Source: a virus
DNA: 60,005 nucleotides
Reading direction: 5' to 3' (one strand)
Virus record (IMG/VR): IMGVR_UViG_3300042301_001108
Location: 1 to 60,005 of that record
The stretch's first letter is position 1, and each line of letters begins with the position of its first letter. Below are positions 1 through 60,005 of the stretch, in pieces. A model generated the notes under the pieces. The model did not search any database. It was given only the letters and a program-made list of their open reading frames with translations, and was not told where the DNA came from. A program made the position numbers and the translations under genes.

Positions 1-2
1 AA

Positions 3-287
3 GTGGACTTTGTTACCACGCATCGTGGACAGAGAGTCCTTGTTGAAGCCAAGGGTGGTAAGGTGGCTCTAGGTAAGAGACCAGGAGCACAGAGGACTGA
101 CAACGTTAAGAAAGCTATTGCTTCTGCAGCTATCATCAAAACCCTCTATCCTGATTATAAGTTTGTGGTGTATTTCTCAGACCTTCCAAAGCATGGTCTA
201 TCATCACACAAGATGATTAAGACTGCTATTAGAGCAGGGTTTATAGATCAGGTTATATATCTTATAGAGAGTGATAAGGTATCCTAG
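3..287 (+). CDS. C-terminal part of a PD-(D/E)XK-type nuclease-like protein (partial)
   Basis: The frame is open to the left window edge, so the true start is probably outside; GTG at 3 is simply the first possible codon. The visible 94 residues begin with Asp2, then a beta strand ending in Glu15-Ala-Lys17. This D-x(12)-E-x-K spacing is the metal-binding core of PD-(D/E)XK nucleases. Helical and strand segments follow (residues 35-90), as expected for the rest of such a fold. It is the only rightward gene before 3.5 kb. Substrate is unknown; restriction, resolvase or recombination roles are all possible. The family call is inference from the short motif. Confidence 0.55.
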   Translation: MDFVTTHRGQRVLVEAKGGKVALGKRPGAQRTDNVKKAIASAAIIKTLYPDYKFVVYFSDLPKHGLSSHKMIKTAIRAGFIDQVIYLIESDKVS

Positions 288-294
288 AGGATGT

Positions 295-310
295 TGCTAC
301 GTTAGTAGCA
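295..310 (+). terminator. Short hairpin after the nuclease-like gene
   Basis: TGCTAC-gtta-GTAGCA forms a perfect 6-bp stem 8 nt after the stop of the rightward gene. No clear U-run follows, so terminator function is uncertain. Confidence 0.3.
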
Positions 311-357
311 TATGAAACTCTTATTTACCGCCGAACTTTTTTCGCCCGAACTTTATA

Positions 358-549
358 TTAGTCTTCTTGCCAATTATCAATTAGGCCACGGAAGTCAAAG
401 CATTTAGAACAAACCTGATGCATCATTGTGGCCTTGCCCATGCTGCCTACTGAGTATTGATAGTCATGCTCATCGTCCTTACAGGGGTTGCTCATGGCAT
501 CGTGGAACTTTTGAAGCCTTTGTCTTATTAGATCGTCTTCAGAGTCCAT
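358..549 (-). CDS. Small hypothetical protein with CxxC
   Basis: A 63-residue protein, not recognised beyond a Cys at 23 and a Cys-x-x-Cys pair near residues 47-50, with intervening His residues; this could hold one zinc ion. It lies 2 nt downstream of the small membrane protein at 552-716 and is probably cotranscribed from the same promoter. Function unknown. Confidence 0.6.
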   Translation of the reverse strand: MDSEDDLIRQRLQKFHDAMSNPCKDDEHDYQYSVGSMGKATMMHQVCSKCFDFRGLIDNWQED

Positions 550-551
550 GG

Positions 552-716
552 CTATCTACCAAGAAGCTGTCTGGCAAAATCATCTAAACCATATTCAATA
601 ATCAGCCTATCAGCCTCATCGCTCATAATGAACGGAATAGCTACTACAAATATAAACAGGATAGCAGCTATTAGCAAACCTATCTTAATTGAGTCTTTTA
701 TAATTTGATTTCTCAT
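552..716 (-). CDS. Small single-pass membrane protein (54 aa)
   Basis: ATG at 716, TAG at 552. The N-terminus is short and charged (MRNQIIKDSIK), followed by one hydrophobic helix (about residues 12-30, GLLIAAILFIFVVAIP) and an acidic tail. There is no Shine-Dalgarno sequence; instead a consensus promoter (TTGACA, 17 nt, TATAAT) ends 6 nt before the ATG, so the mRNA is expected to be leaderless. That promoter is the main reason to believe the gene. No function can be assigned; it could be a small lysis or superinfection membrane protein. Confidence 0.65.
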   Translation of the reverse strand: MRNQIIKDSIKIGLLIAAILFIFVVAIPFIMSDEADRLIIEYGLDDFARQLLGR

Positions 717-722
717 AGTTCC

Positions 723-751
723 ATTATAGACTATTATGAATACTTTGTCAA
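723..751 (-). promoter_or_regulatory. Consensus sigma70-like leaderless promoter
   Basis: On the minus strand TTGACA (746-751), 17-nt spacer and TATAAT (723-728), then 6 nt to the ATG at 716. The -35 box starts 4 nt after the 3' end of the upstream tRNA-Gln gene, so processing of that tRNA and this promoter are physically linked. Confidence 0.85.
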
Positions 752-754
752 CTG

Positions 755-825
755 CTCCCCACCATGGATTCGAACCACGATAATCGCTTCCAAAGAGCGA
801 TGTCTTGCCGTTAGACGAATGGGGA
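755..825 (-). tRNA. tRNA-Gln(UUG)
   Basis: Cloverleaf drawn by hand: acceptor TCCCCAT paired with GTGGGGA (one G-U), D-arm GTCT...AGAC, anticodon stem TCGCT/AGCGA with loop CTTTGGA (anticodon TTG), T-loop TTCGAAT, discriminator G. Full CCA is not encoded. Confidence 0.93.
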
Positions 826-830
826 TCAGG

Positions 831-1295
831 TTATAGGTTGTGAGTTACCCAATAGTATTGACATCTATCGCAGCATGGGTTAGCTCTGTCGTGAACAAAG
901 TCCATATAGAACTCTGGATCTTTTCTGTATAGATTTGCCCTATGTGATTCTGTTAGTCTATTTACTATTGAGTCATTATTAATCCAGAATGGATCTTTTA
1001 TACCCCAGTTTTCTAGAGTGGCCTTACGAAGAGTCTCAATGTTTTCTAAATTCTTGTCTGTTTTTATACCTCTAGAAGTGGCTACGTTGGCCATAGACAG
1101 GACGTAATCGTAAAGACGAGTCTCTGAGCCTCTCCACATCTTAACGGCTGGGTGATTCCTCCAAGCAGCTCTAGGGTCATCACTATTTAAAACTTTAAGG
1201 ATCTGGTATCCCTCTAGGATTTGTTTGTTTAGACGTTTGCTGTCTAGTACGTTAGCAGACTTTGTAAAGTCTTTATATGGTAAGAATGTTTGCAT
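831..1295 (-). CDS. Pyrimidine dimer DNA glycosylase family (MSMEG_6728-like)
   Basis: 154 residues. The N-terminus MQTFLPYKDF, then VLDSKRLNKQ (17-26), EGYQIL and WRNHPAVKMW (45-54), is the signature of the short actinobacterial proteins related to T4 endonuclease V (Pyr_excise). Such enzymes cut the glycosidic bond at UV-induced pyrimidine dimers, which would suit a phage of sunlit water. The C-terminus carries a CCDRC cluster (about 141-145). The start is ATG at 1295, 6 nt after a TATAAT box, so the message is probably leaderless. Family membership is confident; activity is inferred. Confidence 0.82.
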   Translation of the reverse strand: MQTFLPYKDFTKSANVLDSKRLNKQILEGYQILKVLNSDDPRAAWRNHPAVKMWRGSETRLYDYVLSMANVATSRGIKTDKNLENIETLRKATLENWGIKDPFWINNDSIVNRLTESHRANLYRKDPEFYMDFVHDRANPCCDRCQYYWVTHNL

Positions 1296-1301
1296 AGTTT
1301 A

Positions 1302-1307
1302 ATTATA
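1302..1307 (-). promoter_or_regulatory. -10 box of a leaderless promoter for the glycosylase-like gene
   Basis: TATAAT on the minus strand, 6 nt before ATG 1295. No good -35 box. It lies inside the end of the preceding small gene and its downstream gap. Confidence 0.6.
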
Positions 1308-1311
1308 AAAC

Positions 1312-1410
1312 TTAGTCTACAAATAGTTCTTCTAAAATTGCAGCAATTTCTGCAGTCTCTAGATCGTCGTCAGTTAGTCCTTCTGCGTGGAGGCTTGCCA
1401 TTTTGGCCAT
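1312..1410 (-). CDS. Very small acidic protein (32 aa)
   Basis: ATG at 1410, TAA at 1312. The product (MAKMASLHAEGL...) is acidic in its second half (DDDLETAE). An AAGGA Shine-Dalgarno sequence lies about 9 nt upstream and overlaps the stop region of the zinc-ribbon gene at 1415-1525, suggesting translational coupling. Not recognised. Confidence 0.45.
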   Translation of the reverse strand: MAKMASLHAEGLTDDDLETAEIAAILEELFVD

Positions 1411-1414
1411 CTTT

Positions 1415-1525
1415 TCATTCCTTAATTATAGTTATTTCTTTAGTATGTATATCTACAGCACAATTGGGACAGGTATCATGGTCTTTATCATCAAAAACCT
1501 CGCTACACCAGAAGCACTCAATCAT
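1415..1525 (-). CDS. Small zinc-ribbon protein (36 aa)
   Basis: ATG at 1525 overlaps the stop of the upstream gene (ATGATTGA). The protein begins MIECFWC and has two Cys-x-x-Cys pairs (residues 4-7 and 19-22), a minimal zinc ribbon. Position in a coupled series 1760 to 1312 supports it as real. It probably mediates protein or nucleic-acid contact; no specific role can be given. Confidence 0.6.
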   Translation of the reverse strand: MIECFWCSEVFDDKDHDTCPNCAVDIHTKEITIIKE

Positions 1526-1760
1526 GAATATCTTCCTGTCTAATAAGCTTAACTAGATCATCCCAATCCAATCTACCCAGATTTTTATCTAATAGCTTAA
1601 CAATACGGTCACGCTCTAGCTCTGCTCCATGGGTCATACCCTCTTGATAAAACCTAGCTCTGCTGCGTGTTATACGCTCTGCCCAGTCTGGCTTTTCACG
1701 TACGTTGCCCTTGCTTAGCTGGGTGTCAAAGTAGTCGTCAATTCCATCATCATTATTCAT
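1518..1760 (-). CDS. Hypothetical protein, charged, helical
   Basis: 80 residues, strongly charged, with predicted helices around SRARFYQEGMTHGAELERDR and the LLDKN/LDWDDLVKLI stretch. No family recognised. It is the first gene of a coupled group of three small genes and has its own leaderless promoter (TTGACA-17-TAAAAT). Confidence 0.65.
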   Translation of the reverse strand: MNNDDGIDDYFDTQLSKGNVREKPDWAERITRSRARFYQEGMTHGAELERDRIVKLLDKNLGRLDWDDLVKLIRQEDIHD

Positions 1761-1766
1761 ACCTAT

Positions 1767-1795
1767 ATTTTACACGATATAAAGGATGATGTCAA
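1767..1795 (-). promoter_or_regulatory. Consensus leaderless promoter
   Basis: TTGACA (1790-1795), 17-nt spacer, TAAAAT (1767-1772), 6 nt to the ATG at 1760; no Shine-Dalgarno sequence. Confidence 0.8.
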
Positions 1796-1802
1796 GTGCT
1801 TC

Positions 1803-2549
1803 TTAGTTATTAGTCTCTATAATGCGTGTGTAGGCAACTTCACTATTACCGTTTACCTTGGCCCAGTCACTAATAGATCTAATCTCTGTCTTGGTTCCTG
1901 GTTTACCGCCAGAGTGAACCATCTGGTCAGGACCTAGATAGATACCAATATGGTATGCACCACTCCAACCCCTGTGACTAAAAGACACAAGGTCTCCAGG
2001 TTTTGGATCAGTTATAATAGTTCCAAAATCTCTTTGAGCTGTAGCACTATGTCTCATCTCTATGCCAACATGTAGGTATGCCCAGCGAACAAGGCCAGAG
2101 CAGTCCCAAGATGGCGGAGAGGATCCTCCGTGATACCAACGACTAACTCCAACTTGAGCTTTTACCAACTCAATAGCCTCGTTTAGTCTTTGTGTGTTTT
2201 CTTTGATTTGTGCTTGCCGATTAATTTCGGCTTCTAGTTCTGCCTCTAGTCTTTCAACTTCAGCTTCTAGCTCAGCTTTTGTTTGCTCAGCTTCTAGCTT
2301 TAGCCTATCAGTTTCTTCTTTTTGTTGTGCCATCCAATCAACTGATCCAACCTCTGGGGCTTGTGACTTGAGAACAGCTGTTATTGGGTCTGCTTCGATC
2401 CTTACTGGACCAGAAACAAGAGTTTCTTTTTTTACTTGTGTTATTTTGGAAGCTTCTGTGGCTTCAATTACGGATGCAAAAGCAATCCCAGCTCCCGTAG
2501 TCATTACGAATGCTATTAGACCAACGGCGATTAACCTTTTTCTTTTCAT
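1803..2549 (-). CDS. Exported NlpC/P60 peptidoglycan endopeptidase
   Basis: 248 residues. A basic N-terminus plus hydrophobic segment (6-26) acts as signal peptide or anchor. A coiled coil of Glu/Ala/Leu heptads covers about 73-125. The C-terminal NlpC/P60 domain has the catalytic Cys150 in DCSGLVRWAY, His200 in YHIGIY and a third polar residue near His212. These enzymes cut the D-Glu/diamino-acid bond in the peptide stem, as in mycobacterial RipA and many phage lysins. The layout (export signal, coiled coil, catalytic domain) resembles a host cell-division hydrolase more than a typical endolysin. The leader has an AAGGAAAGG ribosome-binding site. Confidence 0.85.
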   Translation of the reverse strand: MKRKRLIAVGLIAFVMTTGAGIAFASVIEATEASKITQVKKETLVSGPVRIEADPITAVLKSQAPEVGSVDWMAQQKEETDRLKLEAEQTKAELEAEVERLEAELEAEINRQAQIKENTQRLNEAIELVKAQVGVSRWYHGGSSPPSWDCSGLVRWAYLHVGIEMRHSATAQRDFGTIITDPKPGDLVSFSHRGWSGAYHIGIYLGPDQMVHSGGKPGTKTEIRSISDWAKVNGNSEVAYTRIIETNN

Positions 2550-2700
2550 TTGGCGACCTACCTTTCCTTGTTAGTTAGTACTCGGTCGTTTGAGCGTTAG
2601 TGGGGGGTTCCCCGTATTAAGTTATATAAATGAATTTGCCTATGACGGTAGCCACAGGCAAAAACAGTACTACTATTTTACCACAGATTTTACTATAAAT

Positions 2701-2955
2701 CTACCTTTTAGAGCTATTTCGCCTACCCTTAAGGATTTTAGCCTTACCAAACCAGGGCTTATCGCCATATTTTGCCCATTCATATACAAAAATACAGAAA
2801 GCAATTAGAAGTCCCAAAGATATTGACTGAACAATATAATATGAGCTTGGATCAATTAGGTATGTGTCCCAAGGAAATGTATATGCAATTACTGGAAAAG
2901 CAATAACATTTCCAAAGACTACAGAAATAACAATACTCTTATAAACGTTTTTCAT
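2701..2955 (-). CDS. Small two-helix membrane protein
   Basis: 84 residues with two hydrophobic helices (about 7-26 and 42-62) and a strongly basic C-terminus (KILKGRRNSSKR). Starts 17 nt after the lysozyme-like gene with an AAAGAGAAA ribosome-binding sequence, so the two are probably cotranscribed; pairing with a wall-degrading enzyme makes a holin-like role possible but unproven. Confidence 0.6.
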   Translation of the reverse strand: MKNVYKSIVISVVFGNVIAFPVIAYTFPWDTYLIDPSSYYIVQSISLGLLIAFCIFVYEWAKYGDKPWFGKAKILKGRRNSSKR

Positions 2956-2971
2956 TTTTTCTCTTTCAGTT

Positions 2972-3496
2972 TTATTCTGGAAACTCTTGCATCCATTTTA
3001 TGGTAGAGCTTGTCATACCGTTCCATGGTGACCAATTATTTCCACCTTCTGACATTATATATGCAATTCTTGCATTTGTCAAGGGATCAAAAAGCTCTTC
3101 ATTACTACTCAGTCCATAATGTGCTAGTCTAGCTGGACCCATGCTGCCAATCATATTAATCTGAAATAGTCCATAAGAGTTATCGCCAGTCTTGCTATTT
3201 TGATTATGAGCCATTGGTCTTCCTGTTGACTCTTTCATTACTACTGCCCAGGCTTGTTTTAGCTGATACCCCTCAAAACCAACACTAGAAAGCAGATACT
3301 TTAGTCGTACTGGCTCTAGTGGCTTTGTGGGGTCATATACAACAGCTTCTGCAAGCTCGCCGTTTAGTAGTTTTTCTGCAATGCCAACCGTTTCAGACTG
3401 ACTAAATTCTTGTAGTGGGGTGATTTCTTTTTTGTCTTGTATGGTTCCAGATGCAGTAACCATAGAAAAAACCATAATTGGTATTAAGATAAACAT
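2972..3496 (-). CDS. Secreted lysozyme-like / transglycosylase-like protein
   Basis: 174 residues with an N-terminal hydrophobic signal (1-17). The C-terminal half has the goose-lysozyme/SLT pattern: AWAVVMKESTG with the likely catalytic Glu, then GLFQINM and WSPW. This fold cuts the glycan backbone of peptidoglycan. It starts with a strong AAAGGAGAG site and a promoter TTGACT-17-TATAAT. With the NlpC, amidase and M23 genes it makes a fourth wall-active protein. It may act at the tail tip, in lysis, or on the host surface. Confidence 0.8.
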   Translation of the reverse strand: MFILIPIMVFSMVTASGTIQDKKEITPLQEFSQSETVGIAEKLLNGELAEAVVYDPTKPLEPVRLKYLLSSVGFEGYQLKQAWAVVMKESTGRPMAHNQNSKTGDNSYGLFQINMIGSMGPARLAHYGLSSNEELFDPLTNARIAYIMSEGGNNWSPWNGMTSSTIKWMQEFPE

Positions 3497-3522
3497 TATC
3501 TCTCCTTTAAAGTTGTCCTTTA

Positions 3523-3551
3523 ATTATACTCTATTGCAGGATATAAGTCAA
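3523..3551 (-). promoter_or_regulatory. Leftward promoter of the lysozyme-like gene
   Basis: TTGACT (3546-3551), 17 nt, TATAAT (3523-3528) on the minus strand, with a leader of about 20 nt and a Shine-Dalgarno sequence. Confidence 0.8.
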
Positions 3552-3567
3552 CAAAATGACGTTGACT
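3546..3567. repeat. Inverted repeat joining two divergent -35 boxes
   Basis: AGTCAAC, 8 nt, GTTGACT: a perfect 7-bp palindrome whose arms contain the -35 boxes of the leftward promoter (lysozyme-like gene) and the rightward promoter (membrane gene). It could simply be two -35 hexamers back to back, or an operator controlling both. Confidence 0.6.
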
Positions 3568-3591
3568 ATTCTGTGTGTTTGCTGGTATACT
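3562..3591 (+). promoter_or_regulatory. Rightward leaderless promoter with extended -10
   Basis: TTGACT (3562-3567), 18 nt, TGG-TATACT (-10 at 3586-3591), 6 nt to ATG 3598. Confidence 0.8.
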
Positions 3592-3597
3592 TAATAA

Positions 3598-3819
3598 ATG
3601 GAATATTGGTCATGGATCCTTGCCGTTATAGGCGTTGCAGGAATATACTTCGTTGGCAAGAAAACCCTATGGGGTTGGTTTGTGCTGCTATTTAATGAAG
3701 CTATTTGGATTATCTATGCAGTTGTTACAGAACAGTATGGCTTTATTGTTTCAGCTATTGCTTATGGTGCAGTATATATAAGGTCTTATTTTCATTGGAA
3801 GGCTGACGAAAAGTCATAG
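3598..3819 (+). CDS. Small polytopic membrane protein
   Basis: 73 residues with three hydrophobic helices (about 3-19, 25-43, 48-63) containing many Trp and Tyr, and a charged tail. Similar short proteins occur in actinobacteriophages and their hydrophobic pattern recalls a fragment of PnuC-type transporters, but no function is established. Leaderless start at 3598. Confidence 0.65.
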   Translation: MEYWSWILAVIGVAGIYFVGKKTLWGWFVLLFNEAIWIIYAVVTEQYGFIVSAIAYGAVYIRSYFHWKADEKS

Positions 3820-3826
3820 ATAGGTG

Positions 3827-3832
3827 TATAAT
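3827..3832 (+). promoter_or_regulatory. -10 box of a leaderless promoter
   Basis: TATAAT, 6 nt before ATG 3839. It sits right after the stop of the preceding membrane gene. Confidence 0.55.
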
Positions 3833-3838
3833 AATATT

Positions 3839-4033
3839 ATGAATAAAACAAGATTTCGCATCATGCCAGATGAAACATACGTTATTGTTGTTGGCAACCA
3901 CAAGGAAGAGATTCCAGGTAGCGATATATTGGCAATACTTGAAGCAGCATTTGACGAGAGGGACGAAGCTGACTTAATGACTAAAGCTCTTGATAGAATA
4001 GAAGAGCTTATGGATGAATCTGAGGAGTACTAA
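3839..4033 (+). CDS. Hypothetical acidic protein
   Basis: 64 residues (MNKTRFRIMPDET...). An upstream in-frame GTG at 3824 overlaps the TATAAT box, so ATG 3839 is preferred. The N-terminal half looks like two beta strands, the rest an acidic helix (EAAFDERDEADLMTKALDRIEE). Convergent with the zinc-ribbon gene, whose 3' end overlaps by 26 nt. Not recognised. Confidence 0.6.
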   Translation: MNKTRFRIMPDETYVIVVGNHKEEIPGSDILAILEAAFDERDEADLMTKALDRIEELMDESEEY

Positions 4034-4196
4034 AGGCTTCATTACAACCATAGCAGTATAGCTTAGGTTGATCAAGTACTAGGGTGGTTCCACCAAGGGC
4101 AACATCTTCGTTGCGGGCCATTTGGATTAATTTTTCTGATGGTATCCCATAAATTATATTAACAAGTTCATGGCTACAGCTAGGACAATTATTCAT
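4008..4196 (-). CDS. Zinc-ribbon protein
   Basis: 62 residues: CPSC at 4-7, a central GIPS...LGG segment, and CYGC at 48-51. The pattern (CPxC, VYG.P...ALGG, CxxC) is a recurring small zinc-ribbon family in actinobacteria and phages, without known function. Leaderless promoter with TATAAT 6 nt upstream. Confidence 0.7.
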   Translation of the reverse strand: MNNCPSCSHELVNIIYGIPSEKLIQMARNEDVALGGTTLVLDQPKLYCYGCNEAFSTPQIHP

Positions 4197-4202
4197 ACTT
4201 CA

Positions 4203-4211
4203 ATTATATCA
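4203..4211 (-). promoter_or_regulatory. Extended -10 leaderless promoter
   Basis: TGATATAAT on the minus strand, 6 nt before ATG 4196; no clear -35 box. Confidence 0.6.
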
Positions 4212-4219
4212 GAATGTGC

Positions 4220-4248
4220 TTGACATATTAGGCTTTTACTGGTATTCT
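4220..4248 (+). promoter_or_regulatory. Rightward promoter, consensus -35, extended -10
   Basis: TTGACA (4220-4225), 17 nt, TGG-TATTCT (-10 at 4243-4248). ATG at 4274 follows a leader of about 18 nt with a weak TTGGA ribosome-binding site. Confidence 0.75.
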
Positions 4249-4273
4249 AATAACAAAATAGATTGGATACTTT

Positions 4274-4465
4274 ATGAGTGAAAATAGGCAAGACAAGCGT
4301 AAAGCACAAAGACAAATAGAAAACATTGTTGCTAAAGCAAAAGTTGATATGAACAAGTGGATACTTTCCTTACCTAGCTCTGTAACTGAGGGAGAGGTCC
4401 TTGCTTGGCAAGCTGGATATATTTCTGGAGTAAACAGAATGGCAAACGAAAACTTGGAGGACTAA
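4274..4465 (+). CDS. Hypothetical protein, helical
   Basis: 63 residues; basic N-terminal helix (DKRKAQRQIENIVAKAK), then a segment with W and aromatic residues. No family recognised. First gene of a rightward operon 4274-4830. Confidence 0.6.
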   Translation: MSENRQDKRKAQRQIENIVAKAKVDMNKWILSLPSSVTEGEVLAWQAGYISGVNRMANENLED

Positions 4466-4678
4466 TTGAAAGATCATGATCATGAAGAACATGACCACTC
4501 AGTACTAGATGGACTATTGGAAGTCATGTTTGGTTTTGAACACGTAGTTGCAGAGTTTTTCTGGAATGCCGTATTCTTATTGGTAGGCTTTGGAGTATCT
4601 AGAGCAATAGCTCTTAGAAAAATTCATAAATACATTGACGAAAAGCATGGAGTCACCCATGAAAAATCTGGTTACTAA
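4466..4678 (+). CDS. Small His-rich membrane protein, TTG start
   Basis: 70 residues starting at TTG 4466 directly after the upstream stop; a strong TTGGAGG site 5 nt before supports it. Residues 3-11 are alternating His/Asp/Glu (KDHDHEEHDH), which could bind divalent metal; one hydrophobic helix spans about 32-52. Function unknown. Confidence 0.6.
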   Translation: MKDHDHEEHDHSVLDGLLEVMFGFEHVVAEFFWNAVFLLVGFGVSRAIALRKIHKYIDEKHGVTHEKSGY

Positions 4679-4830
4679 TGAATGGTTTCGAGCAAGAGCT
4701 AGAAAAGATTAGTAAAAATCTTGATAGGCTTGAGTTTGAAATTGCAATGAGCCAAGAAGCCCTAGAATCTATAGAGATAAGATTAAGACTGCTAAATACT
4801 GAATTAGACTTTGAGGCTGAGGGGAGTTAG
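4678..4830 (+). CDS. Small coiled-coil protein overlapping a tRNA gene
   Basis: ATG 4678 overlaps the previous stop (TAATG). 50 residues, almost wholly a charged helix (ELEKISKNLDRLEFE...). Its last three codons and stop lie inside the tRNA-Met gene (GGGGAGTTAG is both the tRNA 5' end and the end of the frame). Translational coupling and codon continuity support it; function unknown. Confidence 0.5.
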   Translation: MNGFEQELEKISKNLDRLEFEIAMSQEALESIEIRLRLLNTELDFEAEGS

Positions 4831-4894
4831 CTCAGCTGGTTAGAGCAGCGGACTCATAATCCGTCGGTCACGGGTTCAAGTCCCGTACTCCCCA
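4821..4894 (+). tRNA. tRNA with CAU anticodon (Met, or Ile after lysidine modification)
   Basis: Acceptor GGGGAGT/ACTCCCC, discriminator A, D-arm GCTC...GAGC, anticodon loop CTCATAA, T-loop TTCAAGT. The sequence alone does not decide between elongator Met and Ile2. Confidence 0.92.
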
Positions 4895-4903
4895 CAAATA
4901 AGG

Positions 4904-4909
4904 TATAAT
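4904..4909 (+). promoter_or_regulatory. -10 box of a leaderless promoter
   Basis: TATAAT, 7 nt before ATG 4917, 9 nt after the tRNA end. A -35 box would fall inside the tRNA gene and is weak. Confidence 0.6.
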
Positions 4910-4916
4910 AGATAAC

Positions 4917-5567
4917 ATGGCAAATATAAACTATGATGAAAAAACTGGTACATATACTGCTGATCCAACATCAGCCAAAGTAGAAGATTCAGCAATGAAT
5001 GAGTCTGCATATTCAGAGCCTGTTAGAAAAAGAAAAGCTTCTGTAACTAAAACTGTTAGGTCTAACATTAAAGACAAAAAATCAATAATGTATGAAAAAC
5101 AAGAAGCAAAGAGAGCACCAAAGCTGCAAATTGATCAGAGACTCGTTCTTTGGTCTTGGGTTATTGGTATTGGAATTGCCTTTGTTTCTTCTGCAATTGT
5201 ATCTTTTAACGGTATTACTTCTGTAGCATTCTTTGTAGGATTGTCACAAGACTGGATGGCTGGACTATTCTTCTTCTTTATTGAGTTGATGTATCTTCTT
5301 TATCTTATTGCTTATCTTGTTCTTGGATCTCGTATGGATGAAGACGGTACCCCAGAAAAAACTACTGGTGCACTGTGGGGAATGATTGCTTTTGGTGGTA
5401 TTGCTGTTCTTGCTAACGCTTTCCACACCCTGGACTATTGGAACTTTGATTGGCTAAGTCCTCAAATGTGGGCTGGTGTTGTCTTGAGTATCTCTGCACC
5501 TATTGCTATTATCAGTGCATCCAAGATGGCATCAAGAGTTGTATTTGCTAAGGCCATCACAATCTAA
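4917..5567 (+). CDS. Polytopic membrane protein with soluble N-terminus
   Basis: 216 residues. A hydrophilic, basic N-terminal domain (1-75; RKRKASVTKT, KEAKRAP-like) is followed by four hydrophobic helices (about 78-100, 112-140, 152-170, 184-205). The second contains FFFFIELMYLLYL. Similar architecture occurs in membrane proteins of actinobacteriophages; no domain named with confidence. It precedes the pyruvyltransferase-like gene by 2 nt, so it may serve the same surface-glycan task or anchor it. Confidence 0.7.
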   Translation: MANINYDEKTGTYTADPTSAKVEDSAMNESAYSEPVRKRKASVTKTVRSNIKDKKSIMYEKQEAKRAPKLQIDQRLVLWSWVIGIGIAFVSSAIVSFNGITSVAFFVGLSQDWMAGLFFFFIELMYLLYLIAYLVLGSRMDEDGTPEKTTGALWGMIAFGGIAVLANAFHTLDYWNFDWLSPQMWAGVVLSISAPIAIISASKMASRVVFAKAITI

Positions 5568-5569
5568 TC

Positions 5570-6280
5570 ATGATACATGAGTGGAGGCCAGATGGCGGCA
5601 CCAGAAACTTTGGTGATGCCCTAACCGAATTGTTGGCAGACATAATACCTTTTGCATCTGCTGAAGAAATGCAATCTAGCACAACAAAAAAATATTTTTT
5701 AATTGGTAGTGTTATTGATAATCAAATTATTATAGACACCCTTTTGCAAGGATATACCCCAGTTTTTGTAAATTGTGGATGGAGAGGTACGCCACTATCT
5801 AAGGTGCTGACAGATCAGTGTGAGTTTATTGGTTGTCGTGGCCCCATAACCCAAGCAGAGTTAGAAAGGGTTGGAATATCTGTTGAGGTTACCTTAGACT
5901 CAGCCTATCTTTTAAAAGATAACATATCTGCAAGAGTTGACAAAAATAAAAAAGTTTTAACGTTTCCTCATTTGCTGTCTTCTGAAGGAAGACAAAGCCC
6001 TGCATCAGTTAAAACGAAACAAAACATAGTAAAAACAATAAAAAACATTTCTGCTGCAGACTTTGTTCTTGGTGGTGCAATGCATGCTTGTATCGTAGCA
6101 CACATGTATGGTGTTCCGTTTGCCCCTTATGTTGCTAATGATTTTTATGTAGATGCCTCTACTAAATGGAAAGACTGGCTTGAATCAATTGGAATACCCC
6201 AAGAAAATCTTAGATTTGCTAGAACAGAAGAAGAGGGACGTGGCTGGTATGAATCAAACAAGCACTATCTTTCATACTGA
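5570..6280 (+). CDS. Polysaccharide pyruvyltransferase-like protein
   Basis: 236 residues. NFGDALTELL near the N-terminus, GCRGPITQAELERVG (about 92-106), LDSAYLL, and GGAMHACIVAHMYGVPF (about 168-184) match the WcaK/CsaB-type pyruvyltransferase family, which adds ketal pyruvate to cell-surface sugars using phosphoenolpyruvate. The protein is shorter than the usual 300-350 residues, so it may be a trimmed version. It lies with two other glycan-type genes; modification of virion or host-surface glycan is inferred. Confidence 0.72.
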   Translation: MIHEWRPDGGTRNFGDALTELLADIIPFASAEEMQSSTTKKYFLIGSVIDNQIIIDTLLQGYTPVFVNCGWRGTPLSKVLTDQCEFIGCRGPITQAELERVGISVEVTLDSAYLLKDNISARVDKNKKVLTFPHLLSSEGRQSPASVKTKQNIVKTIKNISAADFVLGGAMHACIVAHMYGVPFAPYVANDFYVDASTKWKDWLESIGIPQENLRFARTEEEGRGWYESNKHYLSY

Positions 6281-6951
6281 GATGGATCAGGAAACATGTC
6301 TTTAAGAAGCTCTTCATAAACTTCCTGAAAAGAACCGTCTTCAGTTGAAATAAAAGGCATGTCTCCATTTTTAAAATTATAAGAGTTTGCTTTTAGTGGA
6401 TTCTTTGCAGCATAGGTCTTGACATCTTGAATGTGGGTGCCACCTATATTGTGAATGTTTCCATATCCAGACCTAGGAAAGTAAGCTTTCTTTATTGATT
6501 CTGCTAGCTTTTGTTTATTCATTGGCATTGGTACGTGTATGTCATAGTCCAGAGGATTTTTAATGCCCTGACGAACCAAGTTATTGTATGTTCTTGATAG
6601 CAATGTAGCATAACGTCTTGAACCTAATTCAATATACTTATCTATCTTATTTCTTAGCAAGCCACCATGATATGTGGGCACTACTCCAACATCTTTTAAG
6701 AAAAAGAAATCATCATTCATTAAAACAAAATTATCGGATATTGCTCCTATGTTTGTAATAGCTTTTGTGCAATTAATAATATTATCAAACTTAGTTGCTG
6801 TGTCTGGAAGATCTACAAAGTCTCCATGGTACCAAGCTGGTTTATAACCAACCAACCAAATGTTGTTGTGTGAAGCATGAGCTACAACAGACCTAATTGA
6901 GTACCTAAGCTCTTCGTTGTTGCCTTCTCTGCATATGTAAACATAGTCCAT
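6265..6951 (-). CDS. Stealth-like glycan phosphotransferase / glycosyltransferase
   Basis: 228 residues from ATG 6951; a TTG at 6957 is also in frame, but a TATAAT box only 5 nt before the ATG favours the shorter form. DYVYICREGNNEELRYSIRS opens the protein, followed by IWLVGYKPAWY and a NDDFFF motif near residue 80. This order is that of conserved regions 1-2 of Stealth proteins (sugar-1-phosphate transferases for capsular polysaccharides). The later HNIGGTH and the short C-terminus fit a phage-type variant. Its 3' end overlaps the convergent pyruvyltransferase-like gene by 16 nt. Confidence 0.7.
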   Translation of the reverse strand: MDYVYICREGNNEELRYSIRSVVAHASHNNIWLVGYKPAWYHGDFVDLPDTATKFDNIINCTKAITNIGAISDNFVLMNDDFFFLKDVGVVPTYHGGLLRNKIDKYIELGSRRYATLLSRTYNNLVRQGIKNPLDYDIHVPMPMNKQKLAESIKKAYFPRSGYGNIHNIGGTHIQDVKTYAAKNPLKANSYNFKNGDMPFISTEDGSFQEVYEELLKDMFPDPSQYER

Positions 6952-6956
6952 ACACA

Positions 6957-6965
6957 ATTATACCA
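6957..6965 (-). promoter_or_regulatory. Extended -10 leaderless promoter
   Basis: TGGTATAAT on the minus strand (TATAAT 6957-6962), 5 nt before ATG 6951; back to back with the rightward promoter at 6981. Confidence 0.65.
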
Positions 6966-6980
6966 CCTTAGCTTTCGTGT

Positions 6981-6986
6981 TATAAT
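6981..6986 (+). promoter_or_regulatory. -10 box, rightward, ahead of a mini-ORF
   Basis: TATAAT, 6 nt before ATG 6993 of a 9-codon frame that overlaps the glycosyltransferase start. Confidence 0.6.
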
Positions 6987-6992
6987 TATACT

Positions 6993-7022
6993 ATGAGCAG
7001 AGAAACAGAAATACATGGCTAA
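6993..7022 (+). CDS. Nine-residue leader peptide overlapping the next gene
   Basis: ATG 6993 to TAA 7022 encodes MSRETEIHG. It starts exactly where a leaderless transcript from the TATAAT at 6981 would start, and overlaps the glycosyltransferase ATG (7015) by 8 nt. The larger gene has no strong Shine-Dalgarno sequence, so re-initiation from this leader may deliver ribosomes. It may equally be chance. Confidence 0.35.
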   Translation: MSRETEIHG

Positions 7023-8925
7023 CATATTAATAGTAAGCAGCAACTTAAAAGACTGGAACAAGCTTGGCGGTGGATCAGAAAGAACTGCTACGCTTGCAGA
7101 GGCCCTTGTTGGTCATGAAGTAACTTTTTTATGTTTTTCCTGGGATGCAACGCAAGAAGTTAAAAAAATAAATAACTATATTAAGTTTATTAAGCCTGGT
7201 GCTGAGCCTACAATTATACAAAAATACAGGTCTAGGATTAGCAAAGATGCTAAAAATAATCACGACATTACAAAACATTTATATAAAAAATATCTTAGAA
7301 ACTTTAACTCTCAGGTGCATCAGCTATCAGCTAAAGCTGATCTTGTTATTCTCGATCACTTTTCTGCTGTACCATTTATTGAAGACATCATTGGAACTGT
7401 TCCAATCATCTATAACTCTCATAACGCAGAAATTATAATGGCTAATCAATTACACCCAGACGATGTTTTTGTTAATGACATAATAGAAAAAATGGAAAAG
7501 CTTGCTATCAATGGATCAAATGCAATGACATATTGCTCACAAAAAGATTTTGAAGAAATGAAAAACCATTACGGCTTTGTTTCAAAAGATAGCACATACA
7601 TTCCAAATGGAACAGAGCTTAGAGAAAGAGTTAGCTCAAAAAAGAGGATCCAGTCTAAAGATATTATATTTGTTGGTAGTGCCCATCCTCCAAATGTTTT
7701 AGCTGCAAAGAAAATAGTTGATGTTGCAAAAGCTATGCCAAGATATAATTTTTTAATTGTTGGTAGTGCTGGAAATAGTTTAGATAAAAAAAGTTTGCCA
7801 GAAAACATGACCATACTTGGCGTTGTGAATGATGAAGCCTTGGACTCTTTGTTTAAAAGCTCGTTTGCTTTTATTAATCCAATGGAATCTGGATCTGGAA
7901 CTCATTTAAAAATGATGAAAGCTTTAAGTTATGGAATTCCAATAATAACATCAAGAACTGGTGCAAGAGGATTTTCAAATGAAGAGATTAAAAGGTCTAT
8001 GATTGTTGCTGAAAAAACCAATGATTTTGTTGAAGCAATTGTGTCGCTGTCAGACTTAAAACTTTATGATGATTTATGTATAAATGGATTTAATGATGCA
8101 AAATCTTATAATTGGGAAGACATTAAAACAAAGTATCTTCTGTTTGTTGAATCAGTTATAGAAAAAAATAAGGTAGAAAAAGTAAAGATTAGTCCTTCAA
8201 AAAAACAAAAAGTTTTGTTATATTCAATAGTTAGAAATATTGAATCAAAGTTTGATCAATATGCCTATCAAATTAAAAAGATTGTTAAAACCTTCCCAGA
8301 ATATGAATTTTATTTATCTATTTATGAAAATGATTCTAACGACAAAACCAAAACAATGCTACATAGCACTGACTGGTCATTCCTTAATGGTGTTTCTATA
8401 GTAACAGAAAACATCAATACAGAGTTTTATGGCTCTGTAAAGGATCCTGTGCGTGTTGAGAACCTATCTGTGGCAAGAAACAAAGCCATAGAGTCTGGTG
8501 GATTTTTAAATAAAGTGGACTATGTTTTAATGGTAGAAGGAGACTTAAAGTTTTCTATGGTATCTGTTAAAGAATTATTAAACTTTAAAGATGTTGAACC
8601 TAACTTTGACGTGGTATCTGCAGTATCTATAAGAAAAAATGGAACCCATTATGATTGGTGGGCTACTAGAACTACCCCAGTGTATAAGCCAAACGCTTCT
8701 GAGCTAGATGTAGACTTTGCTAGAAAGCATTATGGTGAGTACTATTCAACTTCTAATGGCTTAGTCCTGTACCGTGCAAAACCATTCCAAGAAGGTATAC
8801 GTCATGGTTGGATAAATACCGTGACTAGAGAGTTTGACTGTGAAATGGTAGTTCTTTGCCAAAACTTTAGGGCAAAAGGATACAAAAATATTTATATAAA
8901 CTACAAAGCTCAAACATTTGTTTAA
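7015..8925 (+). CDS. Two-domain glycosyltransferase (GT4-type plus CAP59-like)
   Basis: 636 residues. The first about 380 residues are a GT-B glycosyltransferase of group 1 type: ILIVSSNLKDWNKLGGG at the start, a nucleotide-sugar half with IIFVGSAHPPN, FLIVGSAG and a SGSGTHLKMMKALSYGIPII motif (about 291-312) where the acceptor/donor Glu-x7-Glu usually lies. The last about 230 residues start with KVLLYSIVRNIESKF and contain YENDSNDKT, ENLSVARNKAIE and VDYVLMVEGDL, the pattern of the CAP59/CMT1 mannosyltransferase family. The fusion suggests two successive sugar additions to one acceptor. The end is followed by a strong hairpin. Confidence 0.78.
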   Translation: MANILIVSSNLKDWNKLGGGSERTATLAEALVGHEVTFLCFSWDATQEVKKINNYIKFIKPGAEPTIIQKYRSRISKDAKNNHDITKHLYKKYLRNFNSQVHQLSAKADLVILDHFSAVPFIEDIIGTVPIIYNSHNAEIIMANQLHPDDVFVNDIIEKMEKLAINGSNAMTYCSQKDFEEMKNHYGFVSKDSTYIPNGTELRERVSSKKRIQSKDIIFVGSAHPPNVLAAKKIVDVAKAMPRYNFLIVGSAGNSLDKKSLPENMTILGVVNDEALDSLFKSSFAFINPMESGSGTHLKMMKALSYGIPIITSRTGARGFSNEEIKRSMIVAEKTNDFVEAIVSLSDLKLYDDLCINGFNDAKSYNWEDIKTKYLLFVESVIEKNKVEKVKISPSKKQKVLLYSIVRNIESKFDQYAYQIKKIVKTFPEYEFYLSIYENDSNDKTKTMLHSTDWSFLNGVSIVTENINTEFYGSVKDPVRVENLSVARNKAIESGGFLNKVDYVLMVEGDLKFSMVSVKELLNFKDVEPNFDVVSAVSIRKNGTHYDWWATRTTPVYKPNASELDVDFARKHYGEYYSTSNGLVLYRAKPFQEGIRHGWINTVTREFDCEMVVLCQNFRAKGYKNIYINYKAQTFV

Positions 8926-8932
8926 AAGAAAA

Positions 8933-8952
8933 ACCAGGGCCGTAGCCCTGGT
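8933..8952. terminator. Bidirectional terminator
   Basis: ACCAGGGC-cgta-GCCCTGGT, an 8-bp perfect stem between the convergent genes ending at 8925 (+) and 8973 (-). A-rich flank on the left gives U-rich RNA for the leftward transcript; TCTTGTTTATTTT follows on the right. Confidence 0.85.
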
Positions 8953-8972
8953 CATCTTGTTTATTTTATAAA

Positions 8973-9311
8973 CTACTTCTTTGCAGTTGGCTTCTTTGAT
9001 ACAGCTTTCTTTGCTGTCGCAGGAGCCTTCTTAGGAGATTTTTTAGCAGCCTCTGATAGTTTCTTAGAAACTTCTTTAGCAGCTACTTCAGCAACAAGTC
9101 CAAAAGATGGATCCTGTTTATTGATATACCTCAAAAGTGTAGGCACTGCGGCTGCCCATAGTCCATTAGCTACAGTTAGCCACTCAGATGTTCCAAAGTC
9201 AAGGGGTGATGAAAGTCCCGCACTTGCCATTGTTGTTGTTACTAAGGCTAGCACTACACCAAGCAGGTTGCGTAGGTATGAGTCTAGCATTGTTTTCATT
9301 TCTTTATTCAT
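8973..9311 (-). CDS. Holin-like membrane protein with Lys/Ala-rich tail
   Basis: 112 residues. Two hydrophobic segments (about 12-32 and 42-62: LLGVVLALVTTTMAS and WLTVANGLWAAAVPTLLRY) resemble the actinophage proteins often annotated as holins. The last 30 residues are Lys/Ala/Pro repeats (AAKKSPKKAP..., KKAVSKKPTAKK), like the tail of histone H1 or mycobacterial HU, and may bind nucleic acid or anionic lipid. Last gene of the leftward operon from 12338; AAGGAG ribosome-binding site. Confidence 0.65.
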   Translation of the reverse strand: MNKEMKTMLDSYLRNLLGVVLALVTTTMASAGLSSPLDFGTSEWLTVANGLWAAAVPTLLRYINKQDPSFGLVAEVAAKEVSKKLSEAAKKSPKKAPATAKKAVSKKPTAKK

Positions 9312-9313
9312 TT

Positions 9314-9682
9314 TTATTTCTCCTTATTATTTTCTGGCATTATAGTTTTAAGTTCCTCATAAGCTTCGCTAAGTTCTTTAACGAGTATTGTGTGTGGACC
9401 CTGGACTGCCGTGCCATATGTGTTGTAATAGTCGAGTTGCGGCTCAACTCTTTTTGCAAAATTGATTAGCTTATCTTGAACATCTTCAATGTATTCATAT
9501 GCAGTATTTCTAGATTCATTAAGAAACCTTACATATGACTCATTGGCGATCTCTTCACGATTAGCCAATCTTTTTTCCAATACTAGGTTTTTCTTTTTAC
9601 TAAGTATTAATAAAATTATAGATACAAGAATTGTAAAAGATAAAAACAATATGCTACCAATGTACAAGTACTGATCCATCAT
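9314..9682 (-). CDS. Membrane-anchored protein with helical ectodomain
   Basis: 122 residues, one N-terminal transmembrane helix (about 6-28), then a long charged helix (29-90) and a short C-terminal helix. The shape (anchor plus coiled rod) resembles i-spanins, and it sits next to the holin-like gene, but no sequence family is recognised. The start ATGATG overlaps the upstream stop (ATGA), with GGGAGG before it. Confidence 0.62.
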   Translation of the reverse strand: MMDQYLYIGSILFLSFTILVSIILLILSKKKNLVLEKRLANREEIANESYVRFLNESRNTAYEYIEDVQDKLINFAKRVEPQLDYYNTYGTAVQGPHTILVKELSEAYEELKTIMPENNKEK

Positions 9683-9924
9683 TCTTTTCCTCCCAGTGCT
9701 TTTCTAACTACAAGAACTACAGCACCATTATCTTCAAGAGCACCCTTTACCCTAAAAACATACTCAATTGCTCTACGTTTATCTTCTTCTGGTAGGTTTG
9801 CAAAGTTTTTTTCGTCAAGCCTAATTGAAATAAAGTGCTCGTTGTCTACTAGCTCAACACCAACAAAACCCTTGGGTGGTGTTATTGAATGAAAAGCACG
9901 TTTCATTGCGTCTGTATATGCCAT
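9679..9924 (-). CDS. Hypothetical protein
   Basis: 81 residues. Reads as an alpha/beta domain (FVGVELVDNEHFISIRLD, EEDKRRAIEYVFRVKGALE, GAVVLVVRKAL). No named family. Overlaps both neighbours by a few nucleotides in the WhiB-containing operon. Confidence 0.6.
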   Translation of the reverse strand: MAYTDAMKRAFHSITPPKGFVGVELVDNEHFISIRLDEKNFANLPEEDKRRAIEYVFRVKGALEDNGAVVLVVRKALGGKE

Positions 9925-10208
9925 TACTGCTCCACTGTTAATGCTTGCCAGGTATTACCCCAGTCTTGCTTTGTTTTGTGTCTATTAAATTCTCTTGAGA
10001 TGTCACCCTGTTCAATATAAATACCTCCCCATACTCCAGTTTCTTTACCAGAAACTCCAGATGCGAAACATATTTTTCTCACAGGACACTCCCTACAAAT
10101 CTTATCTACTAAAAATCTTGACTCAACGTCTTCTTCATATGTGTCAAAGAAATCATTTGTATCTTCTCCAAGGCATGCAGCTTTGTTTTTCCAACTATCA
10201 TTTTGCAT
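9924..10208 (-). CDS. WhiB-family iron-sulfur transcription regulator
   Basis: 94 residues. Four Fe-S ligands Cys12, Cys38, Cys41 and Cys47 (C...C-x2-C-x5-C) and the GVWGG turn (58-62) are diagnostic of WhiB proteins, which occur only in actinobacteria and their phages. They bind the principal sigma factor region 4 and change promoter choice; phage copies (such as TM4 WhiB) can interfere with host WhiB2 and cause superinfection exclusion. The last about 25 residues are less basic than in DNA-binding hosts. Confidence 0.93.
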   Translation of the reverse strand: MQNDSWKNKAACLGEDTNDFFDTYEEDVESRFLVDKICRECPVRKICFASGVSGKETGVWGGIYIEQGDISREFNRHKTKQDWGNTWQALTVEQ

Positions 10209-10211
10209 GTC

Positions 10212-10424
10212 TTACTCCGCATATTTACTAGGTATTCTCCATCCATCTTGGTCTACGATGAAAATGTTTTTGATATACCAAACTCCATTAATCCTGGCAG
10301 CGTTTGGTTTAAACATTGCACCTGGATTCTTAATGAGTTCTACTACATTCCATCCATCCCATGACAAGGATTTATTTCTAGAAACGATCTTTTCCATCTT
10401 TCCTAGTGACTTAACTTGTTTCAT
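10212..10424 (-). CDS. Hypothetical protein
   Basis: 70 residues from ATG 10424 (MKQVKSLGKM...), chosen because AAAGAGGT lies just upstream; an in-frame ATG at 10460 would add 12 residues but has no site. Contains WNVVELIKNPG and a beta-rich centre (INGVWYIKNIFIVD). Not recognised; in the WhiB operon. Confidence 0.6.
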   Translation of the reverse strand: MKQVKSLGKMEKIVSRNKSLSWDGWNVVELIKNPGAMFKPNAARINGVWYIKNIFIVDQDGWRIPSKYAE

Positions 10425-10459
10425 TTTTACCTCTTTATATTGAGTATTTATATTTGACA

Positions 10460-10810
10460 TCAGAATTTAAACAACCCTACTTCAACACCAGACAGTTCTG
10501 CCTGAGCTACTAACTTTGAGTTATACTCTCCTGGCTTACTTAGAAAGACAAGGTAGTCAAAAGTCGCAACATTTTCTTCTGCCCAAGTAAGAGGAACTTT
10601 TTGATAACGAATTTTAATTCCTCTGGCTTTTAAACTACGTTCAGTGATATTACAAAATTCAGTAACATATCCGTTAACCCGCCTTGGGCCTACGCTATAA
10701 ACTAAAATTTCTTTATCATCTTTTGATAGCATGGACATGCCAACAGCAATAGATCTCATGAAAACGTTATAGTCATCAAAGCTCTTGGTCCCCTGTACTG
10801 CAATTTTCAA
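10460..10810 (-). CDS. Rossmann-like protein, possibly SLOG superfamily
   Basis: 116 residues. It opens MKIAVQGTKSFDDYNVF, has ILVYSVGPRRVN (about 35-46) and ends in YLVFLSKPGEYNSKLVAQAE, alternating strands and helices as in nucleotide-binding SLOG/DUF2493 proteins. Similar proteins are common in actinobacteriophages, without known role. Superfamily assignment is tentative. Confidence 0.6.
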   Translation of the reverse strand: MKIAVQGTKSFDDYNVFMRSIAVGMSMLSKDDKEILVYSVGPRRVNGYVTEFCNITERSLKARGIKIRYQKVPLTWAEENVATFDYLVFLSKPGEYNSKLVAQAELSGVEVGLFKF

Positions 10811-10814
10811 TCTT

Positions 10815-11213
10815 CTAGCCGTTCTTTAAGCTGTTATAAATAAATAACATTTTTACTAATTGTTTTTCAGATAGATTTTTCATCTCAGAAAGTTGTCCTT
10901 CGTTTGGATTAAATCTTCCATCATCTTTAATGTCTGCATAATAAATCTTGTTTCTGTCTATCCAGTATGCCTTGTTATCTGGCATCTCAATAAACTTAAA
11001 ACTTCTATTTCTATCGTAGCTTTGTGCCTGTGTTTCCCTATTTAAAAAAGCATCCATCATATCTGGCATAAATTGCTTTAATTCCCAAAAGATAATACTT
11101 TGTCTTATAGGCTCAGTTTTTGTACGACGAAGCTTACTATACTTTATAATTATAGCAACTATAGATAGTGTTGTCAATACCCCTGCAAAAAATATTATAA
11201 AATAATTTAACAT
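10815..11213 (-). CDS. Single-pass membrane protein, unknown
   Basis: 132 residues: N-terminal transmembrane helix (4-24), basic stop-transfer (KLRRTK), then a soluble domain with a beta hairpin (FKFIEMPDNKAYWIDRNKIYYADI). No family recognised. Between the SLOG-like gene and the long 368-residue gene. Confidence 0.6.
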   Translation of the reverse strand: MLNYFIIFFAGVLTTLSIVAIIIKYSKLRRTKTEPIRQSIIFWELKQFMPDMMDAFLNRETQAQSYDRNRSFKFIEMPDNKAYWIDRNKIYYADIKDDGRFNPNEGQLSEMKNLSEKQLVKMLFIYNSLKNG

Positions 11214-11224
11214 TATTTTCCTAA

Positions 11225-12331
11225 CTAATCTTTAAAAATGTGAGTTAATTTATCTACGTTTGTATAGTCTGTACCAAATTCGGAAAACAAGGCTTTATCC
11301 ATTTCACGCTTTACGATTGCACGTGACCATGAGAAGCCCGCATCTCCACCCCATGCATCCCACATGATACGACCATTAGATGGAAACTCTGGTCCTGAGA
11401 AAAAACCCTTGCCCTTTTTGTCAACTTCATGACGTGAGAAGAAAGAATACATACGCTTAACTACACTCAAGGACATTGATCGTCCTGCTACGATGTCTGT
11501 AGCTCTACCCCATCCTACAGGAGTTCCTGCACCAGTAGCTTTGCCATCTTCTTTCCATTTAAGAGCACGACGTGCAGCAGCCTTCATTCCAGATGTTGGT
11601 GCGTATCCTTCAGCTTTAGACATCATATCTATTTCGTCCATGTCATGATCTTCCATATCAACAACAGTTGCATCTACATACATCATTCCAATGCTGTAAG
11701 CGGTTGGCTCCCAATACTCTTCATCGTCTTCGTATTCATAAATTCTTACAGACATTGCTGGATTTTCTGGTGGCATAGATTCAAGAGCGTATTCAGATCC
11801 TGGTGTTCCAAGAGTTCCGCCCTCCCACATAATGTGCTCAACAACACCATGAACAATGCCTTCAGATGTTTGCCCCATTACAAAGTCACCCTCAGTAATC
11901 GCTGACTTCGTTGTCATTGAACTACTCCCTGCAATTACAGCACCTGTAGAGTCAGAAACATATCCTGGCTTGCGACGCTTTGGTTTAAACTTACGATATG
12001 TTTCTTCATCCATAGACTTTGAGACTGGCACACAGTTTGGAACCATCTTGCCATCTTTTTCTTTCATTCCACGCTGAACGTAGCCTTCCCAGCAAGGTGA
12101 TTGTTTGGTGATAGGGTCTTCTGGGCAGCACTCTGACTTGTCAACAGGCCAGTCTTCTGGATTTTTAATACCAATACCAGCCTCAATGTTTCCCTCAGAT
12201 TGGTTAATTGCATAAATTTGATTAGCAGCAGCTTCTGCTGTGTCGTGGCAACCCATTACGGTACCGTCATCTTTTACTGCAGGATATCCTGAGCAATCGT
12301 ATGATCCTTTTTCTCCAACATGGTATGGCAT
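11225..12331 (-). CDS. Phage protein of MuF/head-associated C-terminal type
   Basis: 368 residues. First quarter holds small Cys motifs (YDCSGYPAVKDDG, GCHDTAEAA, SECCPEDP, CWEGYVQ). The middle is acidic. The last about 110 residues (PTSGMKAAARRALKWK, GTPVGWGRATDI, VKRMYSFFSRHEVDK, AWGGDAGFSWSR) match a domain found in many actinobacteriophages, often at the end of head-maturation or portal-linked proteins. Here it is far from the head genes. First gene of the leftward operon; extended -10 6 nt before ATG, so leaderless. Confidence 0.65.
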   Translation of the reverse strand: MPYHVGEKGSYDCSGYPAVKDDGTVMGCHDTAEAAANQIYAINQSEGNIEAGIGIKNPEDWPVDKSECCPEDPITKQSPCWEGYVQRGMKEKDGKMVPNCVPVSKSMDEETYRKFKPKRRKPGYVSDSTGAVIAGSSSMTTKSAITEGDFVMGQTSEGIVHGVVEHIMWEGGTLGTPGSEYALESMPPENPAMSVRIYEYEDDEEYWEPTAYSIGMMYVDATVVDMEDHDMDEIDMMSKAEGYAPTSGMKAAARRALKWKEDGKATGAGTPVGWGRATDIVAGRSMSLSVVKRMYSFFSRHEVDKKGKGFFSGPEFPSNGRIMWDAWGGDAGFSWSRAIVKREMDKALFSEFGTDYTNVDKLTHIFKD

Positions 12332-12337
12332 AGTTAT

Positions 12338-12346
12338 ATTATATCA
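12338..12346 (-). promoter_or_regulatory. Extended -10 leaderless promoter of the WhiB operon
   Basis: TGATATAAT on the minus strand (TATAAT 12338-12343), 6 nt before ATG 12331. No other promoter was seen down to the terminator at 8933, so it may drive eight genes. Confidence 0.65.
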
Positions 12347-12667
12347 CTTCTCAAACAATCTTTTTATTTCTCTAAGAGATTGCTGTCTTTCTGGTGGTAG
12401 CTCGGATATGGCGTCTTCATCATGAGCTAAATCAGTTAGTAAAACAATTGGGTTAACATCATCCATACCCTCAGCCTCTAAGAAACCCTTTTCCCAAAAA
12501 TACATGACTTGCTCATATATAAAATCAAGACGTTCGTTCCACAAGTCTGGCATTAGCTCTCTAAGTTTTGGTGTAAAGTTGTATAGAAACTCTCCAGAAT
12601 CAGAATCAATTCCAGCTACTTCTACTACACCATTAAGGATTAATTCTTCCATTGATGGCTCTATCAT
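12344..12667 (-). CDS. Hypothetical acidic protein
   Basis: 107 residues; helical, acidic, with FTPKLRELMPDLWNERLDFIYEQVMYFWEKGFLE. A recurrent unnamed actinophage family. Its stop region contains the promoter of the downstream operon. Confidence 0.6.
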   Translation of the reverse strand: MIEPSMEELILNGVVEVAGIDSDSGEFLYNFTPKLRELMPDLWNERLDFIYEQVMYFWEKGFLEAEGMDDVNPIVLLTDLAHDEDAISELPPERQQSLREIKRLFEK

Positions 12668-12673
12668 TAGATA

Positions 12674-12913
12674 CTAGCTATCTCCTTTTAGTCTGTTCTC
12701 AATGAGCTTTTCACGCTCGTCAACGACCTCTATGGCAAACTTCATCATCTTGTCATACCCCACAGCATTTGCCATAATCTCTTCGTAGTGATGTGCACAA
12801 AACAATAAGTCTCCATCTAGTCCCTTAGCCCAGACATAAGCCTGTGCATTGCAGCCAGAGTCGCAACGATCGTTAGCGTTTAGAAGCCATTCTTTTTCTT
12901 TAGTTTCTACCAC
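12674..12913 (-). CDS. DUF7455-like zinc-binding protein
   Basis: 79 residues. NDRCDSGCNAQAYVWAKG and LLFCAHHYEE give two Cys and a Cys/His-His set, the small zinc domain common next to actinobacterial sigma-factor genes and in their phages. GTG start at 12913 shares a base with the previous stop (TAGTG). Role unknown. Confidence 0.65.
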   Translation of the reverse strand: MVETKEKEWLLNANDRCDSGCNAQAYVWAKGLDGDLLFCAHHYEEIMANAVGYDKMMKFAIEVVDEREKLIENRLKGDS

Positions 12914-13089
12914 TACTTATCCGTTCTATAGAATCCACTACCGTTAAAAGTAACGGCACCTAACGAGTATACACGAGTGAGGCTCAAATTGCAAGTCTTG
13001 CATTCATATCCAGGATCTTCATCATTGATACTGCGAACAAATGTATCTCTAACTTTACAATTTGAACACTCATACTCGTATATAGGCAT
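12913..13089 (-). CDS. FmdB-type zinc-ribbon protein (58 aa)
   Basis: ATG 13089, TAG 12913. Starts MPIYEYECSNC and has CETC-like CKTC at 30-33, then an SLGAVTFNGSGFYRTD tail. The MP.YEY.C..C opening and the GSGFY..D ending are the hallmark of the FmdB/CxxC_CxxC regulatory zinc-ribbon family. Overlaps the DUF7455-like gene start by one base, so the two are coupled. Probably a small regulator or assembly factor. Confidence 0.75.
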   Translation of the reverse strand: MPIYEYECSNCKVRDTFVRSINDEDPGYECKTCNLSLTRVYSLGAVTFNGSGFYRTDK

Positions 13090-13091
13090 TT

Positions 13092-13838
13092 TTACAATCT
13101 ACCCCAAGTGATAGGACCAACAATTCCATCTACCTTTATTCCTTGTGCTGCTTGGAATGCCCTAACAGCCCTATCGGTAATTGGACCAAACTGACCGTCT
13201 GACTTAATTCCAAGAACTGTCTGAAGGTATCTAACATTTGCACCAGTTGATCCTCTTCTTAAAGAGCTAGTTAATCTTGGTTTTGTTGGAGCTGCTACTG
13301 TTGCTGCTGCTGGGGCAGGTGCAACACCTGAAGCTCTTTTGTTGCACTGATCCACTATGTAGTCAAGTTGAGACATTATAAAAGGTCCAGGACAAGCAGT
13401 TGCTTTGTACTGTGAGTGCCAAGCAATAAAGAACTCTGACTGTCTAACTGATGGTTCATTCTTGGCAAACCCTTTTCCAGCCCTAGGTGATTGACTGGCG
13501 TGATAAACAATCACGTCAATGAGTGCTTCTAGTGCAGCAGGTGAAACTGGCCAGTCCCCACCAGTAGATGAGTTGTCAATCTCAAATGTTACAGCGTTAG
13601 GGTCAGGGGTTCCACCTGTTGAGTATGGTCTGCGATCTGGATGAACAATTCCAGTCACAGCTCCACTGTTTGCGATGTGATAGGTTGGATGAGAGTTACG
13701 AGTGTTTGCGTTCGCAACATACCCCAATCCATTGGTTCCTGCAACGTGGTGAATCACTACACCATTTATTGGCTGTCCATTACGACTGCCTCCAAAACCG
13801 TTGTCTTGAATGCCTGATACTTTTGGATACCATGTCAT
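13092..13838 (-). CDS. N-acetylmuramoyl-L-alanine amidase (endolysin) with peptidoglycan-binding domain
   Basis: 248 residues. The Amidase_2/PGRP domain (about 1-165) has the zinc ligands His30 or His31 (VVIHHVAG), His141 (AWHSQY) and Cys149 (TACPG), plus YHIANSG. An Ala/Pro linker (171-188) joins a PG_binding_1 domain (189-248: RRGSTGANVRYLQTVLG, GPITDRAVRAFQ, DGIVGPITW). It cuts the bond between N-acetylmuramic acid and the stem peptide. No signal peptide, so export would need a holin. Own promoter at 13856 and AAGGAG site. Confidence 0.92.
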   Translation of the reverse strand: MTWYPKVSGIQDNGFGGSRNGQPINGVVIHHVAGTNGLGYVANANTRNSHPTYHIANSGAVTGIVHPDRRPYSTGGTPDPNAVTFEIDNSSTGGDWPVSPAALEALIDVIVYHASQSPRAGKGFAKNEPSVRQSEFFIAWHSQYKATACPGPFIMSQLDYIVDQCNKRASGVAPAPAAATVAAPTKPRLTSSLRRGSTGANVRYLQTVLGIKSDGQFGPITDRAVRAFQAAQGIKVDGIVGPITWGRL

Positions 13839-13855
13839 TTTATTCTCCTTATTTT

Positions 13856-13861
13856 ATTATA
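13856..13861 (-). promoter_or_regulatory. -10 box before the amidase gene
   Basis: TATAAT on the minus strand with a short AAGGAG leader; no clear -35 at 17 nt. Confidence 0.5.
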
Positions 13862-13904
13862 GAGTTTGCTTTATTTTACTAAAGCCAACAGGTACCGTTC
13901 TCGG

Positions 13905-14582
13905 TTAGTTTAGTTTAGACCAAGTTAAAGGACCGACAATGCCGTCAGCCTTTAGTCCCTTGGAAGCCTGGAAAGTAACCACAGCAGCGTGAGTCTTTGG
14001 ACCAAATGGGCCAGGAGGATTTACGCCTAGTTTGTTTTGTAAGTAAAGAACATCTGCTCCTGCTGGGGCTCCCTGCTTTAGTTCTTTTCCAGGATAAGGT
14101 CTTGCTCCAGTAGCAGATGCGGCTGGTGCTTTTGCTGGTGCTGCAGGTGCAGCACTTGTAGGTGCTCCACGGAAAACTTCGTAGTCAATATTTCCAGCAC
14201 CCATGGTTGGCTTACCGCCAACTCGGAAAGAAAAGTGAAGGTGTGCTCCATATCCGTTTTCTTTTCCAAGACCTGAGCCACCAGCTAGTCCAATAACCTG
14301 TCCCTGCTTTACTGCCTGTCCTGGCTGTACATCAATACGTGAAAGGTGCAAGTAGTCTGCAGTGTGACCTGATGGGAAGCTTAGGAATATCATTCGACCT
14401 CCAGAACCAGTAAAGGTGGCAACAGTGCCTGTCACAGTTCCGTCAGCAACCGCTTTTACTGGTGTTCCAGTAGCTACAGCGTAGTCTACGCCAGGATTTA
14501 GAGAGGGCTTTGCCCTATTCTTGTGTCCGTCGAAGCTATCTGAAATTGATCCGCCATCTACTGGCCTAATCCATGTTGACAT
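13905..14582 (-). CDS. M23-type peptidase-like protein with peptidoglycan-binding domain
   Basis: 225 residues. M23 fold: NPGVDYAVATGTPVKAVADG (29-48), YLHLS with His79, GAHLHFSF with His114/His116. The first zinc ligand, normally His in H-x3-D, is Asn29 here while Asp33 remains. An Ala/Pro linker (141-160) leads to a PG_binding_1 domain (165-225) closely like that of the amidase. Either a zinc-poor peptidase, a variant using another ligand (His20 is near), or a wall-binding structural protein. Confidence 0.82.
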   Translation of the reverse strand: MSTWIRPVDGGSISDSFDGHKNRAKPSLNPGVDYAVATGTPVKAVADGTVTGTVATFTGSGGRMIFLSFPSGHTADYLHLSRIDVQPGQAVKQGQVIGLAGGSGLGKENGYGAHLHFSFRVGGKPTMGAGNIDYEVFRGAPTSAAPAAPAKAPAASATGARPYPGKELKQGAPAGADVLYLQNKLGVNPPGPFGPKTHAAVVTFQASKGLKADGIVGPLTWSKLN

Positions 14583-14623
14583 ATTAAATCTCCTTATAAA
14601 ATTTTGCTTTTCAGCATCATTCT

Positions 14624-14632
14624 ATTATACCA
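14624..14632 (-). promoter_or_regulatory. Extended -10 promoter before the M23-like gene
   Basis: TGGTATAAT on the minus strand; a TTGACA lies 22 nt further up, too far for a normal spacer. Leader of about 35 nt with ATAAGGAGAT. Confidence 0.6.
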
Positions 14633-14680
14633 TGTTTTAAAATGAGCCTTTTGTCAACATGCTCAGGTTGTTTGATTAGT

Positions 14681-15076
14681 TTACTTGATCTTAATAGTTT
14701 TAGGCTTCTTCTCTTCTGGAATATTCCTAACTAGATCAATGTACAGAATGCCATTGTCAACTGTTGCTCCATCTACCTCAAAATATTCAGGCAGTGTAAA
14801 GGAACGAGTAAACTTACGAGCAGCAATACCTTTATGTAGGTAATCCTTTTCGTCAGTCTCTTCTTTAGTTGATTTAATGGATAGAACGTTTTTTTCAGTA
14901 GTAACACTGATTTCGTCCTTCTTGAATCCAGCTACCGCAAATTCCATAACTAGATGATCATCATCTACCTTGACTACATTATATGGTGGATAGCTTGGCT
15001 TTGTTGCACTTAGGGTATTTAAACCCATATTAAAAAACGGATCCTTTAGGAACTCCGTAGTAAATGTTGTTACCAT
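14681..15076 (-). CDS. Small heat-shock protein (Hsp20/alpha-crystallin)
   Basis: 131 residues. An alpha-crystallin domain spans about 33-120: DDDHLVMEFAVAGFKKDEIS, LSIKSTKEE, FTRSFTLPEY, NGILYIDL. The GILYIDL and C-terminal IKI tail are typical of IbpA-like oligomeric holdases. Phage copies (as in cyanophages) may protect virion proteins during assembly. AAAAGGAG site; extended -10 at 15134. Confidence 0.9.
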   Translation of the reverse strand: MVTTFTTEFLKDPFFNMGLNTLSATKPSYPPYNVVKVDDDHLVMEFAVAGFKKDEISVTTEKNVLSIKSTKEETDEKDYLHKGIAARKFTRSFTLPEYFEVDGATVDNGILYIDLVRNIPEEKKPKTIKIK

Positions 15077-15133
15077 TTTATTTCTCCTTTTCAGCGAGTT
15101 GTTTTTCCTCCCATTTACTGGGCAGGAGTATAA

Positions 15134-15142
15134 ATTATATCA
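15134..15142 (-). promoter_or_regulatory. Extended -10 promoter before the Hsp20 gene
   Basis: TGATATAAT on the minus strand, just after the tRNA-Thr gene; leader of about 50 nt. Confidence 0.5.
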
Positions 15143-15151
15143 TATTATTTG

Positions 15152-15224
15152 AGCCTCCAACAGGACTTGAACCCGTCACCTACGCATTACAAGTGCGTCG
15201 CTCTACCAGATGAGCTATAGAGGC
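15152..15224 (-). tRNA. tRNA-Thr(UGU)
   Basis: Acceptor GCCTCTA/TGGAGGC, D-arm GCTC...GAGC, anticodon stem ACGCA/TGCGT with loop CTTGTAA (anticodon TGT), T-loop TTCAAGT. CCA not encoded. Confidence 0.93.
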
Positions 15225-15228
15225 GTTA

Positions 15229-15975
15229 CTACTTAATATTACCACGTTTGCCACCAAAAATCAAGTTAGTAATATGGTTTTTAATGTTTATTTTTTTCCC
15301 AGATGCATTAGTCCCATCCCGATAAAAATTTTGAAAAACTGGCTTTTTTATTGGAACTGAAATAGCGTTTATTCTTTTATCATGATAGTCTTTAAAATCT
15401 TCTAATAACTCAGGATCATCTTCTACTCTAGCTTCTATTAGTTCAAACTTTTCTACAGTGTTTCTTTCAATTGGAAAAAATATAAATAAGGGCTCACCCT
15501 TTTTAAAACTGTAGCTACCTGGCTCTGTAAGTAAAAAGTTGTATGTAAAAGTATAAGAGAGCCAGTCAGTCTCAACAATAGCATCTAATGGCTTAAGACC
15601 TTGCTTATTCTCATTTGGAACTCCACGAATGTATGTCGAAAATCCTTCTGGGGTTCTTATGATAAAGTCTAGATGTATAGTAAATGTTCCTCCACCAAAA
15701 TAGCTGTGAAGCTGATCTTTAATATAGGCTTCTTCAGATGTTATATGAAAATCAACATCTTGCTCGTCTTTTCCGCCCCACCAGTCTAACGTAAAGTCTG
15801 CTGGACATAAAACAGAATACCCATACTGATTAGCCACATTTAACGGAAGGCACTTATAGGCAAATTTTTGTCTAGACTCATTCATCCATTTTCTTTTTGC
15901 AGTTAGTGGGACTACTGGAAACATGGGTGGCCCAGGAAATAGCCTATTAAGAATAATCTTATTCTTATTCATCAT
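15229..15975 (-). CDS. DUF6065-like protein
   Basis: 248 residues. KWMNESRQKFAYKCLPLNVA, then NQYGYSVLCP, a WWGG turn, HSYFGGGTFTIHLDFIIRTP, VETDWLSYTFTYNF and KKGEPLFIFFPIER follow the order of DUF6065 proteins of bacteria and phages. The family has no known activity; its fold looks beta-rich and may relate to cupin-type oxygenases. It sits alone between tRNA-Asp and tRNA-Thr, as a cargo-like gene inside a tRNA cluster. Confidence 0.75.
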   Translation of the reverse strand: MMNKNKIILNRLFPGPPMFPVVPLTAKRKWMNESRQKFAYKCLPLNVANQYGYSVLCPADFTLDWWGGKDEQDVDFHITSEEAYIKDQLHSYFGGGTFTIHLDFIIRTPEGFSTYIRGVPNENKQGLKPLDAIVETDWLSYTFTYNFLLTEPGSYSFKKGEPLFIFFPIERNTVEKFELIEARVEDDPELLEDFKDYHDKRINAISVPIKKPVFQNFYRDGTNASGKKINIKNHITNLIFGGKRGNIK

Positions 15976-15992
15976 TTGTCCTTTCGGTTTTG

Positions 15993-16066
15993 CGACTCTG
16001 ACCAGACTTGAACTGGCGACCCCTACCGTGACAGGGTAGTGCTCTAACCAACTGAGCTACAGAGCC
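15993..16066 (-). tRNA. tRNA-Asp(GUC)
   Basis: Acceptor GGCTCTG/CAGAGTC, anticodon stem CTACC/GGTAG with loop CTGTCAC (anticodon GTC), T-loop TTCAAGT, discriminator G. Confidence 0.93.
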
Positions 16067-16070
16067 TTGG

Positions 16071-16141
16071 AGCGTATGACAGGAATCGAACCTGCACCTC
16101 TAACTTGGAAGGATAGGGCACTACCACTATGCAACATACGC
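16071..16141 (-). tRNA. tRNA-Gly(UCC)
   Basis: Acceptor GCGTATG/CATACGC, anticodon loop CTTCCAA (anticodon TCC), T-loop TTCGATT. The anticodon stem CTATC/GTTAG has one U-U mismatch. Four bases separate it from tRNA-Asp. Confidence 0.88.
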
Positions 16142-16192
16142 ACTGTCCATTTTTATCTCCTACCCTGAGAGTGGTATGGACCACACCATTAG

Positions 16193-16264
16193 CTGATCCA
16201 CCTGGATTCGAACCAGGAACCTTAGAGTTAACAGCTCTCTGCTCTGCCGTTGAGCTATGGATCA
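16193..16264 (-). tRNA. tRNA-Asn(GUU)
   Basis: Acceptor TGATCCA/TGGATCA, anticodon stem GAGAG/CTCTA (one mismatch) with loop CTGTTAA (anticodon GTT), T-loop TTCGAAT, discriminator G. Confidence 0.9.
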
Positions 16265-16270
16265 TTGTTA

Positions 16271-16378
16271 CTATTTATTTACCAAACGACGCTTGACCGC
16301 ATCAAAGATCTTTGGGTGTTTCTTTTCAGCCTTACCGTTTGGACGATTATCATTTCTATTACCTTTTGCTTTTGCCAT
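16271..16378 (-). CDS. Small basic protein (35 aa)
   Basis: ATG 16378 with AGGAAA upstream, TAG 16271. MAKAKGNRNDNRPNGKAEKK... is highly basic with an FDAVKRRLV helix at the end. May bind nucleic acid; similar tiny Lys/Arg proteins are often found beside phage tRNAs. Function unknown. Confidence 0.5.
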   Translation of the reverse strand: MAKAKGNRNDNRPNGKAEKKHPKIFDAVKRRLVNK

Positions 16379-16392
16379 TATATTTCCTATCT

Positions 16393-17262
16393 TTACTTTA
16401 GCACATCTACATATTTTTTAGTCGTCATTGTGGAAGCTATCTTGGAATAGGTTTCAAAGTAGTTTCCATTAGAAACCCTGCTCCAATAAGCAGCAAATGA
16501 GGCAGTAGAAGCAGAGGTAGATTCAGCTACTTTTCCACCAACAGTTGTGAAGTTTCCATAAGTATAGAAGTCTGTAGCTGGACCAGAGTTTGTCCCAAAG
16601 GTTTCTCTGTAAGTAGAGAAGTCTAGGGGCCTGTAGTTCTGGGAGTAAATACCACTAACCGCAACTGCTTCTGAGATGCAAGCTGGATAGTTAACATTTG
16701 TTTTATTCCTGGCATTGCCAGCTGCAATTACTGTTGCAACTCCAAGGTTCTGAAGAGTAACTATCTGGTTTTGAGTGGTTACGTCTACAGGACAGGTTGC
16801 TGAGGTTTTAGTCCAAGTGCTTTGTCCACGTGAGAAGGAAACAGCTGTGATGTTGTATCTTTCTTTGTTTTGGATTACCCAGTCCATAGAAAGGTTAAAC
16901 TCTTTGATACCCCCAACATTTACTCCACCACGGCTGGTTACAAAAGCATTCCTAATAAAAATTAAATTAGCATTTGGGTTTATCTGGCGAACAATGTCAG
17001 CCATGATCGTTCCATGGTTCCACTCTGCTTGGCCAGCCCTAGACATGACTGCATTAGCGTTTGACGAACCAATTGATTCATCAAAGGTTGTGCCATTGGG
17101 GCAAAACTTAAGTGTAAGAACACATACCTCAGCAATGGGTGTCACTTTAGAGGTGTCGAAGCCACTGTCGATGATTACCACTGTTGGTTTTTCTGATGCA
17201 TGTGCTGGAGCTGTTCCTATCATTGCAAGTGCAATGGTCGCAAAGATTGCTATCTTTTTCAT
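16393..17262 (-). CDS. Secreted subtilisin-like serine protease
   Basis: 289 residues with a clear signal peptide (1-22, cleavage after AHA). Subtilase triad: Asp32 (VVIIDSGFD), His83 (WNHGTIMADI), Ser250 (ESTSASTASFAA), with oxyanion Asn183 in AAGN. The spacing is right for S8 peptidases but the domain is shorter than usual (about 260) and the usual GTS before the serine is replaced by STS. It would act outside the cell, on host surface proteins, virions or medium proteins. Such secreted proteases are unusual in phage genomes. Confidence 0.85.
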   Translation of the reverse strand: MKKIAIFATIALAMIGTAPAHASEKPTVVIIDSGFDTSKVTPIAEVCVLTLKFCPNGTTFDESIGSSNANAVMSRAGQAEWNHGTIMADIVRQINPNANLIFIRNAFVTSRGGVNVGGIKEFNLSMDWVIQNKERYNITAVSFSRGQSTWTKTSATCPVDVTTQNQIVTLQNLGVATVIAAGNARNKTNVNYPACISEAVAVSGIYSQNYRPLDFSTYRETFGTNSGPATDFYTYGNFTTVGGKVAESTSASTASFAAYWSRVSNGNYFETYSKIASTMTTKKYVDVLK

Positions 17263-17283
17263 ATGTTTAATTACCTTTTGTTT

Positions 17284-17529
17284 TTATAGTTTGAAACCAG
17301 AATTGGTTGCTCTCCATACAGATGGAGAATGATTTTCTTCTACCGCTTTTTTTATTTCCAAGTCTTCGTATAGTCTTAGAATGTGTATGCAAGGATCTTC
17401 ACCCTCGCCAAATTGCTCATCTTCTTTTTCAGTTAATGGTAAACCGTCGTGTGGATAACAAATTGCTGGACCACAGTAACCAAGTGAAAGGCCTTCTTGT
17501 AGCCATTCGTCAAATGTTTTTTTATTCAT
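17284..17529 (-). CDS. Hypothetical protein of a recurring actinophage family
   Basis: 81 residues: DEWLQEGLSLGYCGPAICYPHDGLPLT then EDPCIHILRLYED. This pattern (W...G...C...P.C..HDG.P.T, DPC.H..R.Y) recurs in actinobacteria and their phages; the conserved Cys and His suggest metal binding. Leaderless consensus promoter upstream. Confidence 0.68.
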   Translation of the reverse strand: MNKKTFDEWLQEGLSLGYCGPAICYPHDGLPLTEKEDEQFGEGEDPCIHILRLYEDLEIKKAVEENHSPSVWRATNSGFKL

Positions 17530-17535
17530 GACTAA

Positions 17536-17564
17536 ATTATACCTCTAAAAAGTATTATTGTCAA
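17536..17564 (-). promoter_or_regulatory. Consensus leaderless promoter
   Basis: TTGACA (17559-17564), 17 nt, TATAAT (17536-17541), 6 nt to ATG 17529. Confidence 0.85.
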
Positions 17565-17567
17565 GAA

Positions 17568-17939
17568 CTATTCTTCACTTAATAGGTAGTCAAGAACTTC
17601 TGGATTTTCACGAATAATTAAAAGCAGTCCTTCTTCATACATGGCAATAAAAAAATGTTCCCATGTATCTGAGTCATCATCGTTCTTAGGCGTAATTGGA
17701 CTACCAAGTGTATGCCTAACTGCATGCATTAGCTCGTGCAAAAGAGTTTGTCTTTTTCTGCTTGGTGTTGCTAAAGAGTCTATAATAATTAAAGAATCCC
17801 TGTTTAAGGTATAGCCATAAGCGTCATCGCTTAATGCTGAATCTCTATTACGATCACGTTCCTCAATAGCCCAAAGCTGAGTTCCAATCTGAACCTCAGT
17901 AGGCATTTTTGGATATTTTACTGGTTTGGCAGACGCCAT
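17568..17939 (-). CDS. Zinc metallopeptidase-like protein (HExxH)
   Basis: 123 residues. TLLHELMHAVRH (about 65-76) is the HExxH motif of ImmA/IrrE- and SprT-like zincin folds, with a possible third ligand in DTWEHFF. Such phage proteins may cut repressors or host regulators, but sequence outside the motif is not clear enough for a subfamily. Promoter TTGACA-17-TATACT and an AGGAGGGG site. Confidence 0.72.
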   Translation of the reverse strand: MASAKPVKYPKMPTEVQIGTQLWAIEERDRNRDSALSDDAYGYTLNRDSLIIIDSLATPSRKRQTLLHELMHAVRHTLGSPITPKNDDDSDTWEHFFIAMYEEGLLLIIRENPEVLDYLLSEE

Positions 17940-17944
17940 AATAA

Positions 17945-17992
17945 AACCCCTCCTAAATATATGTAATCAGTATACACTATCTAGGAGGGGTT
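17945..17992. repeat. Inverted repeat around the promoter of the HExxH gene
   Basis: AACCCCTCCTA (17945-17955) and TAGGAGGGGTT (17982-17992): an 11-bp perfect inverted repeat. One arm is the ribosome-binding site of the gene, the other lies inside its -35/-10 spacer, so only one arm would be transcribed. Confidence 0.7.
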
Positions 17993-17997
17993 GTCAA
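17969..17997 (-). promoter_or_regulatory. Promoter of the HExxH gene
   Basis: TTGACA (17992-17997), 17 nt, TATACT (17969-17974), then a leader of about 28 nt with AGGAGGGG. Confidence 0.85.
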
Positions 17998-18002
17998 GTG
18001 TG

Positions 18003-18269
18003 CTATTTTTGGTTCTTGTCTACCTTGTTAAAAGCCTGGTTGATCTCGTCCACGGTTAGCTTGCCGTCGTCCAAGAATGATCTGGCTAGTCTCTCAATTA
18101 CTGAGGCTACTCCAAGAATACCAGCCATAAGTACTGCAGAAATTAGATCAACGCCAACTACTGCTCCTGCACCCAAGACAGTTAGTCCTGATGCTGCAAA
18201 TACTGCTAGAATTCTCCAAATTACGTTCTTGATGGTGGTAAAACCACCTGCTACTCCCTGTTCTTCCAT
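18003..18269 (-). CDS. Holin-like membrane protein with EF-hand-like tail
   Basis: 88 residues; two hydrophobic helices (about 16-38, 40-58), then DDGKLTVDEINQAFNKVD, which resembles one EF-hand loop and helix. Size, helices and charged tail fit a holin; it is next to another small membrane protein and a secreted repeat protein. Calcium binding is speculation. Confidence 0.6.
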   Translation of the reverse strand: MEEQGVAGGFTTIKNVIWRILAVFAASGLTVLGAGAVVGVDLISAVLMAGILGVASVIERLARSFLDDGKLTVDEINQAFNKVDKNQK

Positions 18270-18282
18270 TTGGTTTTCCTAT

Positions 18283-18471
18283 CTACTTAGCTTCTTCTTT
18301 TTCATAACGAAAAATCGGAAATGTTACTATCCATACTAATAGGGTAATTAGTATGAGGTTTCCTGTTAGCTCTTTAGCAGAACCCTCCAGGACAAGCCAA
18401 GCAACGACCATACCAAGCAATGTCCATGCCTGCTCTATGACGTCCTTGACTAATGCTGTTAAAAATTTCAT
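18283..18471 (-). CDS. Small membrane protein, holin-like
   Basis: 62 residues from ATG 18471 (MKFLTALVKDV...), preferred because GGAG lies about 8 nt upstream; ATG 18483 is also open. Two hydrophobic helices (about 10-28 and 34-54) and a charged end (RYEKEEAK). One base separates its start from the stop of the large exported protein, so they are coupled. Confidence 0.6.
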   Translation of the reverse strand: MKFLTALVKDVIEQAWTLLGMVVAWLVLEGSAKELTGNLILITLLVWIVTFPIFRYEKEEAK

Positions 18472-18472
18472 C

Positions 18473-19840
18473 CTATGCTCCATTTCTTATGTTTACTGTT
18501 GTTGCTATACCGCTTATAGAAATTGCTGATAGTGCTGCTTGCACTGCAACAATTGCTGTAACGACTACTTTTTCTGAGTCTTCTCTAACTTCTGGACTCA
18601 TATCTGCCCCCGCATTTCCAAGGAAGTTAACAAGCTCTGTAGCTCCCCCAAGAACATCACCAAGAAGTGGAATGGCTGCTAGGGCCTCATCAAGAATGAT
18701 GTCATCTGCTTCGGCTGCTAGGAACAGGGCTTCAAGGGCCTGGTTATACTCTTCAGATCCTGGCTCTGCTGTTTCAAATATTTCCAAGGCTGCTTCAATA
18801 AGTGCTTCTACTTGGGCCTCTGAAAGATCTGTAGCCACAATTTGATCAAGTTCTACCTGCATTAATTCTTCTGCAGATATGTCCTCTTGTAATTCTTCTG
18901 CAGATGTGATAGACTCTTCTTCTGGTTCTATAATAGGAGAGGTTGGTTCAGGTGAAGGTTCTATTGGTTCTTCAGGTTCTTCAGTTGGCAGGGTTACTGG
19001 TTCTGGTTCCTCTGGCTGTATTGCTGGCGGGACTATTGGCTCAGGATCCTGGGAGGGTTCTGGTGTTGGGTCTACTGGGTTGGTTGGTGGCACGACAGGT
19101 TCAACTGGTACGACAGGGGTTGGAGTAGGCTCTGGGGTTGGCTCAGGGCTAGGTTCTGGACTAGGTTCTGGGGTAGGTTCTGGGGTAGGCTCAGGACTTG
19201 GCTCTGGTGTAGGTTCTACCGTTGGTTCTGGAGTAGGATTAGGAGCAGGTGGCTCAGTAATTGTTTGGATTTCTAAAGGAAATACCTGACCACCTTGAGT
19301 ATAACGAACACCATATCTAGCTCCTCCTGGTGCATTAGAGCTTACTTGATAGGTTGGAGTCCAAGTATAATTTACTGGATCTACCTGTGCTAACATTCTA
19401 ATATAGACTGGGTCTCCAGAAGACTGACCCCAAACCATTACTTTCCAGTCAACACAAATAGAAGTTGCTGTTGATCCATACCTAACGTATAAATCTTTTC
19501 CAATGCCCCATCCTGGATCCCACTGAGAACTTCCGTTATTTGAAAAAGCGTGGTAGTCCCATGAACCAATTGATATAGACGGTGTTGCTGGGTAGTCCCA
19601 GAAAGTATAATCACCCTGACCAAAAGTTATAGTTCCTTTTGGACTTATATAAACGTTACCATTATATACAGTGCCACCAAATTCTAGTGGGGTATTTAGG
19701 TTCATTAAGAATGCTTGATCGCCACCATTAACTTGATGGGTATCACAGACTGCGGTTGTAGATGCTTTAGCACCAAGTGGCCAAAGTAAAGATACAAAAA
19801 GTATGGATAAAACTATTGCTGAATATAAAAATTTTTTAAT
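18473..19840 (-). CDS. Exported Pro/Glu/Thr-repeat protein, apparent ATT start
   Basis: 455 residues if translation begins at ATT 19840; no ATG, GTG or TTG occurs between an upstream stop and ATG 19705. GAGGAG lies 7-8 nt before the ATT and the next codons give a perfect signal peptide (KKFLYSAIVLSILF..., cleavage after GAKA). Starting at ATG 19705 (410 residues) would remove it. Mature part: beta-rich domain (to about 190, many Gly/Trp/Tyr), a PTPEPSPEP repeat stalk (about 195-320), then an acidic helical domain with a hydrophobic end. It looks like a wall-spanning surface protein. Confidence 0.72.
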   Translation of the reverse strand: MKKFLYSAIVLSILFVSLLWPLGAKASTTAVCDTHQVNGGDQAFLMNLNTPLEFGGTVYNGNVYISPKGTITFGQGDYTFWDYPATPSISIGSWDYHAFSNNGSSQWDPGWGIGKDLYVRYGSTATSICVDWKVMVWGQSSGDPVYIRMLAQVDPVNYTWTPTYQVSSNAPGGARYGVRYTQGGQVFPLEIQTITEPPAPNPTPEPTVEPTPEPSPEPTPEPTPEPSPEPSPEPTPEPTPTPVVPVEPVVPPTNPVDPTPEPSQDPEPIVPPAIQPEEPEPVTLPTEEPEEPIEPSPEPTSPIIEPEEESITSAEELQEDISAEELMQVELDQIVATDLSEAQVEALIEAALEIFETAEPGSEEYNQALEALFLAAEADDIILDEALAAIPLLGDVLGGATELVNFLGNAGADMSPEVREDSEKVVVTAIVAVQAALSAISISGIATTVNIRNGA

Positions 19841-19879
19841 TCTGGGGTCTCCTCGTTAGTGGGGTTATCTAACAAGACT

Positions 19880-19888
19880 ATTATACCA
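19880..19888 (-). promoter_or_regulatory. Extended -10 promoter before the exported protein
   Basis: TGGTATAAT on the minus strand, with a leader of about 38 nt ending in GAGGAG before ATT 19840. Confidence 0.6.
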
Positions 19889-19893
19889 GTTAT

Positions 19894-20145
19894 TTAATTA
19901 AAAAGACTCAACAACTTTTCTTCTGTTGCAATGCCAGTGTGTCTTGCAACTTCTTTACCATCAACTATTGCGATAAAAGTTGGAACACCTTTAACGCCAT
20001 ACTCAACTGCTGGATCAAACTCGTCACTCACATCAATCTTGTCATAATTAATATCTAATTTTTCTGAAACAAGTTTTGCAATTAATGGTTCCATCTGCTT
20101 ACATGGTTGACACCATGTTGCTGTAAAATGTAGTAACTGTTTCAT
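19894..20145 (-). CDS. Thioredoxin
   Basis: 83 residues; TATWCQPCKQMEPL carries the CxxC redox site (Cys13, Cys16), and GVKGVPTFIAIV holds the cis-Pro loop. Short for a thioredoxin but complete. Its ATG overlaps the ribonucleotide reductase stop (TAATG), which points to its task: reducing the C-terminal Cys pair of that enzyme. Confidence 0.9.
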   Translation of the reverse strand: MKQLLHFTATWCQPCKQMEPLIAKLVSEKLDINYDKIDVSDEFDPAVEYGVKGVPTFIAIVDGKEVARHTGIATEEKLLSLFN

Positions 20146-22196
20146 TACTTAGCTCTCTTATCTGGAATCTTAATTTCACAGTAGTCTGTTGTGCAGTATG
20201 CTTCTCCAGTTGCTTCTAGATTTTCTACTCCATCATAAATGGCAGAGAAGTCAATCTTTGCAATACGTCCAATGTAGTAGTCATACTCGTCTTCTGTAAT
20301 CTCTGTGTAAGGCTGCTGTGGATATACCTTGTTACCCATTGGCAAGAATGATACAGCTTTTAGCTTACCCTCGTACATATTAAGAACAGATGCTACGTGC
20401 TGCTTTTCTGTTTCCTTATCAAAAGACAGTGTTACAGACACACCATTGTCTGACCAATACTCTTGAGCTGTTGCAGCAAGAGACATTTTTTCAAACAACG
20501 ATACTTGCTTTTCGCTACGCTTCTGTCCAGACTTAATTGGGAAATATACAACTGTGGTGTTTGCTGACACTAGGTCATCTTCACACTTGTATCCAGCTGC
20601 CTTAAATAAGTGTAGCATTGGGTCTGTGTTTCCAAAACGGATAGCACGTAGGTAGAAAGCTCCACCTGGTCCCCAGTGAACTCCAGGTGTTGCACCCGAT
20701 AGTAGTGATACTGATCCAGATGGCTTTACGGTGGTCACACGAATTGATTCACGAACACATAGCCATTCAGAATACTGCTTGTCATAGAAACGAATCTTAC
20801 CATATCCTTCGTCCATCCATTCACGAACAGTTGGTAGACCCTTTTCATCTGCAAAAGATGCAATACCTGTTAGAGATGTTCCAATACGACGATTACGCTG
20901 CATGATTCCATTAGTCTGCTGCCAATGTGTTGGCAACAAAGTAACAGTCTTACCGTATAGATAAGCAAACTTTAAAGTCCGTAAGAAATCTTCCTTGGAC
21001 TCGTGACGGTTTAGGTGTACTTCAACTAGGGTACAAAGCTCATAAGACTCTAGTGGCTGTTCTGCACACGGATTAAAACCTACTACACGGTAGTCTGCAC
21101 CGTCTGGCTGATCTGCCAATCGTCCGTAGTTACGAGCAACATCTAGCCAAATAAATCCTGGCTCTCCATTATCTGCAATACGATCCACATACTTTGAGTA
21201 ATCCATTCCAACAGTAGCAGAAATAGAGTTATTACTCATCCATGCCCATCCTGGAGCATCTGGGTCATAGCTGTTACGCTCTGGGAATGCTTCTGCATTC
21301 TTTAGGTTTAGGAAGTCCTCATCGCCCTCTACACCCAAAGCAAGGGTAGCAGAGCGACGAACGTTTCCAGATACAACACAAGTTCCAATTAGATTAATAA
21401 TGTCTACAATAGCTCTTGAGTCTAAAGTTTCTCCAGCTCTACCGCCAATAACTTTGCTAATCTGTTCGTGCAAAGTAATTAGTGGACCAGGACCAGAAGC
21501 AGTTCCTCCAAAGCCCTTGATTGGTGCACCCAATGGTCTAATCAAAGAGTAGTCAAGCTCTTGTCTGTTTTGGTTTGGTCTCAAGAATGAATTAAGAAGT
21601 AGTCTTGTAGCCTCTACCCAGCCTTCACGAGTATCTGGGATTTCATAAACTACCTTTGGTTCAATTGGTTCGTGGATTGGTAGAGCCTTATCTTGTCCAA
21701 GGGTATCAAAGCCAACACCAATACCAAGCATAAGAGCATCCATTACCCAAGCAAACAAAGCTCCTGGATCATTCTTATCTAAATCTTTTGTAGATACAAC
21801 AGCACAGTTCTGTAGTGCTGCAGAGTTACGCTTCTCCATTGTTAGTGGCGTTCCAAATGTCCACATTCCACGTCCTGGTGGTGTCCACTTTAGGTTAAAC
21901 ATGCGGTCAAAAGCCTCTTGTGCAGACTTCTGTGCCTTATAGTCATTCCACGGTAAACGGTTGTCCTTAGCATGATTCTTCTGGACAGAGTACATACCCT
22001 CAATAACTCTCTTACAAACTTCATACCAGCGTTCTTTGGTTCCATCTTCTTTGATACGAGAATAGGTTCTGGCAAAAGTAATTTCTCCAATGGAGTTTTC
22101 TCCTGCGTCTCTGAAACCAAATGGTGCCTCTACAGTAGTGTATTTTTCAACGAAATCTACTGGAAGTCTAAATGAGAAAAAATCTGACATAAGCAT
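20145..22196 (-). CDS. nrdJ: Class II (adenosylcobalamin-dependent) ribonucleoside-triphosphate reductase
   Basis: 683 residues, size and order of the monomeric RTPR type. LQNCAVVSTKDL carries one active Cys, FNPCAEQPLESYELC the N-x-C-x-E radical site, and the C-terminus EAYCTTDYCEIKIP the redox pair that thioredoxin would reduce. It makes dNTPs from NTPs with B12, needing no oxygen or small subunit. The host must supply or import cobalamin. ATG 22196 and 22190 both possible; AGAAAGG lies upstream. Promoter TTGCTT-17-TATAAT. Confidence 0.93.
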   Translation of the reverse strand: MLMSDFFSFRLPVDFVEKYTTVEAPFGFRDAGENSIGEITFARTYSRIKEDGTKERWYEVCKRVIEGMYSVQKNHAKDNRLPWNDYKAQKSAQEAFDRMFNLKWTPPGRGMWTFGTPLTMEKRNSAALQNCAVVSTKDLDKNDPGALFAWVMDALMLGIGVGFDTLGQDKALPIHEPIEPKVVYEIPDTREGWVEATRLLLNSFLRPNQNRQELDYSLIRPLGAPIKGFGGTASGPGPLITLHEQISKVIGGRAGETLDSRAIVDIINLIGTCVVSGNVRRSATLALGVEGDEDFLNLKNAEAFPERNSYDPDAPGWAWMSNNSISATVGMDYSKYVDRIADNGEPGFIWLDVARNYGRLADQPDGADYRVVGFNPCAEQPLESYELCTLVEVHLNRHESKEDFLRTLKFAYLYGKTVTLLPTHWQQTNGIMQRNRRIGTSLTGIASFADEKGLPTVREWMDEGYGKIRFYDKQYSEWLCVRESIRVTTVKPSGSVSLLSGATPGVHWGPGGAFYLRAIRFGNTDPMLHLFKAAGYKCEDDLVSANTTVVYFPIKSGQKRSEKQVSLFEKMSLAATAQEYWSDNGVSVTLSFDKETEKQHVASVLNMYEGKLKAVSFLPMGNKVYPQQPYTEITEDEYDYYIGRIAKIDFSAIYDGVENLEATGEAYCTTDYCEIKIPDKRAK

Positions 22197-22225
22197 ATAG
22201 CCTTTCTTGATTGAGTTAGATGTAT

Positions 22226-22254
22226 ATTATAGCATAGTGTTTTTAAAAAAGCAA
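22226..22254 (-). promoter_or_regulatory. Promoter of the nrdJ-trx pair
   Basis: TTGCTT (22249-22254), 17 nt, TATAAT (22226-22231) on the minus strand; leader of about 25 nt. Confidence 0.7.
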
Positions 22255-22261
22255 AACACTA
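22235..22261 (-). terminator. Possible hairpin between terminase and nrdJ
   Basis: TAGTGTTTT...AAAACACTA, a 9-bp stem with an 9-nt T-rich loop, between the terminase stop (22318) and nrdJ. No U-run follows, and it overlaps the nrdJ -35 box, so it may be regulatory rather than a terminator. Confidence 0.4.
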
Positions 22262-22317
22262 CTTAAAGCTTTGGTTTAGAGTTTTACAAAAAGTAAATCT
22301 ATTTATGTAAATTTTGT

Positions 22318-24111
22318 TTAGATTAAGTTGAACTGATCTAAAAAGTTACGCACATCATTTGGCATTTCTTCTTTTCTATTTGACTCTAACAAATCTTGAC
22401 GTTCTTTGTTTATCATTTTTGTAGCATCAGACCAAGTGTGAACTTCTACCTCTAAATTTAAATCTCTTGGTGTGTGAGAAATAGCTCCAAAAATTGCACC
22501 ACAAACAGCATCAGCTAAGTCCTTAGAACTTTTTCTTGGGTGGTCAACTCTATTACCCTTCATAATTTTAAGCTCTGTAAGTTCTTCAAATAACAAATCA
22601 ATCATTGGCATTGCTACACGATCTTCATAAATAAGCATAGCCATATCTTCATAATGTTTCTTTGCTACTGATACTGTTTCAGTTCTAATGCCCACAGACT
22701 TTAGCTCATTCTGTATATCAAAAGATTGCCAACGGTCAAAGCTAACCATTCCAAGATCAAAGCCTTGTCTTCTGAGGTTTTGAATCCACTGTTTAACTTC
22801 TGAAAGGTTTACTGGACCTTCCTTCTTTGGCTCCCACCATGCTACAGCATCTACAATTACTACTGGTACTACCTGTTCATAGTCTTTCATTACTTGAACA
22901 GATACCCACTTTTCTACGTGAGCAATTGCTACTGCACACTTGTCATGCTTTTGTGCAAGGTCAGCATGGACATAATATTTTTTGTTTGGATCTGGCTTAA
23001 AGGTTTCATCAAATCTTTTAAACTGATCTATTGGATTACGAATAGTCATTGCACCCTGGACTTTCTCACGCTGCTTAAAGAATGCATCAGAAGAGAAGCT
23101 TGGGACACAAGCAAATCTTTGCATAGCATCTCCAAGATCAGTATAAAAAGCTAGCTTAAAGTCTTCAACACTTCGTGTGGGATTTACAACCCAGGTAGGA
23201 CGCTTTAGTGCAAACATTCCAGGAAACTTATAGTTGAGAATACTATCTTCTTCCCAGCTAATCTCAAAAGAGTTTCCCTCAGCTTCTTCTGGTAAATCAG
23301 GGTTCATGATAAACTTATGAGTTTTTGTTACAACATCTTTATCAGCAATTACTGCATCATATCTTTGTGATATAAAGTCTCCAGGAAATCGTGGGAAAGA
23401 TAGGAGTGCTACCTTGCCAAGATCTGGGAAACGTGAGTCTACAGAAGCACGGAATGCCTTGTAGATGTTATCTGCTGTTTTACCTTGATCATTACCAGTT
23501 CCAATCTCTTGTGCAAATCCAGAAATCTCATCAAGCACTGCAAGGATAAGGTTAAGACCCTCATGCGATTCTCGTTCAGAATGTCCTGAGTATACTGTTA
23601 TTGAATGATTGAACTCAATACTGTCTGCCTTTGCATAAAACTTTCCAGCAAACCATGGAGATCTTTCTATCTTGCTTTTGAATCCTTTGAAAAAAACGTT
23701 CTTAGCTTGCTGAGCGTTAATCGCCACGTTAATGATATCAATCGCATCGCCACTTGGCTTTCCAAAGTATCTCGCTGGGTCCTTGAGACAAAGGAGTTTA
23801 TATACGATGTAAGAACAGGCAACAGTAGAGGTAAAGTCTTTACCAGATCCTTTACCAAGCTGAAGAATAATTTCATTCTTTGTATATTTCTTGTAATATT
23901 TTTCACCCTCTACTGCTCCCATCAAGTCAATCAGATCTTCTTTTTTGTATATCTGACTCATTGCTTCAACTATATCATATTGAACTTGAGACAATGGTGG
24001 CTGTCCAAGATAGGCTTCCCCCTCAACAAATGTTTTTGCATCTACTGGTAGCTCAGCAAAATTTTCGTTTTTTAGTGCTTCAAAGAAATCATTAAACATT
24101 GTTGTGGACAA
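22318..24111 (-). CDS. terL: Terminase large subunit
   Basis: 597 residues. ATPase half: LGKGSGKD (85-92) is a Walker A variant, LILAVLDEIS (187-196) Walker B with Asp193 and catalytic Glu194. The nuclease half starts at YYVHADLAQKHDKCAVAIAH, the RNase H-fold first Asp, with DRWQSFD and a later Asp in KDLADAVCGA. It cuts and pumps DNA into the prohead. Start overlaps the small-subunit gene by 20 nt. The capsid genes are about 35 kb away. Confidence 0.92.
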   Translation of the reverse strand: MSTTMFNDFFEALKNENFAELPVDAKTFVEGEAYLGQPPLSQVQYDIVEAMSQIYKKEDLIDLMGAVEGEKYYKKYTKNEIILQLGKGSGKDFTSTVACSYIVYKLLCLKDPARYFGKPSGDAIDIINVAINAQQAKNVFFKGFKSKIERSPWFAGKFYAKADSIEFNHSITVYSGHSERESHEGLNLILAVLDEISGFAQEIGTGNDQGKTADNIYKAFRASVDSRFPDLGKVALLSFPRFPGDFISQRYDAVIADKDVVTKTHKFIMNPDLPEEAEGNSFEISWEEDSILNYKFPGMFALKRPTWVVNPTRSVEDFKLAFYTDLGDAMQRFACVPSFSSDAFFKQREKVQGAMTIRNPIDQFKRFDETFKPDPNKKYYVHADLAQKHDKCAVAIAHVEKWVSVQVMKDYEQVVPVVIVDAVAWWEPKKEGPVNLSEVKQWIQNLRRQGFDLGMVSFDRWQSFDIQNELKSVGIRTETVSVAKKHYEDMAMLIYEDRVAMPMIDLLFEELTELKIMKGNRVDHPRKSSKDLADAVCGAIFGAISHTPRDLNLEVEVHTWSDATKMINKERQDLLESNRKEEMPNDVRNFLDQFNLI

Positions 24112-24631
24112 CGGTAATTACCTCGCCTTTTCTAGCCACTTGGGATAGTCGTGACATAATCTTGTCACGTATTTCTGGATGTTCAGAAGCTACGTCTCTA
24201 AGAATATTAACTAGTATCTGTTGCTTCTCTTCAATCTCAATCATTTCTTCTGCAAGCTCTTGGTTTTCTAATAGCCCAGCCTTCTGAAGCATATCAATTC
24301 TTGTTTTTTCAATGTCCATGACTAGCTTGATGGCACCATTTTTTGCACTTAAGTTTGCTGTTGTAGTAGCATCGTCAATGACTTCGTATGCCTTGGCAAT
24401 AAGTTTGTTATAGTGTGTGTCAGCACCAACCAAAGCTTCTTTGGCACGTGCTCTAATAGCAGCATTGTCTGCAGCCATCTGCCTCCACTCTTCAATAAGT
24501 GCGACAACTCTTGTGCGTGGTAAGGCAAGCTCTTTTGAAATTTTTGTAGGGTCATTACCTTTTAGGTATTCTTCAACAACCTTGTTTACTTCATCAAGAT
24601 GTTTAACAAGTTGTTCCTCAGTCGTTGACAC
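24092..24631 (-). CDS. Terminase small subunit-like protein
   Basis: 179 residues from GTG 24631 (MSTTEEQLVKHLDE...), chosen because AGAGAG lies 6 nt before it and it overlaps the previous stop; a longer open frame upstream is not needed. DPTKISKELALPRTRVVALIEEW (about 31-53) is a helix-turn-helix. The rest is long amphipathic helices. Location directly before terL supports the call. Confidence 0.75.
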   Translation of the reverse strand: MSTTEEQLVKHLDEVNKVVEEYLKGNDPTKISKELALPRTRVVALIEEWRQMAADNAAIRARAKEALVGADTHYNKLIAKAYEVIDDATTTANLSAKNGAIKLVMDIEKTRIDMLQKAGLLENQELAEEMIEIEEKQQILVNILRDVASEHPEIRDKIMSRLSQVARKGEVITVVHNNV

Positions 24632-24908
24632 GTTTTGCTCTCTTTCCCTTTTGCGGTATACGTTTAATTCTATCAGATTTAAAGCTTCTAAGTGCCCCAA
24701 TTTGACCACGGTTTATTTCAAAGCAATCAACCCACCGAGCACCAGTCTTAGCATTAGTTGTTATTCCATGCACCTTAAACCTAGAGCCATACTCACCCTC
24801 AACCTTTACTGTGTCACCTGCATTAATAATAAAACCATTTAGCTCAAAGCTAGACTCTGTGCTAAATTCTGTTGGAGATACTGGAGCTTCTCTCCTAACT
24901 CTAACCAT
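24618..24908 (-). CDS. SH3-like hypothetical protein (DUF7246-like)
   Basis: 96 residues. GFIINAGDTVKVEGEYGSRF, KVHGITTNAKTGARWVDCFE and a basic end (KSDRIKRIP) form a small barrel, the pattern of a family common beside phage terminases in actinobacteriophages (compare DUF7246). May bind DNA or RNA. Overlaps neighbours on both sides. Confidence 0.6.
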   Translation of the reverse strand: MVRVRREAPVSPTEFSTESSFELNGFIINAGDTVKVEGEYGSRFKVHGITTNAKTGARWVDCFEINRGQIGALRSFKSDRIKRIPQKGKRAKRVND

Positions 24909-25174
24909 TATACAGATCTTTCTTTTGCAATCTTAAGCAATATGAGGTATCCCAGTAGGTCGTCAATCTCGTTATCCCCTGGCCAGTCATGACCGTTTTG
25001 TATGCGTGAAAGCTTGTCGTCAATGCGAACAAGAAGTTGCTCTACGTTGTCTGCCTTTGAAAATATTCTTGAGGGATGCAGGGCCGAATCTCCATAAGAC
25101 CTATTCTTAGAAATCAACAATTCTTTTACTTGATCTGTAACTCTTTCAATATCTTTTTCTGTTTGTATGCTCAT
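24908..25174 (-). CDS. Nucleotide-metabolism protein of DUF6378/DUF1599 type
   Basis: 88 residues. SKNRSYGDSALHPSRIFSKA, LLVRIDDKLSRIQ and a final DDLLGYLILLK match a small all-helical family related to MazG-like phosphohydrolases and often placed in phage nucleotide modules. Activity not shown. ATGA overlap with the upstream HTH gene. Confidence 0.65.
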   Translation of the reverse strand: MSIQTEKDIERVTDQVKELLISKNRSYGDSALHPSRIFSKADNVEQLLVRIDDKLSRIQNGHDWPGDNEIDDLLGYLILLKIAKERSV

Positions 25175-25326
25175 CTTCTACTCTTCCTTAATCCAAATTT
25201 TGCTAGATAAACATAGATGGTTTCTATACTTGCTCCAGACTCTTTGGCAATTTCTTCTGGAGTCTTTTTGTCCACAAGATATCTCTTACGAAGCCAGACT
25301 TCAGAGGCATATAGTTTAGCAGCCAT
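25171..25326 (-). CDS. Small helix-turn-helix protein (51 aa)
   Basis: ATG 25326, TGA 25171. After a basic helix (VWLRKRYLVDK) comes KTPEEIAKESGASIETIYVYLAKFGL, an obvious HTH of the resolvase/sigma-4 style, followed by RKSRR. Probably a DNA-binding regulator or a partner of the terminase. Overlaps the next gene by 4 nt. Confidence 0.7.
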   Translation of the reverse strand: MAAKLYASEVWLRKRYLVDKKTPEEIAKESGASIETIYVYLAKFGLRKSRR

Positions 25327-25329
25327 TTT

Positions 25330-25908
25330 TTACTTTGTCAACTTTCCCCAATTATGGATAGCCCAGTGACCAATGCCAACAGCATCAGCCACATCATTGT
25401 CAATTATTGTTTTATCATAATAAGTATTAACAAACTGTATTGTTCTAACTTTTCTAATTTCTCTTGCTCTATTTTGATACCACACTTTAGACTTGTCTGG
25501 ATACTGCTCCATCAGCTCTTTCTTTTCTAGGGTTGTAAGTTTTGGATTCCCAATAAAACTTTGCCAACTAATTGGGTTTACAGAACCAGCAATTTTAATA
25601 CCCGAAATTCCTGCTGCACCAAGAAGGCTGCCTTGAACTAAAGCTAGATCTGCTGCAGTTTTTGGGCTATTAATAAATACTGTATGCTCAATAACTATGG
25701 AGTCTATATTAAATTTTTTAAAAAACGCATAACTTTTACGAGCAGCATCTTTTACTTTTGCATAAGTATTAGCACCCTGAAAATTAATTTTTCCAAAAGC
25801 AACCAAAGAAATGTCAGAAAAAATTGCAAATGCAAGGCTGTTGGTGCTGGCATCAATACTACAAATTGTTTTTGGTTTTTGATTACTCAGTGTCATCTTG
25901 ATACTCAT
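25330..25908 (-). CDS. RuvC-like Holliday-junction resolvase
   Basis: 192 residues. Acidic catalytic set of the RNase H fold: Asp18 or Asp19 in SIDASTNSLAFA, Glu74 in IVIEHTVF, Asp172/Asp175 in NDVADAVGIGHW. These resolve branched recombination or packaging intermediates. The start ATG overlaps the zinc-finger gene by 26 nt; an in-frame ATG four codons later is possible. Confidence 0.82.
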   Translation of the reverse strand: MSIKMTLSNQKPKTICSIDASTNSLAFAIFSDISLVAFGKINFQGANTYAKVKDAARKSYAFFKKFNIDSIVIEHTVFINSPKTAADLALVQGSLLGAAGISGIKIAGSVNPISWQSFIGNPKLTTLEKKELMEQYPDKSKVWYQNRAREIRKVRTIQFVNTYYDKTIIDNDVADAVGIGHWAIHNWGKLTK

Positions 25909-26182
25909 GAAAGAACATCCTTATTTGTTTAATTTTTTTATTTACTTCTTTACTATTTATGTAGCATACTGCACAATGTGTGTGTTCATTATACAACGAC
26001 AGCCTTGTTCCACATTTACCAGCACACATTCTGACCTTATTGTTACGCTTATGTCTTCTTGTTGCTTTATGTCTTTCAGCTATCTTTTCTTTAGTTGCCT
26101 CGTCACGACATTCTGCGGAGCAATATATTTGATAAGAAACTGCTCCATAAAAATAAGTGCTGCACCAACTACATTGTTTCAA
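25883..26182 (-). CDS. Double zinc-finger protein
   Basis: 99 residues: CSWCSTYF ... YCSAECRDEA (C-x2-C...C-x3-C) then a basic helix and MCAGKCGTRLS ... HCAVCYIN (C-x3-C...C-x2-C). The first half is like the FCS/MYM-type, the second a ribbon. Similar proteins next to RuvC genes occur in actinophages; no HNH residues convincing. Confidence 0.65.
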   Translation of the reverse strand: MKQCSWCSTYFYGAVSYQIYCSAECRDEATKEKIAERHKATRRHKRNNKVRMCAGKCGTRLSLYNEHTHCAVCYINSKEVNKKIKQIRMFFHEYQDDTE

Positions 26183-26960
26183 CTAGGGCCTCCAGGGATT
26201 TAATCTTTACAGACCCTACCCCTGCGTCAGCACACACCTTTGAAATTGGACAAGTCTTACAGATCTTAGAATTTGATCTATAATTTTTTGTTGGTAAGGT
26301 TTTGTCTACCCATGCCTTACGAACATCTCTCATCCACTGGAATGCACCATCTACCCATTGTCTATAATAATCATTTACTTCAACAGGAAGAATCAGCAAG
26401 TCGTGATTATTCTTGTTTTCATAAATAAGAACTGCTTTTGCTTTCTTAAGAATTTTCATGTAAATTAGAAGCTGAATAAGGTGGCCAGTCTTTGGCTTGC
26501 CAACTTTTTTGCGGTACTCAAAACCTTCCATCGGCATAGTTTTAATTTCGCCCAGGATGTCTTCACCTTCCCAGTTAAGAATTACATCTCCAAAACCAAA
26601 GATAGGTGGATCATTGGCAATAACCTTAAACTCAGAATCAACTAAGAAACCAGGAACGTTGCCCATAGCTTCCTGAATTCTTTCGTGGGACTTGGTTCCA
26701 GCGGTCATATTTGCACCACCATAAGCGTCTGCGTTATCTTCAAACACTGCACCCTCAAATGCTAGGTACCAGTATCTTGGACACTCTCCGTGAGAGTATG
26801 CTATTGTACTGGGTGCAAACGTTTTCTTTTGTGTAAACTTGTCTACACGATTAATAGTATATCCAGAGTTAATCTTTTCAATTAGCTCTTGGTTGTTTAA
26901 AAAGGATTTCTTTTCTGCAACCTTTTTAATCATAACTTCTTGTAAAAAATTTTTAGCCAT
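26169..26960 (-). CDS. Cas4-family exonuclease
   Basis: 263 residues. Fe-S ligands Cys60 (HGECPRYWY), Cys234, Cys237 and Cys243 (CKTCPISKVC) bracket a PD-(D/E)XK core: His92, Asp125 (GFGDVIL), Glu138/Lys140 (GEIKT), QLLIYM helix. Cas4/RecB-like nucleases trim ends in recombination; here no CRISPR genes are near, so a role with RecA-like and RuvC-like is likely. Promoter at 26989 (TTGAAG-17-TATAAT). Confidence 0.88.
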   Translation of the reverse strand: MAKNFLQEVMIKKVAEKKSFLNNQELIEKINSGYTINRVDKFTQKKTFAPSTIAYSHGECPRYWYLAFEGAVFEDNADAYGGANMTAGTKSHERIQEAMGNVPGFLVDSEFKVIANDPPIFGFGDVILNWEGEDILGEIKTMPMEGFEYRKKVGKPKTGHLIQLLIYMKILKKAKAVLIYENKNNHDLLILPVEVNDYYRQWVDGAFQWMRDVRKAWVDKTLPTKNYRSNSKICKTCPISKVCADAGVGSVKIKSLEALVETM

Positions 26961-26988
26961 TATTATTTTTCTTTTCTCTTAGAGTTCT

Positions 26989-27017
26989 ATTATACACTAG
27001 CGAGTAATATACTTCAA
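26989..27017 (-). promoter_or_regulatory. Promoter of the Cas4-like gene
   Basis: TTGAAG (27012-27017), 17 nt, TATAAT (26989-26994) on the minus strand, its -35 inside the end of the preceding gene; purine-rich leader (AAGAGAAAAG). Confidence 0.65.
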
Positions 27018-27302
27018 GGCAGACACTAAACTATTTATAGATTCTGCAGCTGTGTAGTAAATGTTTTTCTTGCCACGATCTGACTTGTCCACGTTGGTCA
27101 TCCATGTAGCTTTAAAGGCCATCTTAGCTGCGATTGCTTGTAATCTTACAATCTCTACAGTTGCTACGTTTAACGGGATGTCTGGCTTAATAATTATCTT
27201 AGCAATAAAGGTTAGGGCTGTTGTAAGCTCTTCATCTTCCATATATTCGGCAATTTCTACCAAACCATTTACCATCTCTAAAGTTGTCTTATCTTGTTCC
27301 AT
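26997..27302 (-). CDS. Hypothetical protein, helical
   Basis: 101 residues; an all-helical protein with NVATVEIVRLQAIAAKMAFKA and a basic KSDRGKKN. Not recognised. It overlaps its upstream neighbour by one base. Confidence 0.6.
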   Translation of the reverse strand: MEQDKTTLEMVNGLVEIAEYMEDEELTTALTFIAKIIIKPDIPLNVATVEIVRLQAIAAKMAFKATWMTNVDKSDRGKKNIYYTAAESINSLVSALKYITR

Positions 27303-27589
27303 TATCGTTCTCCCTCTATGAGTTGTTCTAGTATTCCTAATTCAATTATAGCAAGTCTTGTCTTTGGGCTACCCTCGCCAATTACGACAATGATAGCTGG
27401 ATCTTTTCCGTTCCTGATAGCATCAGTCGTAGCCTTAGCCCAAACATCTCTATTAAGAGTAAAAGATTTACCCACTTCTTTAAAGTCAATAACAAAATCC
27501 TCCCATGAGGCATCGCCCTTTTGGTTGTTTCTGCCTGAGTTTTTGTGCTGCTTGGCACCCAGTCGTTTACTTTCTGACTTCTCGCTCAT
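27302..27589 (-). CDS. Putative endonuclease-like protein (PD-(D/E)XK resolvase type)
   Basis: 95 residues. NSGRNNQKGDASWEDFVIDFKE places a Gly-Asp and an Asp-x-Lys-Glu like the GD...(D/E)xK core of archaeal-type Holliday resolvases; KSFTLNRDVWAKATTDA and PAIIVVIGEG follow. The pattern recurs in actinophages. Catalysis not certain because the protein is short. Confidence 0.55.
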   Translation of the reverse strand: MSEKSESKRLGAKQHKNSGRNNQKGDASWEDFVIDFKEVGKSFTLNRDVWAKATTDAIRNGKDPAIIVVIGEGSPKTRLAIIELGILEQLIEGER

Positions 27590-27773
27590 AATCTTTCTTA
27601 CTCTTTTTCTTTAGACTAACCCTAGACACATGTTTATTGGAGCACTGCCATGTTAGATCAAGTGTGTCAAACCACAGTCTTAGCTGGGAAACTTCCTCTT
27701 TACATCTTTGGCATATGAATTTGCCAGGGAATGTTGAGAATGGTTTGTGGTTTTGTTCTTTAGGAGTTTGCAA
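27567..27773 (-). CDS. Small zinc-finger-like protein, TTG start
   Basis: 68 residues from TTG 27773, supported by AAGGA 5-6 nt upstream inside the end of the recA-like gene. FICQRCKEEV has CxxC and WQCSNKHVSR a Cys...His pair; the tail is basic (KKKSKKDYEREVRK). Unknown role. Confidence 0.55.
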   Translation of the reverse strand: MQTPKEQNHKPFSTFPGKFICQRCKEEVSQLRLWFDTLDLTWQCSNKHVSRVSLKKKSKKDYEREVRK

Positions 27774-28770
27774 TTTTATCCTTAATTGAATCCTGTAGCT
27801 CTAGGTCTTCACGAACACGATTTACAAAGCCATCTCTACCCTGAACCTTAGAACCATCTGGAAGGATGTACCAGGCTCCTGTACGCTCTACGATACCCAT
27901 AAGCTCTGCAGTGTCAACTAGATCTCCTATGGCGTCTACGCCCACCATGTCGCCTCTGAAGTAAAAGTCGTATTCTCCAGACTGGAAGGCAGGGGATGTC
28001 TTTGAGAATTGAACTTCCCATCGTACTTTTCTTCCAACTTTTTCCTCAATAAGCTTGTCTCCTACAGCAATCTTACCCTTGATAGCCTGATTGTCAGACT
28101 CAGAGCTAAATAGTTTAATTACTGTTGAAGAGTAAAACTTTGTAGCTTGACCACCAGTTGGTTGCTGGCTTGTATACATCGCAGAAATGTTGTTACGGCT
28201 TTGGCTAATAAGAATAAACAGGGTTGGTTTCACCTTGTTATTGGCATAGTTAAGCATCTTCCAGGCGTTGCTAAAGTCTCTGGACTCTGCACCAATCTGT
28301 TTTGTGTTTTCTAATTCTTTTAGCTCGTCAGTACCCTTTTCAAAATAAATAGCTGGCAGCAATGATGTGATTGAGTCTACAACAATTAGGTCTACTCCAG
28401 CATTCATTAGTTGGGTTCCAACCTCTACCATTTCATTAATGGTTCTAGCCTGAGAAACAATAAGGTTTTCTGTATCTACACCCAATCTTTTAGCCCAGTC
28501 TTCAGAATAAGACATCTCAGCATCAATCCAAGCACAAAGCTTTCCCTCTTTTTGTGCTAATGCAATTGTCTGTAGGCATAGGGACGACTTGGCACTTGAC
28601 TTACTACCCCAAACCAAAACCTGTCTTCCATAAGGAAAGCCGCCATTTAAAGCACGGTTTAAACCAAAGCTTGGTGTGCTTTGATAATTAGTTACAAATC
28701 CTGCACCGTTGGATAAACGTTTTCTTAGCTTTGGATCTAATGCAGCAAAGGCTTCATCAATAGTAGTCAT
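27760..28770 (-). CDS. RecA-like recombinase
   Basis: 336 residues. RecA core: SFGLNRALNGGFPYGR (34-49), P-loop GSKSSAKSS (55-63), WIDAEMSYSEDWAKRLGVD (about 76-94), IVVDSITSLLP Walker B, GGQATKFYSS loop. In the P-loop the Gly before the Lys of GxxxxGK is Ala (A-K-S). Forms filaments on ssDNA for strand exchange. Shares a base with the upstream MazG-like gene stop. Confidence 0.9.
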   Translation of the reverse strand: MTTIDEAFAALDPKLRKRLSNGAGFVTNYQSTPSFGLNRALNGGFPYGRQVLVWGSKSSAKSSLCLQTIALAQKEGKLCAWIDAEMSYSEDWAKRLGVDTENLIVSQARTINEMVEVGTQLMNAGVDLIVVDSITSLLPAIYFEKGTDELKELENTKQIGAESRDFSNAWKMLNYANNKVKPTLFILISQSRNNISAMYTSQQPTGGQATKFYSSTVIKLFSSESDNQAIKGKIAVGDKLIEEKVGRKVRWEVQFSKTSPAFQSGEYDFYFRGDMVGVDAIGDLVDTAELMGIVERTGAWYILPDGSKVQGRDGFVNRVREDLELQDSIKDKIANS

Positions 28771-29096
28771 TAAAACTTTACCCCATGTCTCTCTGGTCTT
28801 GATTTATTAAAGCTGGTTTTGTTATTTATTGCTACCTGTAGTTCTTGATCTACATAACCATTTTCAGACAACCCCTCATACAAGTCAAGAGTTCTAATAA
28901 GAATGTCAGCCATCTCGTCAGCAACCTCTTGCTTACCCTTGTCTTTACGAATAGCCTCCATTACCTCAACCACTTCTGATACAATCATCATTAGTTGTTT
29001 GGCAATAAAAATATCATCTACCTTTTCTGGCCAAAATCCTTTTTCTACTGCTGTGGCATGAATACTTTTGCCCATGTCGTCTAGCGTATTATACAT
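28770..29096 (-). CDS. MazG-like nucleotide pyrophosphohydrolase
   Basis: 108 residues. The Mg-binding pattern MIVSEVVEVMEAIRK (E-x2-E) and EVADEMADILIRTLDL (E-x3-D) define the all-alpha NTP-PPase fold. MazG-like phage enzymes cleave nucleoside triphosphates, possibly including (p)ppGpp. Overlaps the polymerase stop by 8 nt. Confidence 0.85.
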   Translation of the reverse strand: MYNTLDDMGKSIHATAVEKGFWPEKVDDIFIAKQLMMIVSEVVEVMEAIRKDKGKQEVADEMADILIRTLDLYEGLSENGYVDQELQVAINNKTSFNKSRPERHGVKF

Positions 29097-32000
29097 TTAC
29101 ATCCTCCATAATTATTGTTCCATCTTTTGTTTTACCAAAGGAAAAGCTGTATGCGTTCCCCTCTTCAATCTTCATATATGCTTTTGCAAAGCTGGTTGGA
29201 AATACTGTAACGGAGTGTAGCTCACGAGCTGTGTCAGCTAACACTAGTGACGCCATCTTTTTTCCAGCTTTGGTTATGCGTGGCTTAAAAGACACCACAA
29301 ACATTTCGTCATCTTTGTATGGTAGCTGACGATAGCTTAGCATTTTTAAAAGACCGTTTGAGTGATTCCCAATTTCGTCAGCAGGGATAGCAGTAAGAAT
29401 CCTATTGTCGCTACATAAAATAATATAGGTTTTACCAGACTCAATAGCGGTTTGCTCTTCATCAAAGATGCCAACGCTTCCTGTCTTGTCTAGTATTTCA
29501 ACACGAGACCACCCCTTGCCACGCTTAATTGATTTTACCATACCCATTAAGATGAAAGACCCCTTTTCCTCAAAGTCACACACGTCATTAATAAATGCAT
29601 AGTAGTGTTGTGGAATAGAGTAGTTAAACTCTGGCAGGTTCAAGTACTCATAAAGGTTCTGTCTAATCTCTTCATCATTACGTGGGTTATCAGTAAATGT
29701 TGCACCACCAACAGCTCTTAGAGCAGCTAGAGCACGACTGTTGGCACCACTACCCTTTGTAAAAGTAAACTCTTCTAGGTGTTTATAGTCTCTGAAAGGA
29801 CGTGCAGCCATGTACTTGTTGGCAATGTTGTCGCTAATGTATTTAATTGCTGTTAGTCCAAACCTAATTCCCTTACCCTCAATTTTAAAGTCAGCATCAG
29901 AATCATTAATGTGTGGAAGCTTAACTGGTATATTCATACGCTTGGCCTCAATAAGATACTCAGTACGTGCATCCTTGTCGCCTTCGTTCTTTAATAGAGA
30001 ATACATGAACTCTAATGGGTGATAGTACTTTAGCCATGCGGTCCAGTATGATAGCGTTGAGTAGGCTACAGCGTGAGACTTGTTGAATGAGTACCCTGCG
30101 TGAGCCTCAAAGTCATGCCAAAGATCTTTAGCATCGTTTGGTGAGATAAACTTTGAAGCCCCCTCAACAAACCTGTCTTTAAAGATGTCAAACTCTTTTG
30201 CATCTTTCTTTTTACCAATAATCTTACGAACCTTGTCAGCATCAGCCATCGACATGCCACCAAGCTCTGTACAAGCCTGCATAACCTGCTCCTGATACAA
30301 GATGCATCCATATGTTTCTTGTGTAAAAGCTTTCATGACTTGGTGGTGGTAGCTAATGTTTTGCTTTCCGTGCTTACGAGCAATGTAGTCTTTACCAATA
30401 GTGTTCATGGCACCTGGACGAACGAGTGCGTTAGATGCTGCAAGTTCTGCAAAGTTTTTAACACCCATTCTAACTAGCAGGTTAGTATATGGTGCAGCTT
30501 CACACTGGAACACACCCTTTGTGTGACCGTCAGAAAGCATGCGATAAATGTTGGCATCTTCCATATTTATTTTATGAAGATCAATACGCTTTGCCCCTTC
30601 ACGTTCTTGAATAATCTTTAGGGTATCTTGAATAACAGACAGAGTCTTTAGACCTAGTGCATCAATCTTAATAAGGCCAATACGCTCTGCTTCTGCCATG
30701 TCTACTGCTACCACTGGGATACGTTCTTTTGTTCCTGGTGCCGTGCGAGTTTCCATAGGAGCAAACTTAAAGATGGGTTGCTTGGATGTTACAACACCAG
30801 CAGCATGAATACCAGTGCCACGAATACGACCACGAAGCTGCTCTCCATACTTTTCAATCTCTGGATACTTTTCACGGAACCACTCAGTCTGTTTTGATGT
30901 GCAGTAGTCATCCCACGTGTCTACAAGTTTCATAACTTTGTTTACGTCTGTTAGCGGTATCTGCAATACACGTGCAATGTCACGAACAACACCTTTGTCT
31001 TTGAACTGCAAGAATGTTGCAATAGATGCTACGTGGCGATACTGTCGTACCAAGTAATCTTTTACTTCGTCACGACGGCTGTCCTGAATGTCAGTATCAA
31101 TATCTGGAAAGTCATTACGTTCTGGATTAATAAAACGGAAAAACAAGAGTCCATGCTGAATGGGATCAATGTCTGTAATCTCTAGGGCATAGCAAAGCAA
31201 AGACCCAGCAGCCGAACCTCGTCCTGGGCCAACCATAATATCTTCTTTCTTTGCCCATGCAATCATAGAGCGAACAACCAAGAAGTAGGGACCAAAGTTT
31301 TTATCCTTGATAATTTTAAGCTCTTCTTCCAGGCGGTCTAGATATTCTTGCTTATCTGCTAAGCCCTTAACCCTTAGTCCCTCAAGTGCCAAAGACTTCA
31401 GCTCTCCGTCTGGATCTTTATACTGAACTGGTAGCAAGTCTGCGTGGTCCTTGATGTTGTAGTCTTGAATCTTATCTACAATTTCAAGTGTAGCCTCAAA
31501 CATGTCTGCACGATCAATGCCTTGTGCTGCCATCGCTGACTTCATTTCTTCATACGAAAGCAAGTGAATCTCAAACTTATTAAATGACATTTGACGGTCT
31601 GCACCATATAAATAATCTAGCTTTTCCATCAAGCCATCTAGCTTCTTTGCTTTGTCATACGTAGCATCTTTTTCAGGCTTGCTAGAGTATGAGTTAAGAA
31701 TAAGCTTTAGCTCTTGGATTTCTTTTTGTGATGGATCAGAGTGGTGGCAGTCTGGAGTTACTACTGGCTTAATACCAAACTCATCTGCAAGCTCTAGAAT
31801 AATCTTGTTAATTTCTGGTGGGTTGTGTGGCATAACTTCTAGGTAGTAGTCATCGCCAAAAGTTTCTTTACACCACTTAATGTGGTCTTTAGCATAAGCA
31901 AGCTCATCAGCTTCAATAGCTTTTGCTAGTACCCCAGACAAACAGCCAGAGGTAATAATTAGGCCATCTTTGTACTGCTCCAAAACCTTCCAGTCAATAC

Positions 32001-32367
32001 GTGGCTTTTTATAAAAACCTTCTGTCCATCCAATTTCATTAAGCTTGTTTAGATTCTCTAGACCATTTGCATCTTTAGCTAGAATGATAAGGTGGTTATA
32101 GTTTAGGTCTAGTGGGTCATTCTTTTCTTTCTTGTCTGTGTGGTCAAGACGGTCTTTAGTTATATAACCCTCAATTCCAAGAATTGGCTTGATACCTTTT
32201 TCTTTTGCAGCACGATACATTTCACGATGACCAGACAAAGAGCCGTGATCGGTAATTGCGATGGCTGGCATACCTAGCTCAGCTGCACGGTCTACGTACT
32301 CCTGTGGCGTTGCAATTCCATCAAATAGAGAGTAGTGGGTGTGAACGTGTAGTCCAGCGTAGTTCAT
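29089..32367 (-). CDS. dnaE: DNA polymerase III alpha subunit (DnaE type)
   Basis: 1092 residues. N-terminal PHP domain: LHVHTHYSLFDG, ITDHGSLSG, GIEGY, PVVTPDCHH. Palm: VGPGRGSAAGSLLCYALEIT, NDFPDIDTDIQ (PDxDxD catalytic Asp), then GIHAAGVV and KSHAVAYSTLSYWTAWLK. A tRNA-anticodon-like OB fold occurs near the end (FILMGMVKSIKRGKGW). Replicates the phage chromosome. All PHP metal-binding residues look present, so it may proofread. Start ATG 32367. Confidence 0.95.
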   Translation of the reverse strand: MNYAGLHVHTHYSLFDGIATPQEYVDRAAELGMPAIAITDHGSLSGHREMYRAAKEKGIKPILGIEGYITKDRLDHTDKKEKNDPLDLNYNHLIILAKDANGLENLNKLNEIGWTEGFYKKPRIDWKVLEQYKDGLIITSGCLSGVLAKAIEADELAYAKDHIKWCKETFGDDYYLEVMPHNPPEINKIILELADEFGIKPVVTPDCHHSDPSQKEIQELKLILNSYSSKPEKDATYDKAKKLDGLMEKLDYLYGADRQMSFNKFEIHLLSYEEMKSAMAAQGIDRADMFEATLEIVDKIQDYNIKDHADLLPVQYKDPDGELKSLALEGLRVKGLADKQEYLDRLEEELKIIKDKNFGPYFLVVRSMIAWAKKEDIMVGPGRGSAAGSLLCYALEITDIDPIQHGLLFFRFINPERNDFPDIDTDIQDSRRDEVKDYLVRQYRHVASIATFLQFKDKGVVRDIARVLQIPLTDVNKVMKLVDTWDDYCTSKQTEWFREKYPEIEKYGEQLRGRIRGTGIHAAGVVTSKQPIFKFAPMETRTAPGTKERIPVVAVDMAEAERIGLIKIDALGLKTLSVIQDTLKIIQEREGAKRIDLHKINMEDANIYRMLSDGHTKGVFQCEAAPYTNLLVRMGVKNFAELAASNALVRPGAMNTIGKDYIARKHGKQNISYHHQVMKAFTQETYGCILYQEQVMQACTELGGMSMADADKVRKIIGKKKDAKEFDIFKDRFVEGASKFISPNDAKDLWHDFEAHAGYSFNKSHAVAYSTLSYWTAWLKYYHPLEFMYSLLKNEGDKDARTEYLIEAKRMNIPVKLPHINDSDADFKIEGKGIRFGLTAIKYISDNIANKYMAARPFRDYKHLEEFTFTKGSGANSRALAALRAVGGATFTDNPRNDEEIRQNLYEYLNLPEFNYSIPQHYYAFINDVCDFEEKGSFILMGMVKSIKRGKGWSRVEILDKTGSVGIFDEEQTAIESGKTYIILCSDNRILTAIPADEIGNHSNGLLKMLSYRQLPYKDDEMFVVSFKPRITKAGKKMASLVLADTARELHSVTVFPTSFAKAYMKIEEGNAYSFSFGKTKDGTIIMEDVNV

Positions 32368-32381
32368 GAAAGTCCTTCGTT

Positions 32382-32432
32382 AGTTGAATAAAGTTTTGGG
32401 ATGGGCAGTTTTAGGAGATGCCCAGCTCAACT
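32382..32432. repeat. Nested inverted repeat between the SSB-like gene and dnaE
   Basis: TGGGCA (32402-32407) with TGCCCA (32419-32424) inside AGTTGA (32382-32387) and TCAACT (32427-32432). It could attenuate polymerase expression on the leftward transcript; no U-run. Confidence 0.45.
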
Positions 32433-32434
32433 TT

Positions 32435-33100
32435 TTACCAGTCAGCGTTGCTAGTGGTTGCAGCACCTGGGCCATCAAAGCCTAGGTAGAAGTTTTCCTG
32501 CTCTGCATATGGAACATGACGAACAACCTTGTCTAGGTTGAATGGCTCATGCTTTGACCAATCAAATGGTTCAGAATCTGGTGTGGTTGGAATTAGTGTG
32601 TAGTTGGTCTCAATACCCTGACCATTACGCTTTAGCTTCCATACCAAGTTAGAAATGCTTCCAGTTTCAAGTGCATATTCACGGATAGTGTCAAATGCAG
32701 ACTGCTTGGAGATTCCCTGTGACCATACGGCTACATATGGCTCTTCAATGCCATCGTCAATAATCACGTTGCAGTAGAAGCGAAGCCTTGCTCGCCATCC
32801 TGCCTTTGGATCTTTACGGTGCATCTCTTCTGCCCAGTCACGTCCTTCTGACTCCATAGTGTCTAGGGCCTTACGCTTGTAATCCTTTGGATTAGTGTGT
32901 TCTTTTACAACAACAGCTAGACCACGGTCTGGGCTGTAGTTTGCTGAGTCCTGATCTAGCTCTTCAACAAAACGAATCTTTACTGACTGTCCGTCTGCTA
33001 GCTTTACCCAACGGACCTTTGGTCCTGTTGCTGATGGGTCTGAACTTGGCTTGCTATCTAGTAGTGCATTAATGTTTTTTAGTCCTTTTACAACGCTCAT
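32435..33100 (-). CDS. Probable single-stranded DNA-binding protein
   Basis: 221 residues. WVKLADGQSVKIRFVEELD and RLRFYCNVII form an OB-like beta domain. Position between the polymerase and primase and similarity to the actinophage proteins annotated as ssDNA-binding (T4 gp32-like layout) support it. No zinc motif seen. The tail (FDGPGAATTSNADW) is acidic only weakly. Inference from context and fold pattern. Confidence 0.58.
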   Translation of the reverse strand: MSVVKGLKNINALLDSKPSSDPSATGPKVRWVKLADGQSVKIRFVEELDQDSANYSPDRGLAVVVKEHTNPKDYKRKALDTMESEGRDWAEEMHRKDPKAGWRARLRFYCNVIIDDGIEEPYVAVWSQGISKQSAFDTIREYALETGSISNLVWKLKRNGQGIETNYTLIPTTPDSEPFDWSKHEPFNLDKVVRHVPYAEQENFYLGFDGPGAATTSNADW

Positions 33101-33139
33101 ATTTTTGTGTTCTCCTATTTTTTATATTGTGTTGGTTTC

Positions 33140-34078
33140 TTATTGTAGCATAGACATGATTGAGTTGTCAAATCTATACTCTAGTGTTTTTATTGTTTCG
33201 TCATCCATGTCTCCAATATCTTTGTACTTGGCATCAATCTTGATTACAGAAATACGAGAGCCAAGCTTATCTATTAGCTTTTGCCTCATTGTATTTCCAG
33301 CTTCATCGTTATCAGCAAGAAGAATAATATTATTAAAATACTTCTTCAGCAAGTCCATTTGTATATTAGATACCATGGATCCTAGAGTTGCCACTGCTGG
33401 CAGCCCCACCTGATCAAGTCTTATCGCATCAAAAGATGACTCAACGACATAGACCCTATCAGAAGTCTTTACCCTATGTAGGTTAAATAGTGTTTTGCTT
33501 TTTGGTAGTCCTGGGGTATTCTTAAATTCTTTACCCTCGACAGAGCGACCAACAAATCCAATGGTCATTCCATCTGGAGAGGCAACAGGGATAGTTACCA
33601 TATCTTGTTTTTCTGAAAAGCCAAGAGAAAACTTTTTGACAGACTCTTCTGTGATAAGTCTACCTGCATAGTAACGCATGGCACGTGGAGACTCCAATGC
33701 CTGATTGTTTAAACGCTTTATGATTAGCTCGTCATACTGAACGTACACTGGTTTTTCCTGTAGTTGTTTTTCAATATCGTATGCAAGGTCTGCCATAGTT
33801 TCTTTACTCTTTATGAAACGTGCAGCTTCAAAATATGATCTACCAGAATTATGCATAACTAGCTCAATTAAGTCAGCTATTTTTTGGCAAGCAAAGCAAA
33901 AGAAAACTCCTGTAATCTTATCTACCTCACCTGCTGGGGTACGAGAATTATTATGAAACGAACAAAAGATAATATAATCAGATTCAATCTCATTCATTAT
34001 TTCAATGCCTGAGCCAATAAGTACACGCTTAATTTGTTCTGCCGTATATGTTGTTCTTGAATTCTTTTTGTTGTTCAC
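33140..34078 (-). CDS. DnaG-type DNA primase
   Basis: 312 residues, GTG start. CHC2 zinc finger: IIFCSFHNNSRTP (Cys39, His42) with FFCFACQ (Cys61, Cys64). TOPRIM: VYVVESSFDAIRLDQ with the catalytic Glu, VATLGS, then ILLADNDEAGNTMR (D-x-D). Short because the helicase-binding C-terminal domain is absent. Makes RNA primers for lagging-strand synthesis. Confidence 0.92.
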   Translation of the reverse strand: MNNKKNSRTTYTAEQIKRVLIGSGIEIMNEIESDYIIFCSFHNNSRTPAGEVDKITGVFFCFACQKIADLIELVMHNSGRSYFEAARFIKSKETMADLAYDIEKQLQEKPVYVQYDELIIKRLNNQALESPRAMRYYAGRLITEESVKKFSLGFSEKQDMVTIPVASPDGMTIGFVGRSVEGKEFKNTPGLPKSKTLFNLHRVKTSDRVYVVESSFDAIRLDQVGLPAVATLGSMVSNIQMDLLKKYFNNIILLADNDEAGNTMRQKLIDKLGSRISVIKIDAKYKDIGDMDDETIKTLEYRFDNSIMSMLQ

Positions 34079-34083
34079 TCTTT

Positions 34084-35304
34084 TTATTTATCTTCCATGT
34101 CTTTGTATCTGTAGTAACCTTTATCAAAGTCTGCCTGAACAAAGAAGTCACCCATAAAACCATTACGGTTCTTTCTAAAGGCACACTCTATAATATCACT
34201 ATTTGTGGCACGACCAAGTGCCAAAACCCAGTCAGCATCGTAGGCAATCTGTCTTGACCATGCAGTCTGTCCTAGAGTAGGAACACCACTCAGGTCATTC
34301 ACATCGTCAGGTGTGGCTGATGAAATAGCAATGATTGGAACCTCTTCACCAATAGCAAGAAGCTTTAGTTCACGAGACAGGTTCTTCATACGAACAACCT
34401 CGTTCTCAGATCTTTGGTTTGGGGACATGAGCTGTAGGTAGTCAACAATAATAAAGTCAGGCTTATACTGGTCAATTTTTCCACGTAGAACTGATGGGTT
34501 GATCTCTCCACCAGAGTCGTTAGAGATGATGTGAAACTCTGGCTTACCAGCAATCTCTTTCTCGTGCCACTTCTTTAGCATATCTAGCTCAATATCGCCA
34601 TTGCTAATCTTACGGTGTGACCACAAACCCTCGCCCATAATGGTAAATACACGATTACGAACTTCTGTCTCTGACATTTCTAGAGATATGATTAGTGGTG
34701 ACTTGCCCTGCTTCCATGCCTGTACCGCAAAATATAAAGCCATCCACGACTTACCAATTCCTGGATAAGCAAGGAACACTCCAAGCTGTCCTGGCATAAT
34801 TCCAGCTGGCAAGTAGTTGTCAAATCCTGGCAGATTAGTTTTAATACCAGTAACACCAAGAGCCTGTTGTGCCTTTACGTTTTCAAAGTATGCTACTGCA
34901 GACTCAAGGTCAGTCACATCAATGTCACGAATTGCAGAAGTGTTCTTTTTCAGCTCTGAGGTTTTTGTAATAAGCTCTTCTAGAGCTAGACCACCCTGTC
35001 CATTTTGAACCTCTTGTGCAGCATTTCTTAGTATGCCTTTTAGACTATCATTTAGGTATTCTGTTTGTAGTTCATCTAGGTGGTGTTTGGTTGATCCAAT
35101 ACCGTCAACTGGTGAGAAGTCACGAAACTTTTCTACAACCAAAGAGGTTGGTGGAACAGACTGATTTGTTTCAAAGTATTTACGAATGAACGTCCAGATG
35201 TCAAGATGTGTAGTTAAGAGGCTGTCTACATTTGCCTGAAGCAATACGTGCATCTGCTTGTCTGATAATACTGCTGATATTACCTTAGATTCTGTATTAC
35301 TCAC
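34084..35304 (-). CDS. DnaB-type replicative helicase
   Basis: 406 residues. N-terminal helical domain (1-120), linker, RecA-type motor: FLAYPGIGKSW (Walker A, 177-187), SPLIISLEMSETEVRNR, PDFIIVDYLQLM (Walker B), and a hexamer Arg finger region (ARQIAYDADWVL). Opens DNA at the fork. Overlaps the gene at 35297 by 8 nt. Confidence 0.93.
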   Translation of the reverse strand: MSNTESKVISAVLSDKQMHVLLQANVDSLLTTHLDIWTFIRKYFETNQSVPPTSLVVEKFRDFSPVDGIGSTKHHLDELQTEYLNDSLKGILRNAAQEVQNGQGGLALEELITKTSELKKNTSAIRDIDVTDLESAVAYFENVKAQQALGVTGIKTNLPGFDNYLPAGIMPGQLGVFLAYPGIGKSWMALYFAVQAWKQGKSPLIISLEMSETEVRNRVFTIMGEGLWSHRKISNGDIELDMLKKWHEKEIAGKPEFHIISNDSGGEINPSVLRGKIDQYKPDFIIVDYLQLMSPNQRSENEVVRMKNLSRELKLLAIGEEVPIIAISSATPDDVNDLSGVPTLGQTAWSRQIAYDADWVLALGRATNSDIIECAFRKNRNGFMGDFFVQADFDKGYYRYKDMEDK

Positions 35305-35605
35305 TTAGCCACCTTTTAGCCATCTCTCTACGCTCTGCTCGCTCTTTATCGTCTTTTACCTTTTCATCCATAGCCTGCAAAATCTTTTCTGCATTATAGG
35401 CATAAAATGTCCAGCTTGGTTTTTGTGCTACTTCAAAATAATAGTACACTAATTTCATGGCTAAGTCAAGGCCAAATGATTCAACAATGGCATCTGCTGC
35501 CCACTGTTCTGTATTTAGGTTAAGTACTGGCTTTGCACCATACTTTTTAAGATGTTGACTAGAGTAGGTGCCAAGTAAAGCCATGCGGTCTTTACGTTCA
35601 GCCAT
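35297..35605 (-). CDS. Hypothetical protein, possible helicase partner
   Basis: 102 residues; helical; LKLVYYYFEVAQKPSW and a charged tail (KVKDDKERAERREMAKRWL). Its location directly before the helicase and size agree with actinophage helicase-loader candidates. No P-loop, so it is not a DnaC ATPase. Unproven. Confidence 0.55.
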   Translation of the reverse strand: MAERKDRMALLGTYSSQHLKKYGAKPVLNLNTEQWAADAIVESFGLDLAMKLVYYYFEVAQKPSWTFYAYNAEKILQAMDEKVKDDKERAERREMAKRWLSE

Positions 35606-35811
35606 TACTCGTCTATTTCAGACTTTGCTTCTGATAGTTTTTCTGTTAGCTTGTCTTCAACAAACTTATACACACGCTCAAATGCGTCGTTAACAGTTTC
35701 TCCATCACGTCTTGAGTCAACTACCCCAAGATCTAGACGCAGAGACTGAAAGTTACCTAGATTAAGTGTATATCCTAGAGTAACATTTACCTTAGTTTCT
35801 TCGTTATTCAT
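35605..35811 (-). CDS. Hypothetical protein
   Basis: 68 residues from ATG 35811 (MNNEETKVNVTLG...), chosen because GTAGGAA precedes it; the open frame extends 19 codons further but overlaps the HTH gene end. Beta strands (KVNVTLGYTLNLG, LRLDLGVVDS) then a long acidic helix. The VTLGYT...LD pattern appears in phage replication clusters without a known role. Confidence 0.58.
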   Translation of the reverse strand: MNNEETKVNVTLGYTLNLGNFQSLRLDLGVVDSRRDGETVNDAFERVYKFVEDKLTEKLSEAKSEIDE

Positions 35812-35830
35812 TTTCCTACCCCTCACGGTA

Positions 35831-36373
35831 TTAAATAGATTCTGACCAGACAGGTATAAATCTACCATCTTCTGTCTTTGTATATGTCAGTATACCATCT
35901 CCCATTCGTCTTGTCAACTCCTGGTTTGTTGGCGTCATATTGTTTGTAATTAAACCATCTTTTCTTGGTTGTCCAATATGTATAGATGCAAGTATATCAC
36001 GAATCTCTTTTACTTGCGACTCTGAGTAATAGCTTCTTATTTGCCAGCCAGTTTTTCCATCTTTTGATGACCCCATAGGAAATGGAATTACCCCACGCTT
36101 CATTAAGCTGGGCATATACTTTTTATGACGGTTAACCAACTTTGCCGTTTCTCCCACAGTGTAAGCTCTTTCACGATTGCGTTTAAAGTCAGATGTAAAG
36201 CAAGACTCCATACGATCTTTTGTGATGTTATACAGAGTTACCATTCCAGTAGACCTGCTAGTGTGGTGTGGTCTGACAAGGTCTCCATTTAAGAACCAAA
36301 CTTTTTTATTGCCAGGAATAACAGACTCCTGGTTATATTTTTCGTCTAGTATTTTTTTTTCGTTAGTCTGCAT
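35831..36373 (-). CDS. MerR-like helix-turn-helix protein
   Basis: 180 residues. A first beta-rich part (WFLNGDLVRP, MVTLYNITKDR), then AYTVGETAKLVNRHKKYMPSLMKRGV (about 90-115) which reads as a MerR/excisionase HTH, followed by SYYSESQVKEIRDILAS and a Thr-rich end. Unusual fusion for a regulator of 180 residues; might act as replication initiator or control the late operon. It is the first gene of the replication block as transcribed. Confidence 0.7.
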   Translation of the reverse strand: MQTNEKKILDEKYNQESVIPGNKKVWFLNGDLVRPHHTSRSTGMVTLYNITKDRMESCFTSDFKRNRERAYTVGETAKLVNRHKKYMPSLMKRGVIPFPMGSSKDGKTGWQIRSYYSESQVKEIRDILASIHIGQPRKDGLITNNMTPTNQELTRRMGDGILTYTKTEDGRFIPVWSESI

Positions 36374-36819
36374 TAGTTTGGAATTCCGATTATAATTAGA
36401 TTAACTGTTGTGGATGCTTTTCCACCTTTGTCAAATCTAACCAAACCAGTTAATCCATTTGCGTCAACGCTTGTTAGAACAACGGTAGCACCTTCTCCTG
36501 CAGTGTCAACACCACCAGTATTTACAACAGTAGCTGTAGCTATGGGTGTGTACTTAAAGTTTCCATTATAAGAATATGTAAATGTTTTTATGCTATCTGC
36601 AGCTTGAGTGGTATTTGATGTAACAACAACTGAGCCTCCAATAATTCTTGACTCTGAAGTTTTAATGTTTTGCTTACCCGCTGATGGGGTATCAATACTA
36701 GTATAGTTATAACCAGTCGTAGACACCTGATCAGATAACTGATTTACAGCATTGGTAATTTGATAGATATAGCTGACGTCAACTGGTTGGCCTCGCTCTG
36801 GTAGTGGTATTTTTGCCAT
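36373..36819 (-). CDS. Tail or virion-associated protein, beta-rich
   Basis: 148 residues; an N-terminal helix (VSYIYQITNAVNQLSDQV) then beta strands with Thr/Val/Gly and a C-terminal VNLIIIGIPN. Looks like a short trimeric fibre or head-decoration protein. Promoter with TGGTATAAT at 36837 and an AGGAG site. Not recognised. Confidence 0.6.
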   Translation of the reverse strand: MAKIPLPERGQPVDVSYIYQITNAVNQLSDQVSTTGYNYTSIDTPSAGKQNIKTSESRIIGGSVVVTSNTTQAADSIKTFTYSYNGNFKYTPIATATVVNTGGVDTAGEGATVVLTSVDANGLTGLVRFDKGGKASTTVNLIIIGIPN

Positions 36820-36836
36820 AGTATTCTCCTAATTAA

Positions 36837-36845
36837 ATTATACCA
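36837..36845 (-). promoter_or_regulatory. Extended -10 promoter
   Basis: TGGTATAAT on the minus strand, with a leader of about 12 nt and TTAGGAG before ATG 36819. It marks the border of virion and replication blocks. Confidence 0.6.
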
Positions 36846-36850
36846 GAAAG

Positions 36851-37468
36851 CTATATGTTCTTTTGAGTCTTTTTAAAAAGAGTTAGCTTATTGTTATAAT
36901 AGTCTCTTATTTTTGGTATAGCTGGAAATTGAATTGCCACGTCTACTGCAGCTCTTTCAGTTGGCTTTAGAATTGAAAAATTATTAGTTGCTGTAGTGGT
37001 ACTAAGTTCCCAATCAGACCACCCTGTTGCTTCTGGATCTTCTGTGTTAGAGTTGTTCCACCTAATCCAAATATCATAGCTATTTCCGTCTCTAAAAAAT
37101 TTAATATAGTTTGCTTCTTCAGGACTCATGTAGTTTGGATCTTCAGGTGGTAGTGCCATTTGTTGTGCAATTTCTGAGTCATTTGGAAAAGACCAAACTA
37201 TATTAACAATATCTCCAGTCTTGCTTACTGAAATTCTGTTAGTTGTTGTGTATGGAAAGGGCGTTGTTACATTTGGCATTGCATACCTAATAATTTCTGA
37301 CCAATGAGAAAATCTATTTCTGTCTTCAGAAACTATGCGGTATCTAAAATCATAATGAAGACCGCTAACCTCTTCCCTATCCAGTAGATGATTAGTTACT
37401 GTAGTTAGCTGAACTAGTGGAAACTCGGTTTTGTTAATTTTGATTTGTTTAATACCAACATCAACCAT
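36851..37468 (-). CDS. Tail-associated protein with fibronectin-like features
   Basis: 205 residues; a beta-sandwich look (FRYRIVSEDRNRFSHWSE, VNIVWSFPNDS, YDIWIRWNNS) with Trp and Tyr as in fibronectin-type domains. Overlaps the next tail gene by one base. Probably baseplate or tail-fibre attachment. Confidence 0.6.
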   Translation of the reverse strand: MVDVGIKQIKINKTEFPLVQLTTVTNHLLDREEVSGLHYDFRYRIVSEDRNRFSHWSEIIRYAMPNVTTPFPYTTTNRISVSKTGDIVNIVWSFPNDSEIAQQMALPPEDPNYMSPEEANYIKFFRDGNSYDIWIRWNNSNTEDPEATGWSDWELSTTTATNNFSILKPTERAAVDVAIQFPAIPKIRDYYNNKLTLFKKTQKNI

Positions 37469-39039
37469 TAAGTCACATCCAGTACAAATCTATACTCAAT
37501 ATAGTTGGTGGTGTTTGCTTGTTTAAGAATTGTAAGCTTGTCGTCGTTCTGAACAATAGAATATCCTGTTAAGCCGTATATAGGGTTTATTGTGCTTATG
37601 TTGTCTAGTCTAAGAGCGTCAAGGGCTACATAAAACTGATCACTTGCAAACTCAACAGTGCCGCTTGAGGTTGTTGTTGAAACATTGGTGTTTGTTTTTG
37701 TATAAGTGAAAGTGTTTGAATCTACTCCAGTAATCAAGTGAATTCCATTAAATACCGAATCTACATTCCTGACCCTTACGTAGTCGCCCACTGCAAATCC
37801 GTGAGGAGCTCCAGTTGTAATAACTGCAACATTGCTTGTTAATTTCTTGTTAGTAACTGATATGGTTTGAGTAGTGGTTACATAAACCTTTACTACTGAC
37901 ACATCTAGCCAAGAAAATAACTCAGAACTATAAAATAACTCATCTAGTCTTTTTGTTGCAACAACGTATCTGTTACCTACTGAATAGCTTGATGGGCTTT
38001 TTGCTTCAACTTGCATCCATGCATACTGGGTTCCCCCACTATTACTAAACTCAATAATTATGTTTACTGCTTCTGGAATAGCTTCAGATTGTCCGTCTAC
38101 TGAAATAATTGAAAATGCTAACTTCATTATGTCTGATGATGAGTTTTTGGTTAGGTCTATAGGAAGTCCTGTTGTTTGTAAAAACTTTTTATCTCCATAA
38201 GGACTAATGCTTGTTCCATTTGAATATATAGATGATGAGTCACCCCTTAACAAAAGCACACTTGAAAGGTATCTTGGCCTTTCATATCTATTCAGCCTCT
38301 CATCATTAGAAAAAATGGCATTGCTTGTTGTTGTTTTAATTGCTAATGGCTGTAAAGTTTCTGGTGTTGATGTAGCTTCAAGATCAACGCTAATAATGTT
38401 GGAACCATTAACTATAGAGTTTTGTGATTCTGGAAAGTTTTGGTTTGATGCTGATGCACTTGTTCTTGTGCCACCTAAAACAAGCTCCCATATTTCTTCT
38501 CCAGAAAAAGCAGATATTGTTTTGCTATCAAATTTTCCAGCTGCTGAGTTAGATCCTGCAGAATATACACCAATTTCTGAAATTTCGTACCTTTCTTCTG
38601 TGGGTAGTTGTGCAGTTAAAACAATTTTATTAACACCATTATCATTTACATACCCACGTGAAGAAATTGGAACACGAAACATTTCAAAATCTAAAGCATT
38701 CTTTTCTGAGTTTGTTTGAATTTTTAGAGTAGCTGAACTAAAGTTTTGTGTAGGAGCTCTGTTAACCACAAACTGAGTTTCACTTGATATAGATGTTACG
38801 ATTGTATTTTCTAAAGTAGAGAGTGTTCCAGTTCCAGACTCTTTAACTATTTGAGCACCAACCCAAAGGCCAGCTGTGCTAGTTGTTGTAAAGGTTGTTC
38901 CAGAAGAGCTAACGCCAGTTGCAGTATTGATGTTGTTTCTTGGAGCAGCACCACAGCCCAAAGCTATAAATGAGGCATATGCTGGGGCATCTCCAATGAG
39001 ATACTTTGCAATAATGCTTTTACCAATATTAGTTATCAT
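37468..39039 (-). CDS. Minor tail / baseplate protein
   Basis: 523 residues; starts MITNIGKSIIAKYL, with AYASFIALGCGA, typical of tail proteins with a conserved N-terminal attachment domain in actinophages. Mostly beta strands with many Ser/Thr/Asn; no enzymatic motif. C-terminal part may bind host. AGGAAT site. Confidence 0.7.
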   Translation of the reverse strand: MITNIGKSIIAKYLIGDAPAYASFIALGCGAAPRNNINTATGVSSSGTTFTTTSTAGLWVGAQIVKESGTGTLSTLENTIVTSISSETQFVVNRAPTQNFSSATLKIQTNSEKNALDFEMFRVPISSRGYVNDNGVNKIVLTAQLPTEERYEISEIGVYSAGSNSAAGKFDSKTISAFSGEEIWELVLGGTRTSASASNQNFPESQNSIVNGSNIISVDLEATSTPETLQPLAIKTTTSNAIFSNDERLNRYERPRYLSSVLLLRGDSSSIYSNGTSISPYGDKKFLQTTGLPIDLTKNSSSDIMKLAFSIISVDGQSEAIPEAVNIIIEFSNSGGTQYAWMQVEAKSPSSYSVGNRYVVATKRLDELFYSSELFSWLDVSVVKVYVTTTQTISVTNKKLTSNVAVITTGAPHGFAVGDYVRVRNVDSVFNGIHLITGVDSNTFTYTKTNTNVSTTTSSGTVEFASDQFYVALDALRLDNISTINPIYGLTGYSIVQNDDKLTILKQANTTNYIEYRFVLDVT

Positions 39040-39041
39040 AT

Positions 39042-39926
39042 TTAAATTCCTATGTTTTCTATTATACCATTACTGATGATTTGTACCTCTATTTGTTCAT
39101 CAGGTTTTATATTGATAAACTCTATAATACCCTCACCAGTTGCCAGATCTAGCTTATAGTTTTTGCCATCTTCACCACTACCAACCTTTGGAATCTTATC
39201 TCTTAGGTTAATTGTAAAGTTTGAAAAGAACCTGTCTGAAGTTCCCTGTACCCTTAGCAATGTGGTTGGGTTATAAATTTCTTGCAAAATTCCAAGATTT
39301 TTAAATGGCTGATAAATAACGTCTTGACCATTAACTGTATCGCCCCTGGCAATAGTTAAAATTTCTTGCCCACCAACATCTTCAAAAAGTAGGTCTGTGA
39401 TTAATTCTGCACTAAACGTTTCATCAACAAACTCTACGGTATCAATTGGTGCACTCTTAACTGGTGGTGTTGTTGTCGTGCTGGATCCTGAGCTAGCTGA
39501 AGAGTCTGCTGGAGTGTCTGGTGTTGAGTTTTGAGATGTCTCAGTAGTTGTGCTTGATGAGGTGTTGCTACTTGATGAAGTGCTACTGCTTGATGAGGAT
39601 GATTGTGAGGTTGAAGAGGATCTGGATGAACCTCCTGAGCTAACGTTATTGTTTGTAGTTGTTGACGCAACGACTGGTTTAGCGGCTGGCTTATTGATCC
39701 AACGATCCATGGCGTCTGCACCTCTTGGACCAGTAGCTTTAATTCGTGCAATTCTTTCCGCCTCAGCTCTTTCTTGGCGTTCTATCTGAGCTTTTGTTTG
39801 CCTAGAAGCTGCTGCTCTATCTGCTGCTGCCTTTGCTGCTGCAGCTCTTGCTCTTTCGTCTGCTTCTATTTGAGCTTTAGTTCTAGTTGGTGCTTTAGAA
39901 CCACCACCATCTCTTCTCATTACCAT
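39042..39926 (-). CDS. Tail protein with Ser/Thr linker and repeated TKAQIE motif
   Basis: 294 residues. N-terminal helix with two copies of the motif TKAQIE(A/R)(D/Q)ERA (about 16-28, 44-56), a long Ser/Thr low-complexity linker (about 90-150), then a beta-rich domain (LLFEDVGGQEILTIARGD, FFSNFTINLRDKIP). The linker is likely flexible between a binding head and a body. Unknown role. Confidence 0.62.
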   Translation of the reverse strand: MVMRRDGGGSKAPTRTKAQIEADERARAAAAKAAADRAAASRQTKAQIERQERAEAERIARIKATGPRGADAMDRWINKPAAKPVVASTTTNNNVSSGGSSRSSSTSQSSSSSSSTSSSSNTSSSTTTETSQNSTPDTPADSSASSGSSTTTTPPVKSAPIDTVEFVDETFSAELITDLLFEDVGGQEILTIARGDTVNGQDVIYQPFKNLGILQEIYNPTTLLRVQGTSDRFFSNFTINLRDKIPKVGSGEDGKNYKLDLATGEGIIEFINIKPDEQIEVQIISNGIIENIGI

Positions 39927-39928
39927 TT

Positions 39929-42900
39929 TTATACCTCACTCAAATAAACGCTCATAGAGGGACCACTAACTGATCTACTATAGCTAATATTATATACTAC
40001 ATACCTTACGGATTCTGGGGTTACTAAATCAATACCGTCTGAATCTTTGTAGTAAATATTTACAAGGTCACCCAATTGAAGGGTTGGCATTGAAAAAATG
40101 TTTAGTCCAACTGACTTGCGTGGTCTAATATTTTTATTAATAATCCATCCCAAAAGGTCTTCTGCTGTATCTAGGTCTTGTATATAAATGGAGTCTAGCG
40201 TAAAATCATTTTTTCCATAAAGGATTCTGCTCTGTCTAACCTTTTCATACTGCTCTATAAACTTAAACGGAGACTCCAGCACAGTAGAGCCTTTTAGTTC
40301 TGGATCTGAAGTGCTTCCTTTTTTCTTTAAGAAGTCATCGACAGTTACGCTTGTAGTGTTTTCTCCTGTAAATGCAACACCTGAAATTCTAAGTGCGTTG
40401 CTTGTGTTTGAGTCAAGCTTTAGTATGGTGTCTGTATTGTTAAACACTAAGAATTCTGCTCCATACGAGTCTGCGGTAAATCCAGAAACAGTGTACCCCT
40501 TTATCCTGTTAAACGTTGGGGCAATCTTAGCAAATAGTGCTGGATATGCACGTTCATATTTAATATTAAAGTATGCAGCTTCACGCATAATCGTTCCAAA
40601 CTCTTCAAAATATAAATCATATTCTGGCACAGATGTTGCGTTAATCCCACTAAGATATGTATTTTGCACTATTCCGCTTAAGGCATACTTGCTCATAGCT
40701 TCAATCGCATTAACTTGAGCATCAGAGTCACCAAAAATCTTTGCTATTGGAACATTTGTATCAAAGACTGAGTTTGTTGCATAGTTTTTTCCAAGGGCGT
40801 ATATGTTTTCAAACATAGCTTTAGCATTTCCACGAACAAATAGTCCGATTGAAGAGTTTACGATTGGTAATGGATCGTTGTCAGTTACTCTAGATACTAG
40901 CTGTTGATTAATATATAGATAAAAGTCTCTTCTTGATTCATTAACATCTACATACTCAATGGCCAAGTCATACACCGTTGGATTTTTCTCTCCAGTAAAC
41001 CTATACTGTCCAGCAAAATTACCATCGTCAACAACTATATTGCCAACACCACCCCATAACTTTACTGGAACTGCTTTAGTGTTTGCTGGATCTGTGCTTT
41101 TCTTTATTTTATAAAAAAGAATATTTTCAATAGAGACTGTTGCCTCTCCTCTTTCGTTTCTTTTTAATAAGTCTTCTATTCCAGAAGTGGTTAGTGCTGC
41201 AATTTCAAAGTAATATCCATTATTTGTTTCTGGATTAACAAGGTTTATTCCAGCTGAGCCACCACCAACTGAAACGTTTTTTGTTTGATCAGTATTTGAA
41301 ACATTAAAATATGTCATACCACCAACGACAGTTTGAGACCTGTTTCCAGCAGCTTCGACCTTTCCAATAATCCTTACTCTTGTTCCAAGGTGCTTGTAGG
41401 CTTTATTAAGTTTTTTATAAACATAGGAAACGTGATTTCTTGGATTTGTTTCTGAAGCAAAGTCTGGCCCAGTCATAACTAAAGCTGAGGACTGCATGGT
41501 CGCTGCTTGAGTTGTTTTTAATGATGAAACATCAGTTTCTGTAGAGTATTTTGAAGATAAAAAGTTTCTAATAATTCCATTTCTTTGACTTTTTATTGCA
41601 ACTTCTTTTGCTAAACCAGCAGCCCCAATTGTTGTTGCTTGAGTTTCTGGATTAATTTCTGTAGAGAATAAAACTTCGCTTTGCATTTCGCAACCCTGAA
41701 TGTTTTCATTGTCTGACCAGTAAGGATCTAGACCAGCCTTATGATTTACGACTGGTGTTCCAAACTGACCACGTCCGTGAGAAACTACTTCTCCTGGCTT
41801 GAGTCTTACAGAAACGCTGGAGTCTCTGTTGTTTGTTGTAATTGTTATACCCTCAATGGTTTCATAGTATGGTTCTGCAAAAATTCTGACGAGTCCTGTA
41901 GGGTACATTTTTCCATTAAATGGAATTTTTGAAAAGTAGTCTTGATATTCAAGATTAGTAGATATCCATACGTTACCAATTCCAGTAACCACATACTCAA
42001 CAGCGTCATACTTAATTATTTCTCCATTTGCATAAAACAGGCCCTGGAATCTAGCAAGCCAGTAAGCATTTTCTCCAACATCAAAGGTGTTGTTTATTAG
42101 CTCTCTGTTTACTGACACCTCTGGAACGCTGCTGGTTAGATCTGTATTTAGTGGTGTTGCAGCTAATACATACCCAGATTGGTTGCCAGCATTTGAAGAT
42201 GATGTCTTACTGCTTCCCGAAACTTCCCACAAAAGAGACGGCTTGTAAACATACTGTCTATCCACAAACTTGTTTTGCTGAATTGTTCCAGCAGTTCTTT
42301 CAATCTCTCTTGATGTAAAGTTAACTGTTCCAGCATTATACACAGTTTTGTCTTGAGAAGAAATTTCAACAATGCTTGGGAGTTTGTTGCTTACAGAAGA
42401 ACCATAAATGGTTGTATCTAGGCTTCTGTCTTCTGACTCATCTAGCATGTATTCTTTTGTCATAATAACAAAATTATTGTATTCATCAAAGAACATTGCT
42501 GACTGAGTTGCTCTTGATAATTGAGCTAGAGTTTCTGCAATGCTTTGTTCTGGTGGAATAAAAAAGTTAGGGATAACAGGATCTGCAACACCAAGCTTTC
42601 TTTTAAATACATAATTAGAAAAACCAACAGAATCTAGAAGTATGCACACTGCCTGACTTAAAGATATCTCTGTTAGCAAAATTCTTGGTGCTTTTAAAGA
42701 TTCAAAATAAAAATAAAAATCTCTTAGGTTTAGTCTAGTTTCTCCATTTTGAGCATTTCGTTCTGAGAAGCCTTCGGAATAGAGCGTTTTAATTGGAACA
42801 TAATAGTTTGAATCATTAACGTTTTTTATAACTTCATAAAAAACAAATTTTATGTTTTTATCAATGTGCTTAGCAATAATACTTCCACTATTTGTTGTAA

Positions 42901-44836
42901 AGTTCCAAGCATTGTTTGTGTTAAAAGATTGATCGTTATCAAAAAGAGTTAGGCTTCCAGTTCCAGCCATAATTTGTCCTACTGGTAGGGCAGATGAGCT
43001 TAAATCAGCAGCTGACTTTGTTACGTCAAAACTTATTAAGCTACCAGAAAGATTTGCTACTAATCTAGGAGAAATCTCAATAAGCTCTAGTGGAGTGTTT
43101 GGGGTATTCATAGTTTTTACAACTATTCTAATTCCCTTTATAAAAACAAACTCCCTATACTTATTCTTATTGCTTCCTGGTTCTCTGTAGTATGATGGAT
43201 TGGTAAAGTCAGTTACAAAGTGTGTGTTTTCATAGACCCCGTCTTTTCCGACAAACCACTTATAGTTTGGTGTAAAAGTTTCATAAACTTGACCATTAAA
43301 CACATACAGTGTGCCCATTGTGTTAGATTCTGTTACTACCAAATATGCCTTACCAACAACATTGCTTTCTGGTAAAGTAATAGAACTAGTAACTGTTCCA
43401 ACAAGAACAAAGTTATTTTTATAGCTTGCAGGAACTTCTATTCCATACTCAATGCTGAGATGTCCGTCAGCACCAAATATTGGTGAAAACCCATCATCTC
43501 TAACAGATGTTTCATTAAAAGAAATAGCGGTCTCCCACTCGTCACGTTCATTTAAAAATTCAATCTTAAATGTTTTAGGTACGGTTTTGTTAGATTCTCC
43601 AAAAAATGGATCCGACAAATCTCTGCCACCTCTTGTTCTAAAGGGGCCAAGATTTTTGTCTCCAACGTTTGTTTGAACTTTTAAAACAATCCTGTTTGCT
43701 GGGACTGGCTCTTTGTATGCAACAAAGGGATTGGTGTCTTCGATAACATATCTTCCACTAGAGCTATTTTTAGATATTCCGTATTCTTCATTAAGCCTGT
43801 ATCTATTTACATATAAGCTTTTAATAGAACCATATGTTATATTTTGTTCGCTTGCAATTAATGCTATTACAGATGTTGGTCCTAATATTTGAGTTACCGT
43901 TGCCAATCCAGTTCCAAGATTTGCTGGAACCGTTTTTACGTCAGCAATAGAACCTGCTACTGGTGTTGTTCCACCAATAACAGAATAAGTTATAGAAGTG
44001 TTGTTTGGTATAGACAATACCGTAACTGAGGTTGGTGTTCCACCAAAAAGACTTCCAGAAACTGGACTTGTCTGAGTAGCAGTTATTTGGTCTCCAACCA
44101 CCACGTCTGCGGTTGAAGTCAGTCCTGTCAGGGTTGCTGTCCAGCCTGTAGAATTTTCAATAGAAGCTATGTTTGTTACTGTTGCAGAAGAGCCAAGAGT
44201 TGTTGCTGTTTTTAAGAGCACAGCAAAAACTTTTCCAACAGAAAGCTCTGATACAGAGGTAAGGTTAGATACTACAGCTGACCAGTTAAGGCGAGAACCA
44301 GATATGTTGCTAATAACAACATCATCGCTAATGATTGATGGGTATGCTATATTGGTATCGCTTTCTGCCCTGTAAGATCTCCAATACTTAAACTCGTCAT
44401 CTTTAGTTGGCATATAATATCTTGGACGTAAGAACATATCAACATTCGGAAATGACAAAAACTTGTTATTAAAATAAGAAAGTTTGTTTATTCCAGACCT
44501 TGGTCTAAAAGGTTTTAGACAATCTTCTAAAGAGTAAAGCATTTTTTCTTTATTTTTGGGGTAAACAAAAACTTCTGGGACGCTACCATCTTCTTTAAAT
44601 CCATCTTGAACAGCAACGCTAGCATCTGTTGCACCAGTATAAAAATTTCCAGCATCTTGGTTATCAAAAATGTTTGGCAAAACACTATACTGTGTGCTGT
44701 TTTCTCTATAGCGATAGTTACCTATTTTTCTAATGTTGCCTGGAATGTTCATATTCCACTCTGCAATTACCGCTGGTTCTGACTCAACTGAAAAAGATGT
44801 TTCCAGATGATTCTTTAGCTCATCATTCTGAAACAC
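39929..44836 (-). CDS. Large minor tail protein
   Basis: 1635 residues, GTG start with GAAGAGG upstream. Long beta-rich protein. AETLAQLSRATQSAMFFDEYNNFVIMTKEY (about 800) is a motif of actinophage minor tail proteins. The section around residues 1140-1310 (TRVRIIGKVEA, YYFEIAAL, FYLYINQQLVSRV) looks like a concanavalin/laminin-G-type carbohydrate-binding fold. Likely baseplate upper part and receptor binding. Confidence 0.8.
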   Translation of the reverse strand: MFQNDELKNHLETSFSVESEPAVIAEWNMNIPGNIRKIGNYRYRENSTQYSVLPNIFDNQDAGNFYTGATDASVAVQDGFKEDGSVPEVFVYPKNKEKMLYSLEDCLKPFRPRSGINKLSYFNNKFLSFPNVDMFLRPRYYMPTKDDEFKYWRSYRAESDTNIAYPSIISDDVVISNISGSRLNWSAVVSNLTSVSELSVGKVFAVLLKTATTLGSSATVTNIASIENSTGWTATLTGLTSTADVVVGDQITATQTSPVSGSLFGGTPTSVTVLSIPNNTSITYSVIGGTTPVAGSIADVKTVPANLGTGLATVTQILGPTSVIALIASEQNITYGSIKSLYVNRYRLNEEYGISKNSSSGRYVIEDTNPFVAYKEPVPANRIVLKVQTNVGDKNLGPFRTRGGRDLSDPFFGESNKTVPKTFKIEFLNERDEWETAISFNETSVRDDGFSPIFGADGHLSIEYGIEVPASYKNNFVLVGTVTSSITLPESNVVGKAYLVVTESNTMGTLYVFNGQVYETFTPNYKWFVGKDGVYENTHFVTDFTNPSYYREPGSNKNKYREFVFIKGIRIVVKTMNTPNTPLELIEISPRLVANLSGSLISFDVTKSAADLSSSALPVGQIMAGTGSLTLFDNDQSFNTNNAWNFTTNSGSIIAKHIDKNIKFVFYEVIKNVNDSNYYVPIKTLYSEGFSERNAQNGETRLNLRDFYFYFESLKAPRILLTEISLSQAVCILLDSVGFSNYVFKRKLGVADPVIPNFFIPPEQSIAETLAQLSRATQSAMFFDEYNNFVIMTKEYMLDESEDRSLDTTIYGSSVSNKLPSIVEISSQDKTVYNAGTVNFTSREIERTAGTIQQNKFVDRQYVYKPSLLWEVSGSSKTSSSNAGNQSGYVLAATPLNTDLTSSVPEVSVNRELINNTFDVGENAYWLARFQGLFYANGEIIKYDAVEYVVTGIGNVWISTNLEYQDYFSKIPFNGKMYPTGLVRIFAEPYYETIEGITITTNNRDSSVSVRLKPGEVVSHGRGQFGTPVVNHKAGLDPYWSDNENIQGCEMQSEVLFSTEINPETQATTIGAAGLAKEVAIKSQRNGIIRNFLSSKYSTETDVSSLKTTQAATMQSSALVMTGPDFASETNPRNHVSYVYKKLNKAYKHLGTRVRIIGKVEAAGNRSQTVVGGMTYFNVSNTDQTKNVSVGGGSAGINLVNPETNNGYYFEIAALTTSGIEDLLKRNERGEATVSIENILFYKIKKSTDPANTKAVPVKLWGGVGNIVVDDGNFAGQYRFTGEKNPTVYDLAIEYVDVNESRRDFYLYINQQLVSRVTDNDPLPIVNSSIGLFVRGNAKAMFENIYALGKNYATNSVFDTNVPIAKIFGDSDAQVNAIEAMSKYALSGIVQNTYLSGINATSVPEYDLYFEEFGTIMREAAYFNIKYERAYPALFAKIAPTFNRIKGYTVSGFTADSYGAEFLVFNNTDTILKLDSNTSNALRISGVAFTGENTTSVTVDDFLKKKGSTSDPELKGSTVLESPFKFIEQYEKVRQSRILYGKNDFTLDSIYIQDLDTAEDLLGWIINKNIRPRKSVGLNIFSMPTLQLGDLVNIYYKDSDGIDLVTPESVRYVVYNISYSRSVSGPSMSVYLSEV

Positions 44837-45589
44837 TTAAACCTCTTCCAAGCTTACAGAAACATCCCACATATCAAAATTATTTCCACCACGCTTTACG
44901 ATTGAGTATGAAAAGCTTGAAATATACATCTGTCTAGCATCAGTATATTCTGCTAAATGGGTTCTTGCTGCATCGTCATCTCCAAAATTATTGTATTTGT
45001 CGTAAGATAGCAGCACCCAGAAAGGTCCTTTGTGGTTTTCATACCAATCTAGCATCTCTCCGCCACCTGCACCACCGTCAACAGTGTACTGTTGGTCTGC
45101 AACATATCTAGATCCTGAAGGAGATATTACCCTAGACTGATCTGGAGTAATTGGATTATTATCGTCGTCAACGACCTTGGATCTTTCTATATCTGGTAAT
45201 CCATTTAATTGAGAAAAGTCTGGCCTGTTTTTAAAACTTCTTGATGGTAGCATATCCCAGCTAGTGCTAATTGTTAGCTTATCTGCAATGTGGTATGAAC
45301 GCATGGTTCCATTTGCCATTCTTTGTCTTTGTTCAATTCTTTCTGTAGATACCTCTAGGGATGATCTGTTGTGATCAGATAATATTAAGAAGGCATCGTT
45401 TTGATTTGCACCAGATCTTCCACTTAGGCTAGATCCAATTTCGTATCCAACAGGCATAAGTCTTTCACCAACAATTGTTGGAGCTGCTTCCGACCAAAGC
45501 ATTGCCTGTGGTCTTTTCCAGGTTTTCCTACCCTTAATGGGTGGAGTTGCTGAACCGTTACCATAGATATAGTTTGAGGATGCTGACAC
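44837..45589 (-). CDS. Tail protein (distal-tail-like)
   Basis: 250 residues; GTG start shares a base with the tape measure stop. RPQAMLWSEAAP, LMPVGYEIGSSLSGRS, then LEVSTERIEQRQRMANGTMRSYHI. Position right after the tape measure is that of distal tail or baseplate-hub proteins. Beta-rich. Confidence 0.68.
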   Translation of the reverse strand: MSASSNYIYGNGSATPPIKGRKTWKRPQAMLWSEAAPTIVGERLMPVGYEIGSSLSGRSGANQNDAFLILSDHNRSSLEVSTERIEQRQRMANGTMRSYHIADKLTISTSWDMLPSRSFKNRPDFSQLNGLPDIERSKVVDDDNNPITPDQSRVISPSGSRYVADQQYTVDGGAGGGEMLDWYENHKGPFWVLLSYDKYNNFGDDDAARTHLAEYTDARQMYISSFSYSIVKRGGNNFDMWDVSVSLEEV

Positions 45590-48500
45590 TATCTAATCAC
45601 CTGTCCTCTCACTCTTTGTGATTCAATTCCTTGTAGTTTTCTCATTACTACATTAGCTATTTGGTCTGGGGTAGAGTTAGTACCCTCAACATTTACACTC
45701 AAGCTATAATTATACACTGAATTGTCCAAGTTTGGAGAACTATTTTCTTGTCTAGGCTGTTTTCTAATTTCATTAGAAAGGTTAAAGGATCCTTCTTTTT
45801 GTGGTAAGTTAAATCCTGGTTTTGTAAATTCTGGTAATGGTCTTAGATTAAAGCTCGGCTCGTCTATTACTTGTGGCATAGGATATGGTATTTGCATTCC
45901 AGGCTTACCAAATGATGGCTTAGGCATAGCAACTCTAACAGGTCTTCTTGCAGCTGATGGTAGCTGTCCTCTGTTTATAGAGTTTAAGAAGCCTCTACCA
46001 AATTTCTTAACAGAAGATGCTTGAACCACAAACTCTCCATCAGACAGGTTTGCTGGAATTGAATCTGAGGTTGAACTTCCTGGACCAGAAACATATCCAC
46101 CACCAGCCCTATTTGTGGTTCTGGTGTTTGCTTCTCCAGCTTTAAATCCACTCCAAAAACCATCCCAAAGATTTTTGGCCCAGTTTCCAATTCTACCTGG
46201 CAAGCCCACGATCCAAAGTCTAAGCTCTTCTGCTTTTGCTGCTAACCAGTTAGAGAGGCTTGGCATACCATTTGTCCAAATGTTTTTTGCCCAGCTAACC
46301 ACTCCATTAGGAAGGGTTACTGTCAACCAAGTTTTAAAGTTATTCCACTGCGTAGTTAGCCAAGCTCCAATGTTTTGCACTCCATTCCAAATTGACGCTC
46401 CCCAAGAAAGAATACCTGCTGGCAGCGTGACGGTCATCCAGGTTTGGAAGTTTGTCCACTGTGTAGACAACCAAGCCCCCACGTCTTGCATTCCTTGCCA
46501 TATACTAGCACCCCAAGCTAGTATGCCTGCAGGAAGAGTTACAGTCATCCAGGTCATAAAGTTTGTCCACTGTGTAGACAACCAAGCCCCCACGTCTTGC
46601 ATTCCTTGCCATATACTAGCACCCCAAGCTAGTATGCCTGCAGGAAGGTCTGTGGTCATCCAAGTTTGGAAGTTTGTCCATTGCGTCGCAAGCCATTCTC
46701 CAATATTTTGTATATGTCCCCAAAGCTCTCCAGCTGCAATTCCAAGGTTAGTAGGCAGGTTTGAGAACCAAGTCGAAATGTTAGTCCATTGTTGAGCTAG
46801 CCATGGTCCAATATTTTGTATTCTAGACCAGAGGTTTTGTCCACCCTGAGAAAGATCTGAACCAACTTGACTAAACCAATCTGAAACTGCAGTTGCTGCA
46901 TTTCCAAACGCTTGTTGGGTTTGTTTTGCTAAGTCTTCTCCCCACTTAACTGGATCTTCTTGTAGGCTGTTCCAACCGCCCATAACTCCATCCCACCAAT
47001 TAGAAACATTTGTGCCAGCTTCACCAAACCAAGCTCCTACGTCATTTGCTTTTTGTCCAATCCAATCCCCTGCATCTCCAACGGCACTTCCAATATTGTC
47101 AAATACACCTTGGAACCAGCTACCAACATCATTGAGGAAGGAACCAATTGTGCTATCCCACCACGGACCAACTGTAGAATCGTACCAGCTAGTAATTCCT
47201 GCCCAAATGTCAGACAGCCCTTGGCCGATAGCACCCAGCCACTTGCCACCAGTCTCATCCCAAAGCTTTCCAAGAGGCTGTAGTATTAGTGTATCTATGA
47301 ATGAACCTATGGCCACAAAAACATTGTTGATTGGAGTTAAGAATCCGTCAACTACAGCCTGCCATTCCGCTGCAAGGACAAGAAGAACGCCATTCCACCA
47401 TTGTCCAACAGAAGCTCCTTGATCTTCTAGCCAACTAAATGCCTCTGCTACGAAGTCCTTACCACCTTCAGCTGTTTCTGAACCGCTACCCTCTTGTACT
47501 TCTTTAGGTTCTGGAATTGTGTCATCACTACCTCCACCACCGCCGCCAGAACCTTGTTCTGCAACAATTGCAGCTGCGGTTCCAGCTCCTCCAACACTCT
47601 TAGTTACAGTTTCAATAGTAAGTCTTCTTGTTTGATCTTTTAATGAACGCCAGTCTCTAACAACATCCCCAGTAAGCTGCCTTGCCATATCAAGAGCGTC
47701 GTTAAACTCTCCAGCTTCAACCTTTGCTAAGTCAAGAGCTAGTTCAGCATCTTCCCACTTTCGTCTTTGAGCATCAATTGCCTCTATCTCTTCATCTTTT
47801 TGATCTTCTATAGCTTGAACAATATCCTCATTTATTTGTAGCTGATTCTCTAGTGGTTCAATTCTGTTTTCTTGAATGTCATAAATAGCATCTTCAAGCT
47901 TTTGAACCTCAACAAGAACTTCCTCTCTTTGTTCTTCTAGTTGATAAATCTGTTGAGAAATCTCAAATTGACGTTCTTCAATTTCTACCCTTGACATTCC
48001 GCTAGCTGAGCGTAAGCTTGCAATCTCAGATTCTTTTGCTGCATTAAGACTATCTTCTTGATTCTGTGCTGCTGCATCTGCTTCTGCAGCTCTCATGTCT
48101 TGCATAAGACCAGCTGCTGCACCAATGTCTCCAGAGGCAAGAGCATCTGCTAGATTAGTTTGAGCTTTTTGCTGATTAATTATTTGTTGATTAACTTTTG
48201 CAACCTGAGCTAAAGCCTTGGCTTGTTCATCATAACGTTTAGTAATTTTGTCGGCTGCATGGTCCATAAGCGTTAAGTCATTTGCAAGGTCAGAGGACTC
48301 TTCATTCAGTGCTTCAATTGGCCTATCAAACTGTATCTCAATACTTCTTTGTATGTCGTCAACCTGTTCTTGGTAAGCTTCAGTAATTCTGTTTAAAACA
48401 TCTATAGCTCTTGTAAGTTCTTTTGCTTGTTTTTCAGCTGCACGAAGTCCGTCTGCATACTTTCTTTCAACCTGTCTTTCGAGGATGTCATAGTATTCAT

Positions 48501-51500
48501 TTGCCTGGCTCTGCAATCCGTCAAAGGCATCACGAAGTCCTTCAGAAGTTTCTAGTGCCTCAAGTCTAACTAGCTTAATCTGGTTTACAAGCTCTTTCCA
48601 TTTTGCACTTCCAACCTTTGTAGATGCAAGAGCAGCAGATAGTTGAGCATCTCCAGCTACGGTTGCTGCTTCTGCTGCACTAAACCCAGCCTGCCTCAAT
48701 CCAGAATATGCAGCAATATTATTTTTAATTTCTGTTCTTTGTTTTCCTAGATCTTCAAGAGCCTGCTGGACATCACTCTTGGATCCGCCACCACCGCCAC
48801 CTCCGCCAGTAGCCCTAGCTGATCTTGCGGATGCATCGTTTTGAAGGTTTCTTAGTGTTATTAAATCGTTTATAATTTTTTGACGCTCGTCTGCACTTCC
48901 AGCCAAAGCTAGTGCTTGTGCAACAGCAGCATCTCCAACCAAGTCTATTGCTGTAGCTGCATCAAAACCTGCCTCTGTAAGAATATCGTATGCAGTTGAT
49001 TGATGCTCAAGAGCTGTGATTTGTTCTTCTAAACTAGCCCTTGCCTCTTCAACTGCAGCTGTCATAAGCTCTTGCTTTTCTTCTTCTAGTCTTAGCTCTT
49101 CTTTAAGGTCTGTTTCTTCCTTAATGAGCTCATTCATTTCTTTTCTAGCTTTTGTGGCTGCCTGTATTGTTTTTGCATCTGCCCCAGCTTCGCTAGCTCT
49201 TTCAAGAAGCTTTACAACCTTGTCTGGGATTTCAATATCTGCAGCAGCAGCATTTATAAGTAGTAGTTGATCTTCAAAGTTTGACAAACCCTTAACTTTA
49301 TCTTTAATTCCTAAGTTGTCTGCTAGGGCAGCAACTAGTTCTTTAGCTGCTGACGGATCTAGAGATTTAATTTGATTATTTAAGTTTGTTAGTTGAGCAT
49401 TAAAGTCTTCAGAGCTAATTTCTCCATCTGCAAATCCCATTTGAAGAGCTTGAAATAGTGTTGTAAATTCTCCAGCAGTTGTTTGAATTTGTGTTTTAAG
49501 CTGGCCACCACCCATCCATCCAAGAAGAGCATCTCCAAAATCATAGCTAGCAAAAGAGCTGTTGAGTCTTTCGGCTGACTCTGTTGCTAGTGATTGCATA
49601 TTGGCAAGCCCCTCTTCAGACTTAAAGTCAATAGAGGCAAACTTTAGCTCTAGATTTTCTTGTCCTGATTCAATAACAATAGCATCTATAATAGCCTTTA
49701 CTGCGTCTGCTTCAAATCCTGAAGATGAAAGCTGAACTGCCAAAGAGTTTAGAACTCGTTCTGCATCTTCTTCGCTCGCACCCTTGATAGCATCTATATT
49801 AACTTGGAAATCTTCTTTAAATTTGTCTGAGTTTAACACCATTTCTACTTGGTTCTTTTCTTCAGAAGTTTTAGCAGATGCTCCTGTAAACTTAGATGCA
49901 AAGTCAGCAGTTCTTGCAGTTACCCCAAAAATATCTGCTAAACTTTCTATCTTTTTTGAAGAAAGGTTTGCTGTGTCTCCAAGTCCATTAATTGCTTCAC
50001 TAGATTTTTGGAAAATAAGAGCAAGAGCTGTTAGTCCAGTAACTATCCATCCAACAACAGGAATCATTCTTATAAATCCTGCCGTGACTAGTTTGCCTAA
50101 TCCGACAAGGTTCATAAACATAGCAACAACATTCTTTATAACGTTGCCAAGTCCAGCCATCCCCTTAGCTCCACCCCTAAAGCCTCCACCAGCTGCGACC
50201 GCTCCCTTGGCTGGCGTTAGGCCAGGAGTTATAGTTGCTGGCATTGGCTTACCAGCAGCATCTAGGGAAACCATTCCCCCTCCCCCTCTTCTAAGAGAGT
50301 TTACTGCCGTTGCTGTTGCTTCTGCCATTTTAAGTTTTGTAAGTGTTGCTGTAGCTGCTCCCAAAGCAAACATAAGGCTAGTTACCTGCATTACTATTCC
50401 TGCAAGCTCTCCAATTTTTCCACCAAACATTGAAGCAATTCCTGTTACAGAGCTTAGCCCAATTCCAAGACCAGAAAGTCTTGCACCAAACTGATTTACC
50501 GCTTGCAGCTGCATATTTGATGCCCTGGCCAAACCGAGCTGTCTATTTTCTAGAAGCTTGGCCATCTTGCCTTGCTCTTGATACATATTTGTTTGTGGAT
50601 CAATTACTAAGTTACCGTCTGTTGTTTTTCTTCTTGCTTGAGTAGCTGCTGAGCTTGTTATTGTTGCACCAAGCTCTTCTCCAGCAATCTTAGCTTCTGG
50701 CTTTGATTCACGAGCACCAGCTGCAACCTCGTCTGCAACGTTTGTAATTTCTTTAGCTGGAGACTCTATGCCAAGACCATCTTTTACTGCTTGAACTCCC
50801 GCATTATACAAGTCTCTCATGCCCTTTGCGAAACTTCCTCTTACGCCTGCTTTCAGTTGTTCTACTTGAGCTGCTGGTATTTCTACTTTTAGATCGGCAA
50901 GTCCCGACTTGTATATTTGAACAATCCCATTTTGCAGATTGTCCTTCATGCGTTGAGCTTCTGGTGCTAAGTCTGCTGCAAAAGTTTCGTCAAACTCTGC
51001 TTGAGATCTTACTTTTGGTCTTTTACCTAGATGAGTTAGGACTGGCTGGCTTGGAAGAGTGCCTTCATCAAACATGTTGCTTGCTAGATTTTTGTAGTTT
51101 TGCTCGTTTGCCCTGTAGGTCTGTTTGTCTTGAAAGGCTTTAATTCTTCCCTGTGCTTCAACTCCACCCTTTGATCTTATTCTTTGTACTGTATTATCTT
51201 CAATGGTGGTGATTTCGGTAATAACTTCTTCTGCAGCTTGTTGAATGTCTTCGTCAAGAGCTGCAACCTTTTCACGTAATTGTCTTCTAAATATCTCTGC
51301 ATACTCTGGATCAGAAAGTCCATCAACTAGGTTTTCTAACTCTCCAGCCATTCCATCTGAAACATCTTTTGCAAGCTGAATTAGTTCTGGTCTATCTTGA
51401 AGCAAAGCTTGTACTTCTGCAGGAGTTGTTGCTCCAAGATTGCTTGCAATCTCATAAATAATAGGTGCTAAAATTTTACCTTTAGCGTCTATCAACTCTT

Positions 51501-54500
51501 GTCTAAGCATTGCTGGATCTGCTCCACCTGCTTGACCTTTTTCTCTAGCTAGGGTTCCTTTGTTAAGATCTTGGTTTGCAGTTTTAGAGTGTAAGCTTAC
51601 ATCGTTTCCGTATACAGAAATTTCTCTAAAGCTACCGCCATCGTCACCACTTTCTGGAGAAACCGATAAGTGACGACCATTGTTTTCTGAATATCCTGGT
51701 ATTCTAATTTTCTTTTTTTGGAATAGTGCAGCAATAATTCCTGGATTTTTCTTTACCGTTTCTGCATCAATAACGGCTTCACCGTTAGAAAGGTTTGCTG
51801 GAATAGCATCGTCTTTTGGACCACCTGGTCCTCTTACCATTCCACCATTAGCTAGGTTAACTGCCTGTGTAACTTTTGCTTTTTTAGGAACTGTTGGAAC
51901 AACCTTTGAATGAATAGCGTGGAACTTGCTCCAATCAACGCCAAGACCAGTCTCTAGCCTCTTGATCATTGCGTCGTAGGCTTGCACCTCTTTTGGATTT
52001 GTTAGTCCAAACCCAGCTATTGTCTGTTTTAGTGCTGGAAGAACTCTTTGAATTTCTGCAATCATTCTTTGGTGATATTGTTCTGCTGTCATTCCAGACA
52101 TTAGTCCAAGGGTAGATTCTGCAAAAGCTTTCTTAGCACCGCCTTTAATTCCAAGAAGATTAATTAGTGCTTGATCTTCCATGGATGGCAGGTCTGTCTT
52201 TAAACCTCTTTTTCCAGACGCTCTATCAAATACTCCAGCTGGTCCAACATCTGCAACTACGTTTCCAAAAACGTTTGAAGCTGACAAATCTTTATCTACA
52301 CGAAGAAGTGATGCAACCAACTGTCTAAAGTACTGCTCTTCATTAAAAATAGCTTTTGGTTCATTTTGAATAAACTTGGTGTCAAGAGCTGATTCAAGAG
52401 CAAGGAATCTTCTTTCTCTTGTTGGATCTAGTGGGTCTCTTATTACAACAATTTTTTGTTCTGGTGCCTCTAATCCATGTGCCTGTCTAGCGATTTGCGT
52501 AGCACGAATTTCTGCAAGTGCTGCTGCTTCATCCAATACTGGTTTAACGAAAACCTTTTCTCCACCTGGCTTAGAGTAAACACCACCCAATCCAAATATT
52601 GGAAAGCTGTGCCCAGATGTTTTAGATATTTGGTGACCATACTCTGTGGGTGGAACGTTTGCATAGCTACTCTTTAGCAGGTCTTGATATATTTCATCTC
52701 CGACTTCTCTGCTTTTGCTTACGCTCTTGATTGATTTTGGCATTCCAAGCATAACGCCCTTGGAAAAACCTGGTAGCTTTCCTGCAATTAAAGCCTCTAT
52801 TACTGGTGCATATTTCTTTACTTGTTCTGCAGGTATAACAGCTTCGCCATTAGAGAGTAGTGCTGGGATTGAATCTGATGTTCCAGAACCTGGTCCTGAA
52901 ATAATTCCACCCCTTGCAAAACCTTCTGCCTGTGTTGCACCACCACTCTTCATCATTCCTGGATTAAGAAGTGCAAACCTTGCTCCTGCATCTGCTGCTT
53001 GTTGATAGGCAATACGAAGTTGGTCTACAGCAGTCTTTTCTGCTGTAAACCTTTGTGTTAGTCCTGCGTGAGCTTGATCAAGAGAGGCGGCAGCTGCTGC
53101 GGCTTCTAATTGCTCCTGAGTCATGTAGCTGGTTTCATCACCAACACCCTGAGCCTGACCTGTAATTTTTAGATAGCCAAGACGAACGGTAGCAAAGAAT
53201 TTAATCATATTAGCAATACCATTATTAATTAGACCAAAGGTCATAAGGGCTATTGGTCCAATACCACCAATTACCGTAATAACAGTTGCAATTGATTTCT
53301 TAATTCCGTCAGGAAGATTGTTAAATGCCTCCAGCATTTTAGTACCAAACTCAATAATTGGTGTAGCAATTTCCAAAAACGTTTTTCCAATTGGAGCGAG
53401 TGCAAGCTTTATATTTTCTACTGCAGAAAGAAACTTGTTCATTGCAGAAGCAGCTGAGACTCCAAGCTCGCCTTCTGATAAAGCAGCAAGCTCTTCTACT
53501 GAAGATCCTGCTAGTTCAAGAACACGTGCTGCTTGAGTACCGTCTTTTGCTACGTTAGCAAACAATGTTGATAGACGTGCAAATTGGAACTTTCCAAATA
53601 ATTGCTCAATTGCTTGTGCACGATTAAGTGGATCTAGCTCATCCAAGGCATTTGCAAAGTCTACTACGACACCAGTTACGTCTCCCTGATTTGCATTAAT
53701 AATTCCTCTTAGATTTACACCAAAACCACTGAGCATTTCCCTAGCTCGTTCTGTTGGGTTAATCAAAGATGCGAGACCAGACTTTAAGGCGTTTGCACCT
53801 TCAGATGCATTAATTCCACCTTCTTTCATAGCTGCCATAAAGAAGGCTAGGTCCCTAACATCACCACCAAGAGATTTTATAACTGGGGCAACTTTAGGAA
53901 TTGCAGTAGTCATATCGTCAAGGGATATAACTGTTTGGTTTTCTACTGCGTTAAGGAAGTCAATTTCTGTTGCCAATTCAGCTGACGAAATACCAAAAGC
54001 GTTTTGCAAAGATATGGTTGTCTCTAGGGCTTTTTGTAACTCTAGCTGTCCTAGCACAGATAGCTTTAAAGCTGCTGCTGTTTGGTTTTGCAAGTCTATA
54101 CCAGCAAAACCTGCTGCTGCTGCATCTGCAGCCATGCTAAGGGAATCTGCTACTGACACACCATATGCGGTATAAGCTTTTCCAAGCTCAATGATGCTTT
54201 CCATTGCTTCTTCTGTTTCTCCAGGAGCAGTAAACAGATCGCCATAAACTTTTTTAAATTTGATTGCAGCTTTTTCCATGTCCATAAAGACACGTCCAGC
54301 TGTAATTCCAAGAGTAGCAAGTGGCAGGGTAAAACCGACCATAAGCTGTCTACCAGCCCACTGAGTATTTTTACCAAAGTTTAATAGGTTTGTAGAACCT
54401 TGCTTTATTAGTTGATTAAATAAAACTTGTTTTTGAGCAGCAATTGCAGTCTGGGTTCCCAGATCTTTCATATTCAATACTGTTGGACGAATAGCAATTG

Positions 54501-54921
54501 CTTGCATGGCTCCGCTTGCATCACGGCCCATCTTAACGTATTGTGTTTGTAGGGTCTTTACTCGCTCTATTGCAGTTTTTTCAATTGTAGACATTTCTGC
54601 AGAAAAGTTTTTTCCAAATGTCTTAGATGCTCCAGCAGCGTATCTAAAATACTGCCGTAAAGAGAACTTATTTTTTTCTAGAGAGTTTGTAAAAGTTTCT
54701 GCAGTTGTTCTTACAGTTTTTAGTTCAGCAGAAAACCCCTGAATGGCATTTACTCCATTCAGGAAGTTCCTCTGCAGATCACGTTGTGCGATTCCAGCCT
54801 GTGCACTTGATTTGGCTACAGACTGATGAAACTGTGATATTTGTCTCTGAAGTGCCTTAAGCTGGTTTAATGCCTGTGTAGTTTCAATTCCTACATTAAT
54901 ATTGGCATTAAGATCAGCCAT
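45589..54921 (-). CDS. Tape measure protein with embedded kinase-like domain
   Basis: 3110 residues. N-terminal coiled coils, then a phage-tail-type region (VGFTLPLATLGITAGRVF, 195-212; AKAYTAYG, MKEGGINASEGANALKSGL) and hydrophobic helices (530-590, 1500-1690). Residues 767-960 have kinase-like motifs: Gly-rich FGLGGVYS, Lys793 in VFVKP, Glu804, D878-x4-N883, Asp899. A motif GPG..(D)SIPA.LS.GE.V occurs three times (669-702, 1024-1058, near 2940). Repeats of 37 residues lie near 2700-2870. C-terminus binds the tail tip. Length sets tail length. Confidence 0.93.
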   Translation of the reverse strand: MADLNANINVGIETTQALNQLKALQRQISQFHQSVAKSSAQAGIAQRDLQRNFLNGVNAIQGFSAELKTVRTTAETFTNSLEKNKFSLRQYFRYAAGASKTFGKNFSAEMSTIEKTAIERVKTLQTQYVKMGRDASGAMQAIAIRPTVLNMKDLGTQTAIAAQKQVLFNQLIKQGSTNLLNFGKNTQWAGRQLMVGFTLPLATLGITAGRVFMDMEKAAIKFKKVYGDLFTAPGETEEAMESIIELGKAYTAYGVSVADSLSMAADAAAAGFAGIDLQNQTAAALKLSVLGQLELQKALETTISLQNAFGISSAELATEIDFLNAVENQTVISLDDMTTAIPKVAPVIKSLGGDVRDLAFFMAAMKEGGINASEGANALKSGLASLINPTERAREMLSGFGVNLRGIINANQGDVTGVVVDFANALDELDPLNRAQAIEQLFGKFQFARLSTLFANVAKDGTQAARVLELAGSSVEELAALSEGELGVSAASAMNKFLSAVENIKLALAPIGKTFLEIATPIIEFGTKMLEAFNNLPDGIKKSIATVITVIGGIGPIALMTFGLINNGIANMIKFFATVRLGYLKITGQAQGVGDETSYMTQEQLEAAAAAASLDQAHAGLTQRFTAEKTAVDQLRIAYQQAADAGARFALLNPGMMKSGGATQAEGFARGGIISGPGSGTSDSIPALLSNGEAVIPAEQVKKYAPVIEALIAGKLPGFSKGVMLGMPKSIKSVSKSREVGDEIYQDLLKSSYANVPPTEYGHQISKTSGHSFPIFGLGGVYSKPGGEKVFVKPVLDEAAALAEIRATQIARQAHGLEAPEQKIVVIRDPLDPTRERRFLALESALDTKFIQNEPKAIFNEEQYFRQLVASLLRVDKDLSASNVFGNVVADVGPAGVFDRASGKRGLKTDLPSMEDQALINLLGIKGGAKKAFAESTLGLMSGMTAEQYHQRMIAEIQRVLPALKQTIAGFGLTNPKEVQAYDAMIKRLETGLGVDWSKFHAIHSKVVPTVPKKAKVTQAVNLANGGMVRGPGGPKDDAIPANLSNGEAVIDAETVKKNPGIIAALFQKKKIRIPGYSENNGRHLSVSPESGDDGGSFREISVYGNDVSLHSKTANQDLNKGTLAREKGQAGGADPAMLRQELIDAKGKILAPIIYEIASNLGATTPAEVQALLQDRPELIQLAKDVSDGMAGELENLVDGLSDPEYAEIFRRQLREKVAALDEDIQQAAEEVITEITTIEDNTVQRIRSKGGVEAQGRIKAFQDKQTYRANEQNYKNLASNMFDEGTLPSQPVLTHLGKRPKVRSQAEFDETFAADLAPEAQRMKDNLQNGIVQIYKSGLADLKVEIPAAQVEQLKAGVRGSFAKGMRDLYNAGVQAVKDGLGIESPAKEITNVADEVAAGARESKPEAKIAGEELGATITSSAATQARRKTTDGNLVIDPQTNMYQEQGKMAKLLENRQLGLARASNMQLQAVNQFGARLSGLGIGLSSVTGIASMFGGKIGELAGIVMQVTSLMFALGAATATLTKLKMAEATATAVNSLRRGGGGMVSLDAAGKPMPATITPGLTPAKGAVAAGGGFRGGAKGMAGLGNVIKNVVAMFMNLVGLGKLVTAGFIRMIPVVGWIVTGLTALALIFQKSSEAINGLGDTANLSSKKIESLADIFGVTARTADFASKFTGASAKTSEEKNQVEMVLNSDKFKEDFQVNIDAIKGASEEDAERVLNSLAVQLSSSGFEADAVKAIIDAIVIESGQENLELKFASIDFKSEEGLANMQSLATESAERLNSSFASYDFGDALLGWMGGGQLKTQIQTTAGEFTTLFQALQMGFADGEISSEDFNAQLTNLNNQIKSLDPSAAKELVAALADNLGIKDKVKGLSNFEDQLLLINAAAADIEIPDKVVKLLERASEAGADAKTIQAATKARKEMNELIKEETDLKEELRLEEEKQELMTAAVEEARASLEEQITALEHQSTAYDILTEAGFDAATAIDLVGDAAVAQALALAGSADERQKIINDLITLRNLQNDASARSARATGGGGGGGGSKSDVQQALEDLGKQRTEIKNNIAAYSGLRQAGFSAAEAATVAGDAQLSAALASTKVGSAKWKELVNQIKLVRLEALETSEGLRDAFDGLQSQANEYYDILERQVERKYADGLRAAEKQAKELTRAIDVLNRITEAYQEQVDDIQRSIEIQFDRPIEALNEESSDLANDLTLMDHAADKITKRYDEQAKALAQVAKVNQQIINQQKAQTNLADALASGDIGAAAGLMQDMRAAEADAAAQNQEDSLNAAKESEIASLRSASGMSRVEIEERQFEISQQIYQLEEQREEVLVEVQKLEDAIYDIQENRIEPLENQLQINEDIVQAIEDQKDEEIEAIDAQRRKWEDAELALDLAKVEAGEFNDALDMARQLTGDVVRDWRSLKDQTRRLTIETVTKSVGGAGTAAAIVAEQGSGGGGGGSDDTIPEPKEVQEGSGSETAEGGKDFVAEAFSWLEDQGASVGQWWNGVLLVLAAEWQAVVDGFLTPINNVFVAIGSFIDTLILQPLGKLWDETGGKWLGAIGQGLSDIWAGITSWYDSTVGPWWDSTIGSFLNDVGSWFQGVFDNIGSAVGDAGDWIGQKANDVGAWFGEAGTNVSNWWDGVMGGWNSLQEDPVKWGEDLAKQTQQAFGNAATAVSDWFSQVGSDLSQGGQNLWSRIQNIGPWLAQQWTNISTWFSNLPTNLGIAAGELWGHIQNIGEWLATQWTNFQTWMTTDLPAGILAWGASIWQGMQDVGAWLSTQWTNFMTWMTVTLPAGILAWGASIWQGMQDVGAWLSTQWTNFQTWMTVTLPAGILSWGASIWNGVQNIGAWLTTQWNNFKTWLTVTLPNGVVSWAKNIWTNGMPSLSNWLAAKAEELRLWIVGLPGRIGNWAKNLWDGFWSGFKAGEANTRTTNRAGGGYVSGPGSSTSDSIPANLSDGEFVVQASSVKKFGRGFLNSINRGQLPSAARRPVRVAMPKPSFGKPGMQIPYPMPQVIDEPSFNLRPLPEFTKPGFNLPQKEGSFNLSNEIRKQPRQENSSPNLDNSVYNYSLSVNVEGTNSTPDQIANVVMRKLQGIESQRVRGQVIR
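46003..46110 (-). repeat. Third copy of the GPG-DSIPA-NGE motif in the tape measure
   Basis: GGGYVSGPGSSTSDSIPANL then SDGEFVVQASSVKKF, with glycines before it and a basic stretch behind. Copies one and two are at about 52816-52917 and 51748-51852. Confidence 0.75.
46200..46790 (-). repeat. 37-residue tandem repeats in the tape measure
   Basis: Units of the form WL.TQWTNF.TWMT..LPAGI then LAWGASIWQGMQ; about four and a half copies. The DNA from 46450 to about 46536 recurs at 46561 to about 46647, an exact direct repeat of about 87 bp at a distance of 111 bp, showing recent unequal exchange or selection. Confidence 0.8.
48640..49020 (-). repeat. Internal duplication flanking a Gly8 linker in the tape measure
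   Basis: Segments LTEAGFDAATAIDLVGDAAV and LRQAGFSAAEAATVAGDAQL, each followed by a helix, lie on either side of an eight-glycine run. Confidence 0.65.
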
Positions 54922-54950
54922 TCAGGTTCACCTTTTCTCAGAGATCAGTT

Positions 54951-55250
54951 CTATGAACCGTTCAGAACAGATCCAGAAGCTGCTTCAACAATCTTGTAAA
55001 CTGTTGGCAAATCTAGTAGCTCTTCCAGCTTGGCTGGGTCTGCTGCTAGCTCTGGGTTGTACTGTTTCATAGCAATTGCTACGCAATCTAGCAATAGGTT
55101 CATTGATTTTTCATTGTCCTCTGCTACTGCGGCTACCCCTTCAAACTTTTTCATAAAGGGCTTAAGAAGTGAAATTTTTAGTGGTCGCACTTCAATCTTA
55201 CTTCCGTCAATTAGTGTTAGTACTTCTGGTACATACTCTGTTGTTGCCAT
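54951..55250 (-). CDS. Tail assembly chaperone, short paralog
   Basis: 99 residues, directly before the tape measure, the usual place of tail assembly chaperones. DGSKIEVRPLKISLLKPFMK, LLLDCVAIAMKQY, LLDLPTVYKIVEAASG align along their length with the first about 95 residues of the 244-residue gene upstream. It is thus a paralog. Own AAGGAG site and extended -10 at 55295. Confidence 0.78.
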   Translation of the reverse strand: MATTEYVPEVLTLIDGSKIEVRPLKISLLKPFMKKFEGVAAVAEDNEKSMNLLLDCVAIAMKQYNPELAADPAKLEELLDLPTVYKIVEAASGSVLNGS

Positions 55251-55294
55251 GGTTTTTCTCCTTATGTTATCTACCTACCGTTAGGTTATAACCA

Positions 55295-55303
55295 ATTATA
55301 CCA
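55295..55303 (-). promoter_or_regulatory. Extended -10 promoter before the short chaperone gene
   Basis: TGGTATAAT on the minus strand; leader of about 38 nt with ATAAGGAG. A second weaker stem (ACCAC...GTGGT) overlaps the TGG. Confidence 0.55.
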
Positions 55304-55312
55304 CAAGGGTGG

Positions 55313-56047
55313 TTATTTTTTTAGTACTGCTGGATCTCTTTGGTCTTCATATCCAAGACCAAAACCAATACCAAAACCAGCCTGTCTAGCTGCTGTTCCT
55401 TGCAATGCAAGAATGTCTCTAGAGTCAGTTGCCATGCCATTAGATGCAACCCTAGCCTTAAGGTCTTCCCATTCTTTTTGGCCTCTTACCTTTTCGCCAT
55501 CTTCTGCTGGTCTATCATCAAGGTTAACACCTTCTAGGGCAGCCAAAAACTTCTTTTCTTCGTAGTCAAGCTCTCTTGTAATAGATAGAATTTGCATTAG
55601 TTCTTCTATAGATATAGATAATTCTAGCTCATCAAAGTTCTTCCAGATACCCAGCAAAAATACCTCTGATTCAAGCTTAGCTAAATCAAGACTTTCCCAG
55701 GTTGTAGTTTTTTCTTTTTCTTCTTTAGCAGCTTCTTCTACTACCTCTTCGCCCTTTTTTCTAATGTCTATTCCAGCTGCATAATTAAGTAGGTCATAGA
55801 TAGAGGACAGGTCAAAATTATCCTCTAGGTCTTCTACTGATTTAAAATGATTTGGAAAATACTGTTTCATTGCAACCAAGGCACATTCAGATAACACTCC
55901 AATTGTCTCTTCTTCTGTTGTAGAGTTTTGAGTTCTGGTAAAGATTTCCATTAACTCTCTTAGGTATTTAATTTTTAGTGGTATGATCTCAATCTCTTTA
56001 CCATCAATTGTTTTTATTTTTCTAATTTTATATATTTCAGTAGGCAT
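55313..56047 (-). CDS. Tail assembly chaperone, long paralog (G plus T domains)
   Basis: 244 residues. Residues 1-95 (DGKEIEIIPLKIKYLRELME, SECALVAMKQY, LSSIYDLLNYAAG) are the G-like domain. IRKKGEEVVEEAAKEEKEK joins it to the T-like domain (TWESLDLAKLESEVFLLGIW ... SIEELMQI, about 112-180), then a charged tail. At the joint the minus strand reads A AAA AAG in the zero frame (55754-55760). A -1 shift there would give a stop after nine further codons and a product of about 107 residues. Here the full G-T protein is made without shifting. Confidence 0.78.
   Translation of the reverse strand: MPTEIYKIRKIKTIDGKEIEIIPLKIKYLRELMEIFTRTQNSTTEEETIGVLSECALVAMKQYFPNHFKSVEDLEDNFDLSSIYDLLNYAAGIDIRKKGEEVVEEAAKEEKEKTTTWESLDLAKLESEVFLLGIWKNFDELELSISIEELMQILSITRELDYEEKKFLAALEGVNLDDRPAEDGEKVRGQKEWEDLKARVASNGMATDSRDILALQGTAARQAGFGIGFGLGYEDQRDPAVLKK
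55754..55760 (-). promoter_or_regulatory. A AAA AAG slippery heptamer in the long chaperone gene
   Basis: The heptamer is in the zero frame (codons AGA AAA AAG). It is the canonical -1 frameshift sequence of E. coli dnaX and many phage chaperone genes. No stimulator was checked. Confidence 0.5.
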
Positions 56048-56074
56048 TCTTTAATTTTATCATAAAATGACGAA

Positions 56075-56099
56075 TCCCACCCCCAAAAAGGAGGTGGGA
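56075..56099 (-). terminator. Terminator after the tail-tube gene
   Basis: Minus strand TCCCACCTCC-ttttt-GGGGGTGGGA (10-bp stem with a G-U pair) followed by TTCGTCATTTTAT. It probably reduces transcription past the very abundant tube gene into the chaperones. Confidence 0.75.
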
Positions 56100-56121
56100 C
56101 TGTCTTAGCTATTCCTAGATA

Positions 56122-56757
56122 CTAGGAAGCAGCTGTAATTGTGCGGTCAATGATCTTTCCGTAAGATGCCTCAGAGTCATCTGGTAGAAGACGGAATGAA
56201 ACTTCAAACATTGAAGCCTCGTCACGCTTTGCAGATACAGTTACGTTCTCAATTGATAGAGCACGGTAAGCTGCGTAGACACGCTCTAGAGAAGATCCAA
56301 CTGCACAGTCTCCTGTACCTGGACCTACAGCAATGATTCCACGCTCAACTGGGCACTCGCCAAGCTCTCCAGCGGATAGGTTTAGAGTCTGTCCGTTAGA
56401 TTGTGACTTGTTTCCTGTTAGTTGTGTGTCTCCATATGCTAGAGCAATAAGAAGGTTCTCAAGTGTTGCCTCAGCAAAAGCAGTTGCTAGGCTAACCTGC
56501 ATACCCTGCTTGAATAGCTTTGCAACGTCTAGAAGCTGGTCAACCTGTACTTCTCCGAAGTCAGGCTGGAACTGGATCTCAAGACCGTTCATTGTGTATC
56601 CGATGTTGGTGAAGTCTGTTTCGTTAGACAGTGTCTCACGGTAGGACTCATTGGCATCGAATGCAGGCAGGGTAGTACCGTCAAGGACAGTGTCAGCTAC
56701 GAAAAACGATGCTGCACCAACGATGATGTTATTGGAATTACCACGATTATATGCCAT
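56122..56757 (-). CDS. Major tail (tube) protein
   Basis: 211 residues; starts MAYNRGNSNNIIVGAASFFV, with GYTMNGLEIQFQPDFGEVQV, then LALAYG. Even beta-strand composition, GC-rich-looking codons and preferred codons (GTT, CTA, ACA), and a downstream terminator are signs of high expression. Similar in position to tail-tube proteins of siphophages: before the chaperones and tape measure. Promoter TGGTATACT at 56822. Confidence 0.8.
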   Translation of the reverse strand: MAYNRGNSNNIIVGAASFFVADTVLDGTTLPAFDANESYRETLSNETDFTNIGYTMNGLEIQFQPDFGEVQVDQLLDVAKLFKQGMQVSLATAFAEATLENLLIALAYGDTQLTGNKSQSNGQTLNLSAGELGECPVERGIIAVGPGTGDCAVGSSLERVYAAYRALSIENVTVSAKRDEASMFEVSFRLLPDDSEASYGKIIDRTITAAS

Positions 56758-56821
56758 AATTTTACCTCTTTCCTAAATAGTATATTCAGTTATAAATTGG
56801 CGATTTGTTTCCTCGCTAACA

Positions 56822-56830
56822 AGTATACCA
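56822..56830 (-). promoter_or_regulatory. Extended -10 promoter before the tail-tube gene
   Basis: TGGTATACT on the minus strand, leader of about 60 nt ending in GGAAAGAGG. Confidence 0.55.
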
Positions 56831-56840
56831 GTGTTTTTAT

Positions 56841-57410
56841 CTATTTAAACGTTGTTCCGTTAGCAGCGTGATAGTCATACTCAATGATTATTTTTGATGC
56901 CCACTCGCTCATGTTTACTGAGTTTAGCTCTAGAATGTCTCTGGTTTCGTCTATTTGGTATACTCTAAAATTGTGAAAAAACACGTTAGATTGAACAGTT
57001 TCCCCGTTTAGTGATATGGGGTTATCTCTAGCCCAGTCATTTACATCTTGAGCAGCTGCGTCTTCCCTATCCAATAGCTGAGATATTATTACGTTAATGT
57101 TTTGAACAGACTGAACGCTACCGTAAATAGTATAGATTAGCTGTTCCCTTTTAATCCCATAAAACGGTGTTGCCCTAAAACGCATTAGCCTATCATATGT
57201 AATCATTGTTGGCTGAACTAGTCCTGTGTTTGAAACTAGCTGCTGATATATCTCTTCACGTCCCGTAGTTGTTGGGGCAAAGAATGGAACGATTGTTTGT
57301 TCAGAGCCTATCCCAACTTTGCTTGGTCCATAGTCATTACCTAATTTATCAAACAAATATGAGTTTATCCAGTGTGGTGGAAATGGTATTGTTTCAAGAT
57401 TTATTGTCAT
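56841..57410 (-). CDS. Tail-completion-like protein
   Basis: 189 residues; PFPPHWINSYLFDKLG-like start, FRATPFYGIKREQLIYTIYG, and VNMSEWASKIIIEYDYH. It lies between connector genes and the tube; tail terminator or completion protein is the likely role but the sequence is not recognised. Confidence 0.6.
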   Translation of the reverse strand: MTINLETIPFPPHWINSYLFDKLGNDYGPSKVGIGSEQTIVPFFAPTTTGREEIYQQLVSNTGLVQPTMITYDRLMRFRATPFYGIKREQLIYTIYGSVQSVQNINVIISQLLDREDAAAQDVNDWARDNPISLNGETVQSNVFFHNFRVYQIDETRDILELNSVNMSEWASKIIIEYDYHAANGTTFK

Positions 57411-58084
57411 TCAAGACCTACTTTCGCATTGACGATCCATCTATACCCAGTCTTAACCCCTAGGCCCCTACCACCCTTTGAGCCTGCTGCAAAATTCTTT
57501 TTATAGATTGTTGGATTTGATATGTACTGAGATAGGCCAGATGACTTTAGAAAAGCTTGAGTAAAGTAGTTTTTAAAAAAATTGTCAAAGACTCTTTCAT
57601 AAGACCCCTGAACGTCAGTACCTCCAGGACTATTAACCGTAATTTGTTTTTTTGTAAAAATTGTTTCTCCAGCATCCTGAAACACAAGTGCTGAGGCTTT
57701 TTTGGGTTTAATAGAAACTGGTATTCCCATTTCCATAATTCTTGCCTTGTTATAAAATGGAGTGCTGCTGTCTTTAGAAACTGAAGACGATTGCCTAAAT
57801 GATGAGTTTACGGATAGTCCTAAGTTACTTACAGTATATTGCAAATCAAATAGTCTGGCTGCTGGTGATCCTGTTTTGTACCACTCATAGACGTGATGTA
57901 GTGCATCTTTGTCTGATCTAGCCATAGCATCTATATAGTTATTTAATACTTCAATTACGCTTTCTCCAAGATTATTTAAAAATACTTTTTTCCCTGATTG
58001 TGCACCCTCAAGAAATCCAGAAGAATATCTAACAATGTTTGTTAGTTGCTTTTGTAGTGAGTCTGCATTCATTGTTACTTTCAT
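57407..58084 (-). CDS. Head-tail connector / neck-region protein
   Basis: 225 residues; N-terminal helices (MNADSLQKQLTNIVRYSSGF, VIEVLNNYIDAMARSDKDAL) with HVYEWYKTG, a pattern also seen in HK97-gp10-like neck proteins, though longer. Overlaps both neighbours by one to four bases. Confidence 0.55.
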   Translation of the reverse strand: MKVTMNADSLQKQLTNIVRYSSGFLEGAQSGKKVFLNNLGESVIEVLNNYIDAMARSDKDALHHVYEWYKTGSPAARLFDLQYTVSNLGLSVNSSFRQSSSVSKDSSTPFYNKARIMEMGIPVSIKPKKASALVFQDAGETIFTKKQITVNSPGGTDVQGSYERVFDNFFKNYFTQAFLKSSGLSQYISNPTIYKKNFAAGSKGGRGLGVKTGYRWIVNAKVGLE

Positions 58085-58536
58085 TAATTATCTACCGCCT
58101 GATTTTCGGTTTTTCTCCAAACCATCTTGTAGTATTCAATATTCAAGAATGGACCTACAAATGGCTCAAGGGTTGCTATTTCATAAACACTACCTTTTCC
58201 AGATCTTGGACCTGAAGTTTCTTTGTATAGCAACTCACCATGTGAAGACCTTATGTTTGTTATTAAGATATTTGTGCTAGATTCCTTGGAGTTTCTTGAA
58301 GATATTCTTAGGTCAGTTTTGCTTCTAGCAATTAGCTTATTTTCGTGTTGCGTAAACACCTCTGGTTTAATTTCTTCTTTTCCTGCACCACCAAAAGTAT
58401 TAGCATTACAGGCAATTGTGCGATCAAACATCCACTCTTTTTTGATTTCTCCATAGCTGCCTTGATTAATAATTGGGTAATAAATATCCGCAAGCATTGG
58501 ATACATGAAGTCTGAGGTATCTTCGCAACAAGGCAT
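58084..58536 (-). CDS. Structural protein of the neck region
   Basis: 150 residues; YPMLADIYYPIINQGSYGEI, TIACNANTFGG, beta-rich. Start overlaps the previous stop (TAATG). Siphophage order makes this a head-tail stopper candidate; not recognised. Confidence 0.55.
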   Translation of the reverse strand: MPCCEDTSDFMYPMLADIYYPIINQGSYGEIKKEWMFDRTIACNANTFGGAGKEEIKPEVFTQHENKLIARSKTDLRISSRNSKESSTNILITNIRSSHGELLYKETSGPRSGKGSVYEIATLEPFVGPFLNIEYYKMVWRKTENQAVDN

Positions 58537-59507
58537 TATAGCATTCCTGGTTTTTTAACATCCGTAATGTATTTGTCTAGAATCTTGTCAACTAAAATGT
58601 TGCCAGTTCCAGATAGAGCTGCGGAATCAATCTTAATTTTAAACTGATCTGTTGAGTAGTCTGTAATATATCTCTTAAAGTATTCTAACTTTCCGCAAGC
58701 AATGTCGTTTATAAGCATTTTAACTGCATCCTGAATATCATTAGGAACTACTTTGTATCCTATTTCTAAGTGAATTAGATAGTCTGTTCCTGCATTAAAC
58801 AATACCCCTGATTTTAGGGCAATGGTGTTTCCACTATCAGACGTGTCAAACATACTGATGGAGTCTGATGCTGCCATAGCTAAGCCAACTGGTGCTGACT
58901 CTGCACGATTAAAGTCTGTAATTACGTAGCTTGGATCTTTTGTAATAGCTGTTTTATCTCTAGTAATTACATAGTTCCACTCACCAATTGCTGGAGCTGT
59001 TAGGTCTGAATTGTAGACAAGCTCTGCGTTTTCATATACCTTTAAGATTTTATAAATTTTTTCCCAAACAGGAATGTAGTCTGTTCCCTGTCCAGTTGTT
59101 TCAATCCACTTTGTCTCAAAGTAAAATCCTCCAACAACAGAGTCTATAATTGCTCTAGCCAGTCTTTCGTTATAAGTTGCAGTTGCTATGTCTGAAGCTG
59201 TTTCAGCAAGCGTTGTGGGGTCTACGTATGGCCTTTCTACAGTTATGTTATCTTCTACAACAACTTCGTCATCTAGGGTAACTTCAAGATGATAGGTTTC
59301 GTCATATTTTCTAAAGTCGTAAGGTGTGTCATCTTCTCCATAAATACCAGTCCAGGAAACTGCTAGCACCCCGCTAGACCCAACCTGAATGTTGTCTTCA
59401 TACATAATATCGTAATCGGAGTCTTTAATCAAAACATGGTAAAGTGCTGATGGCTCTACAGTATAACGAACAAAATTATCGTATGGTGGTTTTCTAAGTA
59501 CGATCAC
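58536..59507 (-). CDS. Virion structural protein, possible connector
   Basis: 323 residues, GTG start sharing a base with the previous stop. First part beta-rich (SALYHVLIKDSDYDIMYEDN; YHLEVTLDDEVVVE), then helices typical of head-tail adaptor proteins (LAETASDIATATYNERLARA; IQDAVKMLINDIACGK). Probably an adaptor fused to an Ig-like domain. Confidence 0.58.
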   Translation of the reverse strand: MIVLRKPPYDNFVRYTVEPSALYHVLIKDSDYDIMYEDNIQVGSSGVLAVSWTGIYGEDDTPYDFRKYDETYHLEVTLDDEVVVEDNITVERPYVDPTTLAETASDIATATYNERLARAIIDSVVGGFYFETKWIETTGQGTDYIPVWEKIYKILKVYENAELVYNSDLTAPAIGEWNYVITRDKTAITKDPSYVITDFNRAESAPVGLAMAASDSISMFDTSDSGNTIALKSGVLFNAGTDYLIHLEIGYKVVPNDIQDAVKMLINDIACGKLEYFKRYITDYSTDQFKIKIDSAALSGTGNILVDKILDKYITDVKKPGML

Positions 59508-59713
59508 TAGTTACTCCTATTATAAGCTTTGGCTACCTCTGCTGGCGTGGCAATACGGACCGCCTTGTGAGTTATCCAGAAATCTGATGCATCTTTGGTT
59601 ACTATATTATAACCAATATTCAATTTTCCAAGACCATATTTAAATAAGCTCTTAGATGAGTATATGGCAACCTTTTCAACAATCATTTTGTCGTTAGAAG
59701 TTTTTTCAGCCAT
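59507..59713 (-). CDS. Small protein before the connector genes
   Basis: 68 residues: KVAIYSSKSLFKYGLGKLNIGYN, DFWITHKAVRIATPAEVAKAY. Similar small proteins occur after the capsid gene in actinophages. GGAGAAAG site and an extended -10 promoter. Function unknown. Confidence 0.6.
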   Translation of the reverse strand: MAEKTSNDKMIVEKVAIYSSKSLFKYGLGKLNIGYNIVTKDASDFWITHKAVRIATPAEVAKAYNRSN

Positions 59714-59731
59714 ATTCTTTCTCCAGCTTTA

Positions 59732-59740
59732 ATTATATCA
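59732..59740 (-). promoter_or_regulatory. Extended -10 promoter after the capsid terminator
   Basis: TGATATAAT on the minus strand between the capsid terminator and ATG 59713; restarts transcription of the tail module. Confidence 0.6.
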
Positions 59741-59755
59741 GAATATAACAAAAGA

Positions 59756-59775
59756 GGGCAGACTTTCGTCTGCCC
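59756..59775 (-). terminator. Terminator after the major capsid gene
   Basis: Minus strand GGGCAGAC-gaaa-GTCTGCCC, 8-bp perfect stem with a GNRA-like loop, followed by TCTTTTGTT. Confidence 0.88.
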
Positions 59776-59794
59776 CCTAATGTTTTAATCAGAT

Positions 59795-60005
59795 TTAGGA
59801 ATCTGATGCAGCATCTGCATAAGCAACTGCATCAAGCTCTTCCCACTGAAGGCCGAAGCGAACGAATACTGTGTACTCAATCGTGTCCTTCTTTGGAACA
59901 TACTGACGGTTTACAGTGATGTCTCTCTGGAATCCCCATACACGGTTCTGTGGGAATGTTAGGTCAACATATCCTGCAGGGTAGTAAGGAACTTCCTGAA
60001 CTTCG
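59795..60005 (-). CDS. Major capsid protein, C-terminal part
   Basis: The frame is open to the right window edge; TAA at 59795. The visible 70 codons include PYYPAGYVDLTFPQNRVWGF, RDITVNRQYVPKKDTIEYTV and FVRFGLQWEELDAVAY. The ending, frequent GTT/CTA/CGT codons, and the strong terminator fit a highly expressed HK97-fold capsid protein. The rest lies outside. Confidence 0.7.
   Translation of the reverse strand, partial: EVQEVPYYPAGYVDLTFPQNRVWGFQRDITVNRQYVPKKDTIEYTVFVRFGLQWEELDAVAYADAASDS

Follow-up and report, generated by a model that had tools for sequence, protein, structure and literature searches.

The tape measure protein encoded in the stretch of viral DNA analyzed here contains a segment that is best explained, from sequence comparison and structure modelling, as a new divergent family in the kinase-like superfamily, related to HipA/PI-kinase-like domains of other virion proteins. 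The window examined comprises 60,005 nucleotides (positions 1 to 60,005 of IMG/VR record IMGVR_UViG_3300042301_001108). Our main reading, to which we assign a probability of roughly 0.55, is that this family retains an intact active site, would be delivered by the tail and would modify an early host target after entry. A narrower version, to which we give slightly less than even odds, holds that the family is confined to tape measures of actinobacteriophages and phosphorylates a host target at infection, and that the middle of the tape measure is an exchangeable slot for effectors.

The tape measure gene is an ORF of 3110 codons (45589..54921, on the minus strand like all features of the window described below). 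Its product matches the Pfam profile PhageMin_Tail at residues 243 to 443 (E 1.3e-28) and the PHROG tape measure families with E values down to 1.7e-86. This N-terminal core (53593..54195) is common to kinase-free tape measures as well. The presence of the core, the location of the gene within a tail module and the identity of its neighbours there all support its assignment as a tape measure gene. Several features indicate that the phage is an actinobacteriophage. The window carries a WhiB-family gene (10020-10193; E 3.8e-13), which is a mark of actinobacterial phages. Moreover, the DnaE-like polymerase is closest to those of Streptomyces phages of the Stanwilliamsviridae (Wakanda, 55.6%), the tape measure core is closest to that of Yaboi (36%), and the order of both tail and replication genes resembles that of the same family. 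The Yaboi tape measure itself gave no significant kinase match.

The kinase-like domain spans approximately residues 727 to 1010 (51892..52743), as supported by an AF2 model, by its kinase matches and by the point at which the sequence diverges from a kinase-free relative (L297). The original prediction assigned such a domain to residues 767 to 960. These residues do correspond to nucleotides 52042-52623, but the domain is larger than was proposed. The motifs that had been recognized by eye are all present at the residues given, namely FGLGGVYS (776), VFVKP (790), ALAEIR (801), DLSASN (878-883) and VFDRASG (897).

Conservation was assessed in an alignment of 202 copies, 103 of them distinct, with identities of ~44 to 100%. 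In the glycine-rich loop (IFGLGGV, residues 775 to 781, 52579..52599), G780 is invariant and G779 almost so. The putative β3 ATP-binding lysine, K793 (52543..52545), falls in a predicted strand (E64-69 of the model), and the putative αC glutamate, E804 (52510..52512), falls in a predicted helix (H73-88); both are invariant in 202 of 202 copies, in agreement with the roles first proposed for them. The candidate catalytic loop, D-K-D-L-S-A-S-N (residues 876 to 883, 52273..52296), includes D876, D878 and N883, all invariant in the 103 distinct sequences, wherein the last two maintain the predicted D-x4-N spacing. Residue 880, two positions beyond D878, is S in 43, G in 27, Q in 22, A in 8 and K in 2 of the sequences (102 of 103 distinct). 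Because K793, E804, D876, D878, N883 and D891 remain invariant down to ~44% identity, the motif set is, at the level of sequence, beyond chance.

The one catalytic assignment that did not survive this comparison is that of D899 (52225..52227) as the metal-binding aspartate. Whereas K793, D878 and N883 are strictly conserved, this position varies freely among the 103 distinct sequences (D in 29, S in 22, K in 13, Q in 13 and G in 10), and the call was wrong. The best candidate for a DFG-type metal aspartate is instead D891 of the ADVG segment (52249..52251), which is invariant together with G893 in 103 of 103 distinct sequences. The D891-x-G893 element lies at N883+8, beyond a short predicted β hairpin, and this spacing is tight for an aspartate of the DFG type.

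An AF2 model of the domain built from 83 diverse aligned sequences has a pLDDT of 89.7 and a pTM of 0.89, with a pLDDT of about 89 in the catalytic-loop region. The order of its elements is of the kinase type. The N-lobe comprises strands E38-42, E55-58 and E64-69, helix H73-88 and strands E98-103 and E113-120, and a helical C-lobe is predicted at residues ~914 to 1005 with pLDDT values mostly above 80. An earlier model made from four sequences was poor (pLDDT 51.6) and was used merely as a hint; most of its Foldseek matches were of the kinase fold (VPS34, PI3K, CtkA, HipA), and SidJ was also present. With the better model, 50 of the 50 matches listed in a Foldseek search of the PDB are kinase-fold structures, including MAPKs, CDK9, PINK1, HipA and SidJ. 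The structure prediction proposed as a check thus returned a compact fold of kinase topology, and the segment very probably has a kinase-like fold. The central claim of a kinase-like domain within the tape measure therefore stands as regards the predicted fold and the lysine, glutamate, aspartate and asparagine set, but not as regards the role of D899 or the hinges discussed below.

The PDB matches are nonetheless weak (best E 0.021, range 0.02-0.1; prob 0.75; TMq at most ~0.34), which suggests that the C-lobe of the domain is unusual. This weakness and the very divergent C-lobe might be expected of a pseudokinase or a nucleotide-binding structural module, in which the fold serves binding rather than phosphotransfer. 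Many residues outside the active site are also invariant in the 202-copy alignment, including R812, H815, R874 and S902-G903, and they suggest a strongly constrained surface, as this explanation would have it. However, pseudokinases usually lose at least one catalytic residue, whereas here no catalytic position changes in any of the 103 distinct sequences. We therefore regard a purely binding role as distinctly improbable, and the domain, judged from its conserved residues and modelled fold, is probably catalytically active.

Outside the standard families, proteins with a kinase-like fold often carry out other chemistry, as established for SelO and SidJ. An enzyme of this kind might AMPylate or glutamylate host proteins after entry, and the occurrence of SidJ among the structural matches is in keeping with that possibility. 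Yet SidJ ranks amid many ordinary kinases, and no SelO- or SidJ-specific feature was noticed, such that this alternative appears rather improbable.

Two copies of a GPG-containing motif flank the domain, as had been noted, one upstream (GPG..DSIPA.LSNGEAVI, residues 676 to 696, 52834..52896) and one downstream (GPG..DDAIPA.LSNGEAVI, residues 1031 to 1051, 51769..51831). Their suggested function as special hinges of the kinase was dropped. A third copy (GPG..DSIPA, residues 2946 to 2966, 46024..46086) is distant from the domain and kinase-free tape measures also carry GPG motifs, including the upstream one, which indicates that these are marks of module borders rather than kinase-specific hinges. 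Indeed, the general form GPG..DxIPAxLSxGEAVI is repeated at module borders in many tape measures, with or without the kinase-like domain.

Single-sequence and profile searches with the segment revealed no match in Pfam, PHROGs or PDB sequences, and the profile search proposed as a check thus recovered no family from any of the three. In particular, neither the segment nor any of 83 family members matched the HipA (PF07804) or PI3-PI4 kinase (PF00454) profile. Two family members and a consensus, used as tblastn queries against 50,697 phage records, returned nothing meaningful, and two pattern scans of 84,980 cellular genomes yielded no cellular copy. Full-text searches of an open literature collection, which covers few subscription papers and preprints, turned up no description of a kinase within a tape measure. 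The absence of the family from the searched libraries, phage records, cellular genomes and literature suggests that the family is new, within a superfamily that is itself known, and that its carrier is new as well. Relatives were found in IMG/VR, where successive scans gave overlapping counts of 4, 19, 28, 295 and 354, the last two being overlapping sets from two pattern scans. An HMM search of the retrieved loci, up to 80 per scan, in every reading frame identified one strong copy of the domain per locus, always in a tape measure ORF or in a piece of one at a contig end, and the tape measure core and the domain occur together in 102 distinct ORFs.

The kinase-like domain is an optional, movable cassette in the tape measures of a large group of actinobacteriophages. 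A scan with the tape measure core gave 583 relatives, and among the best 80 of these 7 have the domain and 73, some of them incomplete, lack it. The closest complete kinase-free tape measure among these 80 (L297) is 77% identical over residues 1 to 726, and its divergence starts after residue 726, at the beginning of the domain. In another tape measure (L306), the domain resides near the C terminus (residues 1904 to 2209 of 2732) with its catalytic residues retained. A quick tree was made from 155 cores, 101 with the domain and 54 complete ones without it, two groups drawn with different queries, so that their ratio is no estimate of frequency. On this tree the presence of the domain changes at least 14 times, and at least 10 of these changes are forced by supported branches, with gain, loss and exchange counted alike. 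The identities of core and domain to those of the tape measure in the window correlate poorly (r 0.38, self-match included). This distribution fits an effector-like module and is compatible with, but no proof of, delivery; optional tape measure modules could alternatively serve tail length or assembly.

The same distribution bears on the view that the segment is just one of the tape measure's ordinary structural domains, in which kinase-like motifs arose by chance. Tape measures are long and evolve rapidly, and motif calls made by eye are error-prone, as the mistaken D899 call illustrates. However, a domain missing from most close tape measures and known at a second insertion position, with a high-confidence model of kinase topology and an invariant catalytic set, makes this view hardly credible.

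The tape measure ORF of L153 (4014 residues) includes a HAD-type phosphatase domain at residues ~1452 to 1618, downstream of the kinase-like domain (Acid_phosphat_B, E 2.8e-16). In L078, L055, L119 and their relatives, another block, several hundred residues long, lies upstream of the kinase-like domain (tape measure residues ~600 to 1300), and such blocks may be other exchangeable modules. No Pfam match above the cut-off was observed for the blocks upstream of the domain in L011, L055, L057, L070, L078, L085, L119 and L122, or for the equivalent slot in seven kinase-free tape measures.

The best matches of the model among viral structure predictions (BFVD, searched with Foldseek) are virion proteins with ART or portal fusions (prob 0.99-1.00). 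The E values are 3.9e-5 for Onyinye gp16 and 2.5e-4 for HHTV1_13, for alignments whose matched stretch was not localized within these large targets; other top matches are an ADP-ribosyltransferase of an uncultured phage and a portal-annotated protein. Onyinye gp16 (L209:5618-9640; 1340 residues) is encoded by a Mycobacterium phage in the gene directly upstream of the terminase. It ends in an ART domain and matches HipA_C and PI3_PI4_kinase weakly at residues 264 to 331; its loop, SNHDPHTGNF, is followed by IDKGQ. In HHTV1_13 (L208:9436-12738), which the archaeal Haloarcula virus HHTV-1 encodes in its head module, GNRDIHGGN precedes DNG. The motifs of both proteins are consistent with a HipA/PI-kinase-like domain. 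In current annotations, Onyinye gp16 is solely an ADP-ribosyltransferase, and HHTV1_13, which has HExxH-like motifs besides, is hypothetical.

Five starting sequences, together with 59 sequences related to the Onyinye domain, went into a virion-kinase profile. In a profile-profile alignment, the tape measure family matches it with a score of 36.4 (P 3.4e-4), wherein the β3 lysine (K793), αC and an HGLxxP motif are in register; 20 shuffled or reversed controls scored at most 18.5. The virion-kinase profile can in turn be aligned with HipA of E. coli at the catalytic loop (P 1.1e-4). This finding supports common descent of the N-lobes of the tape measure domain and the virion kinase-like domains. 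A forced full-length hhalign alignment of the C-lobe is unreliable, and the sequence-level link is therefore claimed for the N-lobe only. A direct alignment of the tape measure family profile with HipA was out of register and was not used. Assignment of the domain as a HipA or PI kinase proper was likewise rejected, given the lack of a Pfam match and of a His at D+2.

A tape measure fills the tail tube and exits at genome ejection. Under our main reading, the domain would be carried in the tail along with the rest of the tape measure, enter the host at genome ejection and fold or refold inside. Host ATP would then fuel its phosphorylation, or some other modification, of an early host target, such as a defence, envelope or translation protein. 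ATP use, transferase activity, cell entry, the target and the benefit are what we infer for this domain. The original proposal of injection followed by modification of the host seems to us about evenly balanced. The tape measure of phage lambda meets inner-membrane proteins during injection (PMC13190303), tape measure-related effectors of actinobacterial contractile systems are reported to have exchangeable functional domains (PMC13277306), and virion-delivered kinases have been proposed for polyvalent proteins (PMC5512222). One difficulty is that a tail tube offers little room for several copies of a folded domain of ~280 residues; unfolding and refolding, or a position near the tip, could permit passage.

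Because phosphotransfer needs ATP, a kinase of the virion would act in cytoplasm, either that of the new host, as we prefer, or that of the producing cell. In the latter case it would work before or during tail assembly on the tape measure itself, a tail chaperone or a host protein; in the virion it would be a mere passenger. Both ATP and fresh tape measure are available there, packing is less of a problem if folding is needed only before assembly, and the sequence and model data fit either site of action. However, a late-acting kinase needs no fusion to a tape measure, yet all examined copies reside in one. Furthermore, the nearest structural relatives in virions are minor-capsid/ART fusions and a capsid-module protein, a type proposed to be delivered (PMC5512222). 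We consider action in the producing cell unlikely and continue to favor action in the newly infected host.

Our analysis of sequences and models suggests that, in some phages, the protein that moves through the tail into the host bears a phosphorylating enzyme. The established roles of tape measures are those of ruler, channel former and, in some cases, cell-wall cutter. If real, a kinase that is both conserved and optional would make them carriers of enzymes that act in the cytoplasm, and such a cassette would help explain the great length of some siphophage tape measures. It also offers a direct test of whether parts of tape measures reach the cytoplasm. A domain absent from Pfam and PHROGs yet present in hundreds of uncultured phage contigs would enlarge by one family the virion-borne arsenal with which phages may act against hosts or host defences.

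The closest known systems are the HipA/PI3-PI4-like domains of Onyinye gp16, prophage minor-capsid/ART fusions and HHTV1_13. These share the D-x4-N loop and, like the tape measure domain, are virion-encoded, residing in virion or capsid-module genes. They differ in being capsid-side or ART-fused rather than tape measure-borne, in carrying a His at D+2 (NHDxHxGN, then IDKGQ or DNG) that the tape measure domain lacks, and in showing no significant single-sequence similarity to it. HipA and CtkA are structural matches, and HipA has the same D-x4-N spacing (D309...N314). In contrast to these, the tape measure domain has no Pfam HipA_C match and is not encoded by a toxin-antitoxin gene, and His is absent from its commonest residues at D+2. 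Enzymatic domains known in tape measures are peptidoglycan hydrolases, for example in T5 pb2 and mycobacteriophage TM4. These, too, are catalytic modules within a tape measure, but they cut the cell wall, whereas a kinase needs ATP and would thus act in the cytoplasm. The kinases of polyvalent proteins are likewise embedded in large multidomain phage proteins, which are presumed to be delivered alongside the DNA (PMC5512222). They have lost the C-terminal subdomain and occur mainly in elements of Verrucomicrobia-Chlamydia and Bacteroidetes, whereas the tape measure domain retains a predicted helical C-lobe and occurs in actinophages; the main text of that paper makes no mention of tape measures. 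Sle1-type effectors belong to a bacterial contractile injection system rather than a siphophage, and the abstract describing them names no kinase domain, but as presented there they are, like the protein described here, tape measure-related, actinobacterial and equipped with an exchangeable functional domain (PMC13277306).
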